Source: Photorhabdus sp. CRCIA-P01
GTDB lineage: Bacteria; Pseudomonadota; Gammaproteobacteria; Enterobacterales; Enterobacteriaceae
NCBI RefSeq assembly: GCF_003545805.1
Contig: NZ_NMQR01000009.1
Location: 1 to 64,000 of the forward strand
Reading direction: 5' to 3'
Length of the DNA: 64,000 bases
The translations under genes and the position numbers were made by a program. Shown here piece after piece: positions 1 through 64,000 of this stretch. The notes beneath the pieces were generated by a model. That model saw only the letters and a program-made list of their open reading frames with translations, searched no databases and was not told the DNA's origin. Each line of letters begins with the position of its first letter. The stretch's first letter is position 1.

Positions 1-780
1 TATATTGCGCCCGGTGGTCACTTTCAGGTCTTGCGCATGTAATTTGGCGTTAATCGCCACGGAGCGGGCGATAATATCGGTGTAACTTTGCCGGGTGCTG
101 TCCATGCCGTGCCCGTCAATGCGCACTTCCCCCTGATTGACATCAAACCCTTTCAATCGGCCCCGTTCCATCAGGGCTTGCCCGGTGGTGAGCGTGGTGC
201 GATGCGCATTAATAAACCCGCAACCGTTACAGGTGATACCCGCCGGGTTGGCAATAATCACCTCGGCTTTATGCCCGGCCACTTCAATCCAGCCGTTGAG
301 GTGACTGCGGTCGTGGCTGTTGACTTCGTTGAGGATAACACTGGCGTCCCCTTTGGCTAACCACGGATTACCGGCCACCATGCCGCCGAGTTGCGTCTGC
401 GTGGCCTGATGGCTGTTATTAAGGATAACCCCTGGTTTATCCACATCAAACTGGCGGTAGCTGTTGTGGGAAACGCCATCAGAACCGGGCGTCTGAATAT
501 TCACCTGCGGCGTGCCGTTGGCGCTGCGAATGACGGTCGGTTGCTGACGCCCCGGCGCCTGTCCATCGGCGACAATCGTCGCCTGTGCCGTGAGTGAAAT
601 CCCGCCCAGCGCTAACAAGAGACTGAATCGTAACGTCGTGAGCCGACAACGACACGACGGCAGAGATGGCCGACGAGCGCGGCGTCCTGTTCGTCCGCGC
701 CCGGCACTCACTATCTCGGCCACCACCATCCACATCTGACGGGCCTGATTAAAGATAATACGATATAACGGCTTGTTCAT
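1..780 (-). CDS. Two-partner-secretion exoprotein (TpsA, filamentous hemagglutinin family), N-terminal part
   Basis: Open reading frame starting at ATG 780-778 and reading off the left edge of the window, so only about 260 N-terminal residues are visible and no stop is seen. Residues 1-25 (MNKPLYRIIFNQARQMWMVV, then AEIVSAG) form the extended signal peptide region typical of large TpsA/CdiA exoproteins, followed by an Arg-rich stretch and a hydrophobic core ending near LGGISLTAQA. The TPS secretion domain follows, with the hallmark motifs VILNEVNS and IIANPAGITCNGCGFIN (the NPAGI and NPNG-type signatures that the TpsB transporter recognises). Known role of the family: adhesins, hemolysins or contact-dependent inhibition toxins exported across the outer membrane. 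The adjacent transporter gene is only a remnant, so secretion would need another TpsB. Effector type cannot be judged because the C-terminus is outside the window. Confidence 0.88.
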   Translation of the reverse strand, partial: MNKPLYRIIFNQARQMWMVVAEIVSAGRGRTGRRARRPSLPSCRCRLTTLRFSLLLALGGISLTAQATIVADGQAPGRQQPTVIRSANGTPQVNIQTPGSDGVSHNSYRQFDVDKPGVILNNSHQATQTQLGGMVAGNPWLAKGDASVILNEVNSHDRSHLNGWIEVAGHKAEVIIANPAGITCNGCGFINAHRTTLTTGQALMERGRLKGFDVNQGEVRIDGHGMDSTRQSYTDIIARSVAINAKLHAQDLKVTTGRNI

Positions 781-822
781 GATTGACTCCACTCACACGC
801 TACCCACTGGCAGCCGGGTTAT

Positions 823-1053
823 TTAAATTAATACTGCCAAGACAGGTTGAATCCGGCCGTGACCGGGGAGGTTTGAAAACCGGCGGGTTTCGGGTACAGA
901 CAGGCGAACCTCCACAGGGGGTGGCGTTAACTGGGCTTCCAGGGCTGGCTGGCGTGCCTGTTGATGGATGCGTTGTTGATCTGAAATGTCTGCGGCCTGA
1001 CTGACTGAAACCACGCTACAAAAAACCGCAAACACTAAAATACTGCTTTTCAT
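823..1053 (-). pseudogene. Remnant of TpsB outer-membrane transporter, internally deleted
   Basis: Reading from ATG 1053, residues 1-21 form a signal peptide (MKSSILVFAVFCSVVSVSQA), followed by ADISDQQRIHQQARQPALEA, which resembles the start of ShlB/FhaC-type transporters (N-terminal helix and Pro-rich linker PPPVEV). The open frame then ends after about 76 residues, whereas TpsB proteins have about 550. In a neighbouring frame the same DNA encodes TAGFNLSWQY followed by a stop, which looks like the final beta-strand of a TpsB barrel ending in an aromatic residue. The simplest reading is an out-of-frame deletion that removed nearly all of the gene and joined its two ends. It lies 42 nt upstream of the exoprotein start, the usual tpsB-tpsA order. 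The alternative, a small secreted protein, is less likely. Confidence 0.7.
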
Positions 1054-1528
1054 TGACTTTCTATTCCACAATGTCGAAGCGGTATTAACCATGAATTTAG
1101 CTTAGCGATCAATATTTAGGATTGATGATCAACCGGGCATCTAAAATAGGGGGATTGGTTAAGATAGCAGCAAAAACAAGGGGTTATAGTGAAAAGCAAA
1201 AAACAGGCCAATGTGATTATTTTGTGACAACATTGTATAAAAAACAGATTAATATTAATCATTTAATAACCAATATTAATAATTTCAAATTAATTTCATT
1301 TTTTGTGTTAATTATGTGATGAATATCACATTTATGATGTTTGATTTCAGGATGAAATTACTGGCAAAGTGATGATTGTCGTAAATTGGTGATGAGATAT
1401 TATCTTTTCTGATTATGTGAGGATTTATCCATGCCAATCTTGCTTTTTACCTATCGCTCGATCTGCCTGCCAGAATATCATTCAACCTGAATCCCTTATA
1501 ATTATATGGGATAAATAGCATGATTTGT

Positions 1529-1660
1529 TGTCGTCATTACTCTCCCTGGGAAAGGGGGAGCAATGAAAATATCAATGGATTAATCAGACAATACTTTCCA
1601 AAGGAACCGATTTTAATGAAGTCTCGGAGCAGGAAATAGATTTTGTGGTAAAACATCGAA
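1529..1660 (+). pseudogene. IS30-family transposase C-terminal remnant
   Basis: Translation from 1529 reads CRHYSPWERGSNENINGLI then RQYFPK, matching the highly conserved SPWQRGSNENTNGLLRQYFPK block near the C-terminus of IS30-family transposases, which contains the catalytic Glu of the DDE triad. One base appears to be missing just after this block. In the shifted frame the homology continues as GTDFNEVSEQEIDFV, which corresponds to the following IS30 segment. No N-terminal part and no terminal inverted repeats were found, so this is a short relic of an insertion, not a mobile element. Confidence 0.8.
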
Positions 1661-2029
1661 TGAATTATTTAAAGGAATATGGATATGTTTACTTCCAGAG
1701 TAACGATGTTGCACTTATTATGTGAATCTACCAATTATTTTTAAATATATTAGTTTTATTTTTACATAAATATAATATATTTTTGTTATCGTATTAATAA
1801 GGGTTTTTATAATGGATGGATATAAGCGGATATATTGTGTTTGTAATGATAGGCGATATTTCTATATAACGACAATCATTAATCATTCTATTTAAATGTT
1901 TTTTATGTAATGTGAAGTCAAATTATATCTTATAAATAAATAGCTTTTCATAATACCGATACAGTTGGTCTATTTGATTAATATCCGAGCAATGCAAGTC
2001 TAATGCCTGATAAGCCGCACTAACTCGTC

Positions 2030-2098
2030 GCTTTGCTATGCATAGCGCACAACCCTTGCTACACAAGGCGTTGTCCGAAGTGGAGCACTATTTTGGAA
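2030..2098. repeat. GC-richer patch with two small palindromes
   Basis: Within very AT-rich DNA this patch holds the perfect 12-bp palindrome GCTATGCATAGC and, just after it, ACAACCCTTG and CAAGGCGTTGT, which can pair as a hairpin around CTACA with one extra base. It looks like the end of a former insertion element or a small repeat, but I recognise no family and there is no second copy in the window. Confidence 0.3.
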
Positions 2099-2538
2099 AA
2101 TGATTTATATTATATTCTTATCTTATAATATAGATGAAATGAGCGTGGTCATGTAAGTCAATTACAGGCTTTATAGTGATGTTTAAGTTTAATTATTGTT
2201 AACTACGCTAGGTATTAGTATAGTATATTTGATTAAATTGTTTGAATGACCTATCGTTGAATTTTATTTTTAATAATATATTTACCTCTTTCTTTAAAAT
2301 ATGTTGTACAGCAAGGGATAATATTTCCATGTTAATATTGCAAGACAATAAATATGATAGAGAGATAATCATTTCATGTTGAAAAATTAACTGTTAGTAT
2401 CGGAGGGGTAATTTGTGATCTGCTTATAAAAATGTGACGATATAATTGTTTTTCATTATTTTATTGATGTACGTCAATGCTATTGTTGCTCGTATCGTTT
2501 AATAGAAGCATTACTTCAACAAAACTAATGGATATGCC

Positions 2539-3342
2539 ATGTCGTTAAAAATAACTGTACTCCTGGAAAATAAAACATCTGATTCATATTTGATAGCTAA
2601 GCCTGGCCTGAGCCTTTTACTTGAGGATGGTGAAGAAAAGATAATTTTTGATACTGGTCCGGATGGTAGTTATATTGAGAATGCAAATAGGATGGGAATA
2701 TCTATTGATGATATATCTAAAATTGTTATCTCTCATGGGCATTCTGACCATATAGGTGGTGTTAACTATTTTCCACATAATGCTAAATTAATATGTCATC
2801 CCGATGCATTAAGTGAGAGGTATTATGGTGTTATGTTCAACAAAAAGAGTGTGTTAAAGTTCAAAAAAATATCGGGTAAAATTAATAAAAGAGTTAAGAA
2901 GAGAGTTTTTTTTCGCTTAACGAAATCGCATATGAAAATAAGTGAACGATTTGTTTTTTCAGGCGAAATAGTAAATAGCCATCGAAAATCTTATGGGTTA
3001 ATTAGAAAGAATTCCTGGGCTCATGATTATATATTTGATGATAGCGCATTAATTTGGAAAAGTGATAATGGACTGGTGATTATCATTGGGTGCGGTCATT
3101 CTGGTATTTGTGAAATCATTAACCACGCTAAAATGATTACCGGTGTAGACAAAGTATGCGCGGTAATAGGTGGATTGCATTTAAGGAGAGCATTACCGAT
3201 GGAGTTATTGAAGATTAGAGAATTTTTTATAAAAGAAAATATAAAAGAAGTCTATGGATGTCATTGTACTGGTAGTTGGGGAAGACTTTGGTTACCAAAT
3301 GTCAAACAGCTAAAAACAGGACAAGTATTATTAGTAGAGTAA
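2539..3342 (+). CDS. Metallo-beta-lactamase-fold hydrolase (COG1237-like)
   Basis: A 267-residue protein with the metallo-beta-lactamase zinc motif SHGHSDHIGG at residues 65-74 (H66, H68, D70, H71), followed by downstream metal-binding signatures GCGHSG, IGGLHL and YGCHCTG. This set matches the subfamily annotated as 7,8-dihydropterin-6-methyl-4-(beta-D-ribofuranosyl)aminobenzene 5'-phosphate synthase-like proteins, first described from methanogens; the bacterial members have no settled substrate. There is no signal peptide, so it is probably cytoplasmic. The gene stands alone in an AT-rich region between decayed elements, with no operon partner, and its codon use is much more AT-rich than the neighbouring core genes, which suggests horizontal acquisition. 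The family is clear; the function is unknown. Confidence 0.85.
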   Translation: MSLKITVLLENKTSDSYLIAKPGLSLLLEDGEEKIIFDTGPDGSYIENANRMGISIDDISKIVISHGHSDHIGGVNYFPHNAKLICHPDALSERYYGVMFNKKSVLKFKKISGKINKRVKKRVFFRLTKSHMKISERFVFSGEIVNSHRKSYGLIRKNSWAHDYIFDDSALIWKSDNGLVIIIGCGHSGICEIINHAKMITGVDKVCAVIGGLHLRRALPMELLKIREFFIKENIKEVYGCHCTGSWGRLWLPNVKQLKTGQVLLVE

Positions 3343-4061
3343 CATAATGAAAGTCGTTGAGAAAATGGATGTTCATCAGGTTATTACCCCATTTGCGATA
3401 GCGTTGGGGTTAGCGTTTTTTCATCATAGAGGATTTTATTTATATTTTATAGAAAACAATTTGTGTAGTCGGTGTTTCACGCCAGTGATTATTGCCACTT
3501 TTGATAAGAAAGTGGCACCCTATACCTAATAGATTTCGAGTTGCAGCGCGGCGGCAAGTGAACGAATCCCTAGGAGCATAGATAACGATGTGACTGGGGT
3601 GAGTGAAAGCAGCCAACAAAGCAGCAGCTTGAAAGATGAAGGGTATATAATTCTATTAATATACTTTGTTGGGAAAAATAATAGTATATTGGAATCGGAT
3701 ATATCTAATTCGATAGCGATATTTATAATCGGTACAATAATGATAATTTTCTGTTTATTTAATTTGTTTTAATGGTCGATTTTATATTATTTTACTGCTT
3801 GTAAATTATCAAGCAGGTGGTGCGGTAAAAGGGCTATCTTCGGTCACTGAGGGAAATGACGAAAATTGGTTTTACAAGATATATAGAGTTCTTAATGAAA
3901 AATTGAATCGATAAATTTAGATTTATTTATCGTCTCTGTGATGTTTAATTCGTTAAAATAACAGGCTATTATATGAAATTAATGTCTGGATGTTGCCTAA
4001 TATAGATAGGCGGTATATAAGTTGATTATATCTGTTTGATTTAAATTTAATATATTGATTG
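3343..4061. other. Intergenic region without a convincing gene
   Basis: AT-rich DNA holding one ERIC copy (3521-3647). A 60-codon frame starting 5 nt after the hydrolase stop (3347-3529) has a hydrophobic segment near its N-terminus but runs into the ERIC element to find its stop, and a second frame (3590-3772) starts inside it. Neither resembles a known family, so both are treated as chance frames. From 3650 to 4061 I see nothing further. Confidence 0.5.
3521..3647 (+). repeat. ERIC element, copy 1 (diverged)
   Basis: A 127-bp imperfect palindrome starting TATACC and ending GGGTATA. It contains the ERIC core: a segment close to the ERIC2 primer sequence (TGTGACTGGGGTGAGTGA) and, before it, GAATCCCTAGGAGCATA, close to the complement of ERIC1R. 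It is the most diverged of the four copies in the window. Confidence 0.88.
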
Positions 4062-4187
4062 ATACCCTATGGATTTCAAGATGCATCGCGACGGCAAGGG
4101 AGAGAATCCCCGGGAGCATAGCGAACTATGTGACCGGGGTGAGCGAGTGCAGCCAACAAAGAGGCAACTTGAAAGATAACGGGTATA
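4062..4187 (+). repeat. ERIC element, copy 2
   Basis: A 126-bp ERIC element nearly identical to copy 3 (16571-16697). It starts ATACCC, ends GGGTATA and carries GAATCCCCGGGAGCATAG and TGTGACCGGGGTGAGCGA. It ends 59 nt upstream of the yfhM start, so it is likely transcribed as part of that leader or overlaps its promoter. Confidence 0.93.
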
Positions 4188-4246
4188 CAAGGTTATTCAT
4201 TAAATCCTACCACCAGTTGGTTGGAGTTAAGACAGAGGTTATGGTT

Positions 4247-7200
4247 ATGAATCAAGGTCAATTCTGGCAACGACCAGGAAAAAATAAGCGTTATTTGGCG
4301 GTGATTTTGGCTTCTTTGTTGATGCTTTCTGGTTGTGACCAGTCTGGTAGCACTAATAATGATCAAGCTGCTCATCCACAGTCCACAGAAATTCAAAGCG
4401 AAAAAGCATCTCAGCAATCACATATTCCACCAAAATCAGTAAAACAGAAAGACTCAGTATCACTGGCTGAATTAGTCAAACGTTATGCCGGTAAACCAGT
4501 GAAGATTCTGGATGCTTCTGAAGTTCAGCTTGATGGCGCTAGCGCAATGGTGGTGACATTTTCTGTTCCTTTAGATCCGAATCAGGATTTTGCGCGGAAT
4601 GTCCGTTTGGTGGATGTCAAAGAGGGCAAACTTGATGGCGCGTGGGAGCTGTCAGATAACATGATGGAGCTTCGCCTGCGCCATTTACCGCCCTCCCGTA
4701 AGTTGCAATTGACGGTAGATAAAGGTGTTAAAGGTATCAATGAGCGTCAACTTGAAACGGCTTATGAGGAAACGCTGACAACCACGACGATTTCTCCGTC
4801 GGTCGGTTTTGCCAGCAAAGGCTCTCTGTTACCTAGTAAAGTCGCTGAAGGTTTGCCGGTATTGGCTCTGAATGTTAATCGTGTTGATGTTAATTTTTTC
4901 AGGATAAAAGAGGCGGCATTACCGGCTTTTATTGCACAGTGGCAATATCGCAACAATATGAGTTCTTGGGAATCTGAAGAGGTACTCAAAGGTGCGGAAC
5001 TGGTGTATACCGGCCGTTTCGATTTGAATCCAACACTGAATACCCGCGAAAAATTACTGCTGCCATTAAATAATATTAAAGAGTTACAGAAAGACGGTGT
5101 TTATCTGGCAGTGATGCAACAAGCGGGTAAATACACCGACACTAATCCAGCAACAATGTTTACCTTAAGTGATATTGGTGTTTCTATGCACAGCTATCTG
5201 GATAAGATGGATGTGTTTACCCAATCTTTGGCGCAAGGTAGCAGCCTGAAAGGGGTGGAAATACGGCTGTTGGATGAGAAAGGGCAATTATTGTCAAAGG
5301 CAACAACGGACGATGATGGACACGTTAGCTTGGAGAAAAATGCGAAAGCGAAACTATTGCTTGCTACGCGTGATCACCAAACCAGTATGATTGATTTGGT
5401 ATCACCGGCGCTGGATCTGTCTGAGTTTGATATCTCTGGTCCACAAGGATACAGCAAACAATTTTTTGTTTTCGGGCCCCGTGATCTCTATCGTCCGGGT
5501 GAGACGTTGATTGTCAATGGCTTGTTGCGTGATGGCGATGGCCGCGCAGTGAAGAGTCAGCCAGTTAAAGTGGATGTATTGAAAACCGATGGTCAGGTTG
5601 TTCGTGGTTTTGTCTGGCAACCCGAAAATGGGTTGTATCAGTATCGCTATGCGATCCCCCAGTCAGCGGCTACCGGGCTCTGGTCGTTACGTTTTGATCT
5701 GGGCGATAATAAACCTCGTTATTACAAGTTTAATGTAGAAGATTTTATGCCGGAGCGCATGGCGCTGGAAATTAGTAGTGAGTCGCAACCGGTGATGAAA
5801 GACCACAACGTGGATTTCGCGATTAACGGCCGTTATCTGTATGGGGCGCCTGCTGCATATAATCGCCTGCAAGGGCAATTATTCCTGCGTCCAGCTCGGG
5901 ATGCGGTAGCAAAATTGCCTGGCTATGAATTTGGTGCGGCCACGGAAGACAATCTTAGCCGCACATTGGATGAGTTTGATTTGGTTTTAGATAGTGGTGG
6001 TAAAGCCGCACTTAATGTCAGTGCCGACAACTGGAGTTCGGTCTCTTCGCCGGTAAATGTCATTGTACAGGCAGGTTTGCTTGAATCGGGTGGCCGCCCG
6101 GTAACTCGTCGAGTTGAACAGGCCGTTTGGCCGGCAGAAAAGCTGGTTGGTATTCGTCCGCTGTTTAATCAGAAAGAGATTTATGACTATCGCATAGGTC
6201 GTTACCAAAGCCGTTACAATGTGGATGAAAATTCCCTGGCGCAATTTGCGGTGGTGTATGCCGATGCCGATGGAAAAAAATATGCTGCGAAAGATTTAAC
6301 TGCCCGTTTGGTTTATGAACGCCGTGACTATTATTGGCGCTGGTCGGATGGTGAAGGTTGGCAATCAGGTTATGACCAGAAAGATTTGGTGATGGCGGAT
6401 GAACATATCCAGATTGCTCAAGAGGGTACCGCAAAGGTCAGCTTCCCGGTTGATTGGGGTTCGTATCGTATTGAAGTGGTTAATCCAGAAAATCAATTAG
6501 TGACCAGCGTTAATTTCTGGGCCGGTTACTCATGGCAGGACAATACCGGTGGCACAGGGGCTGTTCGTCCTGATCAGGTGAAGTTATCTCTGGATAAACC
6601 CGCTTATCAGGTAGGTGAGAAGATAAAACTGCATATGGTCGCACCACAGGCCGGTAAAGGTTATCTGTTGGTGGAATCCAGTGAAGGGCCGCTTTGGTGG
6701 CAAAAAATTGATGTGCCGGAACAAGGTCTGGATGTGGAAGTGCCGGTGAATAAAGAGTGGCGTCGTCATGATCTTTATTTGACTGCCGTGGTGGTACGTC
6801 CAGAGGATAAATCTCATCAGGCGACACCGAAACGGGCCATTGGCGTGTTGCATCTGCCATTGGCCGATGAAAATCGTAAACTGGATTTGACGCTATCCGC
6901 ACCGGAAAAAATGCGTCCGAATCAGAATTTGACCGTCAAAGTCAAGGCGACACCACAGCACGGGCGGAAATTACCCAAGCAGGTTAATGTGCTGCTTTCT
7001 GCTGTCGATACGGGGGTGCTGAATGTCACGAATTTTAAAACCCCGGACCCCTATCAGGCTTTCTTTGGTCGTAAGCGTTACAGCGTCGATCAATATGATG
7101 TGTATGGTCAGTTGATTGAAGGCGAAGGCCGTCTGGCGAATCTGCGCTTTGGCGGTGATGGTGATGATAGTGCCCTTGATCGGGGCGGCAGAAAGCCATT

Positions 7201-9277
7201 AACCGAAGTGAAGATTATCGCTGAGCAAGCACAGCCCGTGACATTGGATGAAAACGGGGAAGGGCGGATCGTTTTGCCAATTCCTGATTTCAATGGTGAA
7301 TTGAGGTTGATGGCTCAAGCGTGGAGTGAAGATGAGTTCGGCCATGGTGAAAGCAAAGTTGTCATTGCTGCGCCGGTGATTACGCAGATGGCATTACCTC
7401 GCTTTATGGCGGGTGGTGATCACGCATTGTTGTCGTTGGATTTGACTAATTTAACTGAACAGACGCAAAACTTGGCCTTGAACTTTGCTGCTAATGACCT
7501 GATTAGGTTAGAGGGGGATGCTAGCAAAGAGATAACATTGGAAAAAGGCAAACGCACTACAGTGGAGATTCCGGTCACGGCGGATTTGGGGTTTGGTCAA
7601 GGAGAGGTTTCTCTGACGGTTGATGGTCTGAATTTACCCGGTGAGAATCTGAAACAGTATAAAAATAGTTGGAAGATTGGCGTACGTCCGGCACAGCCAG
7701 CGGAAACGGTGCTGTTTGCTAATGTTATTCATCCGGGAGAGGACTGGCAGTTGCCGTTAAAAGCCTTATTGGATTTATCACCAGAAGGGGCGGAGGGGCA
7801 ATTGTTACTGAGTAGCCGTCCACCGTTACAGATCTCACGTTATATTCGTGAATTGTACGCTTACCCGTATGGTTGTCTTGAACAGACAATCAGTGGGCTT
7901 TATCCGTCACTCTATTCGAACAAATCAGAGCTGAATAGTTTGGGTATCATGACGGAAGATGATGACAAACGCCGGGCAAGCATTGATGAGGGAATTATTC
8001 ACCTGTTGAGTATGCAGCGTCATGACGGTAGCTTTGCTTTATGGGATAAAACCGGTGATGAAGAGTATTGGTTAACGGCCTATGCCACCGATTTTCTATT
8101 CCGTGCAAGTCAACGAGGTTACAGCGTACCTAAAGAGGTGTTGACTTCTGCCAATAACCGCTTGTTACGTTATTTACAGGATAAGAGTGTTATTAACTAT
8201 CCCTACGGTCGGAATCAGGAAGCAACGCGATTCTCGGTTCAGGCTTATGCCGGGCTGGTGCTTGCTAATCAACAGAAAGCGCCATTGGGCGCTCTGAGAC
8301 AAGTTTATGAACGCCGTCAACAAGCAGGCAATGGCTTGTCACTGGTACAACTGGGTGTTGCACTAAAACTGATGGGGGATAACACCCGAGCAGATGAAGC
8401 GGTTCGTTTGGGGATCAGTAAAAACCGTAATGATGATTTAGATTTAGGTGATTACGGTAGTGCTGTTCGCGACAATGCAATGATTGTTGCTCTGTTGACT
8501 GAAAATAATATGCAGATAAAGGAACGCGATGAGAAATTGCTGGCTCTGTCTGATGAATTGTCATCTCGTCATTATTTCTCAACTCAGGAGAGTAATTCAC
8601 TCTATCTGGCGGGACGTTTCTTTATTGATGCATCGGTGCAACCGTGGAAAGCGGTGGTTAATCAACGGACTTCAATAATAGGTAGGGACAAACCCTATAG
8701 TGAGATGCTGTATCCGCAGGATATTCAGCAAGGTATGAGTATCAGTAACCTCGGTGATAGCACGCTCTATTCACGCGTGAATGTGGTGGCCTATCCACTG
8801 CGTTCTCCGAAACCTTACGCTAATGTGTTGAAAATTCAGCGTAGCTATCTGGATATGAAGGGGAATCCGGTTTCCATTGACCATCTGGGAAGCGGTGAAA
8901 TGGTGGTTGTGAAGCTGGTGGTGAGCTCAGATAAACCCGTACAGGATGCTTTGGTTGTTGATTTATTGCCCGCTGGTTTGGAGCTGGAAAACCAGAATTT
9001 GGCTAACAGCAGTGCCAAGTTGAGTGAGAGTGCCGCTAATCTTCAGGAGTTGATTGGTGATATGCAACAGGCGACGATTCGTCATATTGAATATCGTGAT
9101 GATCGATATGTGGCGGCAGTCGCGGTTGATCCGTCTCAGCCGGTGACGTTGCTCTATCTGGCTCGCGCTGTGACGCCAGGCGTCTACACAATTCCTGCGC
9201 CACAGGTGGAATCTATGTATGTGCCTTACTGGCGTTCAGTTGGTTCCACACCTGAAAAATTGGAAGTTGTCCGCTAA
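4247..9277 (+). CDS. yfhM: Bacterial alpha-2-macroglobulin lipoprotein
   Basis: A protein of about 1676 residues with a lipoprotein signal (hydrophobic run then LMLSGC), placing it in the periplasm anchored to a membrane. The thioester motif of alpha-2-macroglobulins, YGCLEQ, is present with Cys at about residue 1210; the thioester is the covalent trap for attacking proteases. MG-type beta domains precede it and a helical thioester domain surrounds it. The open frame extends upstream into the ERIC repeat, so I place the start at 4247 (MNQGQF), 8 nt after GAGG; ATG 4241 lies too close to that Shine-Dalgarno. The next gene is pbpC, the usual partner: this protein is thought to guard the periplasm against host or competitor proteases while PBP1C repairs peptidoglycan. 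Length is normal for the large (type 1) bacterial family, about 1650 residues. Confidence 0.95.
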   Translation: MNQGQFWQRPGKNKRYLAVILASLLMLSGCDQSGSTNNDQAAHPQSTEIQSEKASQQSHIPPKSVKQKDSVSLAELVKRYAGKPVKILDASEVQLDGASAMVVTFSVPLDPNQDFARNVRLVDVKEGKLDGAWELSDNMMELRLRHLPPSRKLQLTVDKGVKGINERQLETAYEETLTTTTISPSVGFASKGSLLPSKVAEGLPVLALNVNRVDVNFFRIKEAALPAFIAQWQYRNNMSSWESEEVLKGAELVYTGRFDLNPTLNTREKLLLPLNNIKELQKDGVYLAVMQQAGKYTDTNPATMFTLSDIGVSMHSYLDKMDVFTQSLAQGSSLKGVEIRLLDEKGQLLSKATTDDDGHVSLEKNAKAKLLLATRDHQTSMIDLVSPALDLSEFDISGPQGYSKQFFVFGPRDLYRPGETLIVNGLLRDGDGRAVKSQPVKVDVLKTDGQVVRGFVWQPENGLYQYRYAIPQSAATGLWSLRFDLGDNKPRYYKFNVEDFMPERMALEISSESQPVMKDHNVDFAINGRYLYGAPAAYNRLQGQLFLRPARDAVAKLPGYEFGAATEDNLSRTLDEFDLVLDSGGKAALNVSADNWSSVSSPVNVIVQAGLLESGGRPVTRRVEQAVWPAEKLVGIRPLFNQKEIYDYRIGRYQSRYNVDENSLAQFAVVYADADGKKYAAKDLTARLVYERRDYYWRWSDGEGWQSGYDQKDLVMADEHIQIAQEGTAKVSFPVDWGSYRIEVVNPENQLVTSVNFWAGYSWQDNTGGTGAVRPDQVKLSLDKPAYQVGEKIKLHMVAPQAGKGYLLVESSEGPLWWQKIDVPEQGLDVEVPVNKEWRRHDLYLTAVVVRPEDKSHQATPKRAIGVLHLPLADENRKLDLTLSAPEKMRPNQNLTVKVKATPQHGRKLPKQVNVLLSAVDTGVLNVTNFKTPDPYQAFFGRKRYSVDQYDVYGQLIEGEGRLANLRFGGDGDDSALDRGGRKPLTEVKIIAEQAQPVTLDENGEGRIVLPIPDFNGELRLMAQAWSEDEFGHGESKVVIAAPVITQMALPRFMAGGDHALLSLDLTNLTEQTQNLALNFAANDLIRLEGDASKEITLEKGKRTTVEIPVTADLGFGQGEVSLTVDGLNLPGENLKQYKNSWKIGVRPAQPAETVLFANVIHPGEDWQLPLKALLDLSPEGAEGQLLLSSRPPLQISRYIRELYAYPYGCLEQTISGLYPSLYSNKSELNSLGIMTEDDDKRRASIDEGIIHLLSMQRHDGSFALWDKTGDEEYWLTAYATDFLFRASQRGYSVPKEVLTSANNRLLRYLQDKSVINYPYGRNQEATRFSVQAYAGLVLANQQKAPLGALRQVYERRQQAGNGLSLVQLGVALKLMGDNTRADEAVRLGISKNRNDDLDLGDYGSAVRDNAMIVALLTENNMQIKERDEKLLALSDELSSRHYFSTQESNSLYLAGRFFIDASVQPWKAVVNQRTSIIGRDKPYSEMLYPQDIQQGMSISNLGDSTLYSRVNVVAYPLRSPKPYANVLKIQRSYLDMKGNPVSIDHLGSGEMVVVKLVVSSDKPVQDALVVDLLPAGLELENQNLANSSAKLSESAANLQELIGDMQQATIRHIEYRDDRYVAAVAVDPSQPVTLLYLARAVTPGVYTIPAPQVESMYVPYWRSVGSTPEKLEVVR

Positions 9278-9282
9278 ATTTG

Positions 9283-9312
9283 TCAGCCCTTATGCTCAGG
9301 TGTAAGGGCTGA
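9283..9312 (+). terminator. Hairpin between yfhM and pbpC
   Basis: Perfect 10-bp stem TCAGCCCTTA / TAAGGGCTGA with a 10-nt loop, followed by TTTCTC. It lies in the 56-nt gap between the two genes, so it may act as a partial terminator or attenuator, or stabilise the 3' end of the yfhM mRNA. Confidence 0.6.
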
Positions 9313-9333
9313 TTTCTCATCAGGTATTCATCA

Positions 9334-11655
9334 ATGAAGAAAACGCATCGCCTTATATGGCTGATTGTGCTGTTGTTATTTCTGATCCCGGCGGGTTTAT
9401 GGCTGGCGGATAAAGTCTGGCCTTTGCCACTGCGTGAAGTCAAAATGGCGCGTATTGTCGTGAGTGAGGATGGTACGCCACTTTGGCGTTTTGCCGATGA
9501 TGAAGGTGTCTGGCGTTATCCGGTGACATTGGATCAAGTATCACCCGAATATATTCAAGCTTTGCTGACTTATGAAGATCGTTGGTTCTACAAGCACCCA
9601 GGGATTAACCCGATTTCTCTGCTTCGGGCTGCCTGGCAGGATATGCGGGCAGGTAAAATTTTGTCTGGGGGCAGTACTCTGTCGATGCAGGTAGCCCGGT
9701 TGATTGACCCACATTCACGCACTTTAGGCGGGAAGCTGAAACAGATCTGGCGTACTTTGCAGCTTGAATGGCACTATTCAAAAGATGAAATTCTGGAAAT
9801 GTATCTAAACCGTGCGCCGTTTGGAGGCACGTTACAAGGCGTCGGTGCGGCGAGTTGGGCATATTTGGCTAAACCGCCCTCTGAACTCTCTACGGGAGAA
9901 GCGGCTTTACTGGCTGTTTTGCCGCAAGCTCCTAGTCGTTTAAGGCCAGATCGCTATCCTGAACGGGCACGGGCTGCTCGTGATAAGGTGCTGAAACGGT
10001 TGGCACACTATAAAATCTGGCCGGACCGGATGATTGCTGATATTCGGCAAGAAACGTTGTGGTTGGCTCCTCGGCAGGTGCCACGGCTTGCCCCGCTTCT
10101 TGCCAGACGCATGGCGAAAGGCACTCGTCAGGAGATCATCAAAACAACCCTTGATGTGGGATTACAGCGTCAGCTTGAAGATATGGCGGTGAATTGGAAG
10201 TACCAGTTACCAGAAAAAACGTCGATTGGCGTGTTAATCGTTGATCACACCGACATGGCGGTGAAAGCTTATATCGGCTCGTTGGATATGCGGGATGATA
10301 GCCGTTTTGGTCATGTCGATATGATAAGTTCATGGCGTTCGCCGGGATCAACCTTGAAACCATTTCTGTATGCAATGGCGCTGGATGATGGGTTAATTCA
10401 TGGGGAATCACTGTTACAGGATGTGCCTCGCCGCTTTGATTATTATCGCCCAGGAAATTTTGACAGTGGCTTTCATGGGCCGGTCAGTGCCAGTGAGGCA
10501 TTGGTTCGCTCACTGAATTTACCCGCCGTGCAACTGCTTGAAGTCTATGGCGCTAAGCGGTTTACCGCCAATATGCGTAATGTAGGAACAATATTGCGTT
10601 TTCCTCCCGGCAGTGAACCTAACTTATCATTGATTCTTGGTGGCACGGCAACTCGGATGGATCAATTGGTGGCGGCTTACACGGCGTTTGCCCGTCAAGG
10701 GAAGGTTTCCCCCCTGAGATTCACCCCACGACAGAAATTGCGTGATCGGCAACTTTTTTCGCCCGGCGCTGCATGGATAGTGAGGCGGATTATGGCTGGA
10801 GAAGCTCTGCCACAACCTGATGATGTGTTACCGGCACAGGTGCCGTTGGCCTGGAAAACCGGCACCAGCTATGGCTACCGTGATGCTTGGGCTATCGGCT
10901 TAAATGCGCGTTATACCATCGGTGTTTGGGTTGGTCGGCCGGACGGCACGCCGGTTGTTGGGCAGTTCGGCTACGCTACGGCGATTCCCATCATGAATCA
11001 GATTAATAACCTGTTACTCGCCAATATGCGAAATGGGGCTAAACGAATTCCTGTTGATCCACGTCCAGCAAGTGTGAGTCAGGCAATCATCTGTTGGCCG
11101 GGAGGGCAGAGTTTGCCGAAGGGAGAGAATAATTGCCGTCAGCGTCGTCTGAGCTGGATACTGAATAACACTATTCCGCCTACGTTGCCTGCGGTGGGGC
11201 AAGAGGCCATTTCGGGCATCAATGAACAGGTGTGGTTGGATAAAAACGGTTTGCGTGTGGCGCCTGATTGTCCCGGTGCTCAGTCTAAAAATATCGCTTT
11301 ATGGCCGATTACCCTCGAATCATGGTTACCAGCACAAGAGCGACGGGCACAGCGTCTGCCACCGGTTAACCCTCAATGTCCACCGTTGAAATCAGATGAA
11401 GCGCCCTTGTTGATCGTGGGTATTCATCATGGAGATGTATTGAAACGGCTCCCCGGTTTTGACAGCCTTGATTTACGTATTACCACTCAGGGCGGTAGTC
11501 ATGGGCAACAGTGGTGGTTTCTGAATGGAGAACAGGTGATGACCACGGAAAAGAATCAGGGATTTGTTCAGACATTGACTGAACCGGGTAAATATCAACT
11601 TAGTGTTTTGGATTTAGGTGGACAGGTTGATTCCGTCAATTTTACTTTGAAGTAA
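9334..11655 (+). CDS. pbpC: Penicillin-binding protein 1C (glycosyltransferase/transpeptidase)
   Basis: A 773-residue inner-membrane protein with an N-terminal signal anchor (about residues 6-24). The GT51 glycosyltransferase domain shows EDRWFYKHPG with catalytic Glu near residue 81, and GGSTLSMQVARL. The transpeptidase domain shows the SxxK motif STLK (Ser about 339), the SxN motif SLN (about 393) and KTGT (Lys about 508). A C-terminal PBP1C-specific beta domain follows. It polymerises lipid II and may cross-link peptidoglycan, although E. coli PBP1C has weak transpeptidase activity. It sits 56 nt after yfhM; this conserved pairing supports joint action against envelope damage by proteases and lysozyme-like attack. 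Length is typical. Confidence 0.95.
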   Translation: MKKTHRLIWLIVLLLFLIPAGLWLADKVWPLPLREVKMARIVVSEDGTPLWRFADDEGVWRYPVTLDQVSPEYIQALLTYEDRWFYKHPGINPISLLRAAWQDMRAGKILSGGSTLSMQVARLIDPHSRTLGGKLKQIWRTLQLEWHYSKDEILEMYLNRAPFGGTLQGVGAASWAYLAKPPSELSTGEAALLAVLPQAPSRLRPDRYPERARAARDKVLKRLAHYKIWPDRMIADIRQETLWLAPRQVPRLAPLLARRMAKGTRQEIIKTTLDVGLQRQLEDMAVNWKYQLPEKTSIGVLIVDHTDMAVKAYIGSLDMRDDSRFGHVDMISSWRSPGSTLKPFLYAMALDDGLIHGESLLQDVPRRFDYYRPGNFDSGFHGPVSASEALVRSLNLPAVQLLEVYGAKRFTANMRNVGTILRFPPGSEPNLSLILGGTATRMDQLVAAYTAFARQGKVSPLRFTPRQKLRDRQLFSPGAAWIVRRIMAGEALPQPDDVLPAQVPLAWKTGTSYGYRDAWAIGLNARYTIGVWVGRPDGTPVVGQFGYATAIPIMNQINNLLLANMRNGAKRIPVDPRPASVSQAIICWPGGQSLPKGENNCRQRRLSWILNNTIPPTLPAVGQEAISGINEQVWLDKNGLRVAPDCPGAQSKNIALWPITLESWLPAQERRAQRLPPVNPQCPPLKSDEAPLLIVGIHHGDVLKRLPGFDSLDLRITTQGGSHGQQWWFLNGEQVMTTEKNQGFVQTLTEPGKYQLSVLDLGGQVDSVNFTLK

Positions 11656-11736
11656 ACGATTCAGGTAAAAATGTGATTTGTACGAAAAAATGGTAATTTT
11701 CGCTAATAAAAATTTAATGGAATGTTATGTTTTCTG

Positions 11737-11765
11737 TAGGCAACCGCTATTCGTACCCCTATAAT
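11737..11765 (+). promoter_or_regulatory. Putative sigma-70 promoter of ndk
   Basis: A consensus TATAAT at 11760-11765 is preceded at 17-bp spacing by TAGGCA (4 of 6 matches to the -35 consensus). It lies about 110 nt upstream of the ndk start. Confidence 0.45.
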
Positions 11766-11873
11766 CAACGCCGTTTTTATCTCCGCTAAGGTTGCGGAAT
11801 GAGTATTAGCCGATTAACTTATCGGGAAAAATTAAAATTATCAGTTGCTGACAGAAGAACCAAGAGGTTATCC

Positions 11874-12299
11874 ATGACGGTTGAACGTACTTTTTCTATT
11901 ATTAAGCCTAACGCTGTGAAGAAAAATGCCATCGGGGCTATTTATGCTCGTTTTGAAAGCGCCGGGTTTAAAATTATTGCCGCCAAAATGCTTCACCTGA
12001 CCCGTGAACAGGCTGAGGGCTTCTATGCGGAGCACAAAGGCCGCCCTTTCTTTGATGGTCTGGTGGAATTTATGACTTCTGGTCCCATCGTGGTTCAGGT
12101 ATTGGAAGGCGAGAATGCAGTACAGCGTCACCGTGACCTAATGGGGGCAACTAATCCTGATAATGCATTAGCAGGTACTCTGCGTGCCGATTACGCAGAT
12201 AGCTTCACTGAAAATGCGGTTCACGGCTCTGATGCGGTTGAATCTGCAAACCGTGAAATTGCCTATTTCTTCACGGAAGATGAAATTTGCCCACGTTAA
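11874..12299 (+). CDS. ndk: Nucleoside diphosphate kinase
   Basis: A 141-residue cytosolic enzyme that transfers the gamma-phosphate of ATP to NDPs through a phospho-histidine and so balances NTP and dNTP pools. The catalytic His117 lies in [12 protein letters not shown], the family signature, and the N-terminus [15 protein letters not shown] is typical. The open frame extends 75 nt upstream, but ATG 11874 is chosen because AGAGGT precedes it and the length then matches the usual 141-143 residues. The gene order pbpC-ndk-rlmN is conserved in enterobacteria. It appears monocistronic: a promoter-like sequence lies upstream and a strong terminator follows. Confidence 0.97.
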
Positions 12300-12349
12300 T
12301 TGATTTGCCGTTACCCGTAGCATCATTGCATTAAAGTTTGTACAATGCG

Positions 12350-12390
12350 GCGCCCCGTTGTTAATTCAACGGGGCGCTTATTATTTGTTA
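12350..12390 (+). terminator. Rho-independent terminator of ndk
   Basis: Perfect 11-bp GC-rich stem GCGCCCCGTTG / CAACGGGGCGC with a 6-nt loop, followed by TTATTATTTGTT. Confidence 0.9.
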
Positions 12391-12481
12391 CTATACTAAA
12401 CTGATAGTGACCTGAATTGAAACTTCGCGTTGAGTTCATTAACGCAGAGCCGAAAGTGTTACAACGAGGCGATATAAAAAG

Positions 12482-13660
12482 ATGTCCCAACCAAATACCG
12501 CGGCACAATTTGCTGCTTCTGTCGTGTCCGAAACTCCAGAAAAGAAAGGCGGTAAAATTAACCTGCTTGATCTGAATCGCAAGCAAATGCGCCAGTTTTT
12601 CATTGATATGGGAGAAAAACCATTCCGTGCTGATCAGGTGATGAAGTGGATGTATCACTATTGCTATGACGATTTTGAGCAGATGACGGATATCAATAAA
12701 ACCCTGCGGGCAAAATTGCAGCAAGTGGCGGAGATCCGCGCACCTGAAGTAGCAGAAGAGCAACGTTCGGCCGATGGTACGATTAAATGGGCGATCACTG
12801 TTGGCGATCAGCAGGTTGAAACGGTTTATATCCCGGAAGATGATCGCGCAACTTTGTGTGTCTCTTCTCAGGTAGGCTGTGCACTGGAATGTAAATTCTG
12901 TTCTACCGCTCAACAAGGGTTTAACCGTAATTTGCGGGTTTCTGAAATTATTGGTCAGGTTTGGCGTGCCGCGAAAATTATTGGCTCACTGAAATCCAGT
13001 GGTCGCCGCCCGATTACCAATGTGGTGATGATGGGGATGGGAGAACCGCTACTTAATCTGAATAATGTGGTGCCGGCCATGGAAATTATGATGGATGATT
13101 TTGGCTTTGGTCTGTCGAAACGCCGCGTGACATTGTCCACATCTGGTGTGGTGCCAGCACTGGATAAGCTTGGCGATATGATTGATGTTGCTTTGGCAAT
13201 ATCCCTGCATGCACCGACAGATAATGTGCGGGATGATATTGTTCCTATCAATCGTAAGTATAATATCGAGCAGTTCCTTGCAGGTGTGCGCCGCTATTTG
13301 ACTAAATCTAATGCCAATCAGGGGCGTGTAACCGTGGAATATGTCATGCTGGATCATATTAATGACAGCGTGGAACAGGCACATCAATTAGCTGAATGCT
13401 TGAAAGACACACCGAGTAAGATCAATTTGATCCCGTGGAACCCGTTTCCGGGGGCGCCATATGGTCGCAGTTCCAATAGCCGGATTGATCGCTTTGCGAA
13501 AGTGTTGATGGGATATGGTTTCACCACTATTGTCCGCAAGACTCGCGGTGATGATATTGATGCCGCATGTGGTCAGCTTGCCGGTGATGTGATTGATCGT
13601 ACTAAACGTACATTGAAAAAACGTCAGGCCGGTGAACCTATTCAGATAAGAACAGTCTGA
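12482..13660 (+). CDS. rlmN: Dual-specificity 23S rRNA/tRNA A2503/A37 methyltransferase
   Basis: A 392-residue radical-SAM enzyme that adds a methyl group to C2 of adenine 2503 in 23S rRNA and A37 of some tRNAs, affecting translational fidelity. The 4Fe-4S motif CALECKFC holds Cys133, Cys137 and Cys140. The glycine-rich segment GMGEPLLN binds SAM, and a cysteine near the C-terminus (DAACGQLAG) corresponds to the residue that forms the covalent methyl intermediate. The start at 12482 follows ACGAGG at a slightly long spacing and gives the expected length. The following genes pilF-rodZ-ispG-hisS match the enterobacterial order. Confidence 0.97.
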
Positions 13661-13739
13661 ATGGGAATGTTGGTATGTCCTGTCATGCAGTAAGTGAAAT
13701 GATTGTTACAATTGCATATCTTTGGTCGGTGGGGATGGA

Positions 13740-14165
13740 ATGATAAGGAAATCGTTATCGGGAATGATGGTTGTTGCCGTGGTGGTTGCTATGTTGTTGG
13801 CAGGATGTTCCAATCAACCAACAAACGGCAATCAACAGCGAAAAGTCGCGGCGGAAACCCGGATTCAACTGGGAATGGCCTATCTGGCTAAAGGTAATTT
13901 ACCTGCCGCCAGATATCACTTTGATAAGGTTTTACTGGCAAAGCCAGACCATTATCAGGCTCAATTAGGTATGGCGTTGTATGAGCAATATTCTGGTCGG
14001 CCGGAAGCTGCCCGTCAACGTTACAAAATGGCGATGCAGTATGCGCCAGGAAATGATACGGTATTGTATCATTACAGCGTTTTTCTCTGTGAGCAGGGGC
14101 AGTATGAAGAAGTCAAAACTCTGTTTACTGGGAGCCATGCTGACAGGCGTGTTTGTTATCAGTGA
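13740..14165 (+). pseudogene. pilF: Truncated type IV pilus biogenesis lipoprotein PilF/PilW (TPR protein)
   Basis: The frame from ATG 13740 (preceded by GGGGATGG) encodes a lipoprotein signal ending LLAGC and two to three tetratricopeptide-like repeats (RIQLGMAYLAKGNLPAARYH and LGMALYEQYSGRPEAA). It ends at 141 residues after the block YHYSVFLCEQGQYEEVKTLF, where full-length PilF/PilW proteins continue to about 250 residues. Only about 115 nt remain before rodZ, so the missing 100 residues have been deleted rather than shifted out of frame. PilF normally helps assemble the outer-membrane secretin of type IV pili. Position between rlmN and rodZ is the usual one. It may still give a short TPR lipoprotein, but I read it as decaying. 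Confidence 0.72.
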
Positions 14166-14285
14166 TTTGCCGCTAGTAAAATAGCAAATCTATTTCGCCG
14201 CGCAGGCCATTGTGTAATTTAACGATTATAGCAAGGCGCCAGCGCGAAGTTTTTCACAACCTGAAAGTACCGCGTCTTCTTGCTA

Positions 14286-15299
14286 ATGAATACTGAAACG
14301 ACTCCAGAACAAGCTCATTTAACCGCAGGTCAGCTCCTGCGTCAGGCTCGTGAACAGCACGGGCTAACCCAGCAGACTGTAGCTGATCGCTTGTGTTTAA
14401 AACTTTCTACTATCCGTGATATTGAAGAGGACAATATTCCAGCCACCATGGTACCGACTTTCCTGCGTGGTTATGTTCGCTCTTATGCTAAGTTGGTACA
14501 AATTCCAGAAGCAGAGATTCTGGCAATTTTGGATAAGCATACCCCGGCAAAAACAGCGAAAGTTTCACCGATGCAGAGTTTTTCATTGGGTAAAAAACGT
14601 AAAAAACGCGAAAGTTGGTTGATGTGGATTACGTGGTTGATTATTTTAGCCGTAATTAGTTTGACGGGAGCATGGTGGTGGCAAAACCACATAGCTCAAC
14701 AGAAGGAATTGATTTCGATGGCTGATCATTCCGCGGCTCAGATTGCTCAGAAGAAAGCCAGTTCAGAGAATTTGTCCACTGAAAGTCATAATCAGGTGGC
14801 GCAGTTACCGACCCGCGAGCAGGCCGCAAGTGAGCCATCATCATCTGCCGCTGTAACCGAAAATGCAGTGGCAGCGAATAATACTGGTGATCATCATAAG
14901 GAAGTGGCTCAATCTGCGGTATCAACTCAAAATCAAGTGGTGAAAACACCGGAAACTCAGCCACAGACTCAGACTGCTCCGTTGCCAACCAATAAAGGGA
15001 CAGCTCAAGTACCGAGTGTGTCTGAAAATAATTCAGCGGCAGTCGCTGACAGTAATAAGCTGATGATGAATTTTAAAGCATCCTGTTGGTTACAAATTGT
15101 TGATGCAAAAGGGAAAAAATTATTTAGTGGAACTAAACATAAGGGTGATCATCTGAGTCTCTCTGGCTCATTACCTTATGAATTAACTATCGGTGCTCCG
15201 GCTGTTGTGGATGTACAGTTCCGGGGGCAAGTTGTTGATTTAAGCCGCTTTATTAAAGAGAGTCGTATTGCGCGTCTTAAAGTTCCAGCAGCACAATAA
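14286..15299 (+). CDS. rodZ: Cytoskeletal protein RodZ
   Basis: A 337-residue bitopic membrane protein that links MreB filaments to the elongasome and sets rod shape. An N-terminal Cro/C1-type helix-turn-helix (LLRQAREQHGLTQQTVADRL, then LKLSTIRDIEEDN) binds MreB. A basic stretch GKKRKKRES precedes one transmembrane segment (about residues 112-130). A periplasmic Gln/Ser/Thr-rich linker follows, then the C-terminal DUF4115 beta domain beginning near MNFKASCWLQIVDAKGK. A TTG at 14280 could also initiate, but ATG 14286 gives the usual N-terminus. It is followed by ispG, the conserved order. Confidence 0.95.
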   Translation: MNTETTPEQAHLTAGQLLRQAREQHGLTQQTVADRLCLKLSTIRDIEEDNIPATMVPTFLRGYVRSYAKLVQIPEAEILAILDKHTPAKTAKVSPMQSFSLGKKRKKRESWLMWITWLIILAVISLTGAWWWQNHIAQQKELISMADHSAAQIAQKKASSENLSTESHNQVAQLPTREQAASEPSSSAAVTENAVAANNTGDHHKEVAQSAVSTQNQVVKTPETQPQTQTAPLPTNKGTAQVPSVSENNSAAVADSNKLMMNFKASCWLQIVDAKGKKLFSGTKHKGDHLSLSGSLPYELTIGAPAVVDVQFRGQVVDLSRFIKESRIARLKVPAAQ

Positions 15300-15370
15300 A
15301 AGCCCTGTTACAGTAGGGCATGGTTGTAGTTTTATCAGTAAACACATGGAAGTATGGGAGAAACACCAGT

Positions 15371-16492
15371 ATGCATAATGAATCGCCGATAAAAAGACGC
15401 AAATCTACGCGTATTTATGTAGGCAATGTGCCAGTCGGGGATGGTGCACCCATTTCGGTGCAGTCAATGACAAACGCACGTACTACAGATGTGGAAGCGA
15501 CTGTTAAACAGATTAAATCGCTTGAGCGTGTTGGCGTTGATATTGTTCGCGTATCAATACCAACGATGGATGCTGCGGAAGCATTTAAGTTGATTAAGCA
15601 GCAAGCGAGTGTTCCTTTGGTTGCAGATATCCATTTTGATTACCGTATCGCGCTTAAAGTTGCAGAGTATGGTGTCGATTGTCTGCGGATTAACCCTGGT
15701 AATATCGGTAATGAAGCGCGTATCCGTGAGGTCGTGGCTTCTGCCCGTGATAAAAATATCCCAATCCGTATTGGTGTGAATGGCGGATCATTGGAAAAGG
15801 ATCTTCAAGAGAAATACGGTGAGCCCACGCCAGAAGCGCTGGTGGAATCGGCTATGCGCCATGTGGATATTCTTGACAGACTTAATTTCGACCAGTTTAA
15901 GATCAGTGTAAAAGCCTCAGATGTCTTTCTGGCGGTTGGTGCCTATCGCCTGTTGGCTCAGAAGATTGATCAGCCATTGCATCTTGGTATTACTGAGGCG
16001 GGTGGTGCCCGTGCAGGCTCTGTAAAGTCTGCCATTGGTTTGGGTATCCTCCTGTCAGAAGGTATCGGTGATACTTTGCGTATTTCTTTGGCTGCTGATC
16101 CTGTCGAAGAAGTGAAAGTGGGTTTCGACATTCTGAAAGCATTACGTATTCGTTCCCGTGGTATAAATTTTATCGCTTGTCCAACTTGTTCCCGTCAGGA
16201 ATTTGATGTTATTGGCACAGTTAATGCCTTGGAACAGCGTCTGGAAGATTTACTTACACCGATGGATGTTTCTATTATTGGTTGCGTGGTTAACGGACCC
16301 GGTGAGGCGGAGGTTTCTACTTTGGGTGTCACCGGCGCCAGAACGAAAAGTGGCTTTTATGAAGATGGTGTACGGCAGAAAGTGCGTCTCGATAATGCTG
16401 ATATGATCGATCAGCTTGAGGCTAAGATCCGTGCCAAGGCATCAATGCTCGATGAAAATAAGCGCATTGGCATAAGTCAACTGGACAAATAA
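15371..16492 (+). CDS. ispG: 4-hydroxy-3-methylbut-2-en-1-yl diphosphate synthase (flavodoxin)
   Basis: A 373-residue 4Fe-4S enzyme of the MEP isoprenoid pathway that converts MEcPP to HMBPP. The N-terminal TIM barrel starts [14 protein letters not shown]. The cluster-binding cysteines lie in [10 protein letters not shown] and [13 protein letters not shown]. The reading frame is open further upstream, but ATG 15371 gives the conserved N-terminus [18 protein letters not shown] and the normal length. It follows rodZ by 71 nt, with a weak hairpin (GCCCT/AGGGC) in the gap. Confidence 0.97.
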
Positions 16493-16503
16493 TGTATCTG
16501 ATA

Positions 16504-16540
16504 CTGGCTCATCGTTATGATGAGCCAGCGTTGTTTTGTT
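16504..16540 (+). terminator. Terminator after ispG
   Basis: Perfect 10-bp stem CTGGCTCATC / GATGAGCCAG with a 5-nt loop, followed by CGTTGTTTTGTTTG. It separates ispG from hisS. Confidence 0.85.
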
Positions 16541-16570
16541 TGTTAATTGAAGCTCGTCGGTATTCGCTTC

Positions 16571-16697
16571 TATACCTTATGGATTTCAAGATGCATCGCG
16601 ACGGCAAGGGAGCGAAGCCCCGGGAGCATAGGTAACTATGTGACCGGGGTGAGCGAGTGCAGCCAACAAAGAGGCAACTTGAAAGATAACGGGTATA
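16571..16697 (+). repeat. ERIC element, copy 3
   Basis: A 127-bp ERIC element (TATACC ... GGGTATA) almost identical to copy 2. It ends 40 nt before the hisS start and so lies in the hisS promoter/leader region. Confidence 0.93.
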
Positions 16698-16737
16698 TAA
16701 TCAACATCATTTTTGAATCATTAACTAGAGATAAGAC

Positions 16738-18015
16738 GTGGCAAAAAATATCCAAGCTATTCGAGGCATGAATGACTACTTGCCGGCAGATACGGTTATC
16801 TGGCAGCGTATCGAAACTATTTTGAAACGGGTACTGGCGGGTTATGGTTATAGTGAGATCCGCACACCGATTGTAGAGCAGACCCCGTTATTTAAACGAG
16901 CTATTGGGGAAGTCACTGATGTGGTTGAAAAGGAGATGTATACCTTTGATGATCGCAATGGTGAAAGTGTGACCCTACGCCCTGAAAATACCGCCGGTTG
17001 TGTGCGTGCCGGTATTGAACATGGTCTGCTGTACAATCAGGAACAGCGCGTATGGTATTTAGGGCCAATGTTCCGTTATGAGCGTCCACAAAAAGGCCGT
17101 TACCGCCAATTTTATCAGTTAGGTGCTGAAGTTTTTGGTCTTCAGGGGCCTGATATTGATGCCGAGCTTATTTTATTGACTGCTCGCTGGTGGCGTGAGC
17201 TCGGTATTTTTGAGCATGTGACGCTTGAATTGAATTCCATTGGTTCGTTGGCGGCACGCGCCAATTATCGTGAAGCGTTGGTGGCTTTTCTTGAACAGCA
17301 TAAAGATAAGCTGGATGAAGATTGCAAACGCCGTATGTACAGCAATCCATTACGTGTTTTGGATTCAAAAAATCCCGACGTTCAGCAACTGCTTAATGAT
17401 GCGCCGGAACTGTTTGATTATCTTGATGCCGAATCAAAGGAACATTTTGATAGCCTGTGCGCACTTCTTGATGGGGCAGGTATCAAATATCGGATTAATC
17501 AGCGTTTGGTTCGTGGCTTGGATTATTATAACCGCACGGTATTTGAATGGGTGACAACGGCGCTCGGGGCTCAAGGGACGGTCTGTGCCGGTGGTCGGTA
17601 CGATGGGCTGGTTGAGCAACTGGGGGGCCGAACAACGCCTGCTGTGGGTTTTGCCATGGGGATGGAGCGTCTGGTTTTGCTGGTGCAAGAAATGAATCCG
17701 ACATTTGTCGCGGAGCGGTCAGTAGCCGATGTTTATCTCGCTTCTTTTGGTGAAGGTAGTCAGCAAGCGGCATTGATTTTGTCTGAACAGGTACGTGATA
17801 CGTTGCCCCAATTGCGTTTAATGACGAACCACGGTGGTGGTAACTTTAAGAAGCAACTGGGGCGTGCGGATAAACAAGGCGCCAAAATTGCACTGATCCT
17901 CGGTGAGGATGAAGTTCGTTCTGGTCAAGTAGCCATTAAAGATTTACGTACAGGTGAACAACAAACGTTGCCGCAAAGCGAAATTGCTGCTCGTTTGGTT
18001 GAACTGTTAGGTTAA
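16738..18015 (+). CDS. hisS: Histidyl-tRNA synthetase
   Basis: A 425-residue class II aminoacyl-tRNA synthetase charging tRNA-His. Motif 2 is [15 protein letters not shown], the histidine-binding signature LVRGLDYYN follows, and motif 3 is [12 protein letters not shown]. An anticodon-binding domain occupies roughly the last 90 residues. The start is GTG 16738 (then [15 protein letters not shown]), preceded by AGAG; no in-frame ATG gives the conserved N-terminus. It is followed by yfgM, 11 nt away, the usual arrangement. Confidence 0.97.
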
Positions 18016-18026
18016 GGAGAGACTCT

Positions 18027-18647
18027 GTGGAAGTCTATACCAATGAAAACGAACAAGTAGACACGATCCGTCGCTTTTTTGCCAATAATGGTAAAGCCTT
18101 GGTTTTTGGGCTGGTGTTGGGTGCCGGGGCGTTGATTGGCTGGCGCTACTGGCAATCTCATCAGACAAATCAGTTGCAGGAAAGTGCGGAAGCTTTTGAA
18201 CGGGTAGATCAAGGTTTAATTGCCAGTACAAAAGAGGGTCATGTTGCGGCTGAAAAATTTGCCAGTGAAACTAATAACAGCTATGGCGTGATGACGCATA
18301 TGCATTTGGCTCAACTTGCTGTTGAAAAGAATGAGTTAACTAAAGCAGATCAGTTTTTATCTGCGGCTGCCGGTCAGGCAAAAAATGAGGATTTGCAGGC
18401 TCTGGTGAATATTCGTCTAGCCAGGGTCCAATTGGCGGAAGATAAAGCGGATGCCGCGCTGAAAGCATTGGAACAGGTCAAAGGTTCCGGTTGGGTTGCC
18501 GTCGCAGAGGATATTCGCGGTGATGCACTGTTGAAAAAAGGTGATATTGCCGGTGCCCGCGCAGCGTATACCAAAGGTTTGAGCTCAAATTCACCACAGG
18601 CGATCAAATCGATGTTAAATCTTAAATTGAATAACTTATCCAGCTAA
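18027..18647 (+). CDS. yfgM: Ancillary SecYEG translocon subunit YfgM
   Basis: A 206-residue membrane protein with an N-terminal cytoplasmic tail, one transmembrane segment (about residues 23-40, ALVFGLVLGAGALIGW) and a periplasmic TPR-like domain. In E. coli, YfgM associates with PpiD at the SecYEG translocon and helps trafficking of periplasmic and outer-membrane proteins; it also affects RcsB stability. The start is GTG 18027, 7 nt after a strong AAGGAG. It sits between hisS and bamB in the conserved order, with gaps of 11 and 14 nt, consistent with co-transcription. Confidence 0.95.
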   Translation: MEVYTNENEQVDTIRRFFANNGKALVFGLVLGAGALIGWRYWQSHQTNQLQESAEAFERVDQGLIASTKEGHVAAEKFASETNNSYGVMTHMHLAQLAVEKNELTKADQFLSAAAGQAKNEDLQALVNIRLARVQLAEDKADAALKALEQVKGSGWVAVAEDIRGDALLKKGDIAGARAAYTKGLSSNSPQAIKSMLNLKLNNLSS

Positions 18648-18661
18648 GGGGAATTCTTTCA

Positions 18662-19834
18662 ATGCAACTGCGTAAAACACTCTTGGTTGGTTTGGTGGCT
18701 TCCGTTCTGCTAGCCGGTTGTTCAAGTGAGCAAGACACAGTAACGATGTCACCATTGCCACAGGTCGAAAATCAATTTAACCCAAGCGAGGTTTGGGATA
18801 AATCCGTAGGTGATGGTGTAGGCCGTTATTATTCTCACTTGACGCCAACTTGGCAGGGCTCCGCTGTTTATGTTGCTGATCGTCATGGCATCGTTAAGGC
18901 GTTGGACATTGATAGTGGTAAAGAGATATGGTCGGTGAATCTGGCGGAAAAAGCGGGTTTCCTCTCTTCTCGTATACCGGCATTGCTCTCTGGTGGTTTG
19001 ACCGTTTCTGGGGATCATCTCTATGTAGGCACTGAACGTGCCAAAGTTATTGCATTGAATACCAAAGACGGCCAAGTTGCCTGGCAATCTGACGTTGCCG
19101 GTGAGGCGTTGTCGCGTCCTGTGGTGAGTGATGGTTTGGTGCTGATTCATACCAGCAATGGGATGTTGCAGGCATTGAGCGAGTCCGATGGTAAAGTGCA
19201 ATGGTCTGTTAATTTGGATACACCATCATTGTCATTACGTGGTGAATCGGCGCCTGCCGCGGCTTACGGTGCTGCCATCGTGGGGGGGGATAATGGTCGT
19301 GTCAACGCCGTCTTGATTTCTCAGGGGCAGTTGATTTGGCAACAACGTATTTCTCAGGTAACCAGTTCTACAGAAATTGGTCGTCTTAATGATGTTGATA
19401 CGACACCGGTTATTTCTGAGGGCGTGATATATGCAATAGCCTATAATGGTAATTTGGTGGCGCTTGATATGCGTTCAGGTCAAATCCTCTGGAAGCGCGA
19501 TTTGGGTTCAGTGAACGAGATGGTTGTTTCTGGTGATAATATCTATATTGTTGACCAAAACGATCGCGTTATGGGTCTGCGTCAAAATGATGGTGTCACT
19601 TTATGGACTCAGACAAAATTGCAACACCGTAATTTAACCGCGCCTGAAATGTATAATGGCTATCTGGTTGTCGGTGACAGTGAAGGTTATCTGCACTGGC
19701 TGAATATAGATGACGGTAAGTTTGTTGCTCAACATAAAGTTGATAGTTCCGGTTTAATGAGTCGTCCGGTTGTCGCCAGTGATAAATTGATGGTACAGGC
19801 GAAAGACGGTACGGTTTATCTGTTTACCCGTTGA
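18662..19834 (+). CDS. bamB: Outer-membrane assembly lipoprotein BamB
   Basis: A 390-residue lipoprotein with lipobox LLAGC (Cys about residue 20), followed by an eight-bladed beta-propeller of PQQ-like repeats, visible as recurrent segments such as VKALDIDSGKEIWSV, VIALNTKDGQVAWQS and LVALDMRSGQILWKR. BamB is part of the BAM complex that inserts beta-barrel proteins into the outer membrane. It follows yfgM by 14 nt, and a strong terminator lies between it and der. Confidence 0.96.
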   Translation: MQLRKTLLVGLVASVLLAGCSSEQDTVTMSPLPQVENQFNPSEVWDKSVGDGVGRYYSHLTPTWQGSAVYVADRHGIVKALDIDSGKEIWSVNLAEKAGFLSSRIPALLSGGLTVSGDHLYVGTERAKVIALNTKDGQVAWQSDVAGEALSRPVVSDGLVLIHTSNGMLQALSESDGKVQWSVNLDTPSLSLRGESAPAAAYGAAIVGGDNGRVNAVLISQGQLIWQQRISQVTSSTEIGRLNDVDTTPVISEGVIYAIAYNGNLVALDMRSGQILWKRDLGSVNEMVVSGDNIYIVDQNDRVMGLRQNDGVTLWTQTKLQHRNLTAPEMYNGYLVVGDSEGYLHWLNIDDGKFVAQHKVDSSGLMSRPVVASDKLMVQAKDGTVYLFTR

Positions 19835-19890
19835 GTTTTGCTTACTGCCTGTTTACCGGAAATATAGAGTAAAGCGTTAGTTATAATCCT

Positions 19891-19930
19891 ACGGCTCCTG
19901 AAAAGAACAGGAGCCGTTTCGTCTTTTTAG
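19891..19930 (+). terminator. Terminator after bamB
   Basis: Perfect 10-bp stem ACGGCTCCTG / CAGGAGCCGT with a 7-nt loop, followed by TTCGTCTTTTT. Confidence 0.92.
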
Positions 19931-19997
19931 TGTTTTGTTGCAGCTAACGATGAGTAGCAAAATACTGATTTCAAATTTAGTCATGAGGCATCAACAA

Positions 19998-21479
19998 ATG
20001 ACACCTATCGTCGCTCTGGTAGGGCGCCCAAATGTGGGTAAGTCCACATTATTTAACCGTTTAACCCGTACAAGAGATGCGCTGGTAGCGGATTTTCCAG
20101 GTCTGACTCGCGACCGCAAATATGGTCGAGCTGAGGTTGAAGGGCAGGAGTTTATTATCATTGATACCGGTGGTATCGATGGTACCGAAGAGGGTGTGGA
20201 AACCCATATGGCAGCTCAAGCTTTGATGGCGATTGAAGAGGCCGATATTGTTCTGTTCATGGTAGATGCTCGTGCCGGACTTATGCCAGCAGACCACGCG
20301 ATAGCAAAACATCTACGTGGTCGCGAAAAAGCGACTTTTTTGGTCGCGAATAAAACTGACGGTGTTGATATTGATACCGCTATTGCTGAATTTTATTCCC
20401 TCGGATTGGGGGATATCTATTCTATCGCTGCTTCTCATGGTCGTGGTGTCACCCAACTTATCGAACGAGTCCTGTTGCCTTTCTACGGTAAAGGTGATGA
20501 AGAAGTGGTTGAGTTGACTGAGGAAGAGGCCAACGCAGCTTATTGGGCAGAGCAGGAACAGAATGAAATTGAGATGGTGGAAGAGGAGGAGGATTTTGAT
20601 CCATCAACTCTGCCATTGAAATTAGCCATTGTCGGTAAGCCAAATGTGGGTAAGTCTACGTTGACTAACCGTATCTTGGGTGAAGAAAGGGTTGTGGTTT
20701 ACGACATGCCAGGCACTACCCGTGACAGCATTTATATTCCGATGGAGCGCGATGGCCGTGAATATATCCTTATCGATACCGCAGGGGTACGTAAGCGGGG
20801 TAAGATCTCTGAAACGATTGAAAAATTTTCAGTCATCAAAACCCTTCAAGCGATTGAAGATGCTAACGTTGTATTGTTGGTGATCGATGCGCGAGAAGGC
20901 ATTTCCGATCAAGATTTGTCATTATTGGGTTTTATTCTTAATAGCGGACGCTCGTTGGTCATTGCGGTCAATAAATGGGATGGCATGTCACAGGAAGATA
21001 AAGAGAGTGTGAAAGAGATGCTGGATTATCGTCTTGGTTTTGTTGATTTTGCCAGAGTACATTTTATTTCTGCTTTACATGGTAGTGGGGTGGGGAATCT
21101 GTTTGACTCGATTCTTGAGGCTTATGATTGCGCCACTCGTCGTGTTAATACTTCATTGCTAACCCGTATCATGCGTATGGCCGAAGAAGATCATCAACCG
21201 CCGATGATCCGTGGGCGCAGGGTAAAAATGAAATATGCCCATGCTGGTGGTTATAATCCACCAATTGTTGTGATCCACGGTAATCAGGTAACCGATTTGC
21301 CTGATTCCTATAAGCGTTATCTGATGAACTATTTCCGTCGATCTTTGAAAGTAATGGGGACGCCAATTCGGATTCAGTTTAAAGAGGGGGCAAATCCTTA
21401 TGCCGATAAACGTAATACGTTGACGCCAAATCAAATGCGCAAGCGTAAGCGTTTGATGGCGCATCTGAAAAAGCGTTAA
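19998..21479 (+). CDS. der: Ribosome-assembly GTPase Der (EngA)
   Basis: A 493-residue protein with two tandem GTPase domains required for 50S subunit maturation. The first domain has the P-loop [10 protein letters not shown] near residue 10 and the second has [10 protein letters not shown] after an acidic linker (EEEEDFDPS); NKTD- and NKWD-type G4 motifs are present in each. A C-terminal KH-like domain and a basic tail follow. The start at ATG 19998 lies about 9 nt after GAGG; an in-frame ATG at 19983 is possible but gives an unusual extension. It is next to bamB, as in other enterobacteria. Confidence 0.97.
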
Positions 21480-21493
21480 TGCTAAATTGTAAG

Positions 21494-21525
21494 AAAAAAG
21501 GGTGGTGATTAACCACCCTTGTTGT
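21494..21525. terminator. Bidirectional terminator between der and the emfourin-like gene
   Basis: Stem AAGGGTGGT / ACCACCCTT with a short loop and an A-run on its left side, giving TTTTTT on the minus strand and GTTGTTG on the plus strand. It serves the two converging genes; the stop codon of the minus-strand gene lies in the loop region. Confidence 0.85.
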
Positions 21526-21826
21526 TGTCATCCCATATCTGAGTAATGATTTCTGGTGCATCTGGCTCTGGAAGAGTGAAGTGGTATTCTTCATTTCCAT
21601 TGGCAATACTGAGCAGATAATACTGTTGATCAGGATAGGGTGATGGTGGCATGGAATCAGAAAAATCTTGTTCTATGGCTTGAAGAAATAACTGCTGTTG
21701 GTGCGGAGACAATGATTTTAAATTCACTGCTTTATCTTGGTTAAGGCTAGGTGTGGTGGTAAATCCTCCTTGTAGAGAAATTGTGATTTTACTATCAGTT
21801 GTGAGTTTGAGAGTTTTATTATTCAT
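21509..21826 (-). CDS. Emfourin-like inhibitor of M4 metalloprotease
   Basis: A 105-residue protein without a signal peptide. The segment ITISLQGGFTTTP followed by a helix with LSPHQQQLFLQAIEQ fits the layout of emfourin, the small slow-binding inhibitor encoded next to protealysin in Serratia proteamaculans (family pattern: a beta strand with GGF, then Leu-rich helix, then a second beta portion). The neighbouring upstream gene on the same strand is a protealysin-like protease, the same order as in the protealysin operon. Here a terminator-like hairpin lies in the 159-nt gap, so the two genes may not be fully co-transcribed. The assignment rests on context plus weak sequence resemblance. Confidence 0.75.
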   Translation of the reverse strand: MNNKTLKLTTDSKITISLQGGFTTTPSLNQDKAVNLKSLSPHQQQLFLQAIEQDFSDSMPPSPYPDQQYYLLSIANGNEEYHFTLPEPDAPEIITQIWDDNNKGG

Positions 21827-21949
21827 GATATACCAAATTTTTACGGTTATTTTTTAGGTCTCTTTAGTATAGCGTGAAATTCGTCGTTAACAATTTTGGC
21901 ATCTTCTATTAGATATATTTTTTACAATTTAGGTGTTACAAATAATAAA

Positions 21950-21976
21950 ATATCGCTGGCGTTAAACCAGCGATAT
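21950..21976 (-). terminator. Hairpin after the protealysin-like gene
   Basis: Perfect 10-bp stem ATATCGCTGG / CCAGCGATAT with a 7-nt loop, followed on the minus strand by TTTATTATTT. It lies just past the protease stop and before the inhibitor gene, so it may limit read-through into the inhibitor. Confidence 0.8.
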
Positions 21977-21985
21977 ATTTATAGA

Positions 21986-23098
21986 TTAATCTTTAGTTTT
22001 GTCTTTATCGCTTCCTGTATCGTCCTTGTCGCCGCCCTTATCGTCTTTATCTTCTTTCACTTTAACGCCTACTTCTTGCCAGCTATCAATTGTCGCTTTT
22101 TCAATATCCTCATCAAATAACTCACGAGCATGTTTAATTGTTAATTTAGCGAAGGATACGAAGTTAGCATCACGTGCAAGATCTTTATCCAACAATGTGT
22201 TGTACCATATTTTTCCTGCTTTCTCCCAGGAATATCCACCTAATTTTGTCGCCAGATTATAGAAGGCTTTATTAGGAATACCTGAATTAATATGGACTCC
22301 ACCATTGTCTCTATAAATCGGCAGATCTTTATAATCATCCATATGACCAGGCTGCGGATCTTTACCGAGCGTTTCATCATCATATGCGCTGCCGGGGTTT
22401 TTCATTGAACGAATCCCTACACCTTTAATATCTTTGCCCAGTAACCCACTACCTATAATCCAATCTGCTTCGTCAGCTTTTTGTTTCAGATAATGTTGTT
22501 TTACCAGTGAGCCAAAAACATCCGCTATTGATTCATTTAATGCTCCAGACTGGAAGAAATAGACCAGATCCGCTGTTTTCTCAATAACGCCATGAGATAA
22601 TTCATGGCCGATCACATCAATAGATGTCGTGAAATCATTGAAGGTTTTGCCATCTCCGTCGCCAAATACCATTTGTCCGCTGCCCCAGAATGCATTCATA
22701 TATTCTTCGCCATAATGCACAGTGGCAATCAATTTCATTCCTTTATCATCTAATGAATTACGATTAAAAACTTCTTTATAGAAATTGTAAGTTGCTTCTA
22801 AATATATATATGCGTTATCAACTGATTTATCTCCGTTATCTGGATCTCCTTCATCTCGTACTAATTTTCCTGGCAACTTACGTTTATTTTCTGCATCGTG
22901 AATAGAACGATGTATAGTAGTGTTAGTAACCTTATCATCAGAATCATCGGAAGATGTGTTAATAACACTGTCCAACATTAAACTCTTAGTATGATTTAAT
23001 GTCATTAATACTTTCTTCTTTTCGTTATCATTATTATAAATATTTTGAAGAATGTACGGCGGTATTAAGCCTCTGTAGTTATTGTTTTGTATTTGCAT
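21986..23098 (-). CDS. prtS: Protealysin-like M4 (thermolysin-family) metalloprotease
   Basis: A 370-residue protease precursor without a classical signal peptide. The short N-terminal propeptide carries the protealysin-type PPYIL motif (residues 13-17). The catalytic zinc site is HELSH (H165, E166, H169), with the third ligand Glu189 in NESIADVFG and the catalytic His at 269 in GGVHINSG. A C-terminal tail of about 25 residues is almost entirely Lys, Asp and Gly (KEDKDDKGGDKDD and similar) and is not part of the usual fold. PrtS of Photorhabdus is an M4 protease linked to insect melanisation; protealysins of related bacteria act on cytoskeletal and regulatory targets. The start follows AGGAGAT by 7 nt. 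It precedes an emfourin-like inhibitor gene. Confidence 0.92.
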   Translation of the reverse strand: MQIQNNNYRGLIPPYILQNIYNNDNEKKKVLMTLNHTKSLMLDSVINTSSDDSDDKVTNTTIHRSIHDAENKRKLPGKLVRDEGDPDNGDKSVDNAYIYLEATYNFYKEVFNRNSLDDKGMKLIATVHYGEEYMNAFWGSGQMVFGDGDGKTFNDFTTSIDVIGHELSHGVIEKTADLVYFFQSGALNESIADVFGSLVKQHYLKQKADEADWIIGSGLLGKDIKGVGIRSMKNPGSAYDDETLGKDPQPGHMDDYKDLPIYRDNGGVHINSGIPNKAFYNLATKLGGYSWEKAGKIWYNTLLDKDLARDANFVSFAKLTIKHARELFDEDIEKATIDSWQEVGVKVKEDKDDKGGDKDDTGSDKDKTKD

Positions 23099-23288
23099 AA
23101 AATATCTCCTGGAATAAATTTTTAGTTTTAATTAGAGGTACTCTTTAAGTACGGATTCATATTAAACACGTTTCCAGCAGATAGTCATCAGGGCCAACCT
23201 GCTTCTTTTGTGTTAAGGGGTTGTTAACAAATTGTTAAGTTTTTTTATGTGAGGGATTCTTACATTGGTTGTAATAAAAATATAAATA

Positions 23289-23319
23289 GTTAGGAATAGT
23301 TTTTTATAATATTCCTAAC
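23289..23319 (-). terminator. Hairpin after hemF
   Basis: Perfect 10-bp inverted repeat GTTAGGAATA / TATTCCTAAC with an 11-nt T-rich loop just past the hemF stop; the trailing tract on the minus strand is TATTTATA rather than pure T. Confidence 0.55.
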
Positions 23320-23330
23320 ATGATAGAAAA

Positions 23331-24239
23331 TCATATCCAGTTTTTTGCTGGTAGAAAGTCGGTATATAAAGCGGCTTCCGCAGATCTTGGTTCAGGGTGA
23401 TAATCATATTCCCAGCGTACTAATGGTGGCATGGACATTAAGATAGATTCTGTTCGTCCCCCGCTTTGTAATCCAAATAGGGTTCCCCTGTCCCAAACGA
23501 GGTTAAATTCTACATAGCGACCACGGCGATATAATTGAAATTGCCGTTCACGTTCACCCCATAATATCTCCCTCCTTTTTTCCACAATAGGTAGATAGGC
23601 AGAAAGGAAACCTTTACCTATATCTTGAGTGAAATTAAAACAATGTTCAAAGTCAGGTGTACTTAAGTCGTCATAGAATAAGCCACCAATTCCACGGGCT
23701 TCGTTACGATGTTTAATATAGAAGTAATTATCACACCATTCTTTATATTTTGGGTAAACATTTTCTCCATAGGGTCGACATATATTTCGGGCGGTGGTGT
23801 GCCAATGAATAGCATCTTCCTTAAAACCATAATAAGGTGTTAAATCAAAACCCCCACCGAACCACCATACTGGCGCTTCACCTTCTTTTTCTGCAATAAA
23901 GAACCGAACATTAGCATGGCTGGTTGGTATATAGGGATTCAAAGGGTGAATAACTAGAGAGACGCCCATTGCCTGATAATGACGACCGACCAGTTCAGGA
24001 CGGTGAGCTGTTGCTGATAAAGGAAGCATATCTCCTGATACATGAGAAAAATTAGCGCCTGCTTGTTCGAATATCGTGCCTTCTTTCATAATTCGACTAC
24101 GGCCTCCGCCACCTTCTTCTCGTTGCCAGCACTGCTCAGTAAATTTCGCTTTGCCATCTGTCTGTTCCAGTTGTTGGCAAATTTCATTCTGTAATGAAAG
24201 GAAAAAAGATTTAATCTGATTAATGTTTGGTGTATTCAT
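23331..24239 (-). CDS. hemF: Oxygen-dependent coproporphyrinogen III oxidase
   Basis: A 302-residue cytosolic enzyme that oxidatively decarboxylates coproporphyrinogen III to protoporphyrinogen IX in heme synthesis. Family landmarks include RGGGGRS-like [26 protein letters not shown] and the C-terminal [13 protein letters not shown]. Length matches the enterobacterial protein (about 300). It is divergent from ypeA, as in E. coli where these genes are close neighbours. Confidence 0.97.
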
Positions 24240-24389
24240 GATTCTTTTCCCATTATGATGTGGTGAGCGCTATATTATAGCTATTAGTGGAAGAGAATAG
24301 TGGAAGAGAACGCATTTTCGTATTGATTCCGGTGTTAAAGCGGAGATAATGAGAAAATAGTTATTTCAATAAAAACAGGTTGGTTAGGG

Positions 24390-24821
24390 ATGGAAATTCG
24401 GGTATTTCGACAAGATGATTTTGAAGAAGTGATCACCTTATGGGAACGCTGCGATTTACTTAATCCTGGTGTTGATCCGGAAGTGGATATCGAGCGTAAA
24501 TTGACGCATGATCCTGACCTGTTTTTAGTCGCAGAAGTGGTTGGTGAAGTGGTTGGGACGATTATGGGTGGTTATGATGGTCATCGTGGTTCAGCTTATT
24601 ATTTGGGTGTTCATCCTGAATTTCGCGGTAGGGGAATTGCGAATGCATTAATTGCCCGGTTGGAGAAGAAATTGATTGCCCGTGGCTGCCCAAAAATAGT
24701 TCTTATTGTTCCTGAAGATAATGATGCCACTATCTATATGTGTGAAAAACTGGAATATGAGGATCGTCATCAAGAGAGCGTTATTTTTAGTAAGCGTTTG
24801 ATTGTTGATCAGGAATATTGA
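24390..24821 (+). CDS. ypeA: GNAT-family acetyltransferase YpeA
   Basis: A 143-residue GCN5-related N-acetyltransferase. The acetyl-CoA binding motif A reads [19 protein letters not shown] (R/Q-x-x-G-x-G/A), preceded by the beta-4 strand YYLGV. The N-terminus [15 protein letters not shown] is characteristic of enterobacterial YpeA. The acetylated substrate is not established. It is divergent from hemF, the conserved arrangement. Confidence 0.93.
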
Positions 24822-24830
24822 GTTCAGATA

Positions 24831-24859
24831 TGGCTGAGTGAAAGAATACCACTCAGCCA
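24831..24859. terminator. Inverted repeat between ypeA and the ygiW-like gene
   Basis: Perfect 10-bp stem TGGCTGAGTG / CACTCAGCCA with a 9-nt loop between two convergent genes. It lacks a T-run on either strand, so termination is only inferred from position. Confidence 0.5.
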
Positions 24860-24866
24860 CAAGGCA

Positions 24867-25286
24867 TTAGTTCAATTTGGTGACTTTTTTTACATCAACA
24901 GTCATACCATTCCATTCTTTATCGACTTCACCTTCAAGACGGATTCTATCTTGAGGTGTTATCGTTTGACCATTCCAGTATTTATGATCAACTTCGACTT
25001 CAACAATTCCTGCATTATCGCGGAATATGAAGTGATCACTGTGGATACGGGATTCAATATGTCCTTCCAGAACGACCCAACTGTCATCTCTCATATTTTT
25101 AACTTGTTGGGTGGTGGAAACTCTTGCATTGTGATCGACAAAACCACCTTGTGGTGGTGCTTGGACGGGAGGCTGTGCTGAATCGGGACCAGAAAAACCA
25201 CCAAATTGCGTCTGTGAGATTTGAGCCATTGACGGCATACTGAACAAAGTAATCAAGGCGGTGGTTATAAATATTTTTTTCATCAT
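24867..25286 (-). CDS. YgiW/YdeI-family periplasmic OB-fold (BOF) stress protein
   Basis: A 139-residue secreted protein: signal peptide ending SMPSMA, then a Gly/Pro/Gln-rich spacer, then a BOF-type OB-fold (WVVLEGHIESRIHSDHFIF, VEVEVDHKYWNGQ, RIRLEGEVDKEWNG). Members of this family (YgiW/VisP, YdeI) are periplasmic proteins tied to peroxide, cadmium and antimicrobial peptide tolerance. MMKK gives two possible starts, 25286 or 25283. Which paralogue it corresponds to cannot be decided, so no symbol is given. Confidence 0.9.
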   Translation of the reverse strand: MMKKIFITTALITLFSMPSMAQISQTQFGGFSGPDSAQPPVQAPPQGGFVDHNARVSTTQQVKNMRDDSWVVLEGHIESRIHSDHFIFRDNAGIVEVEVDHKYWNGQTITPQDRIRLEGEVDKEWNGMTVDVKKVTKLN

Positions 25287-25457
25287 AGTGACCTTACTAA
25301 TAGTAATGACTTTTAGGGGGGAGTAATGATACCGCTAAGCTGTATTTTATCAATAAAATATTCATCTAAAGTAATTAATTTAAACATTCTCTGAAACTAA
25401 CAATCAGATGTGATGTCTCAGTGCCTATCTCTGTATTGAGTCATAAGGGAACCCGTT

Positions 25458-26066
25458 ATGCAGAAGTATACTTTAACTAACATGTTGTCAGGATTACGTT
25501 TTATTACAATAAGTGGTGCATTGTTACTGGCCGGTTGTATGGGTTCATCGGGTCTTTCATGGTCGGATTTGTCTCCTTTTAGCTGGTTTGGCAGCCCTTT
25601 AAAAATCTCAGATCAGGGTGTGGGAGAAATAAATGGTCTGACAGCAATGAATAAAGACACAATAGAGAAGGGGTTGGATAGAAAGTACCACTTACGCAGT
25701 GGCATGGAAACAAAAAATGGTCAATTGGTGACAGTATTTCAAGCAATGGATGGTGATCAATTGAAGATTGCGTTATTTGGTCAGGCCGATGGAAAAGTCA
25801 GTCGCATTGAAGTGTTGGATGAAAATATTGAAACCGTCTGGAGAACAAAGGTCGGCATGCCATTTTCGGCACTTTATGGCAAAGCATTTGATGTTTGTCG
25901 AAATACGGTGAGTGAGTCAGAGAAGAGCGCTATTGTTTGCGTATCCCCCCAGAGCAAACATGTCAGTTATCTGTTTACCGGTAATTGGAATGGCCCTGAA
26001 GGTTTGATTCCTTCTGATGATGTACTGAAAAATTGGAAAGTGGAACGTATCGTCTGGAAACGATGA
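25458..26066 (+). CDS. yfeY: RpoE-regulated lipoprotein YfeY (DUF1131)
   Basis: A 202-residue lipoprotein with lipobox LLLAGC (Cys about residue 27). The mature part contains the DUF1131 pattern (ISDQGVGEINGLTAMNKDTI, SRIEVLDENI, WRTKVGMPFSALYGKAF). In E. coli yfeY belongs to the sigma-E regulon and has no defined biochemical role. Position a short way upstream of the cys operon agrees with the enterobacterial map. A terminator follows. Confidence 0.88.
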   Translation: MQKYTLTNMLSGLRFITISGALLLAGCMGSSGLSWSDLSPFSWFGSPLKISDQGVGEINGLTAMNKDTIEKGLDRKYHLRSGMETKNGQLVTVFQAMDGDQLKIALFGQADGKVSRIEVLDENIETVWRTKVGMPFSALYGKAFDVCRNTVSESEKSAIVCVSPQSKHVSYLFTGNWNGPEGLIPSDDVLKNWKVERIVWKR

Positions 26067-26121
26067 GAGTTTCTGATTAAAAACATAAACTGAGCCGGTT
26101 TGGTGAATTTAATGTTCCTTT

Positions 26122-26149
26122 TGCGGAGCCGTAACAGGCCCGCATTTTT
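26122..26149 (+). terminator. Terminator after yfeY
   Basis: Stem TGCGGAGCC / GGCCCGCA (8 pairs, one bulged A) with loop GTAACA, followed by TTTTTCATTT. Confidence 0.75.
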
Positions 26150-26299
26150 CATTTAATATTTCTGTCAGCTTATTGCGTTTCATACTTTCTAAGTGCAATT
26201 TGGTATATTAAACGGTGATAGTTATCTACCTTGTTATAAATAAACTGGATACATTAGTCACTGGCGCGTTATTTGATGAAATAACGGATAAGGTGAGAA

Positions 26300-27322
26300 A
26301 TGAAAAAGTATTCAATAAAAAATACGATACTAAACGGACTGGTGGTAGTAACTTTATTAGGCAGCAGTCATGCCTTTGCTGTAGAGCTGTTAAACAGCTC
26401 TTATGATGTTGCGCGTGAGCTATTTTCCGCACTGAATCCTGAATTTGAAAAACAGTGGAATGAGCAGTATCCACAAGATAAGTTGATAATCAAACAATCC
26501 CACGCCGGCTCCTCCAAACAAGCACTGGCAATTCTTCAAGGATTGCGGGCTGATGTGGTGACTTACAATCAGGTAACGGATGTGCAAATTTTGCATGATC
26601 GTGGCAATCTGCTCTCGGCTGATTGGCAGAACCGCCTGCCAAATAGCAGTTCACCTTACTATTCCACGATGGCGTTTCTCGTGCGTAAAGGTAACCCCAA
26701 AGATATTCATAATTGGGATGACTTAGTGCGTCAGGATGTCAAATTAGTCTTGCCAAATCCTAAAACCTCCGGTAATGGCCGTTATGCTTATTTGGCCGCC
26801 TGGGGGGTTATTCAACAGGAAAAGGGTGGAGATCAGGGTAAAACTCGCGAATGGATGAAACATTTCCTGAAAAATGTCGCTGTGTTTGATACTGGCGGTC
26901 GCGGTGCAACAACGTCATTTATTGAACGTGGCTTAGGTGATGTGCTGATCAGTTTCGAATCTGAAGTTAATAATATTCGCAAGCAGTATGGTGATGACAA
27001 ATATGAAGTGATCGTTCCACCGGTAGGTATTCTGGCAGAATTCCCCGTGGCTTGGATTGATAAGCATATTGTGAAAAACGGTACAGAGAAAGTGGCTAAA
27101 GCTTATCTGAATTATCTTTATAGCCCACAGGCACAGCAGATCATTACCCGCTTTAATTATCGTGTCAGTAATAAAGACGTGATGGCTCAACAGAGAGCCC
27201 GTTTTCCAGAAACTAAGTTGTTTCGATTGGAAGATCAATTTGGTGGTTGGCCTCAAGTGATGAAAACTCACTTCAATACTGGCGGTATACTAGATCAATT
27301 GCTGGCCGAGGGGCATAAGTAA
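26300..27322 (+). CDS. cysP: Thiosulfate/sulfate-binding periplasmic protein CysP
   Basis: A 340-residue periplasmic binding protein: signal peptide ending HAFA, then [15 protein letters not shown], the standard N-terminus of mature CysP/Sbp proteins. It delivers thiosulfate and sulfate to the CysTWA ABC importer. The start follows AAGGTGAG. Its stop overlaps the cysT start (TAATG), and the five genes cysPTWAM are collinear, so translation is probably coupled. CysB control is expected from the family, but I did not identify a site. Confidence 0.96.
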
Positions 27323-28155
27323 TGTTTTCGAGATCCAGTAAGCGAGTATTGCCTGGTTTTGGGTTGAGCTTAGGCAGTAGTTTGTTCTATACCTGCTTGA
27401 TTTTATTGTTACCCCTGAGTGCATTAGTTGTGCAGCTTTCCAGTATGACCTGGGAACAGTATTGGCAGGTGATTGCTAATCCCCAAGTTGTAGCGGCTTA
27501 TAAAGTGACATTGCTGGCAGCAGCGGTTGCCAGCTTGTTTAATGCGGTGTTTGGTATGCTGATGGCATGGGTTTTAACTCGCTATCGTTTCCCTGGCCGT
27601 AGCTTATTGGATGGTTTGATGGATCTCCCTTTTGCGTTACCTACTGCGGTAGCGGGATTGACATTGGCAACGCTATTCTCTGTGAGTGGTTGGTATGGCT
27701 CTTTGCTTGGGCACTTTGATGTGAAAGTCGTGAATACTTGGTTGGGTATTGCGGTAGCGATGGCATTTACAAGCCTGCCATTTGTAGTGCGAACGATTCA
27801 GCCGGTACTTGAAGAGCTAGGGCCAGAATATGAAGAAGCAGCTCAAACATTAGGTGCTAATCGTTGGCAAACTTTCTGGCGGGTTGTATTGCCAGAATTA
27901 TCTCCGGCTTTAATTGCGGGCACGGCACTCTCTTTTACCCGCAGCTTGGGGGAGTTTGGTGCAGTGATCTTTATTGCCGGTAACATTGCATGGCAAACAG
28001 AAGTGGTATCGCTGATGATTTTCATCCGTTTACAGGAGTTTGATTACCCCGCAGCCAGTGCCATCGCATCAGTTATATTGGCAATATCTCTGATATTACT
28101 CTTTAGCATTAATACTCTGCAAAGCCGCTTTGGTAAACGGATTGGGGGGCATTAA
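27322..28155 (+). CDS. cysT: Sulfate/thiosulfate ABC transporter permease CysT (CysU)
   Basis: A 277-residue inner-membrane permease with about six transmembrane segments and the cytoplasmic EAA loop (EEAAQTLGANRWQTFWRVVLP) that contacts the ATPase CysA. It pairs with CysW to form the channel. It overlaps cysP by 1 nt and cysW by 1 nt (TAATG at both junctions). Confidence 0.96.
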   Translation: MFSRSSKRVLPGFGLSLGSSLFYTCLILLLPLSALVVQLSSMTWEQYWQVIANPQVVAAYKVTLLAAAVASLFNAVFGMLMAWVLTRYRFPGRSLLDGLMDLPFALPTAVAGLTLATLFSVSGWYGSLLGHFDVKVVNTWLGIAVAMAFTSLPFVVRTIQPVLEELGPEYEEAAQTLGANRWQTFWRVVLPELSPALIAGTALSFTRSLGEFGAVIFIAGNIAWQTEVVSLMIFIRLQEFDYPAASAIASVILAISLILLFSINTLQSRFGKRIGGH

Positions 28156-29000
28156 TGGTTGAATTATCTGAATCTTACGTAGCACAACGACCACCTGTAA
28201 ATTGGGCGAAATGGGCGCTGATCATAACAGGTGTATTGTTTTCAATCTTACTGTTAGTGATCCCTATTGTCTGGATATTTATGACTGCCTTTTCTAAAGG
28301 AGTTGAGGTAGTCACTGAGAATCTTTTAGATCCTGATATGTTGCATGCCATCTGGTTAACGATACTGATCGCATTAATTACCGTTCCGGTAAATCTAATT
28401 TTTGGCGTCATGATCGCTTGGCTGGTAACGCGCTTTCAGTTTCCAGGGCGGCAATGTTTATTGACATTGATCGACATTCCATTTGCTGTTTCGCCGGTCG
28501 TGGCTGGTTTGCTCTACCTATTGTTTTATGGTTCGAATGGTTGGGCAGGAAGTTTGCTAGAACCCTATGATATCCAATTGATGTTTTCCTGGCCGGGGAT
28601 GGTCTTGGTAACGATATTTGTGACTTGTCCGTTTGTTGTTCGAGAACTGGTACCGATGATGCTTAGTCAGGGGAGCCAGGAGGATGAAGCTGCAATTTTA
28701 TTGGGGGCGTCGGGTTGGAAAATGTTTTGGCGGGTGACGTTACCTAATATCCGTTGGGCGTTGTTATATGGTGTGGTTTTGACCAATGCCCGCGCAATTG
28801 GTGAATTTGGTGCTGTCTCAGTGGTATCCGGTGCTATTCGTGGTGAAACTTACACATTGCCGTTGCAGGTTGAATTACTGCATCAAGATTACAACACCGT
28901 AGGGGCATTTACTGCGGCGGCATTGTTGGCATTGATGGCAATTATCACTTTGATTGTTAAAAGTGCTTTGCAGTGGCGGTTAAGCCGCCAACATGGTTAA
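28155..29000 (+). CDS. cysW: Sulfate/thiosulfate ABC transporter permease CysW
   Basis: A 281-residue inner-membrane permease with about six hydrophobic segments and the EAA loop EDEAAILLGASGWKMFWRVT. It forms the second half of the sulfate channel with CysT. The start overlaps the cysT stop by 1 nt; cysA follows after 14 nt. Confidence 0.96.
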   Translation: MVELSESYVAQRPPVNWAKWALIITGVLFSILLLVIPIVWIFMTAFSKGVEVVTENLLDPDMLHAIWLTILIALITVPVNLIFGVMIAWLVTRFQFPGRQCLLTLIDIPFAVSPVVAGLLYLLFYGSNGWAGSLLEPYDIQLMFSWPGMVLVTIFVTCPFVVRELVPMMLSQGSQEDEAAILLGASGWKMFWRVTLPNIRWALLYGVVLTNARAIGEFGAVSVVSGAIRGETYTLPLQVELLHQDYNTVGAFTAAALLALMAIITLIVKSALQWRLSRQHG

Positions 29001-29014
29001 GGTAGGAGCAGAAT

Positions 29015-30103
29015 ATGAGTATTGAAATTAACAATATCAGTAAATACTTTGGTCGGACTCAGGTTCTGAGCGATATCACTCTGAATGTTTTTGCTGGAGA
29101 AATGGTTGCTCTGCTTGGTCCGTCAGGCTCCGGTAAAACAACCTTGTTGAGGATTATCGCGGGTCTGGAACAACAAACCGAGGGGAAGCTGAGTTTCCAC
29201 GGGCAAGATGTTAGCCGTATGCATGCTAAAGATCGGCAAGTTGGCTTCGTATTTCAGCATTATGCACTGTTTCGGCATATGACGGTGTTTGATAACGTTG
29301 CTTTTGGATTAACAGTATTGCCACGACGTAAGCGTCCGAATATGGCGGCTATCCGCCGTAAAGTTATGGAGTTGTTGGAGATGGTGCAATTAACGCATTT
29401 TGCTGAACGCTATCCATCACAACTTTCTGGTGGGCAGAAACAGCGGGTAGCGTTGGCAAGAGCATTGGCTGTTGAACCACAAATTCTATTACTCGATGAG
29501 CCATTTGGTGCACTGGATGCTCAGGTAAGAATGGAATTACGCCGTTGGCTACGCCAGCTCCATGAGGAGCTAAAATTTACCAGTGTCTTTGTCACTCACG
29601 ATCAGGAAGAAGCGATGGAAGTGGCTGACCGGGTTGTTGTCATGAGGCAAGGGAATATTGAACAGGTAGGTACGCCACAAGATGTATGGCGTTATCCGGC
29701 AAGCCGTTTTGTGATGGAGTTCTTGGGTGAGGTCAATCATTTTAGTGGTGAAATTAAAGGCTCTCAGCTGTTGATTGGCGGACAGCACTTGCCTCTCAAT
29801 GTGACGCCAATCCATCAGGGGAATGTTGATGTATTCCTGCGTCCGTGGGATATCATGATGAACTCGCAACCGACACTTTCCAGTCCATTGCCAGTACAGG
29901 TGACAGAGGTCAGTCCTAGAGGGCATTTCTGGCAGCTTTCTGTTCAGCCTTTAGGCTGGCATCATGAGTCGGTTGCTGTTGTTTGGTTTGATGAGACTTC
30001 AGTACCCACAAGAGGAAACCGTTATTTTATGGGTGGTACTGAAGCGCGTTTATATGCGGGTGATAAACAATTGCAAACACTGAGTTTAGCCCAAACTGCC
30101 TGA
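29015..30103 (+). CDS. cysA: Sulfate/thiosulfate import ATPase CysA
   Basis: A 362-residue ABC ATPase with Walker [10 protein letters not shown] (from about residue 35), Q-loop FVFQHYALF, signature LSGGQKQR, Walker [13 protein letters not shown] and the H-loop VTHDQ. A C-terminal regulatory TOBE-like domain makes up the last 120 residues. It powers the CysTW channel. It is preceded by GTAGGAG. Confidence 0.97.
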
Positions 30104-30241
30104 TAATTATTTGGATTTGGTTGGTACCATTTTGCTCATCTGCTTACCGCCAGGGATGGGCATTTTTTATTTAAGGTCTTGCGATATATTTCTGAATATG
30201 GTTATTTCGCATTTCTATTAAATAAAATTTGGGTAATAGCT

Positions 30242-31123
30242 GTGGCAAGCTTGGAACATTTTATAGGTAACACCCCGCTGGTAAAATTACAACGAATCAC
30301 CGATAAGCTGGGGGTGGAAATATGGGTGAAGCTCGAAGGTAATAATCCGGCAGGCTCGATAAAAGACAGAACAGCGCTATCAATGATTCAGCAAGCTGAA
30401 TTGCGGGGTGAAATTTCTCCCGGTGACGTATTAATTGAAGCCACTAGCGGAAATACGGGTATTGCGTTGGCAATGATTGCCGCAGTAAAAGGTTATCATC
30501 TTAAATTACTGATGCCTGATAATATGAGCCTTGAGCGTCAGGCTTCTATGCGAGCTTATGGTGCGGAACTGATTTTGGTGAGTAAAGCCGTGGGTATGGA
30601 AGGTGCACGTGATTTAGCTCAGCAAATGGAACGTAATGGTGAAGGTAAAGTACTTGATCAATTCAATAACCCGGATAATCCTTTAGCGCATTTTACGACC
30701 ACGGGGCCGGAAATTTGGCGGCAGACGCAAGGGCGTATTACGCATTTTGTTTCTAGTATGGGAACGACGGGAACCATTACCGGTGTGAGCCGCTATTTAA
30801 AAAGCCAATCTAACAATGTGCAGGTTATTGGCCTACAACCCGCTGAAAACAGCCATATTCCAGGTATTCGCCGTTGGTCGCCGGCTTATTTGCCCGGCAT
30901 TTTCCGCAAGGAGTTAGTTGATCAAGTGGTGGATATCACTCAGAAAGAAGCAGAAGATACCATGCGTTTATTAGCTCGGAAAGAAGGGATTTTCTGTGGG
31001 GTTAGTTCCGGCGGTGCTGTTGCCGGAGCATTAAGTGTTGCAGCACAAAATCCAGATTCTGTCATTGTTGCCATTATCTGTGACCGTGGTGACAGGTATC
31101 TTTCTACCGGAGTATTCAATTAA
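30242..31123 (+). CDS. cysM: Cysteine synthase B
   Basis: A 293-residue PLP enzyme that makes cysteine from O-acetylserine and sulfide, or S-sulfocysteine from thiosulfate. The PLP lysine is Lys41 in NPAGSIKDRTA, followed by the phosphate-binding loop [12 protein letters not shown]. The open frame extends upstream, but GTG 30242 gives the conserved N-terminus (ASLEHFIGNTPLVKL) and normal length. It is the last gene of the cysPTWAM cluster, 138 nt after cysA. Confidence 0.96.
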   Translation: MASLEHFIGNTPLVKLQRITDKLGVEIWVKLEGNNPAGSIKDRTALSMIQQAELRGEISPGDVLIEATSGNTGIALAMIAAVKGYHLKLLMPDNMSLERQASMRAYGAELILVSKAVGMEGARDLAQQMERNGEGKVLDQFNNPDNPLAHFTTTGPEIWRQTQGRITHFVSSMGTTGTITGVSRYLKSQSNNVQVIGLQPAENSHIPGIRRWSPAYLPGIFRKELVDQVVDITQKEAEDTMRLLARKEGIFCGVSSGGAVAGALSVAAQNPDSVIVAIICDRGDRYLSTGVFN

Positions 31124-31226
31124 TCTGGTTATATATTCAGCGTGAGTAGAGTAAAAGAAGCGGTAAACTCTGCTCACACTCGCCAATTTCTAATATGGAA
31201 AGTGATGTAAGTTGAAGATAAGGGAT

Positions 31227-31260
31227 AAAAAAACAGCCGTGATTGTCGGCCGTTTTTTAA
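31227..31260. terminator. Bidirectional terminator between cysM and crr
   Basis: An A-run, a short stem CAGCCG / CGGCCG (imperfect) and a T-run (AAAAAAACAGCCG ... CGGCCGTTTTTTAA), giving U-tracts on both strands for the converging cysM and crr transcripts. Confidence 0.8.
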
Positions 31261-31293
31261 GATGAAAATGGTATTGTGACAGTTAAAGTATTG

Positions 31294-31803
31294 CTACTTT
31301 TTAATACGCATAATGGGTGTTTCACCTACAGTGACAGAACCACTCAACTTGGATAATTCTTTAATCTCATCCATGTTGGAAATAACAACAGGTGTCAGGG
31401 TCGATTTTGCTCTCTCTTCAAGGAATTTAAGATCGAATTCCAAAACTAAATCACCTTTTTGTACACGCTGACCTTCTTCTGCAATACGTGTAAAGCCTTC
31501 GCCTTTAAGCTCAACCGTATCAATACCAAAATGGACAAATAGCTCAATACCGCTGTCCGATTCGATAGAAAATGCATGGTTGGTTTCAAATATTTTACCG
31601 ATTGTTCCATCAACTGGTGCAACTATCTTGTTGCCGGCGGGTTTTATAGCGATACCGTCGCCGACAATTTTCTCGGCGAAGACAACATCTGGAACATCTT
31701 CAATATTGACAATCTCACCAGATAAAGGTGCGATAATTTCAATAGTGCCGCTGTTTTTTTTATCATCTGAAACTAGAGATTTCAGTTTATCAAACAGACC
31801 CAT
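31294..31803 (-). CDS. crr: PTS glucose-specific EIIA component
   Basis: A 169-residue cytosolic phosphocarrier, [16 protein letters not shown] being the typical N-terminal amphipathic start. The active-site histidines are His76 (ETNHAF) and His91 ([10 protein letters not shown]), the latter being phosphorylated by HPr. Besides passing phosphate to EIIBC-Glc it controls adenylate cyclase and inducer exclusion. It is the third gene of ptsH-ptsI-crr, 48 nt after ptsI. Confidence 0.97.
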
Positions 31804-31851
31804 GAATCTTCTCCTAATTGTTTATACTGGACCGCGTTTTAACCGATATTG

Positions 31852-33579
31852 TTAGCAAAGTGTTTTTTCTTTGATGAAGGTATCAACCAATTCTATTAAC
31901 CCCTTAGCGGTAGACTGAGAAAGGGCTTGCTCAGCTAGCGCTTTTGCATCTTCGTAACGAGTATTACGAATGATTTTCTTGATGCGGGGAATAGAAATCG
32001 CACTCATGCTAAACTCATCCAGCCCCATGCCTAATAGCAACAAGGTAGCACGTTCATCACCTGCAAGCTCGCCACACATCCCCGTCCATTTACCTTCAGC
32101 GTGTGAAGCATCGATGGCTTGCTTAATCAGGCTCAATACTGCTGGTAGCATCGGGTTATAAAGATGAGAAATCAACTCGTTACCACGGTCTACAGCAAGA
32201 GTATACTGAGTTAGATCGTTTGTCCCAATACTGAAAAAGTCAACTTCTTTTGCCAGGTGATGAGCAATAACCGCTGAAGCGGGTGTTTCTATCATCACAC
32301 CCATTTCGATTGCTTCATCGAATTTTTTACCTTCTTCGCGAAGCTGGCCTTTCAGCAATTCAAGTTCTACTTTCAGTTCCTGTACTTCTTCTACAGAAAT
32401 AATCATTGGAAACATAATACGTAATTTACCGAAAGCAGATGCACGTAAGATAGCACGTAACTGAGAATGTAAGATCTCTTTTCGATCAAGGCAAATACGA
32501 ATTGCACGCCAACCAAGGAATGGGTTCTCCTCTTTCGGTAGATTCATATAGGGCAGATTTTTATCACCACCGATATCCATCGTACGTATAATAACCGCTT
32601 GGCTACCCATTGCTTCGGCAACAGCTTTATAAGCTTGGAATTGTTCTTCCTCTGTTGGCAGCGCATCACGATCCATAAACAGAAATTCTGTACGGTATAA
32701 ACCGACACCTTCGGCGCCATTGAGTTCAGCGCCGATCACATCACGGATGGTACCGATATTGGCACAGACTTCGACCTGATGGCCATCAAGAGTCATTGCC
32801 GGGAGATCTTTCAACTTTGCAAGTTCAGCTTTTTCTGACAGATATTCGTTTTTGGTCTTTTTTAGCTGTTCAATTTCTGCATCGGACGGGTTGATGTAAA
32901 TATGGTTATTTACTGCGTCCAGAATTAGGTAATCACCATTCTGGATTGTCGTCGTCGCCTGGGTGGTACCCACGATCGCTGGCAGTTCAAGAGAGCGGGC
33001 CATGATTGACGTGTGGGAAGTTCGGCCACCTAAATTGGTAATAAAGCCGAGTACTTTTTCCAGATTGAGTTGTGCGGTTTCAGATGGAGTCAAGTCGTTG
33101 GCAACCAGAATGACTTCCTCTGAAATTGAGCCAAGATCAACAATGGGCATACCCAGAATGTTTTTCAGCAAGCGTTTACCGATATCACGCACGTCTGTGG
33201 CACGTTCTTTCAGGTATTCATCATCTAATTCTTCAAGGGCTTTGGCCTGAGTTTCAATAACAGAATAAACCGCGGCATCTGAGGTTTTGAAATCGTTTTT
33301 GATTAACGCAATAATTTCTTGCTCAAGTTCTTCATCTTCCAATAGCATGATATGCCCTTCGAAGATTTCAGCTTTTTCTTCTCCGAGGTTTTTTGCTGCT
33401 ATGTTCTTGATGATTTCTAGCTGAGATGAGGCTTTTTCACGACCTTGCTTGAAACGGGAAATTTCTTGTTCGACTTGCTCTTGGCTGATTTTTTTCTGAT
33501 TGATAATGATTGAGTCTTCTTTCAGTAATAGTGCTTTACCGAAAGCAATGCCTGGTGATACTAATATGCCTGAAATCAT
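31852..33579 (-). CDS. ptsI: PTS enzyme I (phosphoenolpyruvate-protein phosphotransferase)
   Basis: A 575-residue enzyme that takes phosphate from PEP on His189 ([13 protein letters not shown]) and hands it to HPr. The C-terminal PEP-binding barrel shows [11 protein letters not shown]-like [15 protein letters not shown], the catalytic Cys in GMCGELAGD and the substrate loop [14 protein letters not shown]. Length is the standard 575. It is separated from ptsH by 309 nt containing an ERIC element, a wider gap than usual for this operon. Confidence 0.98.
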
Positions 33580-33717
33580 GATGTTACCTAACTACTAATA
33601 ATTATTATTTAAAGAGCCAGCCCACAGATGGTTTGCTGTTTTAGGACATGCATTTAAACTGATATCCCCAGATAAAAGTTTATCCGGGGATGAGGAACGG
33701 CTAAGTGAATACCTGTT

Positions 33718-33844
33718 TATACCCGTTATCTTTCAAGTTGCCTCTTTGTTGGCCGCACTCACTCACCCCGGTCACATAGTTCGCTATGCTCCCAGGGATT
33801 CGCTCCCCTGCCGTCGCGATGCGTCTTGAAATCCATAGGGTATA
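33718..33844 (-). repeat. ERIC element, copy 4, inside the pts operon
   Basis: A 127-bp ERIC element in opposite orientation to the other three (starts TATACCCGTTATC, ends CATAGGGTATA). It lies between ptsH and ptsI and would be transcribed as a long hairpin within the ptsHI-crr mRNA. Confidence 0.93.
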
Positions 33845-33888
33845 TTCACAATCTCTGAATCTTGACTGGCTTTGCGGTTAATGGAAAG

Positions 33889-34146
33889 TTATTCCAGTTC
33901 TGCCATCAACTTAACCAGATGCTCGATTGCTTTTTGCTCATCTTCACCTTCAGCAGAAATGGTCACTACAGTGCCTTGAGTGAGTCCCAAAGTTTGTAGC
34001 TTAAATAGGCTTTTGGCACTGGCAGTTTTACCACCGGAAGTCAGTGTAATGTCGGAGGAGAAACTTTTGGCTTCTTTAACAAACTGTGCGGCGGGACGGG
34101 TGTGTAGGCCATTTGGCGCAGTAATGGTGACTTCTTGCTGGAACAT
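33889..34146 (-). CDS. ptsH: PTS phosphocarrier protein HPr
   Basis: An 85-residue cytosolic phosphocarrier. The active-site His15 is in [12 protein letters not shown], and the Ser46-type region reads [14 protein letters not shown]. It relays phosphate from enzyme I to sugar-specific EIIA domains. First gene of ptsH-ptsI-crr; the start follows TGAGGAAACGTT. Confidence 0.98.
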
Positions 34147-34636
34147 AACGTTTCCTCAATAACTTAGATTTTTGCTATGTAAGTTAAGAATCTGTCATGG
34201 ACAAATTTTAACTTGAGTGTTTATTCACTGCCTATCCCATTTAAGACGATTTTATTTACCTAAAGAGCGAACTGAGTAATGTTCTGGTAAAAGCGAATAG
34301 CTCTTGAACGCTCTTTAGTACGACCCGTAAGTTCCGGGTCATGTGTTGTGCTGCCTGTATCACTTTTACTGGTAAGAATGAACAGCACTAACGACGTCTA
34401 CTGAGATAGACTCTCAGGTTGATAGTGTAATAAAAATTTTTATTCATTATCAAAAAAATTGTTCTTTCCGATGCTTCTGATTGATAGTTTGAAGTAAAGA
34501 TAGATCGCGGAACTACTTAACTGAAACTACTACTCCTGCTAATTAATTTCGAGCATCGAAATAATTATTATTGGTTAAATACTAGACCCATTGTAAGAAA
34601 TCATCTGGCAAAGTGTAAAAGTTTGATCTACCACAC
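34147..34636. other. Intergenic region between ptsH and cysK with inverted repeats
   Basis: About 490 nt without a gene. It should hold the ptsH promoters. On the minus strand (the ptsH direction) three stems can be drawn: GTGCTG/CAGCAC (34348-34353 and 34383-34388), GACCCG/CGGGTC with a 7-nt loop (34322-34340) and CTAAAGAGCG/CGCTCTTTAG (34260-34269 and 34309-34318). These suggest a structured leader or a small RNA; no known family is recognised. Confidence 0.4.
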
Positions 34637-34664
34637 AGAAAAAGCACCATTTAGGTGCTTTTTT
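34637..34664 (-). terminator. Terminator after cysK
   Basis: Stem AAAAAGCACC / GGTGCTTTTT around a short loop (ATTTA), giving a U-rich tail on the minus strand just past the cysK stop. Confidence 0.88.
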
Positions 34665-34697
34665 ATCAATAAATCTAAGTAACTTACTTAAAAACTT

Positions 34698-35651
34698 TTA
34701 TTCATCAGACAAGTCAGTAAACAGTACACTGCTTAGATAGCGTTCACCTGATGAAGCCAGAATAACGACGATATTTTTATCTTTATATTCTGGCTCTTGA
34801 GAAAGTTTCACCGCTGCTGCAATGGTGGCGCCAGAGGAGATACCTGCCAGAATGCCCTCTTTTACCATAATTTCACGCGCGGTTTTAATCGCTTCCTCGT
34901 TGCTAATTTTGAAAACGCGATCAACCAATTTCAAATCAAGGTTATCTGGAATAAAACCCGCACCAATACCTTGAATCTTATGGGGGCCTGGTTTCACTTC
35001 TTCACCGGCCAGAGTCTGACTGATAACTGGCGAGTCTTCAGGTTCTACAGCAACTGCGGTAATATTTTTACCTTTGGTGTTTTTCAGGTAACGAGCAACG
35101 CCTGTTAATGTACCGCCAGTCCCTACACCGGCAACAAATACATCCACTTCACCGTCAGTGTCTTCCCAGATTTCCGGGCCTGTGGTTTTTTCATGGATTT
35201 CTGGGTTTGCCGGATTGCTAAACTGTTGCAGAATAATATAACGATCGGGATCGCTAGCTTTAATCTCGTTAGCTTTCTCAATGGCCCCCTTCATACCTTT
35301 AGCGCCTTCCGTCAGTACCAGTTGCGCTCCCAATGCTTTCAATAGCTTGCGGCGCTCAATACTCATGGTTTCTGGCATAGTCAGCGTTAATTTGTAGCCC
35401 CGAGCGGCGGCAACATAAGCAAGGGCTATCCCGGTATTACCGCTGGTAGGTTCTACCAACTCTTTCCCTGGTTGTAGGATACCGCGTTTTTCAGCATCCC
35501 AAATCATGTTGGAACCAATGCGACATTTTACACTAAAACTTGGGTTACGGGATTCTACTTTTGCCAGAATACGCCCATTGCCAAAGTGTTTTAGGCGAAT
35601 TAACGGGGTACGACCAATAGTCAAAGAATTATCTTCGTAAATTTTACTCAT
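34698..35651 (-). CDS. cysK: Cysteine synthase A
   Basis: A 317-residue PLP enzyme forming cysteine from O-acetylserine and sulfide. The PLP Lys is Lys42 in [11 protein letters not shown]; the phosphate loop is [12 protein letters not shown] and [14 protein letters not shown] is present. CysK in enteric bacteria also binds CysE and activates some CDI toxins. It sits next to divergent-class neighbours cysZ and zipA in the conserved order ptsH-cysK-cysZ-zipA. Confidence 0.97.
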
Positions 35652-35765
35652 ACTCGTCTTTCAGCTCCTTTTAGTGATATCCGGTCAACAATACGCCAAC
35701 AACCGGTTAATGGAAATATAACTTAAATATATTTTTATTGTCTAAAAGAATAACTTAAACGAATA

Positions 35766-36536
35766 TCACGGCATAATACGAGGAGCGTGTTGATCTCGAT
35801 AGCGATCGACCCACATTGCCGTTGCTGCGCATACGGCAATAGGCATAATCACCAAATTGACAAGGGGTATCATTGTTAAAATACTCACTGTTGCGCCAAA
35901 TTGCAGATTAATTATTTTGTTTTGGCGAAGGGCACTACGCATTGTTGGAAAACTGACTTTGTGGTTATCAAAAGGGTAATCACAATACTGAATCGATAGC
36001 ATCCAGGCACTGAAAATAAACCAGAGCACAGGTGCAACAGTCTGCCCGATAACAGGAATAAAATAGAGCAGCAATAAGACCAGAGCGCGTGGAATATAGT
36101 AGCACAGCTTGACTAATTCCCGTTTCAGGATACGTGGAACATCTTTGAAGAGTGCGATAACGCCGGTATCCGGTGCGGGGGTTCCTGTTAAATCCGCTTC
36201 CAGTTTCTCCGCTAGCAGACCATTGAATGGTGCCGCGATAAAATTCGCTATTGTGCTGAAGAAGTAAGTAAAAATCAGCAAAACAGAGATCACGGTCAGA
36301 GGCCATAAAATATAACTGAGCCATTGCATCCAATCCGGTACTTTGTTCACTATCCAAGGGATCCAATTCTCCAGTTTCTGGTAGAGCCACCAAAATGAAC
36401 CACCGAGAAACAAAATATTTGCCAACAAAGGCAATAAGACAAATCTTTTAATGCCTGGGCGAGTCATTAATTTGCAACCTTGCACCAAATACTGAAAGCC
36501 GCTCAAATTTTTTGGCGATTTTGTCAAATTCAGCAT
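35766..36536 (-). CDS. cysZ: Sulfate transporter CysZ
   Basis: A 256-residue inner-membrane protein with several hydrophobic segments (for example [20 protein letters not shown] and [20 protein letters not shown]). CysZ is a pH-dependent sulfate importer supplying the cysteine pathway. It lies 114 nt upstream of cysK and is divergent from zipA, as in E. coli. Confidence 0.94.
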
Positions 36537-36756
36537 ACTTCCTATTCTCTCCTGTGTGATTGAAACGCTATCATATAGGCAGGATTTTCGACTGACTAGT
36601 ATTGTTCTGTATAAAAAAAATGCAAAAGAAGCTTGTTAGGCATTTTTCTGATAAGAAAAGTGTGTATAAGCTTGCACTTGTGTTATTTGACAAATACAGT
36701 TAATACAGAAAATATTCCGCCGTGGTGGCATACTTAATTAAACAACAGAGATAGCA

Positions 36757-37668
36757 ATGATGCAGGATTTGCGTCTGATATTAATCATTGTTGGTGCGAT
36801 AGCAATAATAGCTTTGCTGCTACATGGGTTGTGGACCAGCCGTAAAGAGCGTTCTTCGCTTTTTCGTGATCGCCCAGTTAAACGTCATAAACATGATCGT
36901 CAGAATAGTTTTGTCGATGACAGTGATGATGAAGCGTCCGACAATCAGCAAAAGCCTTATGCCCATAAGCAGGTAAAATCTCATCAGGAGTATAAAGCTG
37001 AGTCAGTTATCGAGCGCCGTCAGCAAAAGTTGACTGGAATTGATGCTGTAATGCCTGAAGAAAGCGATGATCCGTTGCTGACGGGTCATCAGCCTGAGAC
37101 GACAGCGAGAAAAGCCGTCGTAGAAGAGCAGGAACCCCAACTCGGTCTGTTTGAATTTGAAGAGCAGAATGAGTCTGAAAGAAACCAATCCGTGATTGAA
37201 GGAAAATCTCAGGAGGAGGTTGGCGAAAAAGAAGCTCAGACTAAAGCGAAAGAAATTGTTTTGGTTCTTCACGTAGCAGCGCACCACGGACAGGAGCTGA
37301 ATGGTGAACCCTTGCTGCAAAGTATTCTACAATCTGGCTTCCAGTTTGGGGAAATGCAGATTTTTCACCGCCACGTGAACCCATCAGGTAGTGGCCCGAT
37401 ACTGTTTAGCCTGGCAAATATGGTGAAACCGGGCTCATTTAATCCTGAAATAATGGCTGATTTTACGACTCCAGGGGTTTCTATGTTTATGGTGGTCCCT
37501 TCTTACGGAGAATCTAGTCAGAATTTTAAACTGATGTTGCAGGCGGCCCAGCGTATTGCTTCTGATGTTGGGGGTGTGGTGCTTGATGATGAGCGAAAAA
37601 TGCTGACACCGCAAAAAATTGAATTGTATAAGGCACGTATTCGCAGCACACTTGGTGTTCAGGTATAA
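36757..37668 (+). CDS. zipA: Cell division protein ZipA
   Basis: A 303-residue bitopic protein that anchors FtsZ to the inner membrane. The N-terminal membrane segment (about residues 5-25, [20 protein letters not shown]) is followed by a charged linker rich in Lys, Glu and Gln, then the FtsZ-binding domain from about residue 165 ([18 protein letters not shown]). MMQDLR leaves two adjacent starts; 36757 is used. It is followed by ligA after a terminator. Confidence 0.95.
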
Positions 37669-37687
37669 TCGATTTATCGAATGTTCA

Positions 37688-37715
37688 AGCCCCCGCCAGT
37701 CGGGGGCTTTTTATC
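37688..37715 (+). terminator. Terminator after zipA
   Basis: Perfect stem AGCCCCCG / CGGGGGCT around a short loop, followed by TTTTTAT, in the 61-nt gap before ligA. Confidence 0.9.
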
Positions 37716-37726
37716 GCTGGTTATAA

Positions 37727-39748
<2,022 letters not shown>

Positions 39749-39763
39749 CTTTTTGTTTACATA

Positions 39764-39794
39764 CTGATTATTGAGAGCTTTTCTCAATAATCAG
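39764..39794 (+). terminator. Perfect inverted repeat after ligA
   Basis: Perfect 13-bp stem CTGATTATTGAGA / TCTCAATAATCAG with a 5-nt loop. There is no T-run after it, so it may act as a mRNA 3' stabiliser or a weak terminator. Confidence 0.6.
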
Positions 39795-39983
39795 TCATAC
39801 GCTATAAGGTATTTATAAAGCTTATTTTATACGATTCAGCTAAAAATGTGATCAGGCCCATTAAGTAAAGGTTTACAGTAAGAATTATTTCAGTTTAATG
39901 TGATACTTATCCTCATTTGATCGCCTTTTATTACATAGAATGCATTTATAAGAGTTCGCTTTCTATCGTGTTTGGAGTGTGAT

Positions 39984-41168
39984 ATGTCTCAGATCCTGCA
40001 TTTCTTTTTAGCTTTGATTGTCATTGGCGGCCTTGCTATTTTGGCCAGTAGTGACCGTAAAAGTATTCGTCCTCGCTATGTTATTCAATTGCTTGTTATT
40101 GAACTTATATTGGCTTGGTTTTTCCTGAATTCTGGTATTGGTCAGGAATTTGTCATGGGATTTGCTGGTTTGTTTGAGCATTTACTGAAATATGCGGGTG
40201 AAGGGACTGAATTCATTTTTGGCGGCATGATGGATGCGAAACTGGCATTCTTCTTTCTGAATGTATTGTGCCCGATTATCTTTATCTCTGCGCTGATTGG
40301 TATTTTGCAGCATATCAAACTATTGCCAATCATTATCCGCATTATTGGTACTCTGCTGTCTAAAGTCAACGGCATGGGTAAACTGGAATCATTTAACGCA
40401 GTCAGTTCTCTGATACTTGGGCAGTCTGAAAACTTTATTGCTTATAAAGATGTATTGGGAAAAATGTCTGAGCGTCGTATGTACACGATGGGTGCAACGG
40501 CAATGTCAACGGTTTCTATGTCAATCGTTGGTGCTTACATGACAATTTTAGCGCCTAAATATGTTGTAGCAGCATTGGTGCTTAATATGTTCAGTACTTT
40601 TATCATCCTATCATTGATTAATCCGTATGCTGTTGACAGTGAAGAAGATATTCAGATGAACAATCTTCACGAAGGCCAAAGTTTTTTCGAAATGCTAGGT
40701 GAATATATTTTGGCGGGTTTCAAAGTGGCGCTTATTGTCGCTGCTATGTTGATTGGTTTCATTGCCCTGATTGCGGCTGTTAATGCGTTGTTCAGCATGG
40801 TGTTTGAGAAGAGCTTCCAGGAAATGCTCGGCTATGTGTTTTATCCATTTGCTTGGGTGATTGGGATCCCCACAGATGAAGCATTGAAGGTTGGTAGCGT
40901 CATGGCAACCAAATTGGTTGCTAACGAATTTGTGGCAATGCACAGCTTACAATCAATTGCGACAGAACTCTCTCCTCGTTCACAGGGTATTTTGTCGGTA
41001 TTCTTGGTTTCTTTTGCTAACTTCTCTTCCATTGGGATTGTGGCAGGTGCGATTAAAGGCTTGAATGAGAAACAGGGTAATGTTGTTTCGCGCTTTGGTT
41101 TGAAACTACTGTTTGGTTCAACGCTTGTCAGTTTCTTGTCTGCGGCTATTGCAGGTTTGGTACTGTAA
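39984..41168 (+). CDS. nupC: Concentrative nucleoside transporter NupC
   Basis: A 394-residue inner-membrane H+-nucleoside symporter of the CNT family. Landmarks include [13 protein letters not shown] in the nucleoside-binding re-entrant region, and the C-terminal [10 protein letters not shown] and [17 protein letters not shown]. Several hydrophobic segments cover the length. ATG 39984 is chosen because GGAG lies 8 nt upstream and the N-terminus [14 protein letters not shown] matches the family. It is followed by ypeB, tRNA-Ala genes and gltX, the same order as E. coli. Confidence 0.95.
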
Positions 41169-41248
41169 AAGATAACGTTTTATCGTGGAATATTGCATCA
41201 TGGATGGTGCGGTTTTCCTTTCACATATTTCTCTTTATAGACGTGCAA

Positions 41249-41467
41249 ATGATGGAAAAAGAAAACCTGATAGAAATTGCTAATACTGCAATGCCGTTCG
41301 GTAAATACAAAGGGCGTATGCTCATTGACTTACCGGAAGAGTATTTATTGTGGTTCGCTCGTAAGGGTGAATTTCCACAAGGTAAATTGGGTGCGTTGAT
41401 GGAGATGACTTTAGCAATAAAACTAGAGGGACTAGATTCGTTGGTGAAACCATTGAAAAAAGGTTAG
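41249..41467 (+). CDS. ypeB: YpeB-like small protein (DUF3820)
   Basis: A 72-residue protein, MMEKENLIEIANTAMPFGKY followed by LIDLPEEYLLWFARKGEFP, matching the DUF3820 family whose members are small cytosolic proteins of unknown role. The open frame starts further upstream (41204), but ATG 41249 or 41252 gives the family length. It is next to nupC and the tRNA-Ala genes, as in E. coli. Confidence 0.9.
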   Translation: MMEKENLIEIANTAMPFGKYKGRMLIDLPEEYLLWFARKGEFPQGKLGALMEMTLAIKLEGLDSLVKPLKKG

Positions 41468-41525
41468 CCAAGGTTTGTGTTCATTTTTCAAACGATGAGA
41501 GTGGTTAGATATGGTAATAGCCAAA

Positions 41526-41554
41526 AGGCCCTGAAAGCATGGCTTTCAGGGCCT
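41526..41554 (-). terminator. Terminator of the tRNA-Ala operon
   Basis: Perfect 13-bp stem AGGCCCTGAAAGC / GCTTTCAGGGCCT with a 3-nt loop; on the minus strand it is followed by TTTTGG. It lies just after the second tRNA-Ala gene (in the minus direction). Confidence 0.88.
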
Positions 41555-41562
41555 GATAATTT

Positions 41563-41638
<76 letters not shown>

Positions 41639-41695
41639 ACGAGTGTGGTATTTCCTAATTTTGGTACCAAACACCTTGTTTCAGTATAAAGGATT

Positions 41696-41771
<76 letters not shown>

Positions 41772-41796
41772 AATCAAAATTAATGGAACGGGGCGC

Positions 41797-41825
41797 ATAA
41801 TATGAAACCCTGCAAATACTGTCAA
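41797..41825 (-). promoter_or_regulatory. Sigma-70 promoter of the tRNA-Ala operon
   Basis: On the minus strand a perfect -35 TTGACA and a near-perfect -10 TATTAT are separated by 17 bp, followed by GCGCCCC. The GC-rich discriminator is characteristic of stable-RNA promoters under stringent control. Confidence 0.9.
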
Positions 41826-41966
41826 CGGCTAACTTATCATTCTCACAACAAGCGTTGAAAAAGCCATCAATTTTATGATGAGTTAACGAAAATAGAGGTT
41901 GAGCAATGGGTTGAATTGATAACAAAAAGGCATCACCTGTGATAAGTGATGCCTTGGGTACATTAA

Positions 41967-43385
41967 TTAGGATTGAATTTCACGTTGAACAATGAATTCC
42001 AACGCTTGATTGATACGGGATAATGTGCGGGTTTGCCCGATAGCATGAATAGTGACATCCACACCAGGGGATTGACCTGCACCGGTAGCAGCAACACGCA
42101 ATGGCATACCAACTTTACCCATACCGACTTCTAGCTCATCAGCAGTGGATTGAATGGCATGATGAACATTTTCTGGTGTCCAATCAGTAATTGAAGCCAG
42201 CTTTGCATGGACGACTTCAAGGGGTTGACGGGCAACTGGGCGTAAATGTTTCTTCGCCGCATCGGCATCAAATTCAGCAAAATCTTCATAAAAGTAACGG
42301 CAGGACTCAGCCATCTCTTTCAGAGTCTTACAACGTTCGCCCAATAATTTAATCAGATCAACCAACTGTGGGCCACTACGGGTATCAATACCTTGTTGCT
42401 CAATATGCCATGCTAGATGAACGGCAACTTTCTCTGGAGGCAGGGTATTAATATAGTGATGGTTCAGCCATTGCAGTTTTTCTGTATTGAATGCGCTGGC
42501 GGATTTATTGATAGCATCCAGGCTGAACAGTTCTGTCATTTCTTCAATGCTGAAAATTTCTTGATCACCGTGCGACCAACCCAAACGAACCAGATAATTC
42601 AGCAGTGCTTCTGGCAGGTAGCCATCATCACGGTATTGCATAACGCTCACTGCACCGTGACGTTTGGACAATTTTTTACCGTCATCACCTAGGATCATAG
42701 AAACGTGTGCATATTCTGGCACGGGAGCGCCTAGTGCTTTCAGAATATTAATTTGGCGAGGTGTATTATTGATATGGTCTTCACCGCGGATGACATGGGT
42801 GATTTCCATATCCCAGTCATCGATAACAACACAGAAATTATACGTTGGTGAGCCATCGGTACGACGGATAATCAGATCATCAAGTTCCTGATTATTGAAT
42901 TCAATTGGGCCCCGGATACGATCATTAAAAACAACAGAACCTTCCTGTGGATTGCGGAACCGGACGACATGGGGTTGAGCTGGGTAATGTTGACATGGAT
43001 TATCACGGCAATGGCCGTCATAACGCGGTTTCTCGCCATTTGCCATTTGAGTTTCCCGCAACTCTTCCAGATGTTCTTTAGAACAATAGCAGCGATAGGC
43101 ACTCCCTTGTTCTAGCATTTGATCAATTGCCTGATTATAACGATCAAAACGTTTCGTCTGATAATAAGGGCCTTCATCCCAATTCAGATTTAACCAGCTC
43201 ATACCGTCCATAATGGCATTGATAGCTTCCTGAGTTGAGCGTTCAAGGTCAGTATCTTCGATACGCAATACAAATTCGCCTTTGTTATGGCGGCTATATA
43301 ACCAGGAATAAAGTGCGGTACGAGCACCGCCAACATGGAGATAGCCAGTTGGGCTTGGTGCGAAACGGGTTTTGATTTTACTCAT
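41967..43385 (-). CDS. gltX: Glutamyl-tRNA synthetase
   Basis: A 472-residue class I aminoacyl-tRNA synthetase. The HIGH-type motif is [16 protein letters not shown] near the N-terminus and the KMSKS-type motif is KLSKRHG. A four-Cys/His zinc region (CYCSKEHLE ... CRDNPC) is present. It charges tRNA-Glu for translation and tetrapyrrole synthesis. It lies between tRNA-Ala genes on one side and the tRNA-Val/Lys operon on the other, as in E. coli. Confidence 0.98.
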
Positions 43386-43611
43386 TGGGGATTGCCTTAA
43401 TTACGTTTCACTTTTCAATGAACGTTATCGGTGATTTAAAGTAATAAAAGTGGGGGGTTATTTTATCACTGCCCCTTAATTCCTCAATGCTGTTAACGGG
43501 AAGTTGTTGAGAAAAGTCAGCGTATTTGTCTAAACTGTACCCTATAGTGATGATAATTATCTCTCCCTTGTTTAATTTTGAGACGAACGATATTTTTCTC
43601 TAGAAAAAGCG

Positions 43612-43639
43612 TTGACTCACTCTGAACTATCCCTATAAT
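43612..43639 (+). promoter_or_regulatory. Sigma-70 promoter of the tRNA-Val/Lys operon
   Basis: TTGACT (43612-43617) and a consensus TATAAT (43634-43639) with 16-bp spacing, followed by GCGACTCC. It lies 17 nt upstream of the first tRNA-Val gene. Confidence 0.88.
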
Positions 43640-43656
43640 GCGACTCCATCACGACG

Positions 43657-43732
43657 GGGCGATTAGCTCAGTTGGTAGAGCATCTCCCTTACAAGGAGGG
43701 GGTCATCAGTTCGAATCTGGTATCGCCCACCA
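43657..43732 (+). tRNA. valU: tRNA-Val (TAC)
   Basis: 76 nt including CCA: GGGCGATTAGCTCAGTTGG at the 5' end, anticodon loop CTTACAA (anticodon TAC). First of three identical copies in tandem. Confidence 0.97.
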
Positions 43733-43762
43733 TCTCGTTGTGATAAAAATGATTTTATGATT

Positions 43763-43838
43763 GGGCGATTAGCTCAGTTGGTAGAGCATCTCCCTTACAA
43801 GGAGGGGGTCATCAGTTCGAATCTGGTATCGCCCACCA
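43763..43838 (+). tRNA. valX: tRNA-Val (TAC)
   Basis: Second identical copy, 30 nt after the first, anticodon TAC, CCA encoded. Confidence 0.97.
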
Positions 43839-43883
43839 ATCATAAATTCAGTGGTATAGAAGCAGTAATAATCATCATGAAGT

Positions 43884-43959
43884 GGGCGATTAGCTCAGTT
43901 GGTAGAGCATCTCCCTTACAAGGAGGGGGTCATCAGTTCGAATCTGGTATCGCCCACCA
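43884..43959 (+). tRNA. valY: tRNA-Val (TAC)
   Basis: Third identical copy, 45 nt after the second, anticodon TAC, CCA encoded. Confidence 0.97.
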
Positions 43960-44002
43960 CTTCATTAAGATTGTTTCAGGCGGTATCACGTATCTTTGGT
44001 GT

Positions 44003-44078
44003 GGGTCGTTAGCTCAGTCGGTAGAGCAGTTGACTTTTAATCAATTGGTCGCAGGTTCGAATCCTGCACGACCCACCA
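44003..44078 (+). tRNA. lysV: tRNA-Lys (TTT)
   Basis: 76 nt: GGGTCGTTAGCTCAGTCGG at the 5' end, anticodon loop CTTTTAA (anticodon TTT), TTCGAATC in the T arm, CCA encoded. It follows the three tRNA-Val genes as in E. coli valUXY-lysV. Confidence 0.97.
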
Positions 44079-44117
44079 CTCAAAAAGACACGATTAGGAT
44101 AATCTAATCATACAGAT

Positions 44118-44193
44118 GGGTCGTTAGCTCAGTCGGTAGAGCAGTTGACTTTTAATCAATTGGTCGCAGGTTCGAATCCTGCACGACCCACCA
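44118..44193 (+). tRNA. tRNA-Lys (TTT), second copy
   Basis: Identical to the first tRNA-Lys copy, 115 nt downstream start to start. The spacer resembles the spacers of the pseudo-copies that follow, showing that all arose by tandem duplication. Confidence 0.97.
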
Positions 44194-44229
44194 CCTCAGA
44201 AGACAGAATCAGATAATCCCTCTTAAGAT

Positions 44230-44369
44230 GAATCGTTAACTCAGTCGGTAGAGCAGTTGACTTTTAATCAATTGGCCGTAGGTTCGAGCCGAGCGAAGCG
44301 AGACAACAGCGCGTGAGCGCTGGCCCGAAGGGCGAGGCCGTAGGCCGAGTCATCCTGCACGACCCACCA
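44230..44369 (+). pseudogene. Pseudo-tRNA-Lys with 64-nt insert in the T-loop, copy 1
   Basis: A tRNA-Lys gene in all parts: GAATCGTTAACTCAGTCGG, anticodon loop CTTTTAA, GGTTCGA, then a 64-nt foreign insert (44288-44351), then ATCCTGCACGACCCACCA. The acceptor stem has lost two pairs (GGG to GAA at the 5' end), and G10 of the D stem is A. Together with the insert this makes a functional lysine tRNA very unlikely. Total 140 nt equals 76 plus 64. Confidence 0.9.
44288..44351 (+). repeat. 64-nt hairpin-rich insert, copy 1
   Basis: A GC-rich module interrupting the T-loop after GGTTCGA. It can fold as four consecutive mini-hairpins: GCGAAGC (44293-44299), CAGCGC-GTGA-GCGCTG (44307-44322), GCCC-GAA-GGGC (44323-44333) and GGCC-GTA-GGCC (44336-44346). 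Loops are of the GNA or GNRA type known to make unusually stable DNA or RNA hairpins. GCCGAG occurs at its start and again near its end. Confidence 0.85.
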
Positions 44370-44405
44370 CCTCAGAAGACAGAATCAGATAAGCCCTCTT
44401 AAGAT

Positions 44406-44545
44406 GAATCGTTAACTCAGTCGGTAGAGCAGTTGACTTTTAATCAATTGGTCGCAGGTTCGAGCCGAGCGAAGCGAGACAACAGCGCGTGAGCGCTGGC
44501 CCGAAGGGCGAGGCCGTAGGCCGAGTCATCCTGCACGACCCACCA
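44406..44545 (+). pseudogene. Pseudo-tRNA-Lys with 64-nt insert in the T-loop, copy 2
   Basis: Tandem duplicate of copy 1 with a repeat period of 176 bp. It has the same acceptor-stem and D-stem substitutions and the same insert at 44464-44527. Differences from copy 1 are few (for example GGTCGCAGG instead of GGCCGTAGG before the insert). Confidence 0.9.
44464..44527 (+). repeat. 64-nt hairpin-rich insert, copy 2
   Basis: Identical by eye to the insert of copy 1, at the same T-loop position, indicating that the tRNA was duplicated after insertion. Confidence 0.85.
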
Positions 44546-44582
44546 CTTCAGAAGACAGAATCAGATAATCCCCCTTAAGATG

Positions 44583-44660
44583 AATCGTTAACTCAGTTGC
44601 AGACAGATTGAATTTCAATCAATTTGTGTTTGATTGATAATTGCTCTTTGTGCATCTGAT
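44583..44660 (+). pseudogene. Decayed third tRNA-Lys repeat unit
   Basis: Starts AATCGTTAACTCAGTTGC exactly 176 nt after copy 2, then diverges (TTGAATTTCAATCAATTTG aligns with the anticodon arm of tRNA-Lys). No recognisable T arm or insert. Confidence 0.6.
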
Positions 44661-44720
44661 TGTAGTTTTATAGGAGTAATTAATTGAAAAATAAATAATT
44701 ATCCTATGGCATGAATATTA

Positions 44721-44752
44721 AAGGCCACCGGGTGGTTAATCCGATGGCCTTA
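44721..44752 (-). terminator. Terminator of the TisB-like toxin mRNA
   Basis: On the minus strand: AAGGCCATCGG, a short A/T-rich loop, then CCCGGTGGCCTTTAATATT. The stem is AAGGCCA.CGG / CCG.TGGCCTT with one mismatch. It lies 17 nt past the toxin stop codon. Confidence 0.78.
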
Positions 44753-44768
44753 GCTACGTTTCCGTTAT

Positions 44769-44861
44769 CTATTTCAGAAATGCGCGGATCAATTCTAAAA
44801 GCGCAACTAACGCTTTGAGAACGATGATTGCAGTATCAATAAAGGTTTTGAATGCTTTCAT
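44769..44861 (-). CDS. TisB-like type I toxin peptide (30 residues)
   Basis: A 30-residue hydrophobic peptide, MKAFKTFIDTAIIVLKALVA then LLELIRAFLK, too short for ordinary gene calling. It has the layout of E. coli TisB (29 residues): an amphipathic membrane helix with DxAIxxLK near the N-terminus, a LVAxLxLL core and a C-terminal FLK/YLK. TisB inserts in the inner membrane, dissipates the proton motive force and promotes persistence. The ATG follows TAGGAG by 8 nt. A promoter, long structured 200-nt leader and terminator flank it, and an upstream small-RNA gene carries 22 nt complementary to the leader. No LexA box was seen, unlike E. coli tisB. The toxin function is inferred. Confidence 0.72.
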   Translation of the reverse strand: MKAFKTFIDTAIIVLKALVALLELIRAFLK

Positions 44862-44938
44862 CCGTTTTGCTCCTATTAGGGAGCGCGATTTACCCAACCA
44901 TTGCCTTTACACTGCCTGTCCGGTTGGTTCTCATCAAT

Positions 44939-44960
44939 GTTAGCTGAAGAGTAACGCGCT
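44939..44960 (-). promoter_or_regulatory. Antisense target site in the toxin leader
   Basis: The toxin mRNA here reads AGCGCGTTACTCTTCAGCTAA (minus strand). It is complementary to the predicted 5' end of the small RNA encoded at 45221-45242, with 21 Watson-Crick pairs and one G-U pair. It lies about 80 nt upstream of the toxin start codon. Confidence 0.72.
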
Positions 44961-45066
44961 CTGACTGAGGCACTGAATCAGCACCATCTGTACTTCAGTC
45001 AGGGCTTAAGAAAACTTGCGTAGTAGATACACGGTCAGAACGCTATCCCTAAACTAACAGCCGTTG

Positions 45067-45094
45067 ATTATAAGTTTATTTTGGCATGATTCAA
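45067..45094 (-). promoter_or_regulatory. Putative promoter of the TisB-like toxin mRNA
   Basis: On the minus strand TTGAAT (-35) and a consensus TATAAT (-10) with 16-bp spacing. The predicted transcript starts near 45060 and has a leader of about 200 nt before the toxin ATG. Confidence 0.68.
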
Positions 45095-45114
45095 TGGATT
45101 AGAACATGAATAGA

Positions 45115-45242
45115 TAAAAACAAAAAAACCAACTGGTGAGGTTGGTTTTTTTGCATTTACCCTTAAATAGTAGGGTGATTTGTCTTTAATGCTATTCGCA
45201 AGGTTGGTAGCCTCGGTTTTAGCGCGTTACTCTTCAACTAAC
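45115..45242 (-). ncRNA. IstR-like antisense small RNA (candidate antitoxin)
   Basis: Predicted RNA of about 120-130 nt. It starts near 45242 just below a promoter-like sequence and ends at a 12-bp hairpin with a T-run (45122-45152). Its first 22 nt (complement of 45221-45242) are the antisense of the toxin leader site. IstR-1 of E. coli similarly pairs with the tisB leader through a stretch of about 20 nt, blocking a ribosome standby site. Here the RNA would be transcribed in the same direction as, and upstream of, the toxin gene rather than divergently. Confidence 0.65.
45122..45152 (-). terminator. Terminator of the candidate antitoxin RNA
   Basis: Stem AAAAAAACCAAC / GTTGGTTTTTTT with a 7-nt loop, symmetrical enough to end transcription from both directions. 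Confidence 0.85.
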
Positions 45243-45248
45243 ATAGTT

Positions 45249-45277
45249 AGTCTACCCCCTAAAGCATAAAATATCAA
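45249..45277 (-). promoter_or_regulatory. Putative promoter of the candidate antitoxin RNA
   Basis: On the minus strand TTGATA (-35) and TAGACT (-10) with 17-bp spacing, placing the start at about 45242, right at the antisense segment. Confidence 0.6.
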
Positions 45278-45424
45278 CATGAGGGGACTCATACTAAATT
45301 GACGGTATTATCATGATGAAAAACAATCATATATATAAAATTCTATGTTTTTATTAAAAAATAGAATAATATTTCTGTTCCAGTCCATCAGATTTACAAG
45401 TCGAATTTCTGATAGCGTTGACTT

Positions 45425-45467
45425 GAAGGGCGAGGCCGTAGGCCGAGTCATCCTGCACGACCCACCA
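45425..45467 (+). pseudogene. 3' fragment of a tRNA-Lys with insert
   Basis: GAAGGGCGAGGCCGTAGGCC and GAGTC (the last 25 nt of the 64-nt insert) followed by ATCCTGCACGACCCACCA and the usual spacer CCTCAGAAGACA. A further decayed repeat continues to about 45560 (GCTAACTTGGTTGCTAGATAC aligns with the tRNA-Lys D arm). These show that the toxin-antitoxin locus interrupts an old tRNA-Lys tandem array. Confidence 0.82.
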
Positions 45468-45645
45468 CCTCAGAAGACAAAATTCAAATAATCTCTGTAG
45501 ATAAACTGCTAACTTGGTTGCTAGATACAGTTAACTTTCAATTAACTGCTTGCAAGTGATTCACTGTTAAACGATCTATACCAATAAAGCCGGATGGGAT
45601 AAGCTTTACCTAATTGTTGTACTAGTTAATTATTAGGATATAAAA

Positions 45646-46611
45646 ATGAACCTCTATGGATTAGTTGCTGATATTGGCGGCACCAATGCTAGATTAGCAC
45701 TTTGCAATTTGGAAAATGGGGCTATTGATCGAATTGAAACATATAGTGCAAAACAACACACCGGGTTAGAGTCTATTATTAGTCACTATTTGGCGGAGCA
45801 AAAAGCAGTAGTGACTTATGCATGTATCGCTATTGCTTGTCCGATAAATGGTGATTGGGTAGAAATGACCAATCACCAATGGGCGTTTTCTATTAGTGAG
45901 CTGAAGCAGACACTTGGGCTAGAAAAATTAGATGTGATCAATGATTTCACGGCTGTATCTATGGCTATTCCGATGCTGACAGAAGAACACAAAGTTCAGT
46001 TGGGTGAAGGAGAAGCGGTTAAGGATAAACCGATAGCGGTTTACGGTGCAGGGACTGGCCTTGGTGTCGCTCATTTGATCAAGGTGGACAAACAATGGGT
46101 AAGTTTACCGGGTGAAGGTGGTCATGTGGATTTTGCAGCGAATAGTGAAGAACAAGATGCAATATTGGCTGTTTTACGTCGTAAACTTGGACATGTTTCG
46201 GTAGAAAGAATCTTGTCCGGTAGTGGGTTGGTAAACCTTTATCAGGCTATTGCCATTTTGGATCATCGTCAGCCAGAAGATTTAGAACCAGAAACAGTGA
46301 CGCAACGAGCGTTGGATGAAAGTTGCCAATATTGCCATCGTGCTCTGACACTATTTTGTGAAATCATGGGGCGATTTGGCGGAAATTTGGCGCTAAATAT
46401 GGGGACTTTTGGTGGTGTGTATATCGCTGGTGGCATAGTGCCGCGGTTTCTTGATTTCTTTAAGCAATCGAACTTTTTTCATGGATTTGAAGATAAAGGG
46501 CGCTTTAAACCGTTAGTACAACAGATTCCTGTTTATTTGATTACTCATCCCCAACCAGGATTATTAGGTTCAGGTACCTATTTACGGCAACAGCTTTCAC
46601 TTATTGATTAA
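45646..46611 (+). CDS. glk: Glucokinase
   Basis: A 321-residue cytosolic kinase making glucose 6-phosphate. The N-terminal phosphate motif is [14 protein letters not shown], followed by [11 protein letters not shown] with the catalytic Asp, the ATP motif [12 protein letters not shown] and the glucose-binding GEGGHVDFA. Length matches enterobacterial Glk (321). It stands alone with its own terminator. Confidence 0.97.
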
Positions 46612-47309
46612 ATTATAAAGGCAGATATATATTTCAAAATTAATGATTGTATCTATCTGCCTGGAATTTTTTAAAATGTCACTATTGCAACTATATATTA
46701 ATATTAAAATCTATGAAAAATTCATTTTATTTTTAAGTGTTAATGGTTTTATTTATACGGAATCGAGATTTAAAGAATAGATATAATTATTTATTCAATT
46801 AATTGGTGAAATTATTATCTCTATAATTAAAATTGAAAACAGGATATAAAGTTTTAGTTTAAAATCTTAATCCTATAAAATGGAATAATAATGATGTTGC
46901 TAATTTTTTTCATATAATTTATATGGTTACGATTTATCTTGGTAAATCGTGAATATTATATGTAAATACTTCCCATTCGCTGCTTAATCTCCCTTGATTG
47001 AATTTATTATCGGCAATATTGCAACCAAGTTTTATCATTATTGGGGTGTGATATCAGAATAAATTATTATGTGATTATCAACGCCTAAATAGATGGTATT
47101 AGAAGATCGATACGACATTTGATAATGAGATTTATATTCACAATATTTATGTAACTAATTGATTTATTTTAGATGAAAAGCGGATATTTTATTATGCTGT
47201 TTTTCATGGTTAAATACTTTTAAGTTATTGAAATTTTAATTGTTTTGTTTTCTCTTTTTATACTTTATAATCTGTCTAAATTTTTTATTTAGAACAGTAC
47301 TGGATAGAA
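46612..47309. other. AT-rich intergenic region upstream of seqA
   Basis: About 700 nt with only the glk terminator recognised; no open frame of note. The seqA promoter should lie near its right end. Confidence 0.5.
46619..46680 (+). terminator. Terminator after glk
   Basis: Perfect 9-bp stem AGGCAGATA / TATCTGCCT with a long AT-rich loop (about 26 nt), followed by GGAATTTTTT. Confidence 0.72.
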
Positions 47310-47837
47310 ATGAAAACGATAGAAGTTGATGAAGACCTTTACCGCTATATTGCCAGCCATACACAACATATTGGTGAAAGTGCATCTGATATTTTACGGC
47401 GAATGCTAAAATTTAACGCCGAGCAGCCAGTACAACAAAATGTACAGCCTCTCAGTGCCGTGGAGAAAGCGCCAGTAGCCCGCCCGCGTGATTCTGTCCG
47501 TGTGATACGTGAATTGTTACTTTCAGATGACTATTCTGACAAGAAAAAATCTGTTGAGCGTTTTATGTTGATCTTATCTACGTTATACAGCTTGAACAGT
47601 GAAAGTTTTTCCCAGACGACTGATGCTATGCACGGCCGCACCCGTGTTTATTTTGCTGGTAATCAACAGACATTGCTCGCCAGTGGTAAACAGACTAAAC
47701 CTCGCCACATTCCGGGCACACCTTTTTGGGTAATTACTAACACCAATACTGACCGTAAGCGTAATATGGTTGAGCAAATTATGCAGGATATGAAATTCTC
47801 AGCCAATTTTATCGACAAGGTGTGTGGCACAATTTAA
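47310..47837 (+). CDS. seqA: Replication initiation modulator SeqA
   Basis: A 175-residue DNA-binding protein that sequesters hemimethylated GATC sites at oriC. The N-terminal oligomerisation domain starts MKTIEVDEDLYRYIASHTQHIGE-like (seen as IEVDEDLYRYIASHTQHIGE). The C-terminal domain contains GRTRVYFAGNQQTLL and TPFWVITNTNTDRKRNMVEQ, the hemimethyl-GATC binding face. It is followed by pgm, 60 nt away, as in E. coli. Confidence 0.96.
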   Translation: MKTIEVDEDLYRYIASHTQHIGESASDILRRMLKFNAEQPVQQNVQPLSAVEKAPVARPRDSVRVIRELLLSDDYSDKKKSVERFMLILSTLYSLNSESFSQTTDAMHGRTRVYFAGNQQTLLASGKQTKPRHIPGTPFWVITNTNTDRKRNMVEQIMQDMKFSANFIDKVCGTI

Positions 47838-47897
47838 CTGATTAAGGCTGTGCTGACGACAAAGTACAGTGCAGCTTTTGTCCAGGGGAGATTTAAA

Positions 47898-49538
47898 GTG
47901 GTAAATCATCCGCGTGCGGGACAGATTGCCCGCCAAAGTGATCTGATAAATGTAGCGCAACTTACATCACAGTATTACACCTTACATCCTCAGCCGGAAA
48001 ACTCAGAGCATAAGGTTAAATTTGGTACATCCGGTCATCGTGGCAGTTCTCAGCGTCACAGTTTTAATGAAGCGCACATTCTGGCAATTACTCAGGCTGT
48101 TGCAGAAGTTCGCAAGCAGCGGCGAATCAATGGCCCTTGTTATGTGGGTAAAGATACCCATGCTTTATCAGAAGCGGCATTTATTTCCGTATTGGAAGTC
48201 TTGACGGCTAACAACGTCAATGTGATTGTGCAGGAAAATAATGGATTTACGCCAACACCTGCGATTTCTCATGCCATCCTTTGTTATAACCGCTTGGGGA
48301 AAGCATTGGCTGACGGGATTGTTATTACCCCTTCCCATAATCCACCTGAAGATGGGGGGATTAAATATAATCCACCTGATGGTGGCCCCGCAGATACGGA
48401 TTTGACCGCAATTGTAGAACGTCGTGCCAATGAGTTGCTCGCAGAAGGTCTGAAAGGTGTTAAACGTTTGCCATTTGTTCAAGTATTGAACAGCGAATAT
48501 TTGCATCCGCAGGATTTAGTTGAGCCGTATGTTAGTGCGTTGGGTGATGTGATTGATATGGCTGCTATCCAGCAGGCTGGGCTGAAAATCGGTATTGATC
48601 CCTTGGGTGGTTCTGGCATTGCGTTCTGGCAGCGTATCGGTGAGCGTTACAATTTGGATCTGACGTTGGTTAATGATCAAGTTGATCAGACATTCCGTTT
48701 TATGCACTTGGATCATGATGGCGTCATTCGCATGGATTGCTCGTCCCCTTGGGCAATGGCGGGTTTGTTAGCCATGCGCGATAAGTTTGATTTGGCTTTT
48801 GCAAACGATCCTGATTATGACCGCCACGGTATTGTCACTCCTGCCGGTTTGATGAATCCGAACCACTATCTGGCAACCGCGATAAATTACCTATTCCGCC
48901 ATCGTCCACAATGGTCAGAAAGTGTTGCGGTAGGTAAGACTTTGGTGTCCAGTGCCATGATTGATCGGGTCGTTGCCGATCTTGGTCGTGAATTGGTGGA
49001 AGTACCCGTGGGTTTTAAGTGGTTTGTTGATGGACTACACAAAGGTGAGTTGGGCTTTGGTGGAGAGGAGAGTGCGGGGGCTTCTTTCCTGCGTTTTGAT
49101 GGTACGCCGTGGTCTACAGATAAAGATGGGATTATTTTGTGTTTGCTGGCGGCAGAAATGACCGCAGTGACAGGGGAAAATCCGCAGCAGCATTACAATA
49201 AGTTGGCCGCCCGCTTCGGGACACCAAGCTACAGCCGTATTCAGGCGCCGGCAACTTATCAGCAGAAAGCATTATTAGCCAAATTATCACCAGAAATGGT
49301 GAAAGCAGATAAGCTTGCAGGTGATCCAATCACCGCCCGGTTGACAAAAGCTTCTGGTAACGGAGCGTCAATAGGCGGTTTAAAAGTGATAACAGAAAAT
49401 GGCTGGTTTGCTGCTCGCCCATCGGGGACAGAAGAAGCCTACAAAATTTATTGTGAAAGTCTCCTTGGCCCTGAGCATCGGGAGAAAATTGAGCAGGAAG
49501 CACTGGATATTGTTAACCAGGTTTTTACCACCGGTTGA
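47898..49538 (+). CDS. pgm: Phosphoglucomutase
   Basis: A 546-residue enzyme interconverting glucose 1- and 6-phosphate for glycogen, trehalose and cell-surface sugar synthesis. The catalytic phosphoserine is in [11 protein letters not shown], the metal loop is DPDYDRHG and the sugar-binding loop is [10 protein letters not shown]. The start is GTG 47898, 8 nt after GGGGAG, giving exactly the E. coli length; the open frame upstream of it lacks family resemblance. It lies just after seqA and is followed by a terminator. Confidence 0.96.
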
Positions 49539-49559
49539 TCTTTTTGACCGATTAAAAAG

Positions 49560-49598
49560 AATCCGCAATGGCGATAATGGCTTTTGCGGATTTTTTAT
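49560..49598 (+). terminator. Terminator after pgm
   Basis: Stem AATCCGCAA / TTGCGGATT with a loop of about 16 nt, followed by TTTTTATTTT. Confidence 0.85.
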
Positions 49599-49600
49599 TT

Positions 49601-50029
49601 TCATCCCAAAGCAACCATTAATGCACCGACAGTAATCAATGCAACACCACCTGCGGCCATCAGTGATATTTTTTCACCGAATAAGATAACGGCCAAGATG
49701 ACAGCAAACACGACACTCAGTTTATCAATCGAGGCAACCTGAGAAACATTGCCGTTTTTAATTGCCAGAAAGTAAAACAGCCATGACAATGCTCCCGCCA
49801 CACCGCTTAAAACGATAAAAAGCAACGCCTTGCGGTTTACCAGTATTTCACTAACCAGATTTAATTTTCCCTGCACGACAACAACGCCGACAAGAAACAA
49901 CGCCATAATGACTGCGCGTATCGCTGTTGCTATGTTGGCATCAAGATTTTGCAAACCGATTTTCCCGAAGATAGCGACTAAAGCGGCAGTAAACGCTGAT
50001 AATGAGGCATGGATAAGCTAAGAACTCAT
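49601..50029 (-). pseudogene. EamA/DMT-family transporter with amber codon at position 4
   Basis: From ATG 50029 (9 nt after AGGA) the frame reads M-S-S-stop-L-I-H-A-S-L-S-A-F, continuing without further stops through FGKIGLQNLDANIATAIRAV to the end at 49601. EamA proteins of this 140-residue, single-domain group usually read MSSW at the start, so a single G-to-A change (TGG to TAG at 50018-50020) has created the stop. About four transmembrane helices are visible. Expression could only come from an internal start such as TTG 49954, which would lose the first helix. Probably inactive unless the amber is suppressed or a sequence error. Confidence 0.8.
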
Positions 50030-50566
50030 CGCGAATAAATCCTGTTGTTAGTATCAAATGAGTTGAGATGATAAGACAGTTCTCTCTGTTTGAATATACC
50101 ATTGCTTTCATTAAAGAAATTAAAGAATAAACTCATTACTAATCCCAGTTTTAGTTAGTGAATATTTTGGGCCCGTGAAATAGTTTTCAGTTGATTGATG
50201 ATTATTTGAATAGATAAAGATTGAACAAAAAGATTTTTATCTGAGATTAAGGGCCCTTTTTACCTGTGTTTTTACCTGTTAAAGTGTAAAGCACTTATGT
50301 CATTATGTTGATCACTAACATCACGAAAATTTGATCTACGCTTAACATGCAACAAAAATGTCATATTTTGTTTGCAATTAATATCTGTTTTGATAATATA
50401 TTAACAATACATTATATATCATTGAATTTACTTTATCGTACAGATCATCCTAGTTCTTGCTTCTACATTTGACTTTTGTAGAGGCAGGTGGATTTTATGC
50501 ACTCTCATAAGTATTTTAAATACCTGGTTTAAAAGATACCAATATAAATAATATAAGAAAATAACA
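50030..50566. other. AT-rich intergenic region before the accessory cluster
   Basis: About 540 nt without a gene. It should contain the promoter of the six-gene cluster. A short run GTTTTTACCTGTTAAAG follows CTTTTTACCTGTG near 50250-50285 (ACCTGT repeated 13 nt apart), possibly an operator. No riboswitch was recognised. Confidence 0.4.
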
Positions 50567-51799
50567 ATGAAAAATTTTTCTCTTAATAGTTATACATCCA
50601 TACCGGCATGTATATGGGGTCTATTTCTTGGGACTTTTGTAACAAGATCAACATCAATGATGGTATGGCCTTTTATTTCCATCATACTATATACAAAATT
50701 CCATTTTACTGCATCGATGATTGGATTAGTTCTCTCTTTATCCATTGCGATTTCATCAATATTAAGTTTTTATGCTGGTTACTTCTCTGATAAAGTCGGC
50801 CGGGCTAAGATAATTGTCATTGGATGTCTTATATCTTCATTGGCATATTTAATATTATGGTTATCTGAGCATCAGTCTGGTTTTATTATTGGCACTTTAT
50901 TAGCGAATATTTCCTGGGCGCTTGTGAATAATCCAATAAAAGCAGTTATCGGTGATATTATCGAGGAAAAACAGGTAAGAGAAAATGCCATGTACTTAAG
51001 GTATTTATTTCTTAATGCGGGTGCGGTAGTCGGGCCTTATTTAGGAATAAAATTAAGTCTGGATATTAATTCTATCTCTTTTCTGATTGTTTCGATATCC
51101 TATGTCATTTTTATGATCCCTGTTTATTTATTTAGTAAGAAAATAAAAATAAATTCAATAAATAATGATGACTTTAAAGGAACGATAAAGATTTTATTGA
51201 ATGATCGGGTGTTTTTAATGTTGGTCATAAATAATATTCTCATGATGTTTATTTTTGGCCATTTCGATTCAACTTTGCCACAATTAATTACTTCATTAGG
51301 GTTTAATGGGTATGCTGAGTTTATTGCTTCGCTTATTATGTTACATGCGATAACCATTGTCGTTATGCAGTTACCGTTTTCCATGTTAACGCAAAACATG
51401 GAGTTAGAAACGAAAATAAATATAGGGGCTGTATTACTCATTTTATCTGAATTAATGTTCTTTATCTCATTCAAGTATTATGATGTTTATTTATTATGGT
51501 ATATAGCCGCGTTTACCATGAGTATCAGTCAAACTATTTTGTTTCCATGTGTGAATGTTTTTATTGATCGTTTGGCACCAAATGATTTACGTGGTGCGTA
51601 TTTTGGTGCAGCGTCACTTTATAGTATTGGTTTTTCTATATCGCCATTGGTTGGTGGTGCTGTTATCCAATTCTTTGATGGTGGAGTGTTATTTCAATTA
51701 TTAGCGATATTAAGTGTATTAATGTTGGTAATTTTCTATCGGATGTTTAAACTAAGGGATAAACATGAAATTAATATTAGAAGAAGTCTCAAATCTTAG
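50567..51799 (+). CDS. Major facilitator superfamily transporter (likely exporter)
   Basis: A 410-residue membrane protein with about 12 hydrophobic segments and the MFS loop 2-3 signature in the form GYFSDKVGRAKIIVIG (DxxGR). It resembles drug/proton antiporters of the MdtH or multidrug type by layout. Being the first gene of an accessory biosynthetic-type cluster, it probably exports the product or gives self-resistance; substrate unknown. The DNA is strikingly AT-rich compared with pgm upstream. It overlaps the next gene by 35 nt. Confidence 0.88.
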   Translation: MKNFSLNSYTSIPACIWGLFLGTFVTRSTSMMVWPFISIILYTKFHFTASMIGLVLSLSIAISSILSFYAGYFSDKVGRAKIIVIGCLISSLAYLILWLSEHQSGFIIGTLLANISWALVNNPIKAVIGDIIEEKQVRENAMYLRYLFLNAGAVVGPYLGIKLSLDINSISFLIVSISYVIFMIPVYLFSKKIKINSINNDDFKGTIKILLNDRVFLMLVINNILMMFIFGHFDSTLPQLITSLGFNGYAEFIASLIMLHAITIVVMQLPFSMLTQNMELETKINIGAVLLILSELMFFISFKYYDVYLLWYIAAFTMSISQTILFPCVNVFIDRLAPNDLRGAYFGAASLYSIGFSISPLVGGAVIQFFDGGVLFQLLAILSVLMLVIFYRMFKLRDKHEINIRRSLKS

Positions 51800-52160
51800 A
51801 CCAACCGAATTATATTGTCCTGTTCGTGTTGAGCAGTTAATAGAGAAAGTTAAACTTGAAGGTTTTTGGACTCAACCAATCTGGATTGATGAAGCAACGA
51901 ATATCGTTATTGATGGTCATCATAGACTTGAATTAGCCAAAACACTAAAATTAAGTTGTATTCCTTGTCTGGCATTTGATTATGAGAAGGAGTTGTTGGT
52001 TTATTCCCGCAATGAGGATAAAACAATTAGTCATATTGATGTTATTAAGGCGGGTTTGGATGGGCAACCTCTTGGTTATAAACAGACTCGTCATGAGTTT
52101 GCCGGAAATGTTATTGAAATACAAATTTCGTTAAAAATGTTAGGGTTTGTCAATGAATAA
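51765..52160 (+). CDS. ParB/sulfiredoxin-fold protein, SerK/SbnI-like (candidate free-amino-acid kinase)
   Basis: A 131-residue protein with a single ParB-N-like domain. LRPTE at residues 11-15 and IDGHHRLELAKTL at residues 49-61 match the nucleotide-binding signatures of ParB-fold phosphotransferases (DGHHR motif). SerK of archaea and SbnI of Staphylococcus use this fold to phosphorylate free L-serine, with a Glu in the position of E15. No helix-turn-helix or partition-type C-terminal domain is present, so a chromosome-partition role is unlikely. It overlaps the MFS gene by 35 nt and the flavoprotein gene by 8 nt, so it is translationally linked to both. Role proposed: making an O-phospho-amino acid precursor. 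The substrate is inferred. Confidence 0.72.
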   Translation: MKLILEEVSNLRPTELYCPVRVEQLIEKVKLEGFWTQPIWIDEATNIVIDGHHRLELAKTLKLSCIPCLAFDYEKELLVYSRNEDKTISHIDVIKAGLDGQPLGYKQTRHEFAGNVIEIQISLKMLGFVNE

Positions 52161-53349
52161 GCAATTTTATGATGTGGTAATGTGTGGTGCAGGGCCTGCG
52201 AATATTTCATTAATCCCAGATTTATTAAAGGATGAAGCCATAAAAAATTGTCTGATTTTAGAAAAAACAGAGATGGTTGGTTCTGGCGCATTAAAGAAAT
52301 ATAAAATTACCGCGAACTCTTTAGGTAGTGTATTTTTAGAGAAATTTGACGGTTGTGATGATGAACTTAGTCAATATATAAGATCAGCATCAGAGTGGGA
52401 ACATTTTAGTGCCAATAAAGATAAGCCAGTTGAATTGAGGTTTGTCGGCCAATATTTGGAGAGAATTGCACGCTTTATTCAGGAAAACAAATATGGTGAT
52501 CGGTTTGATGTTTTGACTGATGCGGAAGTAAAAAAAATTAAGCAGAATGAAGAGGGTGACTATGATATAACTTATCATAAAAATAATGAAGATTATATTG
52601 TATCAGCGCGAAAAGTACTGTTTAATATAGGCGGAAGTCCAAACAAATCCAGGTTATTACATAATAGCAAGAATATTACATCAGGTGATTTCATTAAAGG
52701 TTTCTATGATGATGTCATTAATAAAGGCAGTGTAAAAAGTATATCCATATTGGGTTCGTCACACAGTTCTGTTTCTTGTTTGATTAGGCTTGTTGAACAA
52801 TTAGAATTTGCAGGAAAAATAAATGTCTTCGTGAATAAAGATTTCAAGTTGTTTTTCGATTCACCTTCAAGTGCGGAATCTTATGGCTATGATTTCACAC
52901 AGGAAGATATTTGTCCTTTAAGTAACCGAGTTAATAGATATTCAGGTTTAAGATATGATTCTTTTGCTTTTGCACAAGAACTTAAAGAAAGAAAATATAA
53001 AAACATTTCCATCTTGAATATTTCAGAAATTTCCGATGATGAAGTTATTAAGCTCATTAATCGTGATGATTTACTTATTCATTGTACTGGTTATCATTCT
53101 AAACTTGTTGAAATAGTTAATGAAAATAATGTTCCTATTGAATTTAAAAGTGATAGATATGGTTTGCTAACTAATGAAAAATTAAGTCCTATATCGACGT
53201 CAGATGAAGTGCTTAATAATTTTCACGCATTCGGTCTGGGATCTGGTGTAAAGACGGGTGGTGAAAATGGTGGAGAGGCAAGTTTTCATGGAAGAATTGA
53301 CGGGGTTTGGGTATATCAGCATGTTATATATGACATCGTATTTAATTGA
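52153..53349 (+). CDS. FAD-dependent N-hydroxylating monooxygenase-like protein
   Basis: A 398-residue flavoprotein. The N-terminal FAD motif CGAGPANISLIPDLL resembles the GxGPxN signature of lysine/ornithine N-monooxygenases; the NADPH motif is ILGSSHSSVSCLI at about residues 200-212; and the C-terminal IHCTGYHSK corresponds to the ATGY motif of that group. Enzymes of this class oxidise primary amines to hydroxylamines using NADPH and O2. FrbG of FR-900098 biosynthesis is an enzyme of this kind. Start ATG 52153 overlaps the previous stop by 8 nt. Its place next to a formyltransferase suggests the pair builds an N-formyl-N-hydroxy group. Substrate unproven. Confidence 0.8.
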   Translation: MNKQFYDVVMCGAGPANISLIPDLLKDEAIKNCLILEKTEMVGSGALKKYKITANSLGSVFLEKFDGCDDELSQYIRSASEWEHFSANKDKPVELRFVGQYLERIARFIQENKYGDRFDVLTDAEVKKIKQNEEGDYDITYHKNNEDYIVSARKVLFNIGGSPNKSRLLHNSKNITSGDFIKGFYDDVINKGSVKSISILGSSHSSVSCLIRLVEQLEFAGKINVFVNKDFKLFFDSPSSAESYGYDFTQEDICPLSNRVNRYSGLRYDSFAFAQELKERKYKNISILNISEISDDEVIKLINRDDLLIHCTGYHSKLVEIVNENNVPIEFKSDRYGLLTNEKLSPISTSDEVLNNFHAFGLGSGVKTGGENGGEASFHGRIDGVWVYQHVIYDIVFN

Positions 53350-53464
53350 TATTTAATTCAATATCAATTTTATATTATTAACGGACTACATTTTAGGTTA
53401 ATTCCTATTTAACAATAAAAATAACCTTTTAACAGCCATTTAAAATAATCAATTAAGACTGACT

Positions 53465-55321
53465 ATGAATATAAAAACCGTAATACTTCTCTGTGCCGGA
53501 AGAGGCAGTAGATTATCAACTAGAACATCAAATAAACCAAAACCTTTGGTAGAAACAAATCAGATATCATTTATCGATAATGCACTGAGGAATATCGAAT
53601 CTGTCGGTATTGAAAAAGTGATTATTGTGGTAGGTTATAAGAGCGATGTTTTAATGTCTCATGTTAAACAACACGCATATAACTTGCATATTGAATTTGT
53701 TAATAGCGATAAGTGGGAATCGACGAATAATATCTATTCTTTATATCTCGCTAGAAATTGGATTAAGCAGGATACCCTGATTCTTGAAGGCGATATCTTC
53801 TTTACTAAGAAATGCTTAGAAAGTGTAATGTCAAAAGCGGGAGATCTTAATATACTTGTTTCTCCTCTTAGCCCAAATATGGAAGGAACTTATGCAAAAG
53901 TCGATAATGATAAAATCGTTGCGCTAAATTCCACGAAAGATAACAACTATCAGGTTGAAGACGGTCAATATAAGACGGTAAATATTTATAATATTTGCAC
54001 CGCTAATTTTGCTGAATATGTTACTAAAGCGTTAGAAAGTTACGTTAATAGTGGAGCGACTGGGTTATATTATGAAGATATATTTAAACAGTCTTTGCTG
54101 AATAATGTGGCTGAATTTAAAGCCAGTATTGTTGATAATTCTCAATGGTATGAAGTAGATAATACTTATGATCTTGCTATTTGTGATTTCATTTCAAGTA
54201 ATAATAAATTAGAACTTGTGCAAAACAGGCACGGTGGTTACTGGCGTTATCCCATTATTGACTTTGGTTTAATTTATAATTTCAACTTTCCACCTAAGAA
54301 ATTGAAAGATGAAATAAAGAATAATTTTGATGAAATATTGTTAAATTATCCTGGCGGGAATCGTTTAGTCGAACATGCTTTGTCTGAATTTATTGGGATA
54401 GAAAGAACACAATTATGTATTTCAAATGGTGCCGCTGAGATAATTAAACGGCTTCCTGATGTTTATACAGGCAAAGTATTAGTCACTGTACCTTCATTTA
54501 ATGAATATGCTAATTGCTTTGGAAAAGCAAGAACGATATATAGCTATACCAAAGAACATCGGCATTTTGAGATAGATATTAATGAAGTATTAACGTTGGT
54601 AAAGGAAGAACAACCCAGTGTGGTTGTTATTGAATCACCTAATAATCCGACAGGTAAATTGACTCCTATTGATAGTCTGTTATATTTGGCTGGCGAATTG
54701 CTGGCATTAAATATCGACTTAATTATTGATGAATCTTTCTTAGATTTCTCTAAAATGCGTGATGACACAATGTTAAAGTATTTAGATAACTATAAGAATT
54801 TATCTGTTATTCGAAGCATGAGTAAAACCTTCGGGATTGGTGGTATTCGTATAGGGTATATTGCCACGGCAAATCAGGAATTACTTGGTAAAATAAGAGC
54901 TGTGTTACCAATTTGGAATATTAATGGTTTTGCTGAAGAATTTTTATTTAGACTACCTCAATATCGAGAGAGTTATAAATTAAGCTGTGAACAAGTGATT
55001 AGTGATACGTTAAAATTACAGCAAGAATTAAACTCAATAGAGGGTATTACCGCATTTGAGACAGACTCTAATTTTGTTTACTGTAAATTGCACATTTCCG
55101 ATGCAAAGACTATCTCACGGTTACTTTTAGATATTCATGGGCTGTATGTAAAAGAGTGTTCTGGTAAAGGAAATTCAGACTCTGATCTCTATTTACGTAT
55201 TTCTTGCCGAACGCAAAGCGATAATGAAATTTTAATAAATGCATTACGTACGATTATGCAGTGGCAAATAAACATTAATGATATGAAAGCGATCAAAGAA
55301 GTTAAAGAGGTTTGCGAATGA
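53465..55321 (+). CDS. Bifunctional nucleotidyltransferase / class I-II aminotransferase-fold PLP enzyme
   Basis: A 618-residue fusion. Residues 1-240 are a LicC-type nucleotidyltransferase (LLCAGRGSRLSTRTSNKPKPL, metal Asp in ILEGDIFF). Residues about 250-615 are a fold-type I PLP enzyme like HisC or the threonine-phosphate decarboxylase CobD (ESPNNPTGKL, LIIDESFLDF, PLP Lys454 in SMSKTFGIGG). The same domain pair in the same order is found in FrbH of FR-900098 biosynthesis, which decarboxylates an amino acid bearing a phosphonate and adds CMP. PntC-type fusions are an alternative, but their aminotransferase is of a different class. In this cluster the likely substrate is an O-phospho-amino acid. 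AT-rich. Confidence 0.85.
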   Translation: MNIKTVILLCAGRGSRLSTRTSNKPKPLVETNQISFIDNALRNIESVGIEKVIIVVGYKSDVLMSHVKQHAYNLHIEFVNSDKWESTNNIYSLYLARNWIKQDTLILEGDIFFTKKCLESVMSKAGDLNILVSPLSPNMEGTYAKVDNDKIVALNSTKDNNYQVEDGQYKTVNIYNICTANFAEYVTKALESYVNSGATGLYYEDIFKQSLLNNVAEFKASIVDNSQWYEVDNTYDLAICDFISSNNKLELVQNRHGGYWRYPIIDFGLIYNFNFPPKKLKDEIKNNFDEILLNYPGGNRLVEHALSEFIGIERTQLCISNGAAEIIKRLPDVYTGKVLVTVPSFNEYANCFGKARTIYSYTKEHRHFEIDINEVLTLVKEEQPSVVVIESPNNPTGKLTPIDSLLYLAGELLALNIDLIIDESFLDFSKMRDDTMLKYLDNYKNLSVIRSMSKTFGIGGIRIGYIATANQELLGKIRAVLPIWNINGFAEEFLFRLPQYRESYKLSCEQVISDTLKLQQELNSIEGITAFETDSNFVYCKLHISDAKTISRLLLDIHGLYVKECSGKGNSDSDLYLRISCRTQSDNEILINALRTIMQWQININDMKAIKEVKEVCE

Positions 55322-55992
55322 ATAATCCCAAAACAGTGGTAATTTGTGGTAAAGGAGAGTTGGCAATATTCATTTGTCAATATTTCTTAAATCATAAAGG
55401 CTATAAAATATCGCACGTGGTGGCAGATAAATTCGAACCTGTAAGTACTGATCAGACGTTAATCGATTTCTGTTATCAAAATAATATTTCTGTTATTGAA
55501 GATAATAAGGTTGAAAATCTACCAGGCTATGAAAGTGGTGATTTCACTTGTAATTTATGCTTTGTTGTATTTCATAAGCGGATATTGCCTTTAAAATTCA
55601 TTAACTCGTGTAAGAAAATATTAAATATCCATTTGTCTTATTTACCTAAATATCGAGGCGTAAGACCGGTTAATTGGGCTTTGAAAAATGGAGATCAGTC
55701 TCATGGTGTGACGATCCATGAAATCAACGAAGGTATTGATGCTGGTCCGATTGTGAATCAGATCTCATTTTCTATTTATCCTGAATTTGAAGAGGTCATT
55801 GATACTTATACACGGGCTATTAGCTATGCCAGACAATTATTCCTTGACACGATGCCAATATTGGAAAAAATAACACCAAGACCTCAGATTGATTCAGAGG
55901 CAACAATTTATTATGAAAAGGATAATCATAGTCTGGAAGAACGGATGACATTTACCAAGCAGGCATCGCTCGAATTACTTAATAAAGCTTAA
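55318..55992 (+). CDS. Formyltransferase (GART/Fmt N-terminal domain family)
   Basis: A 224-residue enzyme consisting of a formyltransferase catalytic domain only. The catalytic triad Asn103-His105-Asp141 is visible in LNIHLSYLPKYRG and INEGIDAGPI. It lacks the tRNA-binding C-terminal domain of methionyl-tRNA formyltransferase, so a small-molecule acceptor is expected, with 10-formyl-tetrahydrofolate as donor. The start ATG 55318 overlaps the stop of the fusion gene (ATGA), indicating coupling. Related free-standing enzymes formylate sugar amines or hydroxylamines such as hydroxyornithine. Its neighbours suggest a hydroxylamine acceptor. Confidence 0.85.
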   Translation: MNNPKTVVICGKGELAIFICQYFLNHKGYKISHVVADKFEPVSTDQTLIDFCYQNNISVIEDNKVENLPGYESGDFTCNLCFVVFHKRILPLKFINSCKKILNIHLSYLPKYRGVRPVNWALKNGDQSHGVTIHEINEGIDAGPIVNQISFSIYPEFEEVIDTYTRAISYARQLFLDTMPILEKITPRPQIDSEATIYYEKDNHSLEERMTFTKQASLELLNKA

Positions 55993-56023
55993 ATGATAAC
56001 TGCCCTTAACACTGGAACACTCT

Positions 56024-56827
56024 ATGTATAATCTCATTGCCACAGATCTCGATGGGACGCTTTTACTTCAAGGAGATACAATTGGTAAGTTTACCCGCAA
56101 GGTGCTTACTGATTTATCAAGTACCGGAAAGCAGATCGTATTTGCAACGGGAAGGCATCATGCTGATGTGAATTCGATTATTGGTGATTTTGATATTCCT
56201 GTGCATTTGATTACTTCGAATGGCGCCAGATTAACCAGTGCTTGTAAAAGTCTGGACATTAGACAACATTTGCCAAGTCACGTAGTAAAAAGAGTGATTG
56301 AAGAAACGCGGGCGGATAATGATTTAGTGATCAATATGTATTGTGGTTCTCAATGGTTAACCAGTGAAGCAAATTATAATTTTAGCGATTTTAGTCAGAA
56401 TGATAACTTTAATCCAATATTCAAGCATATTGATGAAATGCCTTGTGATGCGGTTGAAAAAGTTTTTTTCATTCATAAGAGTAGAGATCATGATGCATTG
56501 GTTAAATTAGAACATCATTTAATTGAGCTATTTTCTGATCATGTCAGTATCGCTTTTTCATTCCCTTGGTGTCTGGAGGTAATGGGTAGTGGTGTTTCGA
56601 AGGGGCAAGCTTTAATTCAACTCGCTGGGTTTCTTGGTATCCCAATTGATAAAACGATTGCGTTTGGTGATGGTATGAATGATGTGGAAATGCTTTCAAC
56701 CGTAGCTAAAGGGGTCATAATGGGAACGGCGCATAATAGGGTGAAACAAGCTCTTCCGGGTGCCGATATTATTGGTTCTTGCTGTGAAGAATCTGTCGCC
56801 CATTATTTATCTGAAAATATGTGTTAG
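56024..56827 (+). CDS. Cof-type HAD-IIB phosphatase
   Basis: A 267-residue haloacid dehalogenase phosphatase: motif 1 ATDLDGTLL (nucleophile Asp), motif 2 ITSNGA, motif 3 Lys in GVSKGQAL and motif 4 FGDGMNDVEML, with a C2B cap in between. Such enzymes remove phosphate from sugar phosphates or small phosphorylated metabolites. It follows the formyltransferase by 31 nt and ends the cluster before a terminator, so it may act on a pathway intermediate or serve self-protection. It could also be an unrelated housekeeping paralogue. Confidence 0.88.
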   Translation: MYNLIATDLDGTLLLQGDTIGKFTRKVLTDLSSTGKQIVFATGRHHADVNSIIGDFDIPVHLITSNGARLTSACKSLDIRQHLPSHVVKRVIEETRADNDLVINMYCGSQWLTSEANYNFSDFSQNDNFNPIFKHIDEMPCDAVEKVFFIHKSRDHDALVKLEHHLIELFSDHVSIAFSFPWCLEVMGSGVSKGQALIQLAGFLGIPIDKTIAFGDGMNDVEMLSTVAKGVIMGTAHNRVKQALPGADIIGSCCEESVAHYLSENMC

Positions 56828-57262
56828 GTAAACTTGGGGCGCCAAGGTTTAGGTTATGGCGCCCTTTACCAACGGTTGAACCAGCTCTATTTTCTGAGAC
56901 GGCTTTATAACAATTTAATTATGTATATCCAATGTGTTAATTATAATTTAAAATTATTTCTATTGTTTTTATTTGCGAAATAATAATTATGAATATTCAA
57001 TAGGGTAATAATGAATAAATACTACACCAAGATTACTTTATGAATTTAAATAGAAAAATATGATGCTTCTACAGTGATTGGTATTTTAGATGGGCTGCAT
57101 GGCATCTATTTCAGAATGCATATACCATTATTTTTATCATCACTTTGTTGATATTTCTCACTTCTACTCTATTCTTTTTTATAGATATGAAATTCCGAAC
57201 CCTCATCAAGAATGCGGCGATATCTATTGTCAATTTATTCCCTATCAATATGAGGTTCCATT
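56828..57262. other. Intergenic region before the MACPF gene
   Basis: About 430 nt, very AT-rich, with the cluster terminator at its left end and presumably the MACPF promoter at its right. A 67-codon frame at 57090-57293 overlaps the MACPF start and shows no family resemblance. Confidence 0.5.
56837..56870 (+). terminator. Terminator after the HAD gene
   Basis: Perfect 8-bp GC-rich stem GGGCGCCA / TGGCGCCC with a 12-nt loop, followed by TTTACC. Confidence 0.75.
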
Positions 57263-58798
57263 ATGTCTAACGATAAAACAGGAAAACCACTAGAACAGGA
57301 AGACAGTGAAAGAGACGCAGAGATACGTGACCGAAATTATTTTCGAAAACTGTCCCTATTCGATGATACTGTTATAGCTGGTGCTGAAATGATCGGTACT
57401 GGTTATGATGTTTTTGGTAAGTATTGCAATGTGGGAAGTTGTATGAATTCGCTTTTCGATGAGCGAAAAATCAATGCAAGTGAAGATAATTTCAAGAAAG
57501 TCACTATTCTCGGCAAAACACTAAAAGTCCCCTATTATGTCGATTGTTATAGTGTCGGGGATTTAAAATATACCAATGCATCAGGCGAATCTATTGAGTC
57601 ATATCAAAGCAGTATTTCCAGTAAAAGCCGCATTAAAGGCAACTACTTATTCTTTAGCGCATCGCTGAGAGTCGATTTTGATACAGATAGTCTGACCGCT
57701 TTTGAGAATGCGTTTTCCCGCATTCAGTATACTTATGATCTCTATATACTTAAAAGTTCAGCAGAAGCGTTAAAAGAGTTTCTGAAAGAGAGTGTTAAAA
57801 CTGCCCTTGATAAGGCGGATACTGAGGAGGATATGAATGACCTCTTTGATACCTGGGGCTCTTACTTTCTGAGTGGCGTGGTCATGGGCGGCTGTGCGCA
57901 ATATTCATCATCTACGGACAAATATACTTCGAATCTAACAAACTCTCTTGACGTGGTTGCCGTAGCCTCATTTGCGGGATTTATCGGTCTCTCTGTTCGT
58001 ACAGGAAATTCATTTCAGGAGGATATAAAGAAATTTCGTTCAGCATCCAATATAAAAACCCACTCCATTGGCGGTGACTTGTCTCGATTTGATCCTTTTG
58101 GTGGCGCGATAAGCGCAGAACAACCTTCCGCAGAAGAAATAGCCGCAGCGAAAAAAGCATTTGAAGACTGGAAAGCGAGTGTTCCCAATGCCCCTGAATT
58201 AGTTAACTTTGCAGATTCCAATCCCTTGACGGGGATTTGGGAATTGTGTTCAGACAGAACACAAAAGGCCAAGCTTAAAAAGCATTTTGAAACTGTCTGG
58301 GCTCCGGCGGAGTCTGCTAAACGACGTATACATGCGGATTATATTGATGAGATTATTATTGGGGTCAATAACACTAACACTCCTCCTGAAGGGTATATTG
58401 GATTAAAATCCATTAAAGGCAACGAATATCTGAATAATAAGAATAAAATTTGTATTTTCGTGCATAAAGCAAAATATGATCCCATTATCGATAATAAGGA
58501 TTGCATCACTGAGTTAAAGTTCATCACTGTAAAAGATAAAAATCCGGAGGGAGCTTGGGTTAGGATCCCTCAAGATATTTGTAGCGTATCCGGTCAATAT
58601 TTATATTTGTGTTACTTACCAGCAAAATATTCCTCTGAGAAGGCGATAAAGGACATTCAATTGCTATGCAGCAGTTGTGGTTCCAGCATGATACTTCCTT
58701 ATGGATATAAAGATGTCTTAGATGAAAGAGGTGAGAGAGCTAACGCTACTGATGATGCAGATGTTCATTACCTTATTTATAGCGCTGGATGGAACTGA
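57263..58798 (+). CDS. MAC/perforin-domain protein (Plu-MACPF type)
   Basis: A 511-residue protein. The N-terminal half is a MACPF/CDC pore-forming fold; its signature appears as DTWGSYFLSGVVMGG around Trp198, corresponding to the (Y/W)GTHF motif of perforin and complement proteins. The C-terminal region from about residue 355 is a beta-rich domain with repeated YIGLKS / YLYLCYLP strands, consistent with the beta-prism of Plu-MACPF from P. luminescens, a protein of the same length whose crystal structure revealed the shared fold with perforin. No signal peptide is evident. The start follows GAGG by 6 nt. A role in insect-host interaction is assumed; the known homologue binds cells but was not shown to be lytic. 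Confidence 0.93.
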   Translation: MSNDKTGKPLEQEDSERDAEIRDRNYFRKLSLFDDTVIAGAEMIGTGYDVFGKYCNVGSCMNSLFDERKINASEDNFKKVTILGKTLKVPYYVDCYSVGDLKYTNASGESIESYQSSISSKSRIKGNYLFFSASLRVDFDTDSLTAFENAFSRIQYTYDLYILKSSAEALKEFLKESVKTALDKADTEEDMNDLFDTWGSYFLSGVVMGGCAQYSSSTDKYTSNLTNSLDVVAVASFAGFIGLSVRTGNSFQEDIKKFRSASNIKTHSIGGDLSRFDPFGGAISAEQPSAEEIAAAKKAFEDWKASVPNAPELVNFADSNPLTGIWELCSDRTQKAKLKKHFETVWAPAESAKRRIHADYIDEIIIGVNNTNTPPEGYIGLKSIKGNEYLNNKNKICIFVHKAKYDPIIDNKDCITELKFITVKDKNPEGAWVRIPQDICSVSGQYLYLCYLPAKYSSEKAIKDIQLLCSSCGSSMILPYGYKDVLDERGERANATDDADVHYLIYSAGWN

Positions 58799-59082
58799 AA
58801 AATCTGCATGGCTGAGTTTTAGCCATCTGGAAATTGCTGAAAACAGAGTCATCTTTGGGGGAATCTATTTCCCCTTTATTAATTCAAAATATTCTCACCC
58901 CGCGATCTCACCGTATCTTCATCATGAGTTTACGGATTTGTTCAAACTTTGCAGTTATTGTGAGTTTGAGCACCAGTAAATTGCAGTTAATGTCAGCCGA
59001 AAAACGCGATAAATACAGGTTTGCGATATTTCAAACGCGGATTACTGCAACTAGAATCTTGTGACTTAGCAATGGGAGCAAG

Positions 59083-59775
59083 TCATGGCATAAATCGATA
59101 ACCAATACCGGTTTCAGTCAATAAATGTTTTGGTCTGGTTGGGTCGGTTTCTAATTTTTGCCGTAAATGTCCCATATAAATCCGTAAATAGTGGTTGTGT
59201 TCAACATAATTAGGGCCCCAAACCTGATTGAGTAATTGGCGTTGGGTCAGTACTTTGCCGCTATTTGCTAATAATTCGCCTAGCAACCGGAATTCAATCG
59301 GGGTGAGATGCAGTTCTTCATCGTTTTTGGTAATTCGGCGGTTAACCAGGTCGACAACTACATCAGAAAAATGGACGATCGATTCTTCTTTATTGGTTCT
59401 GGCAAAACGGCGTAAAGCAACTCGGACTCTTGCCAACAGTTCACTGATGCCAAAAGGTTTACTCAGGTAGTCATCAGCGCCGACATCCAATGCCGCAACT
59501 TTATCCGCTTCTTTATCGCGGGCAGAGAGCACAATAACGGGAATTGAGCTCCATTGGCGCAGATCACGGATCAGGTTGATACCGTCACCATCCGGCAAGC
59601 CTAAATCAAGAATAATTAAATCAGGCTTACGAGTTCCTGCTTCAATCAGGCCCCGTTTCAGCGTATCACTGTCAAATACGCGATAGCCTTCACCTTCCAA
59701 CGCTAGCCGGACAAAGCGTCGGATCTCTTTTTCATCTTCAATAATTAAAATGGTGTTATTGTTGGTAATAATCAC
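59083..59775 (-). CDS. kdpE: Response regulator KdpE
   Basis: A 230-residue OmpR-type regulator activating kdpFABC under potassium limitation. The receiver domain has the acidic pair in IIEDE, phospho-Asp57 in LIILDLGLPDGDG and Lys in SKPFG; the C-terminal winged helix contains LTPIEFRLLGELL and QLLNQVWGPNY. The start is GTG 59775, overlapping the kdpD stop (GTGA), so the two are translationally coupled. Confidence 0.97.
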   Translation of the reverse strand: MIITNNNTILIIEDEKEIRRFVRLALEGEGYRVFDSDTLKRGLIEAGTRKPDLIILDLGLPDGDGINLIRDLRQWSSIPVIVLSARDKEADKVAALDVGADDYLSKPFGISELLARVRVALRRFARTNKEESIVHFSDVVVDLVNRRITKNDEELHLTPIEFRLLGELLANSGKVLTQRQLLNQVWGPNYVEHNHYLRIYMGHLRQKLETDPTRPKHLLTETGIGYRFMP

Positions 59776-62465
59776 ATCTCCTCAGTAATAATTTCCGGCG
59801 GTTTCTCTAACGGTAGAACAAAGTGAAAACTTGCTCCACCTTTTTCGTTATTGGTCGCCCAAATCTTTCCTTTGTGAATGTCAATAATTGCCCGGCAAAT
59901 TGCTAACCCAAGGCCCACGCCCGGAATGGCGGATTCTTTGCGAGCGCGGGAGAATTTATCGAAAATTAACTGTTCTTGCTCCGGCGGAATGCCTTTACCT
60001 GCATCCCAAACTTCAATACGAATTTGATTTTTTTCTGTTGTCGCTTTAATGCCCAGTGGTGTTTGCTCATCAGTATATTTAATTGCGTTTTCCAACAGGT
60101 TGATAAATACCCGTTCCAGTAAACTGGCATCACAATGCAACAGTAAATCGGATGGCAGGGAAACCGCGACTGGGTGACGATTGAGTGCATATTCCAGTGA
60201 ACGTAAGGTACTGCCGACGATCTCTTCTAGCGATTGCCATTCCAGATTGAGCTGAATTCCTCCTGATTGGATACGCGCCATGTCCAGTAAGTTATTAACT
60301 AGACGGGAAGTGCTGAGAATTTGTTGACGGATCTGATTCACCTGTTTGGTATGTGGAGAGCCTTCGGCCGATAAATCCAACATCAGGATTTCCGCTTGTC
60401 CGAACAGGACTGTCAGTGGTGTACGTAAATCGTGAGATAGGGCCGCCAGAAGCGAGTTACGTAACTGTTCCCTCTCTGTATCCAGTTTAGCGGATTCTGC
60501 CCGGCGTGAGAGTTGCAATCTTTCCAGTGCATTGGCGATCAGGCCGGTAAATGTTTGCAGCAATCGCTGTTGTTCAGGGATCAGTAATTGGCGCAAATAG
60601 GATGGCTCAATAGCCAATACAGCCAGTGTCTGAGAAGGTGTGGCGATAGGCTGTAGTTGGTAAGGTACGCTGGGTAGGGTATCTGTTCCCGCTCCGGCCG
60701 GCAGATTTTTATCAAAACTCCATTTTGCAATGGCATCATCAATCAGCATATGACCGCCATTATTGGTCGTCAGTTGATATAAATTGCCATCGTCGTTGGG
60801 TAAAAAGAGGCCGGTTTTAGCCTGAAAACTATTGGCAAGAAAATGGTAGCTGGTACGGGCAATATCTTCTTCATTCAGCGCCCGGCTTAGTTCACGGGTC
60901 ATTTCATAGAGATTACGGGTTCGTTGTTCGCGGTAACGGGCAATTCGTGCCTGATATCTCATTCCCGCTGTTAAGTTTCCAACGACCACACCCACTATCA
61001 GCATGACACTAAAAGTCAGCAGATACTGCATATCGGTAACAGCAAGCGACCAATGAGGCTGTACAAAGAAGATATCGAAACTAATGACATTAATAAAAGC
61101 GGCAAAGATTGATGGTCGGCGTCCGTAAAATAGCGCAATGATGACGACGCCAAGCAGATAAAGCGTGACAAGATTGGCTTTATCGAGGGTTAGCAAGAAT
61201 GTTCGGGAGAATAAGGTGATAAGGGTACAGAGCACAATAGCGATCAGGCAGCCCTGAATCTGTACTCGCCATTTTTCACTCACAGAGCGGTTGTCTTGTT
61301 CTTTATCCCAGTGGTTGCGTTCTTCTAATGCGACAATGACCAGATCCAAATCTGGCCCCAGTTTCCCCAGTCGGTCAGCAAAACCTGGACGCCATTGCCA
61401 GCCAAATAACTTCTGTTTGGATGTACAGCGACGGCCTATCAGAATTTTGCCGAGGTTATGTTCTCTGGCATAACGTAATACGGCTTTTTCTTTGCTTGGA
61501 TCGGAAAGTGTCGCGGTTTCAGCGCCCAATTCATGCGCTAATCTGAGTGCTTTTAAAATAGTGCGCCGTTTACCTTCGGGTAATTGGTACAGTTTTGGGG
61601 TTTCAACATAGATTGCATGCCAGATACAGCCTAATCGGGCCGCAAGGCGAGCGGCAGTGCGGATGAGCTTTTCATTACCTGAGCTGTTACCAATGCATAG
61701 TAGGAGATTATCACGGGTATGCCAGACGGGTTCATGCCCTTGTGTGTCGCGGAAAGCACGCATTTGATCATCAACGCGATCAGCTGTCCGGCGCAAAGCG
61801 AGCTCTCGCAATGCAATCAAATTACCTTTGCGAAAAAAATTTTCAATAGCACGTTCTGCCTGGCTAGGAATATATACCTTACCTTCATTGAGCCGCTGGC
61901 GCAGATCATCTGGGGGCAGATCAACTAAGACAATTTCATTCGCCTGATCAAAGATATGATCCGGGATGGTTTCCCTGACCCGAATACCGGTAATATCCCC
62001 TACAACATCATTGAGGCTTTCCAGATGCTGAACGTTGATGGTAGTCAGTACATCTATACCAGCCTCAAGTAGTTCTTCAACGTCCTGCCAGCGTTTGGGG
62101 TGACGGCTGGTGTGAGGATTACTGAATGCCAACTCATCCATCAAGATGATGGCCGGGTGGCGGGCAATGGCGGCATCGAGATCAAAGACGCTGATTCTGC
62201 GCCGTCGGGAGTATATCTGTTTCAGTGGCAGTCGCGGCAGACCATCAAGTAAAGCGGCTGTTCCTTGCCGCTCATGGGTTTCTACTACGCCGATAACCAC
62301 ATCCAGCCCTTGAGCACGCAATCTTTGTGCTTCCTGCAACATGGCATAGGTTTTTCCCACACCAGCGCAGGCACCGAAAAATATTTTTAATTTACCGCGC
62401 TGTTTCTCGTTAACCAGTGTCAGTAATTCATCAGGGTCAGGGCGTTGTGGTTCGTGTTGATCCAT
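59772..62465 (-). CDS. kdpD: Sensor histidine kinase KdpD
   Basis: An 897-residue membrane sensor of potassium status. The N-terminal KdpD domain has a Walker A FFGACAGVGKTYAM near residue 30, followed by a universal-stress-protein-like domain. Four transmembrane segments (about residues 400-500) come next, then a GAF-like region and the kinase core: phospho-His in ALSHDLRTPLT, N box NAIKYTDE and G box WDAGKGIPPE. It starts 2 nt after the kdpC stop and overlaps kdpE by 4 nt. Confidence 0.97.
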   Translation of the reverse strand: MDQHEPQRPDPDELLTLVNEKQRGKLKIFFGACAGVGKTYAMLQEAQRLRAQGLDVVIGVVETHERQGTAALLDGLPRLPLKQIYSRRRRISVFDLDAAIARHPAIILMDELAFSNPHTSRHPKRWQDVEELLEAGIDVLTTINVQHLESLNDVVGDITGIRVRETIPDHIFDQANEIVLVDLPPDDLRQRLNEGKVYIPSQAERAIENFFRKGNLIALRELALRRTADRVDDQMRAFRDTQGHEPVWHTRDNLLLCIGNSSGNEKLIRTAARLAARLGCIWHAIYVETPKLYQLPEGKRRTILKALRLAHELGAETATLSDPSKEKAVLRYAREHNLGKILIGRRCTSKQKLFGWQWRPGFADRLGKLGPDLDLVIVALEERNHWDKEQDNRSVSEKWRVQIQGCLIAIVLCTLITLFSRTFLLTLDKANLVTLYLLGVVIIALFYGRRPSIFAAFINVISFDIFFVQPHWSLAVTDMQYLLTFSVMLIVGVVVGNLTAGMRYQARIARYREQRTRNLYEMTRELSRALNEEDIARTSYHFLANSFQAKTGLFLPNDDGNLYQLTTNNGGHMLIDDAIAKWSFDKNLPAGAGTDTLPSVPYQLQPIATPSQTLAVLAIEPSYLRQLLIPEQQRLLQTFTGLIANALERLQLSRRAESAKLDTEREQLRNSLLAALSHDLRTPLTVLFGQAEILMLDLSAEGSPHTKQVNQIRQQILSTSRLVNNLLDMARIQSGGIQLNLEWQSLEEIVGSTLRSLEYALNRHPVAVSLPSDLLLHCDASLLERVFINLLENAIKYTDEQTPLGIKATTEKNQIRIEVWDAGKGIPPEQEQLIFDKFSRARKESAIPGVGLGLAICRAIIDIHKGKIWATNNEKGGASFHFVLPLEKPPEIITEEM

Positions 62466-62467
62466 GT

Positions 62468-63061
62468 TCAGCCTTTCTGTTTTTTCTTTTGCAAATTATC
62501 AAGGGCAAGATTAAGTTTTAACACATTAATCACTGGCTCACCGAGGAATTCCGATGGTGGTGGCTCAATATTATCCCTGATTAATTGTTTTATCACTTTA
62601 ACGGGTAAATGGCGTGCATCAGCGACTCTCTGTGCTTGAAAGTCAGCGGCTTCGGGTGAAATGTGAGGATCAAGGCCGCTAGCGGATGCGGTGACCAGAT
62701 CAACCGGAACAGGAATGTCTGGTTGGCGGTTAAATTGACGCAGTTGCTCAACTCTGCGTTTGATTTCATCATCCAATATCGGGTTGGAAGCCGCTAAATT
62801 GCTGCCGCCAGAGGACAGCGTGTTATAGGGATAATCTACGGTAGCGGAAGGGCGCCCCTGAAAATAGATCGCTTTAGTGAAGGGTTGACCCATCAGTTCA
62901 GAGCCAATGGTTTGACCATCTTGTTTGACCATTGAGCCTTGTGCTTGATAAGGGAACATCAGTTCTGACAAACCTGTTGCCAGCAATGGATAAGCTACGC
63001 CGGTAATCAGTGTCAGAAATATCAACAACACAACAGAGGAACGTAACCAAATCATTTTCAT
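62468..63061 (-). CDS. kdpC: Potassium-transporting ATPase subunit KdpC
   Basis: A 197-residue inner-membrane protein with one N-terminal transmembrane segment ([20 protein letters not shown]) and a periplasmic domain, including the conserved [21 protein letters not shown] and [12 protein letters not shown]. It stabilises the KdpA-KdpB complex. The open frame extends upstream into kdpB, but ATG 63061, 5 nt after the kdpB stop and preceded by AAAGGTG, gives the usual N-terminus MKMIWLRSS. Confidence 0.96.
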
Positions 63062-63066
63062 CACCT

Positions 63067-64000
63067 TTATTGAAGTATCAGCAAAGTCAGCAACATATCT
63101 ATCAGTTTGATGCCGATGAAAGGCGCTATCAGACCACCCAGACCATAAATCCACAGGTTGCGGCGTAAAAGTGACAATGCATTCATGGGTCGGTAGCTCA
63201 CGCCTTTTAGAGCTAGTGGGATCAAGAAAACAATAATCAGTGCATTAAAGATAACTGTCGATAAAACCGCCGAAGTAGGCGAGTGCAGATGCATGATATT
63301 CAAGACATTTAATTGTGGGTAAGTGACGGCAAACGCCGCCGGGATAATGGCGAAATATTTTGCGATATCATTGGCGATACTGAATGTGGTCAGCGAGCCC
63401 CGTGTCATCAGCATCTGTTTACCGATATGGACAACTTCAATCAGTTTGGTTGGGTTGGAATCCAGATCCACCATATTGCCTGCTTCCTTGGCTGCTTGAG
63501 TGCCTGAGTTCATGGCAACGGCAACATCGGCCTGAGCAAGAGCTGGGGCATCATTAGTGCCATCACCTGTCATGGCGACCAGACGCCCTTCGGATTGATA
63601 TTGACGGATCAGGGCTAGTTTGGCTTCAGGGGTAGCTTCCGCCAGAAAATCATCTACCCCGGCTTCTGCGGCAATCGCAGCCGCGGTCAGACGGTTATCG
63701 CCGGTAATCATAACGGTCTTGATTCCCATACGGCGCATTTCACTGAACCGCTCTTTAATGCCGCCTTTTACGATATCTTTTAGCGCGACAACGCCCAGTA
63801 CCTGTTGATTTTCTGCGACAACCAGCGGGGTACCCCCTTTACGTGCCACTGTCTGTACCAAAATTTCCACTACTTCTGGGAATTTTCCGTGATTGACTTC
63901 AATATGGCGACGGATTGCATCGACCGCGCCTTTGCGGATCATACGGTTTTCCACATTAACACCACTCATTCGAGTCATGGCAGAGAAAGGTACAAAAGTT
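63067..64000 (-). CDS. kdpB: Potassium-transporting P-type ATPase subunit KdpB, C-terminal part
   Basis: C-terminal 310 residues of a P-type ATPase; the gene starts beyond the right edge of the window (the frame is open to base 64000, [20 protein letters not shown]). The P-domain hinge [20 protein letters not shown] and the potassium-transport membrane segment [17 protein letters not shown] are visible. The phosphorylated DKTGT motif lies outside the window. It drives high-affinity potassium uptake through KdpA. Confidence 0.97.

Follow-up and report, generated by a model that had tools for sequence, protein, structure and literature searches.

A Photorhabdus gene cluster that may make fosfocytocin, a nucleotide-masked relative of fosmidomycin

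Fosfoxacin is the alpha-oxa analogue of fosmidomycin. According to published accounts, it was obtained from a culture of Pseudomonas fluorescens, derivatives of it carry an ethyl spacer, and inhibition of DXR requires a spacer of three atoms. The same sources give a Ki of 19 nM for fosfoxacin against the DXR of Synechocystis, describe it as a rather modest inhibitor of the Escherichia coli enzyme (about 8-fold weaker than fosmidomycin), and place the first report of fosfocytocin and fosfadecin in 1990. No description of the biosynthetic genes for any of these three compounds was found in the literature searched. A described pathway with which comparison is possible is that for FR-900098 (frb) in Streptomyces rubellomurinus. 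As expected, the frb locus contains genes for PEP mutase (with the motif EDKVFPKRNS), HMGL, Iso_dh, Antibiotic_NAT, NUDIX, TauD, and DXR; we take the NUDIX gene to be frbI, whose product removes CMP. FrbG is reported to require the CMP moiety, and a review states that its crystal structure exists. A Pseudomonas phosphonate cluster is also said to encode a protein with 60% identity to an FR-900098 protein (PMC13074693); further background comes from other sources (PMC9782300, PMC10707747, PMC9919496, PMC13302981, PMC7347517, PMC8007912, PMC4585668).

The locus considered here lies within a window of 64,000 nucleotides from Photorhabdus sp. CRCIA-P01. The ORF list bears out the six collinear plus-strand genes of the original prediction at their coordinates, profile searches with Pfam and NCBIfam agree with its gene labels, and the six genes are AT-rich, as it had held (GC 0.316-0.384, compared with 0.424 for the window). 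At the listed starts, overlaps of 35, 14, and 10 bases are seen between the MFS and SerK-like genes, the SerK-like and flavoprotein genes, and the fusion and formyltransferase genes, respectively, while 115 bases separate the flavoprotein from the fusion and 31 the formyltransferase from the HAD gene. Scans for promoter-like sites (34, with 39.6 expected) and terminator-like sites (4, with 3.9 expected) gave nothing above chance. Like frb, the cluster has a predicted N-hydroxylase gene and a fusion gene side by side together with an N-acyltransferase gene. Unlike frb, its six genes include none for PEP mutase, HMGL, and Iso_dh (the carbon-phosphorus route), nor for NUDIX, TauD, or DXR; a formyltransferase occupies the place of the AAC(3)-type acetyltransferase, and a SerK-like gene is present besides.

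The fusion (53465-55321; NTP_transferase plus Aminotran_1_2) is homologous along its length to the FrbH-position protein of S. rubellomurinus (33% identity over 587 columns, E 2e-104). By homology it joins an N-terminal LicC-like cytidylyltransferase to a C-terminal CobD-like PLP decarboxylase, and its best matches among solved structures are LicC (1jyk) for the N-terminal part and 6oux for the PLP part. We take 6oux to be SMUL_1544, a proposed maker of ethanolamine phosphate with serine phosphate as its substrate. A phosphoserine decarboxylase of the SMUL_1544 type thus resembles the PLP part of the fusion, but it is a stand-alone enzyme of corrinoid (norpseudo-B12) synthesis that has no cytidylyltransferase part. 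Both a PKPL-type lysine and the PLP lysine are conserved in the fusion; in FrbH, the lysine at the PKPL-type position is reported to be essential (K38A; PMC6697681).

The predicted flavin N-hydroxylase, which begins at 52147 (TTG) or, probably, at 52153 (ATG) and ends at 53349, is likewise homologous along its length to the FrbG-position protein (26% identity, E 9e-39; a joint alignment was made). Its match to Lys_Orn_oxgnase lies just above the cut-off (1e-4, 22 bits, cut-off 21.3), KtzI is the top match in a profile search, and with its structure model (pLDDT 81.8) Foldseek returned N-hydroxylating monooxygenases at ranks 1-34, with TM scores of 0.54-0.62 on the query. Searched by sequence alone against the PDB, it gave eight matches, seven of which are repeat proteins with sub-threshold stretches; the FrbG-position sequence gave no PDB match at 1e-3. 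A scan of IMG/VR with the flavoprotein gave 13 pattern matches, none of which was a relative.

The SerK-like ParB-fold protein (51765-52160) has 131 residues, about half of SerK; the full-length two-part enzyme has about 240. Only its residues 4-75 match the SerK profile, at positions 17-92 (4.4e-7), scoring 29.3 bits where the cut-off is 380, and the SbnI match (0.0043) is also far below its cut-off. Nevertheless, E15 and D50-G-H-H-R54 are invariant in 10 of 10 aligned rows, nine of them from Photorhabdus; E15 aligns with E30 of SerK, which we take to be its catalytic residue, and the DGHHR is also present. The AlphaFold2 model is poor (pLDDT 46.8). From its sequence, we propose that the protein is a serine kinase that boosts O-phosphoserine. 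The original prediction had such a kinase supply the phospho-amino acid; the N-terminal resemblance to SerK and SbnI stands, but the gene does not hold up as a needed part of the cluster. It is present in the Photobacterium cluster, but a search confined to the four Pseudomonas cluster loci gave no match, so we consider it accessory.

In the predicted N-formyltransferase (55312 (TTG) or, probably, 55318 (ATG) to 55992; Formyl_trans_N 5.7e-23), the N-H-D triad proves intact as described: N105, H107, and D143 are invariant in 8 of 8 aligned rows. The MFS protein (50567-51799; MFS_1 5.9e-41), which is 55-64% identical to its counterparts in the Photobacterium and four Pseudomonas clusters and is encoded in all of the formyl-type loci read, is proposed to export the product of the cluster.

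The original prediction had turned on whether these genes travel together and on which enzymes the flavoprotein and fusion group with. Three genera have the cluster in conserved order, namely Photorhabdus (eight named loci in addition to the window), Photobacterium (P. galatheae), and Pseudomonas (four loci); thus, the arrangement is not due to chance. (The flavoprotein occurs in nine of 12 Photorhabdus genomes; synteny covered eight of these nine, namely the window's own and G201, G203, G204, G205, G206, G207, and G138, with G202 left out, and P. akhurstii (L051) is an extra locus beyond the nine.) Among 398 Pseudomonas genomes, four carry the five-gene set, and two of these four also came from a contig scan that used only two peptide patterns and so can miss distant clusters. 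A side family of flavoproteins (30-39% identity), present in 34 of the 398, was rejected as cluster members, since the fusion, formyltransferase, and MFS gave no match in the approximately 19.5 kb around the flavoprotein in four genomes. The formyl-type sequences form a clade with support of 96/99 in the flavoprotein tree and 100/100 in the fusion tree, and the trees agree that their nearest neighbour outside this group is a Priestia plasmid cluster with a DXR gene, which joins next with 100/99 and 100/98, respectively. The flavoprotein tree took in the window, three of the eight other named Photorhabdus loci, and three of the 34 side-family rows, leaving out L046 and L047 (21-22% identity) and partial L062 and L063; the fusion tree took in the window and two of the eight, leaving out partial Agrobacterium and L108 rows. 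Both were midpoint-rooted, for drawing only. Pairs of fusion and flavoprotein genes also sit within other gene sets in Erwinia, Rahnella, and Streptomyces, which means that the product cannot be read from this pair by itself.

The Priestia cluster, on plasmid pBM700 of P. megaterium QM B1551, shares with the window the flavoprotein (39%), the fusion (43%), and an N-acyltransferase. It differs in that its acyltransferase is of the AAC(3) type and in having two ATP-grasp ligases, a CDP-alcohol phosphatidyltransferase between the fusion and DXR, and DXR itself. A DXR gene within this run is a sign of self-resistance. No PEP mutase was found on pBM700.

Taken together, the gene content, homology, synteny, and phylogeny, the lack of a close PEP mutase in most hosts, and the Priestia DXR argue, with a probability of roughly 0.73, that fosfocytocin is the product of the cluster. 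In this compound the DXR inhibitor fosfoxacin is masked, as an N-formyl-N-hydroxyethanolamine phosphate linked to CMP. This predicted product fits the occurrence of the cluster in Pseudomonas, the genus from which fosfoxacin came. Points that weigh against it are the low identity (26%) of the flavoprotein to the FrbG-position protein, the modest inhibition of E. coli DXR by fosfoxacin, the lack of a second DXR in the formyl-type hosts searched, the fusion-flavoprotein pairs in other gene sets, the CDP-alcohol phosphatidyltransferase in the Priestia cluster, the shortness of the SerK-like protein and its lack of a match in the Pseudomonas cluster loci, and the PEP mutase in the window's own genome. 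The pathway would begin with O-phosphoserine, supplied by ordinary serine biosynthesis, the SerK-like protein, or both; this compound is the oxygen isostere of 2-amino-4-phosphonobutyrate, the substrate of FrbH. The fusion would couple it to CMP and decarboxylate it, with CDP-ethanolamine as the net product; the FrbG-like flavoprotein would then N-hydroxylate the CMP conjugate, and the formyltransferase would cap the hydroxylamine. Because no counterpart of the frb NUDIX gene is seen, the CMP handle would not be removed. Instead, the MFS protein would export the finished CDP conjugate, and cleavage of the phosphodiester outside or in the target cell would give fosfoxacin. Because the product would be built from phosphoserine, it would need no carbon-phosphorus bond.

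A modified CDP-ethanolamine could also serve in surface or lipid decoration, its N-formyl-N-hydroxyethanolamine phosphate head being passed to a glycan or lipid with no antibiotic involved. This we regard as unlikely, even though a related fusion in Gloeothece adjoins LicD and a methyltransferase and a CDP-alcohol phosphatidyltransferase is present in the Erwinia, Rahnella, and Priestia clusters. The Gloeothece fusion falls outside the flavoprotein-associated group in the fusion tree, the Priestia relative carries DXR, and the MFS gene is constant. In addition, neither the six genes nor the 10 flanking ORFs scanned at four of the five non-Photorhabdus loci (Photobacterium and all but one of the four Pseudomonas) include a phosphotransferase, LicD, glycosyltransferase, CDP-alcohol phosphatidyltransferase, or NUDIX gene.

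The original prediction had left the starting amino acid as phosphoserine or phosphohomoserine, and only phosphoserine is kept, because the fosfoxacin spacer has two carbons. A start from O-phosphohomoserine or O-phosphothreonine, by which the chain would be lengthened or methylated, is improbable: NCBIfam does match the PLP part to the threonine-phosphate decarboxylase CobD (3.2e-49, below its cut-off), but its best solved match is 6oux, the kinase-like gene matches serine kinases, and phosphoserine gives the ethyl spacer of the fosfoxacin type and the three-atom spacer that DXR inhibition requires.

That the product is a true phosphonate, fosmidomycin itself, made from a phosphonate that genes elsewhere in the genome provide, has very little probability. 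FrbG and FrbH act on phosphonates, and although the original prediction saw no PEP mutase gene and the window's contig has no match to the family, another contig of the genome (C173) carries a cluster whose PEP mutase has the EDK-NS motif. However, neither HMGL nor Iso_dh, both in the frb locus, was found among the 10 ORFs scanned on C173. A match to this PEP mutase occurs in one of the 12 Photorhabdus genomes, compared with nine for the flavoprotein; at E 1e-40 it was not found in eight of the nine flavoprotein-positive genomes, and thus a phosphonate is not required. Elsewhere, the check for the motif covered 3 of 3 PEP-mutase-family matches from Photobacterium, 4 of 5 from P. piscis, and 5 of 6 from PB106 and found it in none of them; the two other matches lie in frames of 458 and 466 residues. 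A siderophore-like hydroxamate chelator made with borrowed FrbG/FrbH-type genes is just as improbable. The flavoprotein model does suggest the fold of siderophore N-hydroxylases, and formyl hydroxamates occur in siderophores, but a lone hydroxamate borne by a CDP head binds metal weakly, none of the six genes encodes an NRPS, an NIS synthetase, or a siderophore receptor, and the relatives carry DXR.

If fosfocytocin is indeed the product, the gene set for fosfoxacin-type drugs is present in at least three genera, and there is in nature a counterpart of the FR-900098 pathway that works with a phosphate and dispenses with carbon-phosphorus bond chemistry. Such clusters would escape genome mining for phosphonate antibiotics that is keyed on PEP mutase. 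Insects are generally considered to be without the MEP pathway, and so an antibacterial from insect-associated Photorhabdus could act on competing bacteria. More tentatively, and with the odds somewhat against it, there may be a PEP-mutase-free pathway family that converts phosphoserine to nucleotide-masked hydroxamate phosphates mimicking fosmidomycin, with a formyl type (fosfocytocin) in Photorhabdus, Photobacterium, and Pseudomonas and an acetyl type with a DXR gene in Priestia. Self-protection in the formyl type would then rely on CDP masking and a dedicated HAD phosphatase that destroys unmasked drug, rather than on a resistant target, and the phosphatase would persist after the pathway in species that no longer make the drug. 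S. rubellomurinus has two DXR genes and the window's genome one; no second DXR was found in the latter, Photobacterium, P. piscis, or PB106, which argues that target-based self-resistance is absent from formyl-type hosts. Because fosfoxacin in its free form is a phosphate monoester, which fosmidomycin is not, the predicted HAD phosphatase (56024-56827; Cof-type HAD profile) could protect the producer by destroying fosfoxacin that leaks. No copy of its gene turned up in the Photobacterium locus. The protein is 50% identical to the HAD of the P. piscis cluster, compared with 39% to the closest paralogue in the host genome, and its gene is kept in all three of the Photorhabdus genomes that lack the biosynthetic genes.

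The six plus-strand genes that the original prediction placed at positions 50567-56827 of the window are indeed present, overlapping or lying no more than 115 bases apart, with a GC content of 0.316-0.384 versus 0.424 for the window. Domain searches identify an MFS_1 transporter, a SerK/SbnI-like N-terminal domain, a flavoprotein with a weak match to ornithine/lysine N-hydroxylases, a fusion of a nucleotidyltransferase with a class I/II PLP enzyme, a formyltransferase, and a Cof-type HAD phosphatase. As judged from these genes and their relatives, the cluster probably encodes a fosfocytocin/fosfoxacin-type pathway, a predicted variant of the logic used for FR-900098.

The proposed kinship with the FR-900098 enzymes is borne out by homology: the flavoprotein is 26% and the fusion 33% identical to the proteins in the FrbG and FrbH positions of Streptomyces rubellomurinus ATCC 31215, which we take to be the FR-900098 producer. 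That locus (L061) contains HMGL, PEP mutase, Iso_dh, Antibiotic_NAT, flavoprotein, fusion, NUDIX, TauD, and DXR genes, and because this content fits, it is regarded as the frb locus. The N-terminal part of the fusion matches PDB entries 1jyk (LicC phosphocholine cytidylyltransferase, 1.8e-12) and 6pd1 (a nucleotidyltransferase/aminotransferase, presumably PntC), and the first PDB match of the PLP part is the threonine-phosphate-decarboxylase-like 6oux (4.4e-38). We take 6oux to be SMUL_1544 of Sulfurospirillum and its substrate to be O-phosphoserine. Published accounts propose that SMUL_1544 produces ethanolamine phosphate (PMC4585668) and describe the loss of FrbH activity upon the substitution K38A at a consensus lysine (PMC6697681). 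Both the consensus lysine and the PLP lysine are conserved in the fusion. (Counted from a TTG start, the lysine aligned with it in the FrbH-position ORF has the number 37, and this was equated with the published K38.) For the flavoprotein model (pLDDT 81.8), Foldseek ranks 1-34 are all ornithine, putrescine, cadaverine, and related N-hydroxylases, at a query TM of 0.54-0.62 and an rmsd of ~7-9 Å. Formyltransferase residues N105, H107, and D143 are invariant in 8/8 aligned rows, and the SerK-like protein, only 131 aa long, has an invariant E15 and DGHHR in 10/10 rows (nine Photorhabdus).

A phosphonate starting material, as in the frb pathway, would call for a PEP mutase. The earlier observation that no such gene is in view stands for the cluster, but not for the genome, in which a PEP mutase with the motif EDKIFPKMNS is found on contig C173, in a cluster separate from that of the window. 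This PEP mutase is matched in 1/12 Photorhabdus genomes (E 1e-40 or better), and a close PEP mutase is absent from eight of the nine flavoprotein-bearing Photorhabdus genomes at E 1e-40, a threshold that a very divergent one could escape. The EDK-NS motif is absent from every PEP-mutase-family match examined in Photobacterium (3 examined of 3), Pseudomonas piscis (4 of 5), and Pseudomonas sp. PB106 (5 of 6). Given the rarity of a close PEP mutase among the Photorhabdus hosts and the lack of the motif in the matches examined elsewhere, a non-phosphonate starting compound is the most likely. O-phosphoserine, which the SerK-like protein is proposed to make, is an oxygen isostere of the FrbH substrate, a normal metabolite, and the presumed substrate of 6oux. 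The C173 cluster (L109; G000:C173, 1751-13566) gives this genome a further cluster, of phosphonate type and distinct from the one at 50567-56827, with genes for PEP mutase, a TPP decarboxylase, three aminotransferases, a PhyH dioxygenase, GNAT/FemAB, ATP-grasp, MFS, and SDR proteins.

In the proposed pathway, phosphoserine would be decarboxylated and cytidylylated to CDP-ethanolamine, which would then be N-hydroxylated and N-formylated to give CDP-linked N-formyl-N-hydroxyethanolamine. Fosfocytocin is presumably the cytidylyl form of fosfoxacin, as its description as a nucleotide antibiotic suggests. A NUDIX gene, taken to be FrbI, the enzyme that removes CMP, is part of the frb locus, whereas the six cluster genes include none. 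Ten flanking ORFs of the Photobacterium and three Pseudomonas loci (ordinary families: MlaA, TPP enzymes, MerR, TetR, GNAT, and Orn/DAP decarboxylase, with one ORF matchless) likewise include neither a NUDIX nor a phosphotransferase gene; given the lack of NUDIX genes, the CMP conjugate is predicted to leave the cell. Fosfoxacin, from Pseudomonas fluorescens, is described as the alpha-oxa analogue of fosmidomycin, with a Ki of 19 nM on Synechocystis DXR and a potency on E. coli DXR ~8 times weaker than that of fosmidomycin; a three-atom spacer is said to be needed for inhibition (PMC9782300, PMC9919496). Fosfoxacin derivatives have been synthesized with an ethyl spacer (PMC10707747). The phosphoserine-derived skeleton is exactly that of fosfoxacin; thus, of the two phospho-amino acids originally considered, phosphoserine fits the spacer, but phosphohomoserine would lead to a chain one atom too long. 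A full-text literature search, whose coverage excludes most subscription papers and preprints, found no description of biosynthetic genes for fosfoxacin-type compounds.

When the flavoprotein alignment was used for a single pattern-based scan across 84,980 species genomes, 16 loci emerged: eight in Photorhabdus, one in Photobacterium galatheae (60% flavoprotein identity), two in Pseudomonas (P. piscis, 48%; PB106, 49%), and five in actinobacteria, S. rubellomurinus ATCC 31215 among them. All eight named Photorhabdus loci have the order MFS-SerK-flavoprotein-fusion-formyltransferase-HAD and share with the window the arrangement seqA-pgm-[cluster]-kdpDE, which assigns the window's host to this genus. 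(In P. thracensis the fusion gene is interrupted by ~1.1 kb of extra DNA, at L053 12649-13741.) Photobacterium has MFS-SerK-flavoprotein-fusion-formyltransferase, and MFS-flavoprotein-fusion-formyltransferase-HAD occurs in 4/398 Pseudomonas genomes, including P. piscis and PB106. The ordered cluster thus recurs across three genera, the co-conservation that the prediction demanded. The flavoprotein is found in 9/12 Photorhabdus genomes, in 1/296 Vibrionaceae genomes (P. galatheae; E 1e-20), and, as a close match, in 2/198 genomes sampled from the window's family, both Photorhabdus; three more matches in that sample reach only 26%, with E above 1e-4. A side family with 30-39% identical flavoproteins is present in 34/398 Pseudomonas genomes; the four such loci that were read (L099-L102) have another setting, and matches to the fusion, formyltransferase, and MFS proteins were not found nearby.

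The flavoprotein and fusion trees are concordant. The clade of proteins from formyltransferase-containing clusters has supports of 96/99 and 100/100, respectively, and its nearest outside neighbour in both is the protein of Priestia megaterium plasmid pBM700 (100/99 and 100/98); proteins of the actinobacteria and of Erwinia/Rahnella fall outside. Only this inner grouping is used, since the trees are midpoint-rooted and have some long branches, with a long-branch-join warning among the fusion-tree outgroups. The flavoprotein-fusion pair has a formyltransferase as its neighbour in Photorhabdus, Photobacterium, and Pseudomonas; in Priestia, S. rubellomurinus, Saccharothrix, Streptomyces MspMP-M5, S. 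katrae, Erwinia, and Rahnella the neighbour is an AAC(3)-type match. This pattern fits a shared core of N-hydroxylation followed by N-acylation. The Erwinia, Rahnella, and three Streptomyces clusters (L044, L045, L060, L062, and L063), apparently a further product class, combine the pair and an AAC(3)-type match (none found in S. hydrogenans L063, a 6.8 kb contig) with other genes; plasmid clusters among them carry HAD-IIIC, MaoC, or SDR annotations.

The Priestia plasmid cluster (L043 6581-14685) encodes, on one strand, two ATP-grasp proteins, the flavoprotein, an AAC(3)-type acyltransferase, the fusion, a CDP-alcohol phosphatidyltransferase, and DXR. An extra copy of the target enzyme within a cluster classically signals self-resistance. 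Of the two DXR genes in S. rubellomurinus, one lies within L061, so a DXR gene is common to the known frb cluster and the nearest relative. The Priestia cluster probably makes a DXR inhibitor of its own, of the acetyl type and perhaps linked to a peptide. In the present genome, as in Photobacterium, P. piscis, and PB106, there is a single DXR, and consequently self-protection in these four hosts must be by other means.

In the three flavoprotein-less Photorhabdus genomes, the HAD gene (82-90% identical) still lies between pgm and kdpE, and ahead of it is a short segment in which the terminal part of the formyltransferase gene can still be matched. These remnants suggest that the three lost the pathway. 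The HAD protein is 50% identical to that of the P. piscis cluster versus 39% to the host's nearest paralogue, and such a phosphatase could destroy free fosfoxacin, a phosphate monoester. Its retention after pathway loss fits an immunity gene, the most speculative step here, and also fits any other useful function; the Photobacterium cluster lacks the HAD gene. The window also contains a MACPF/perforin-like gene (57263-58798), flanked by the HAD gene and kdpE, which was not found in any of the other eight named loci of Photorhabdus but is present at the same place in a cluster-less genome (L125).
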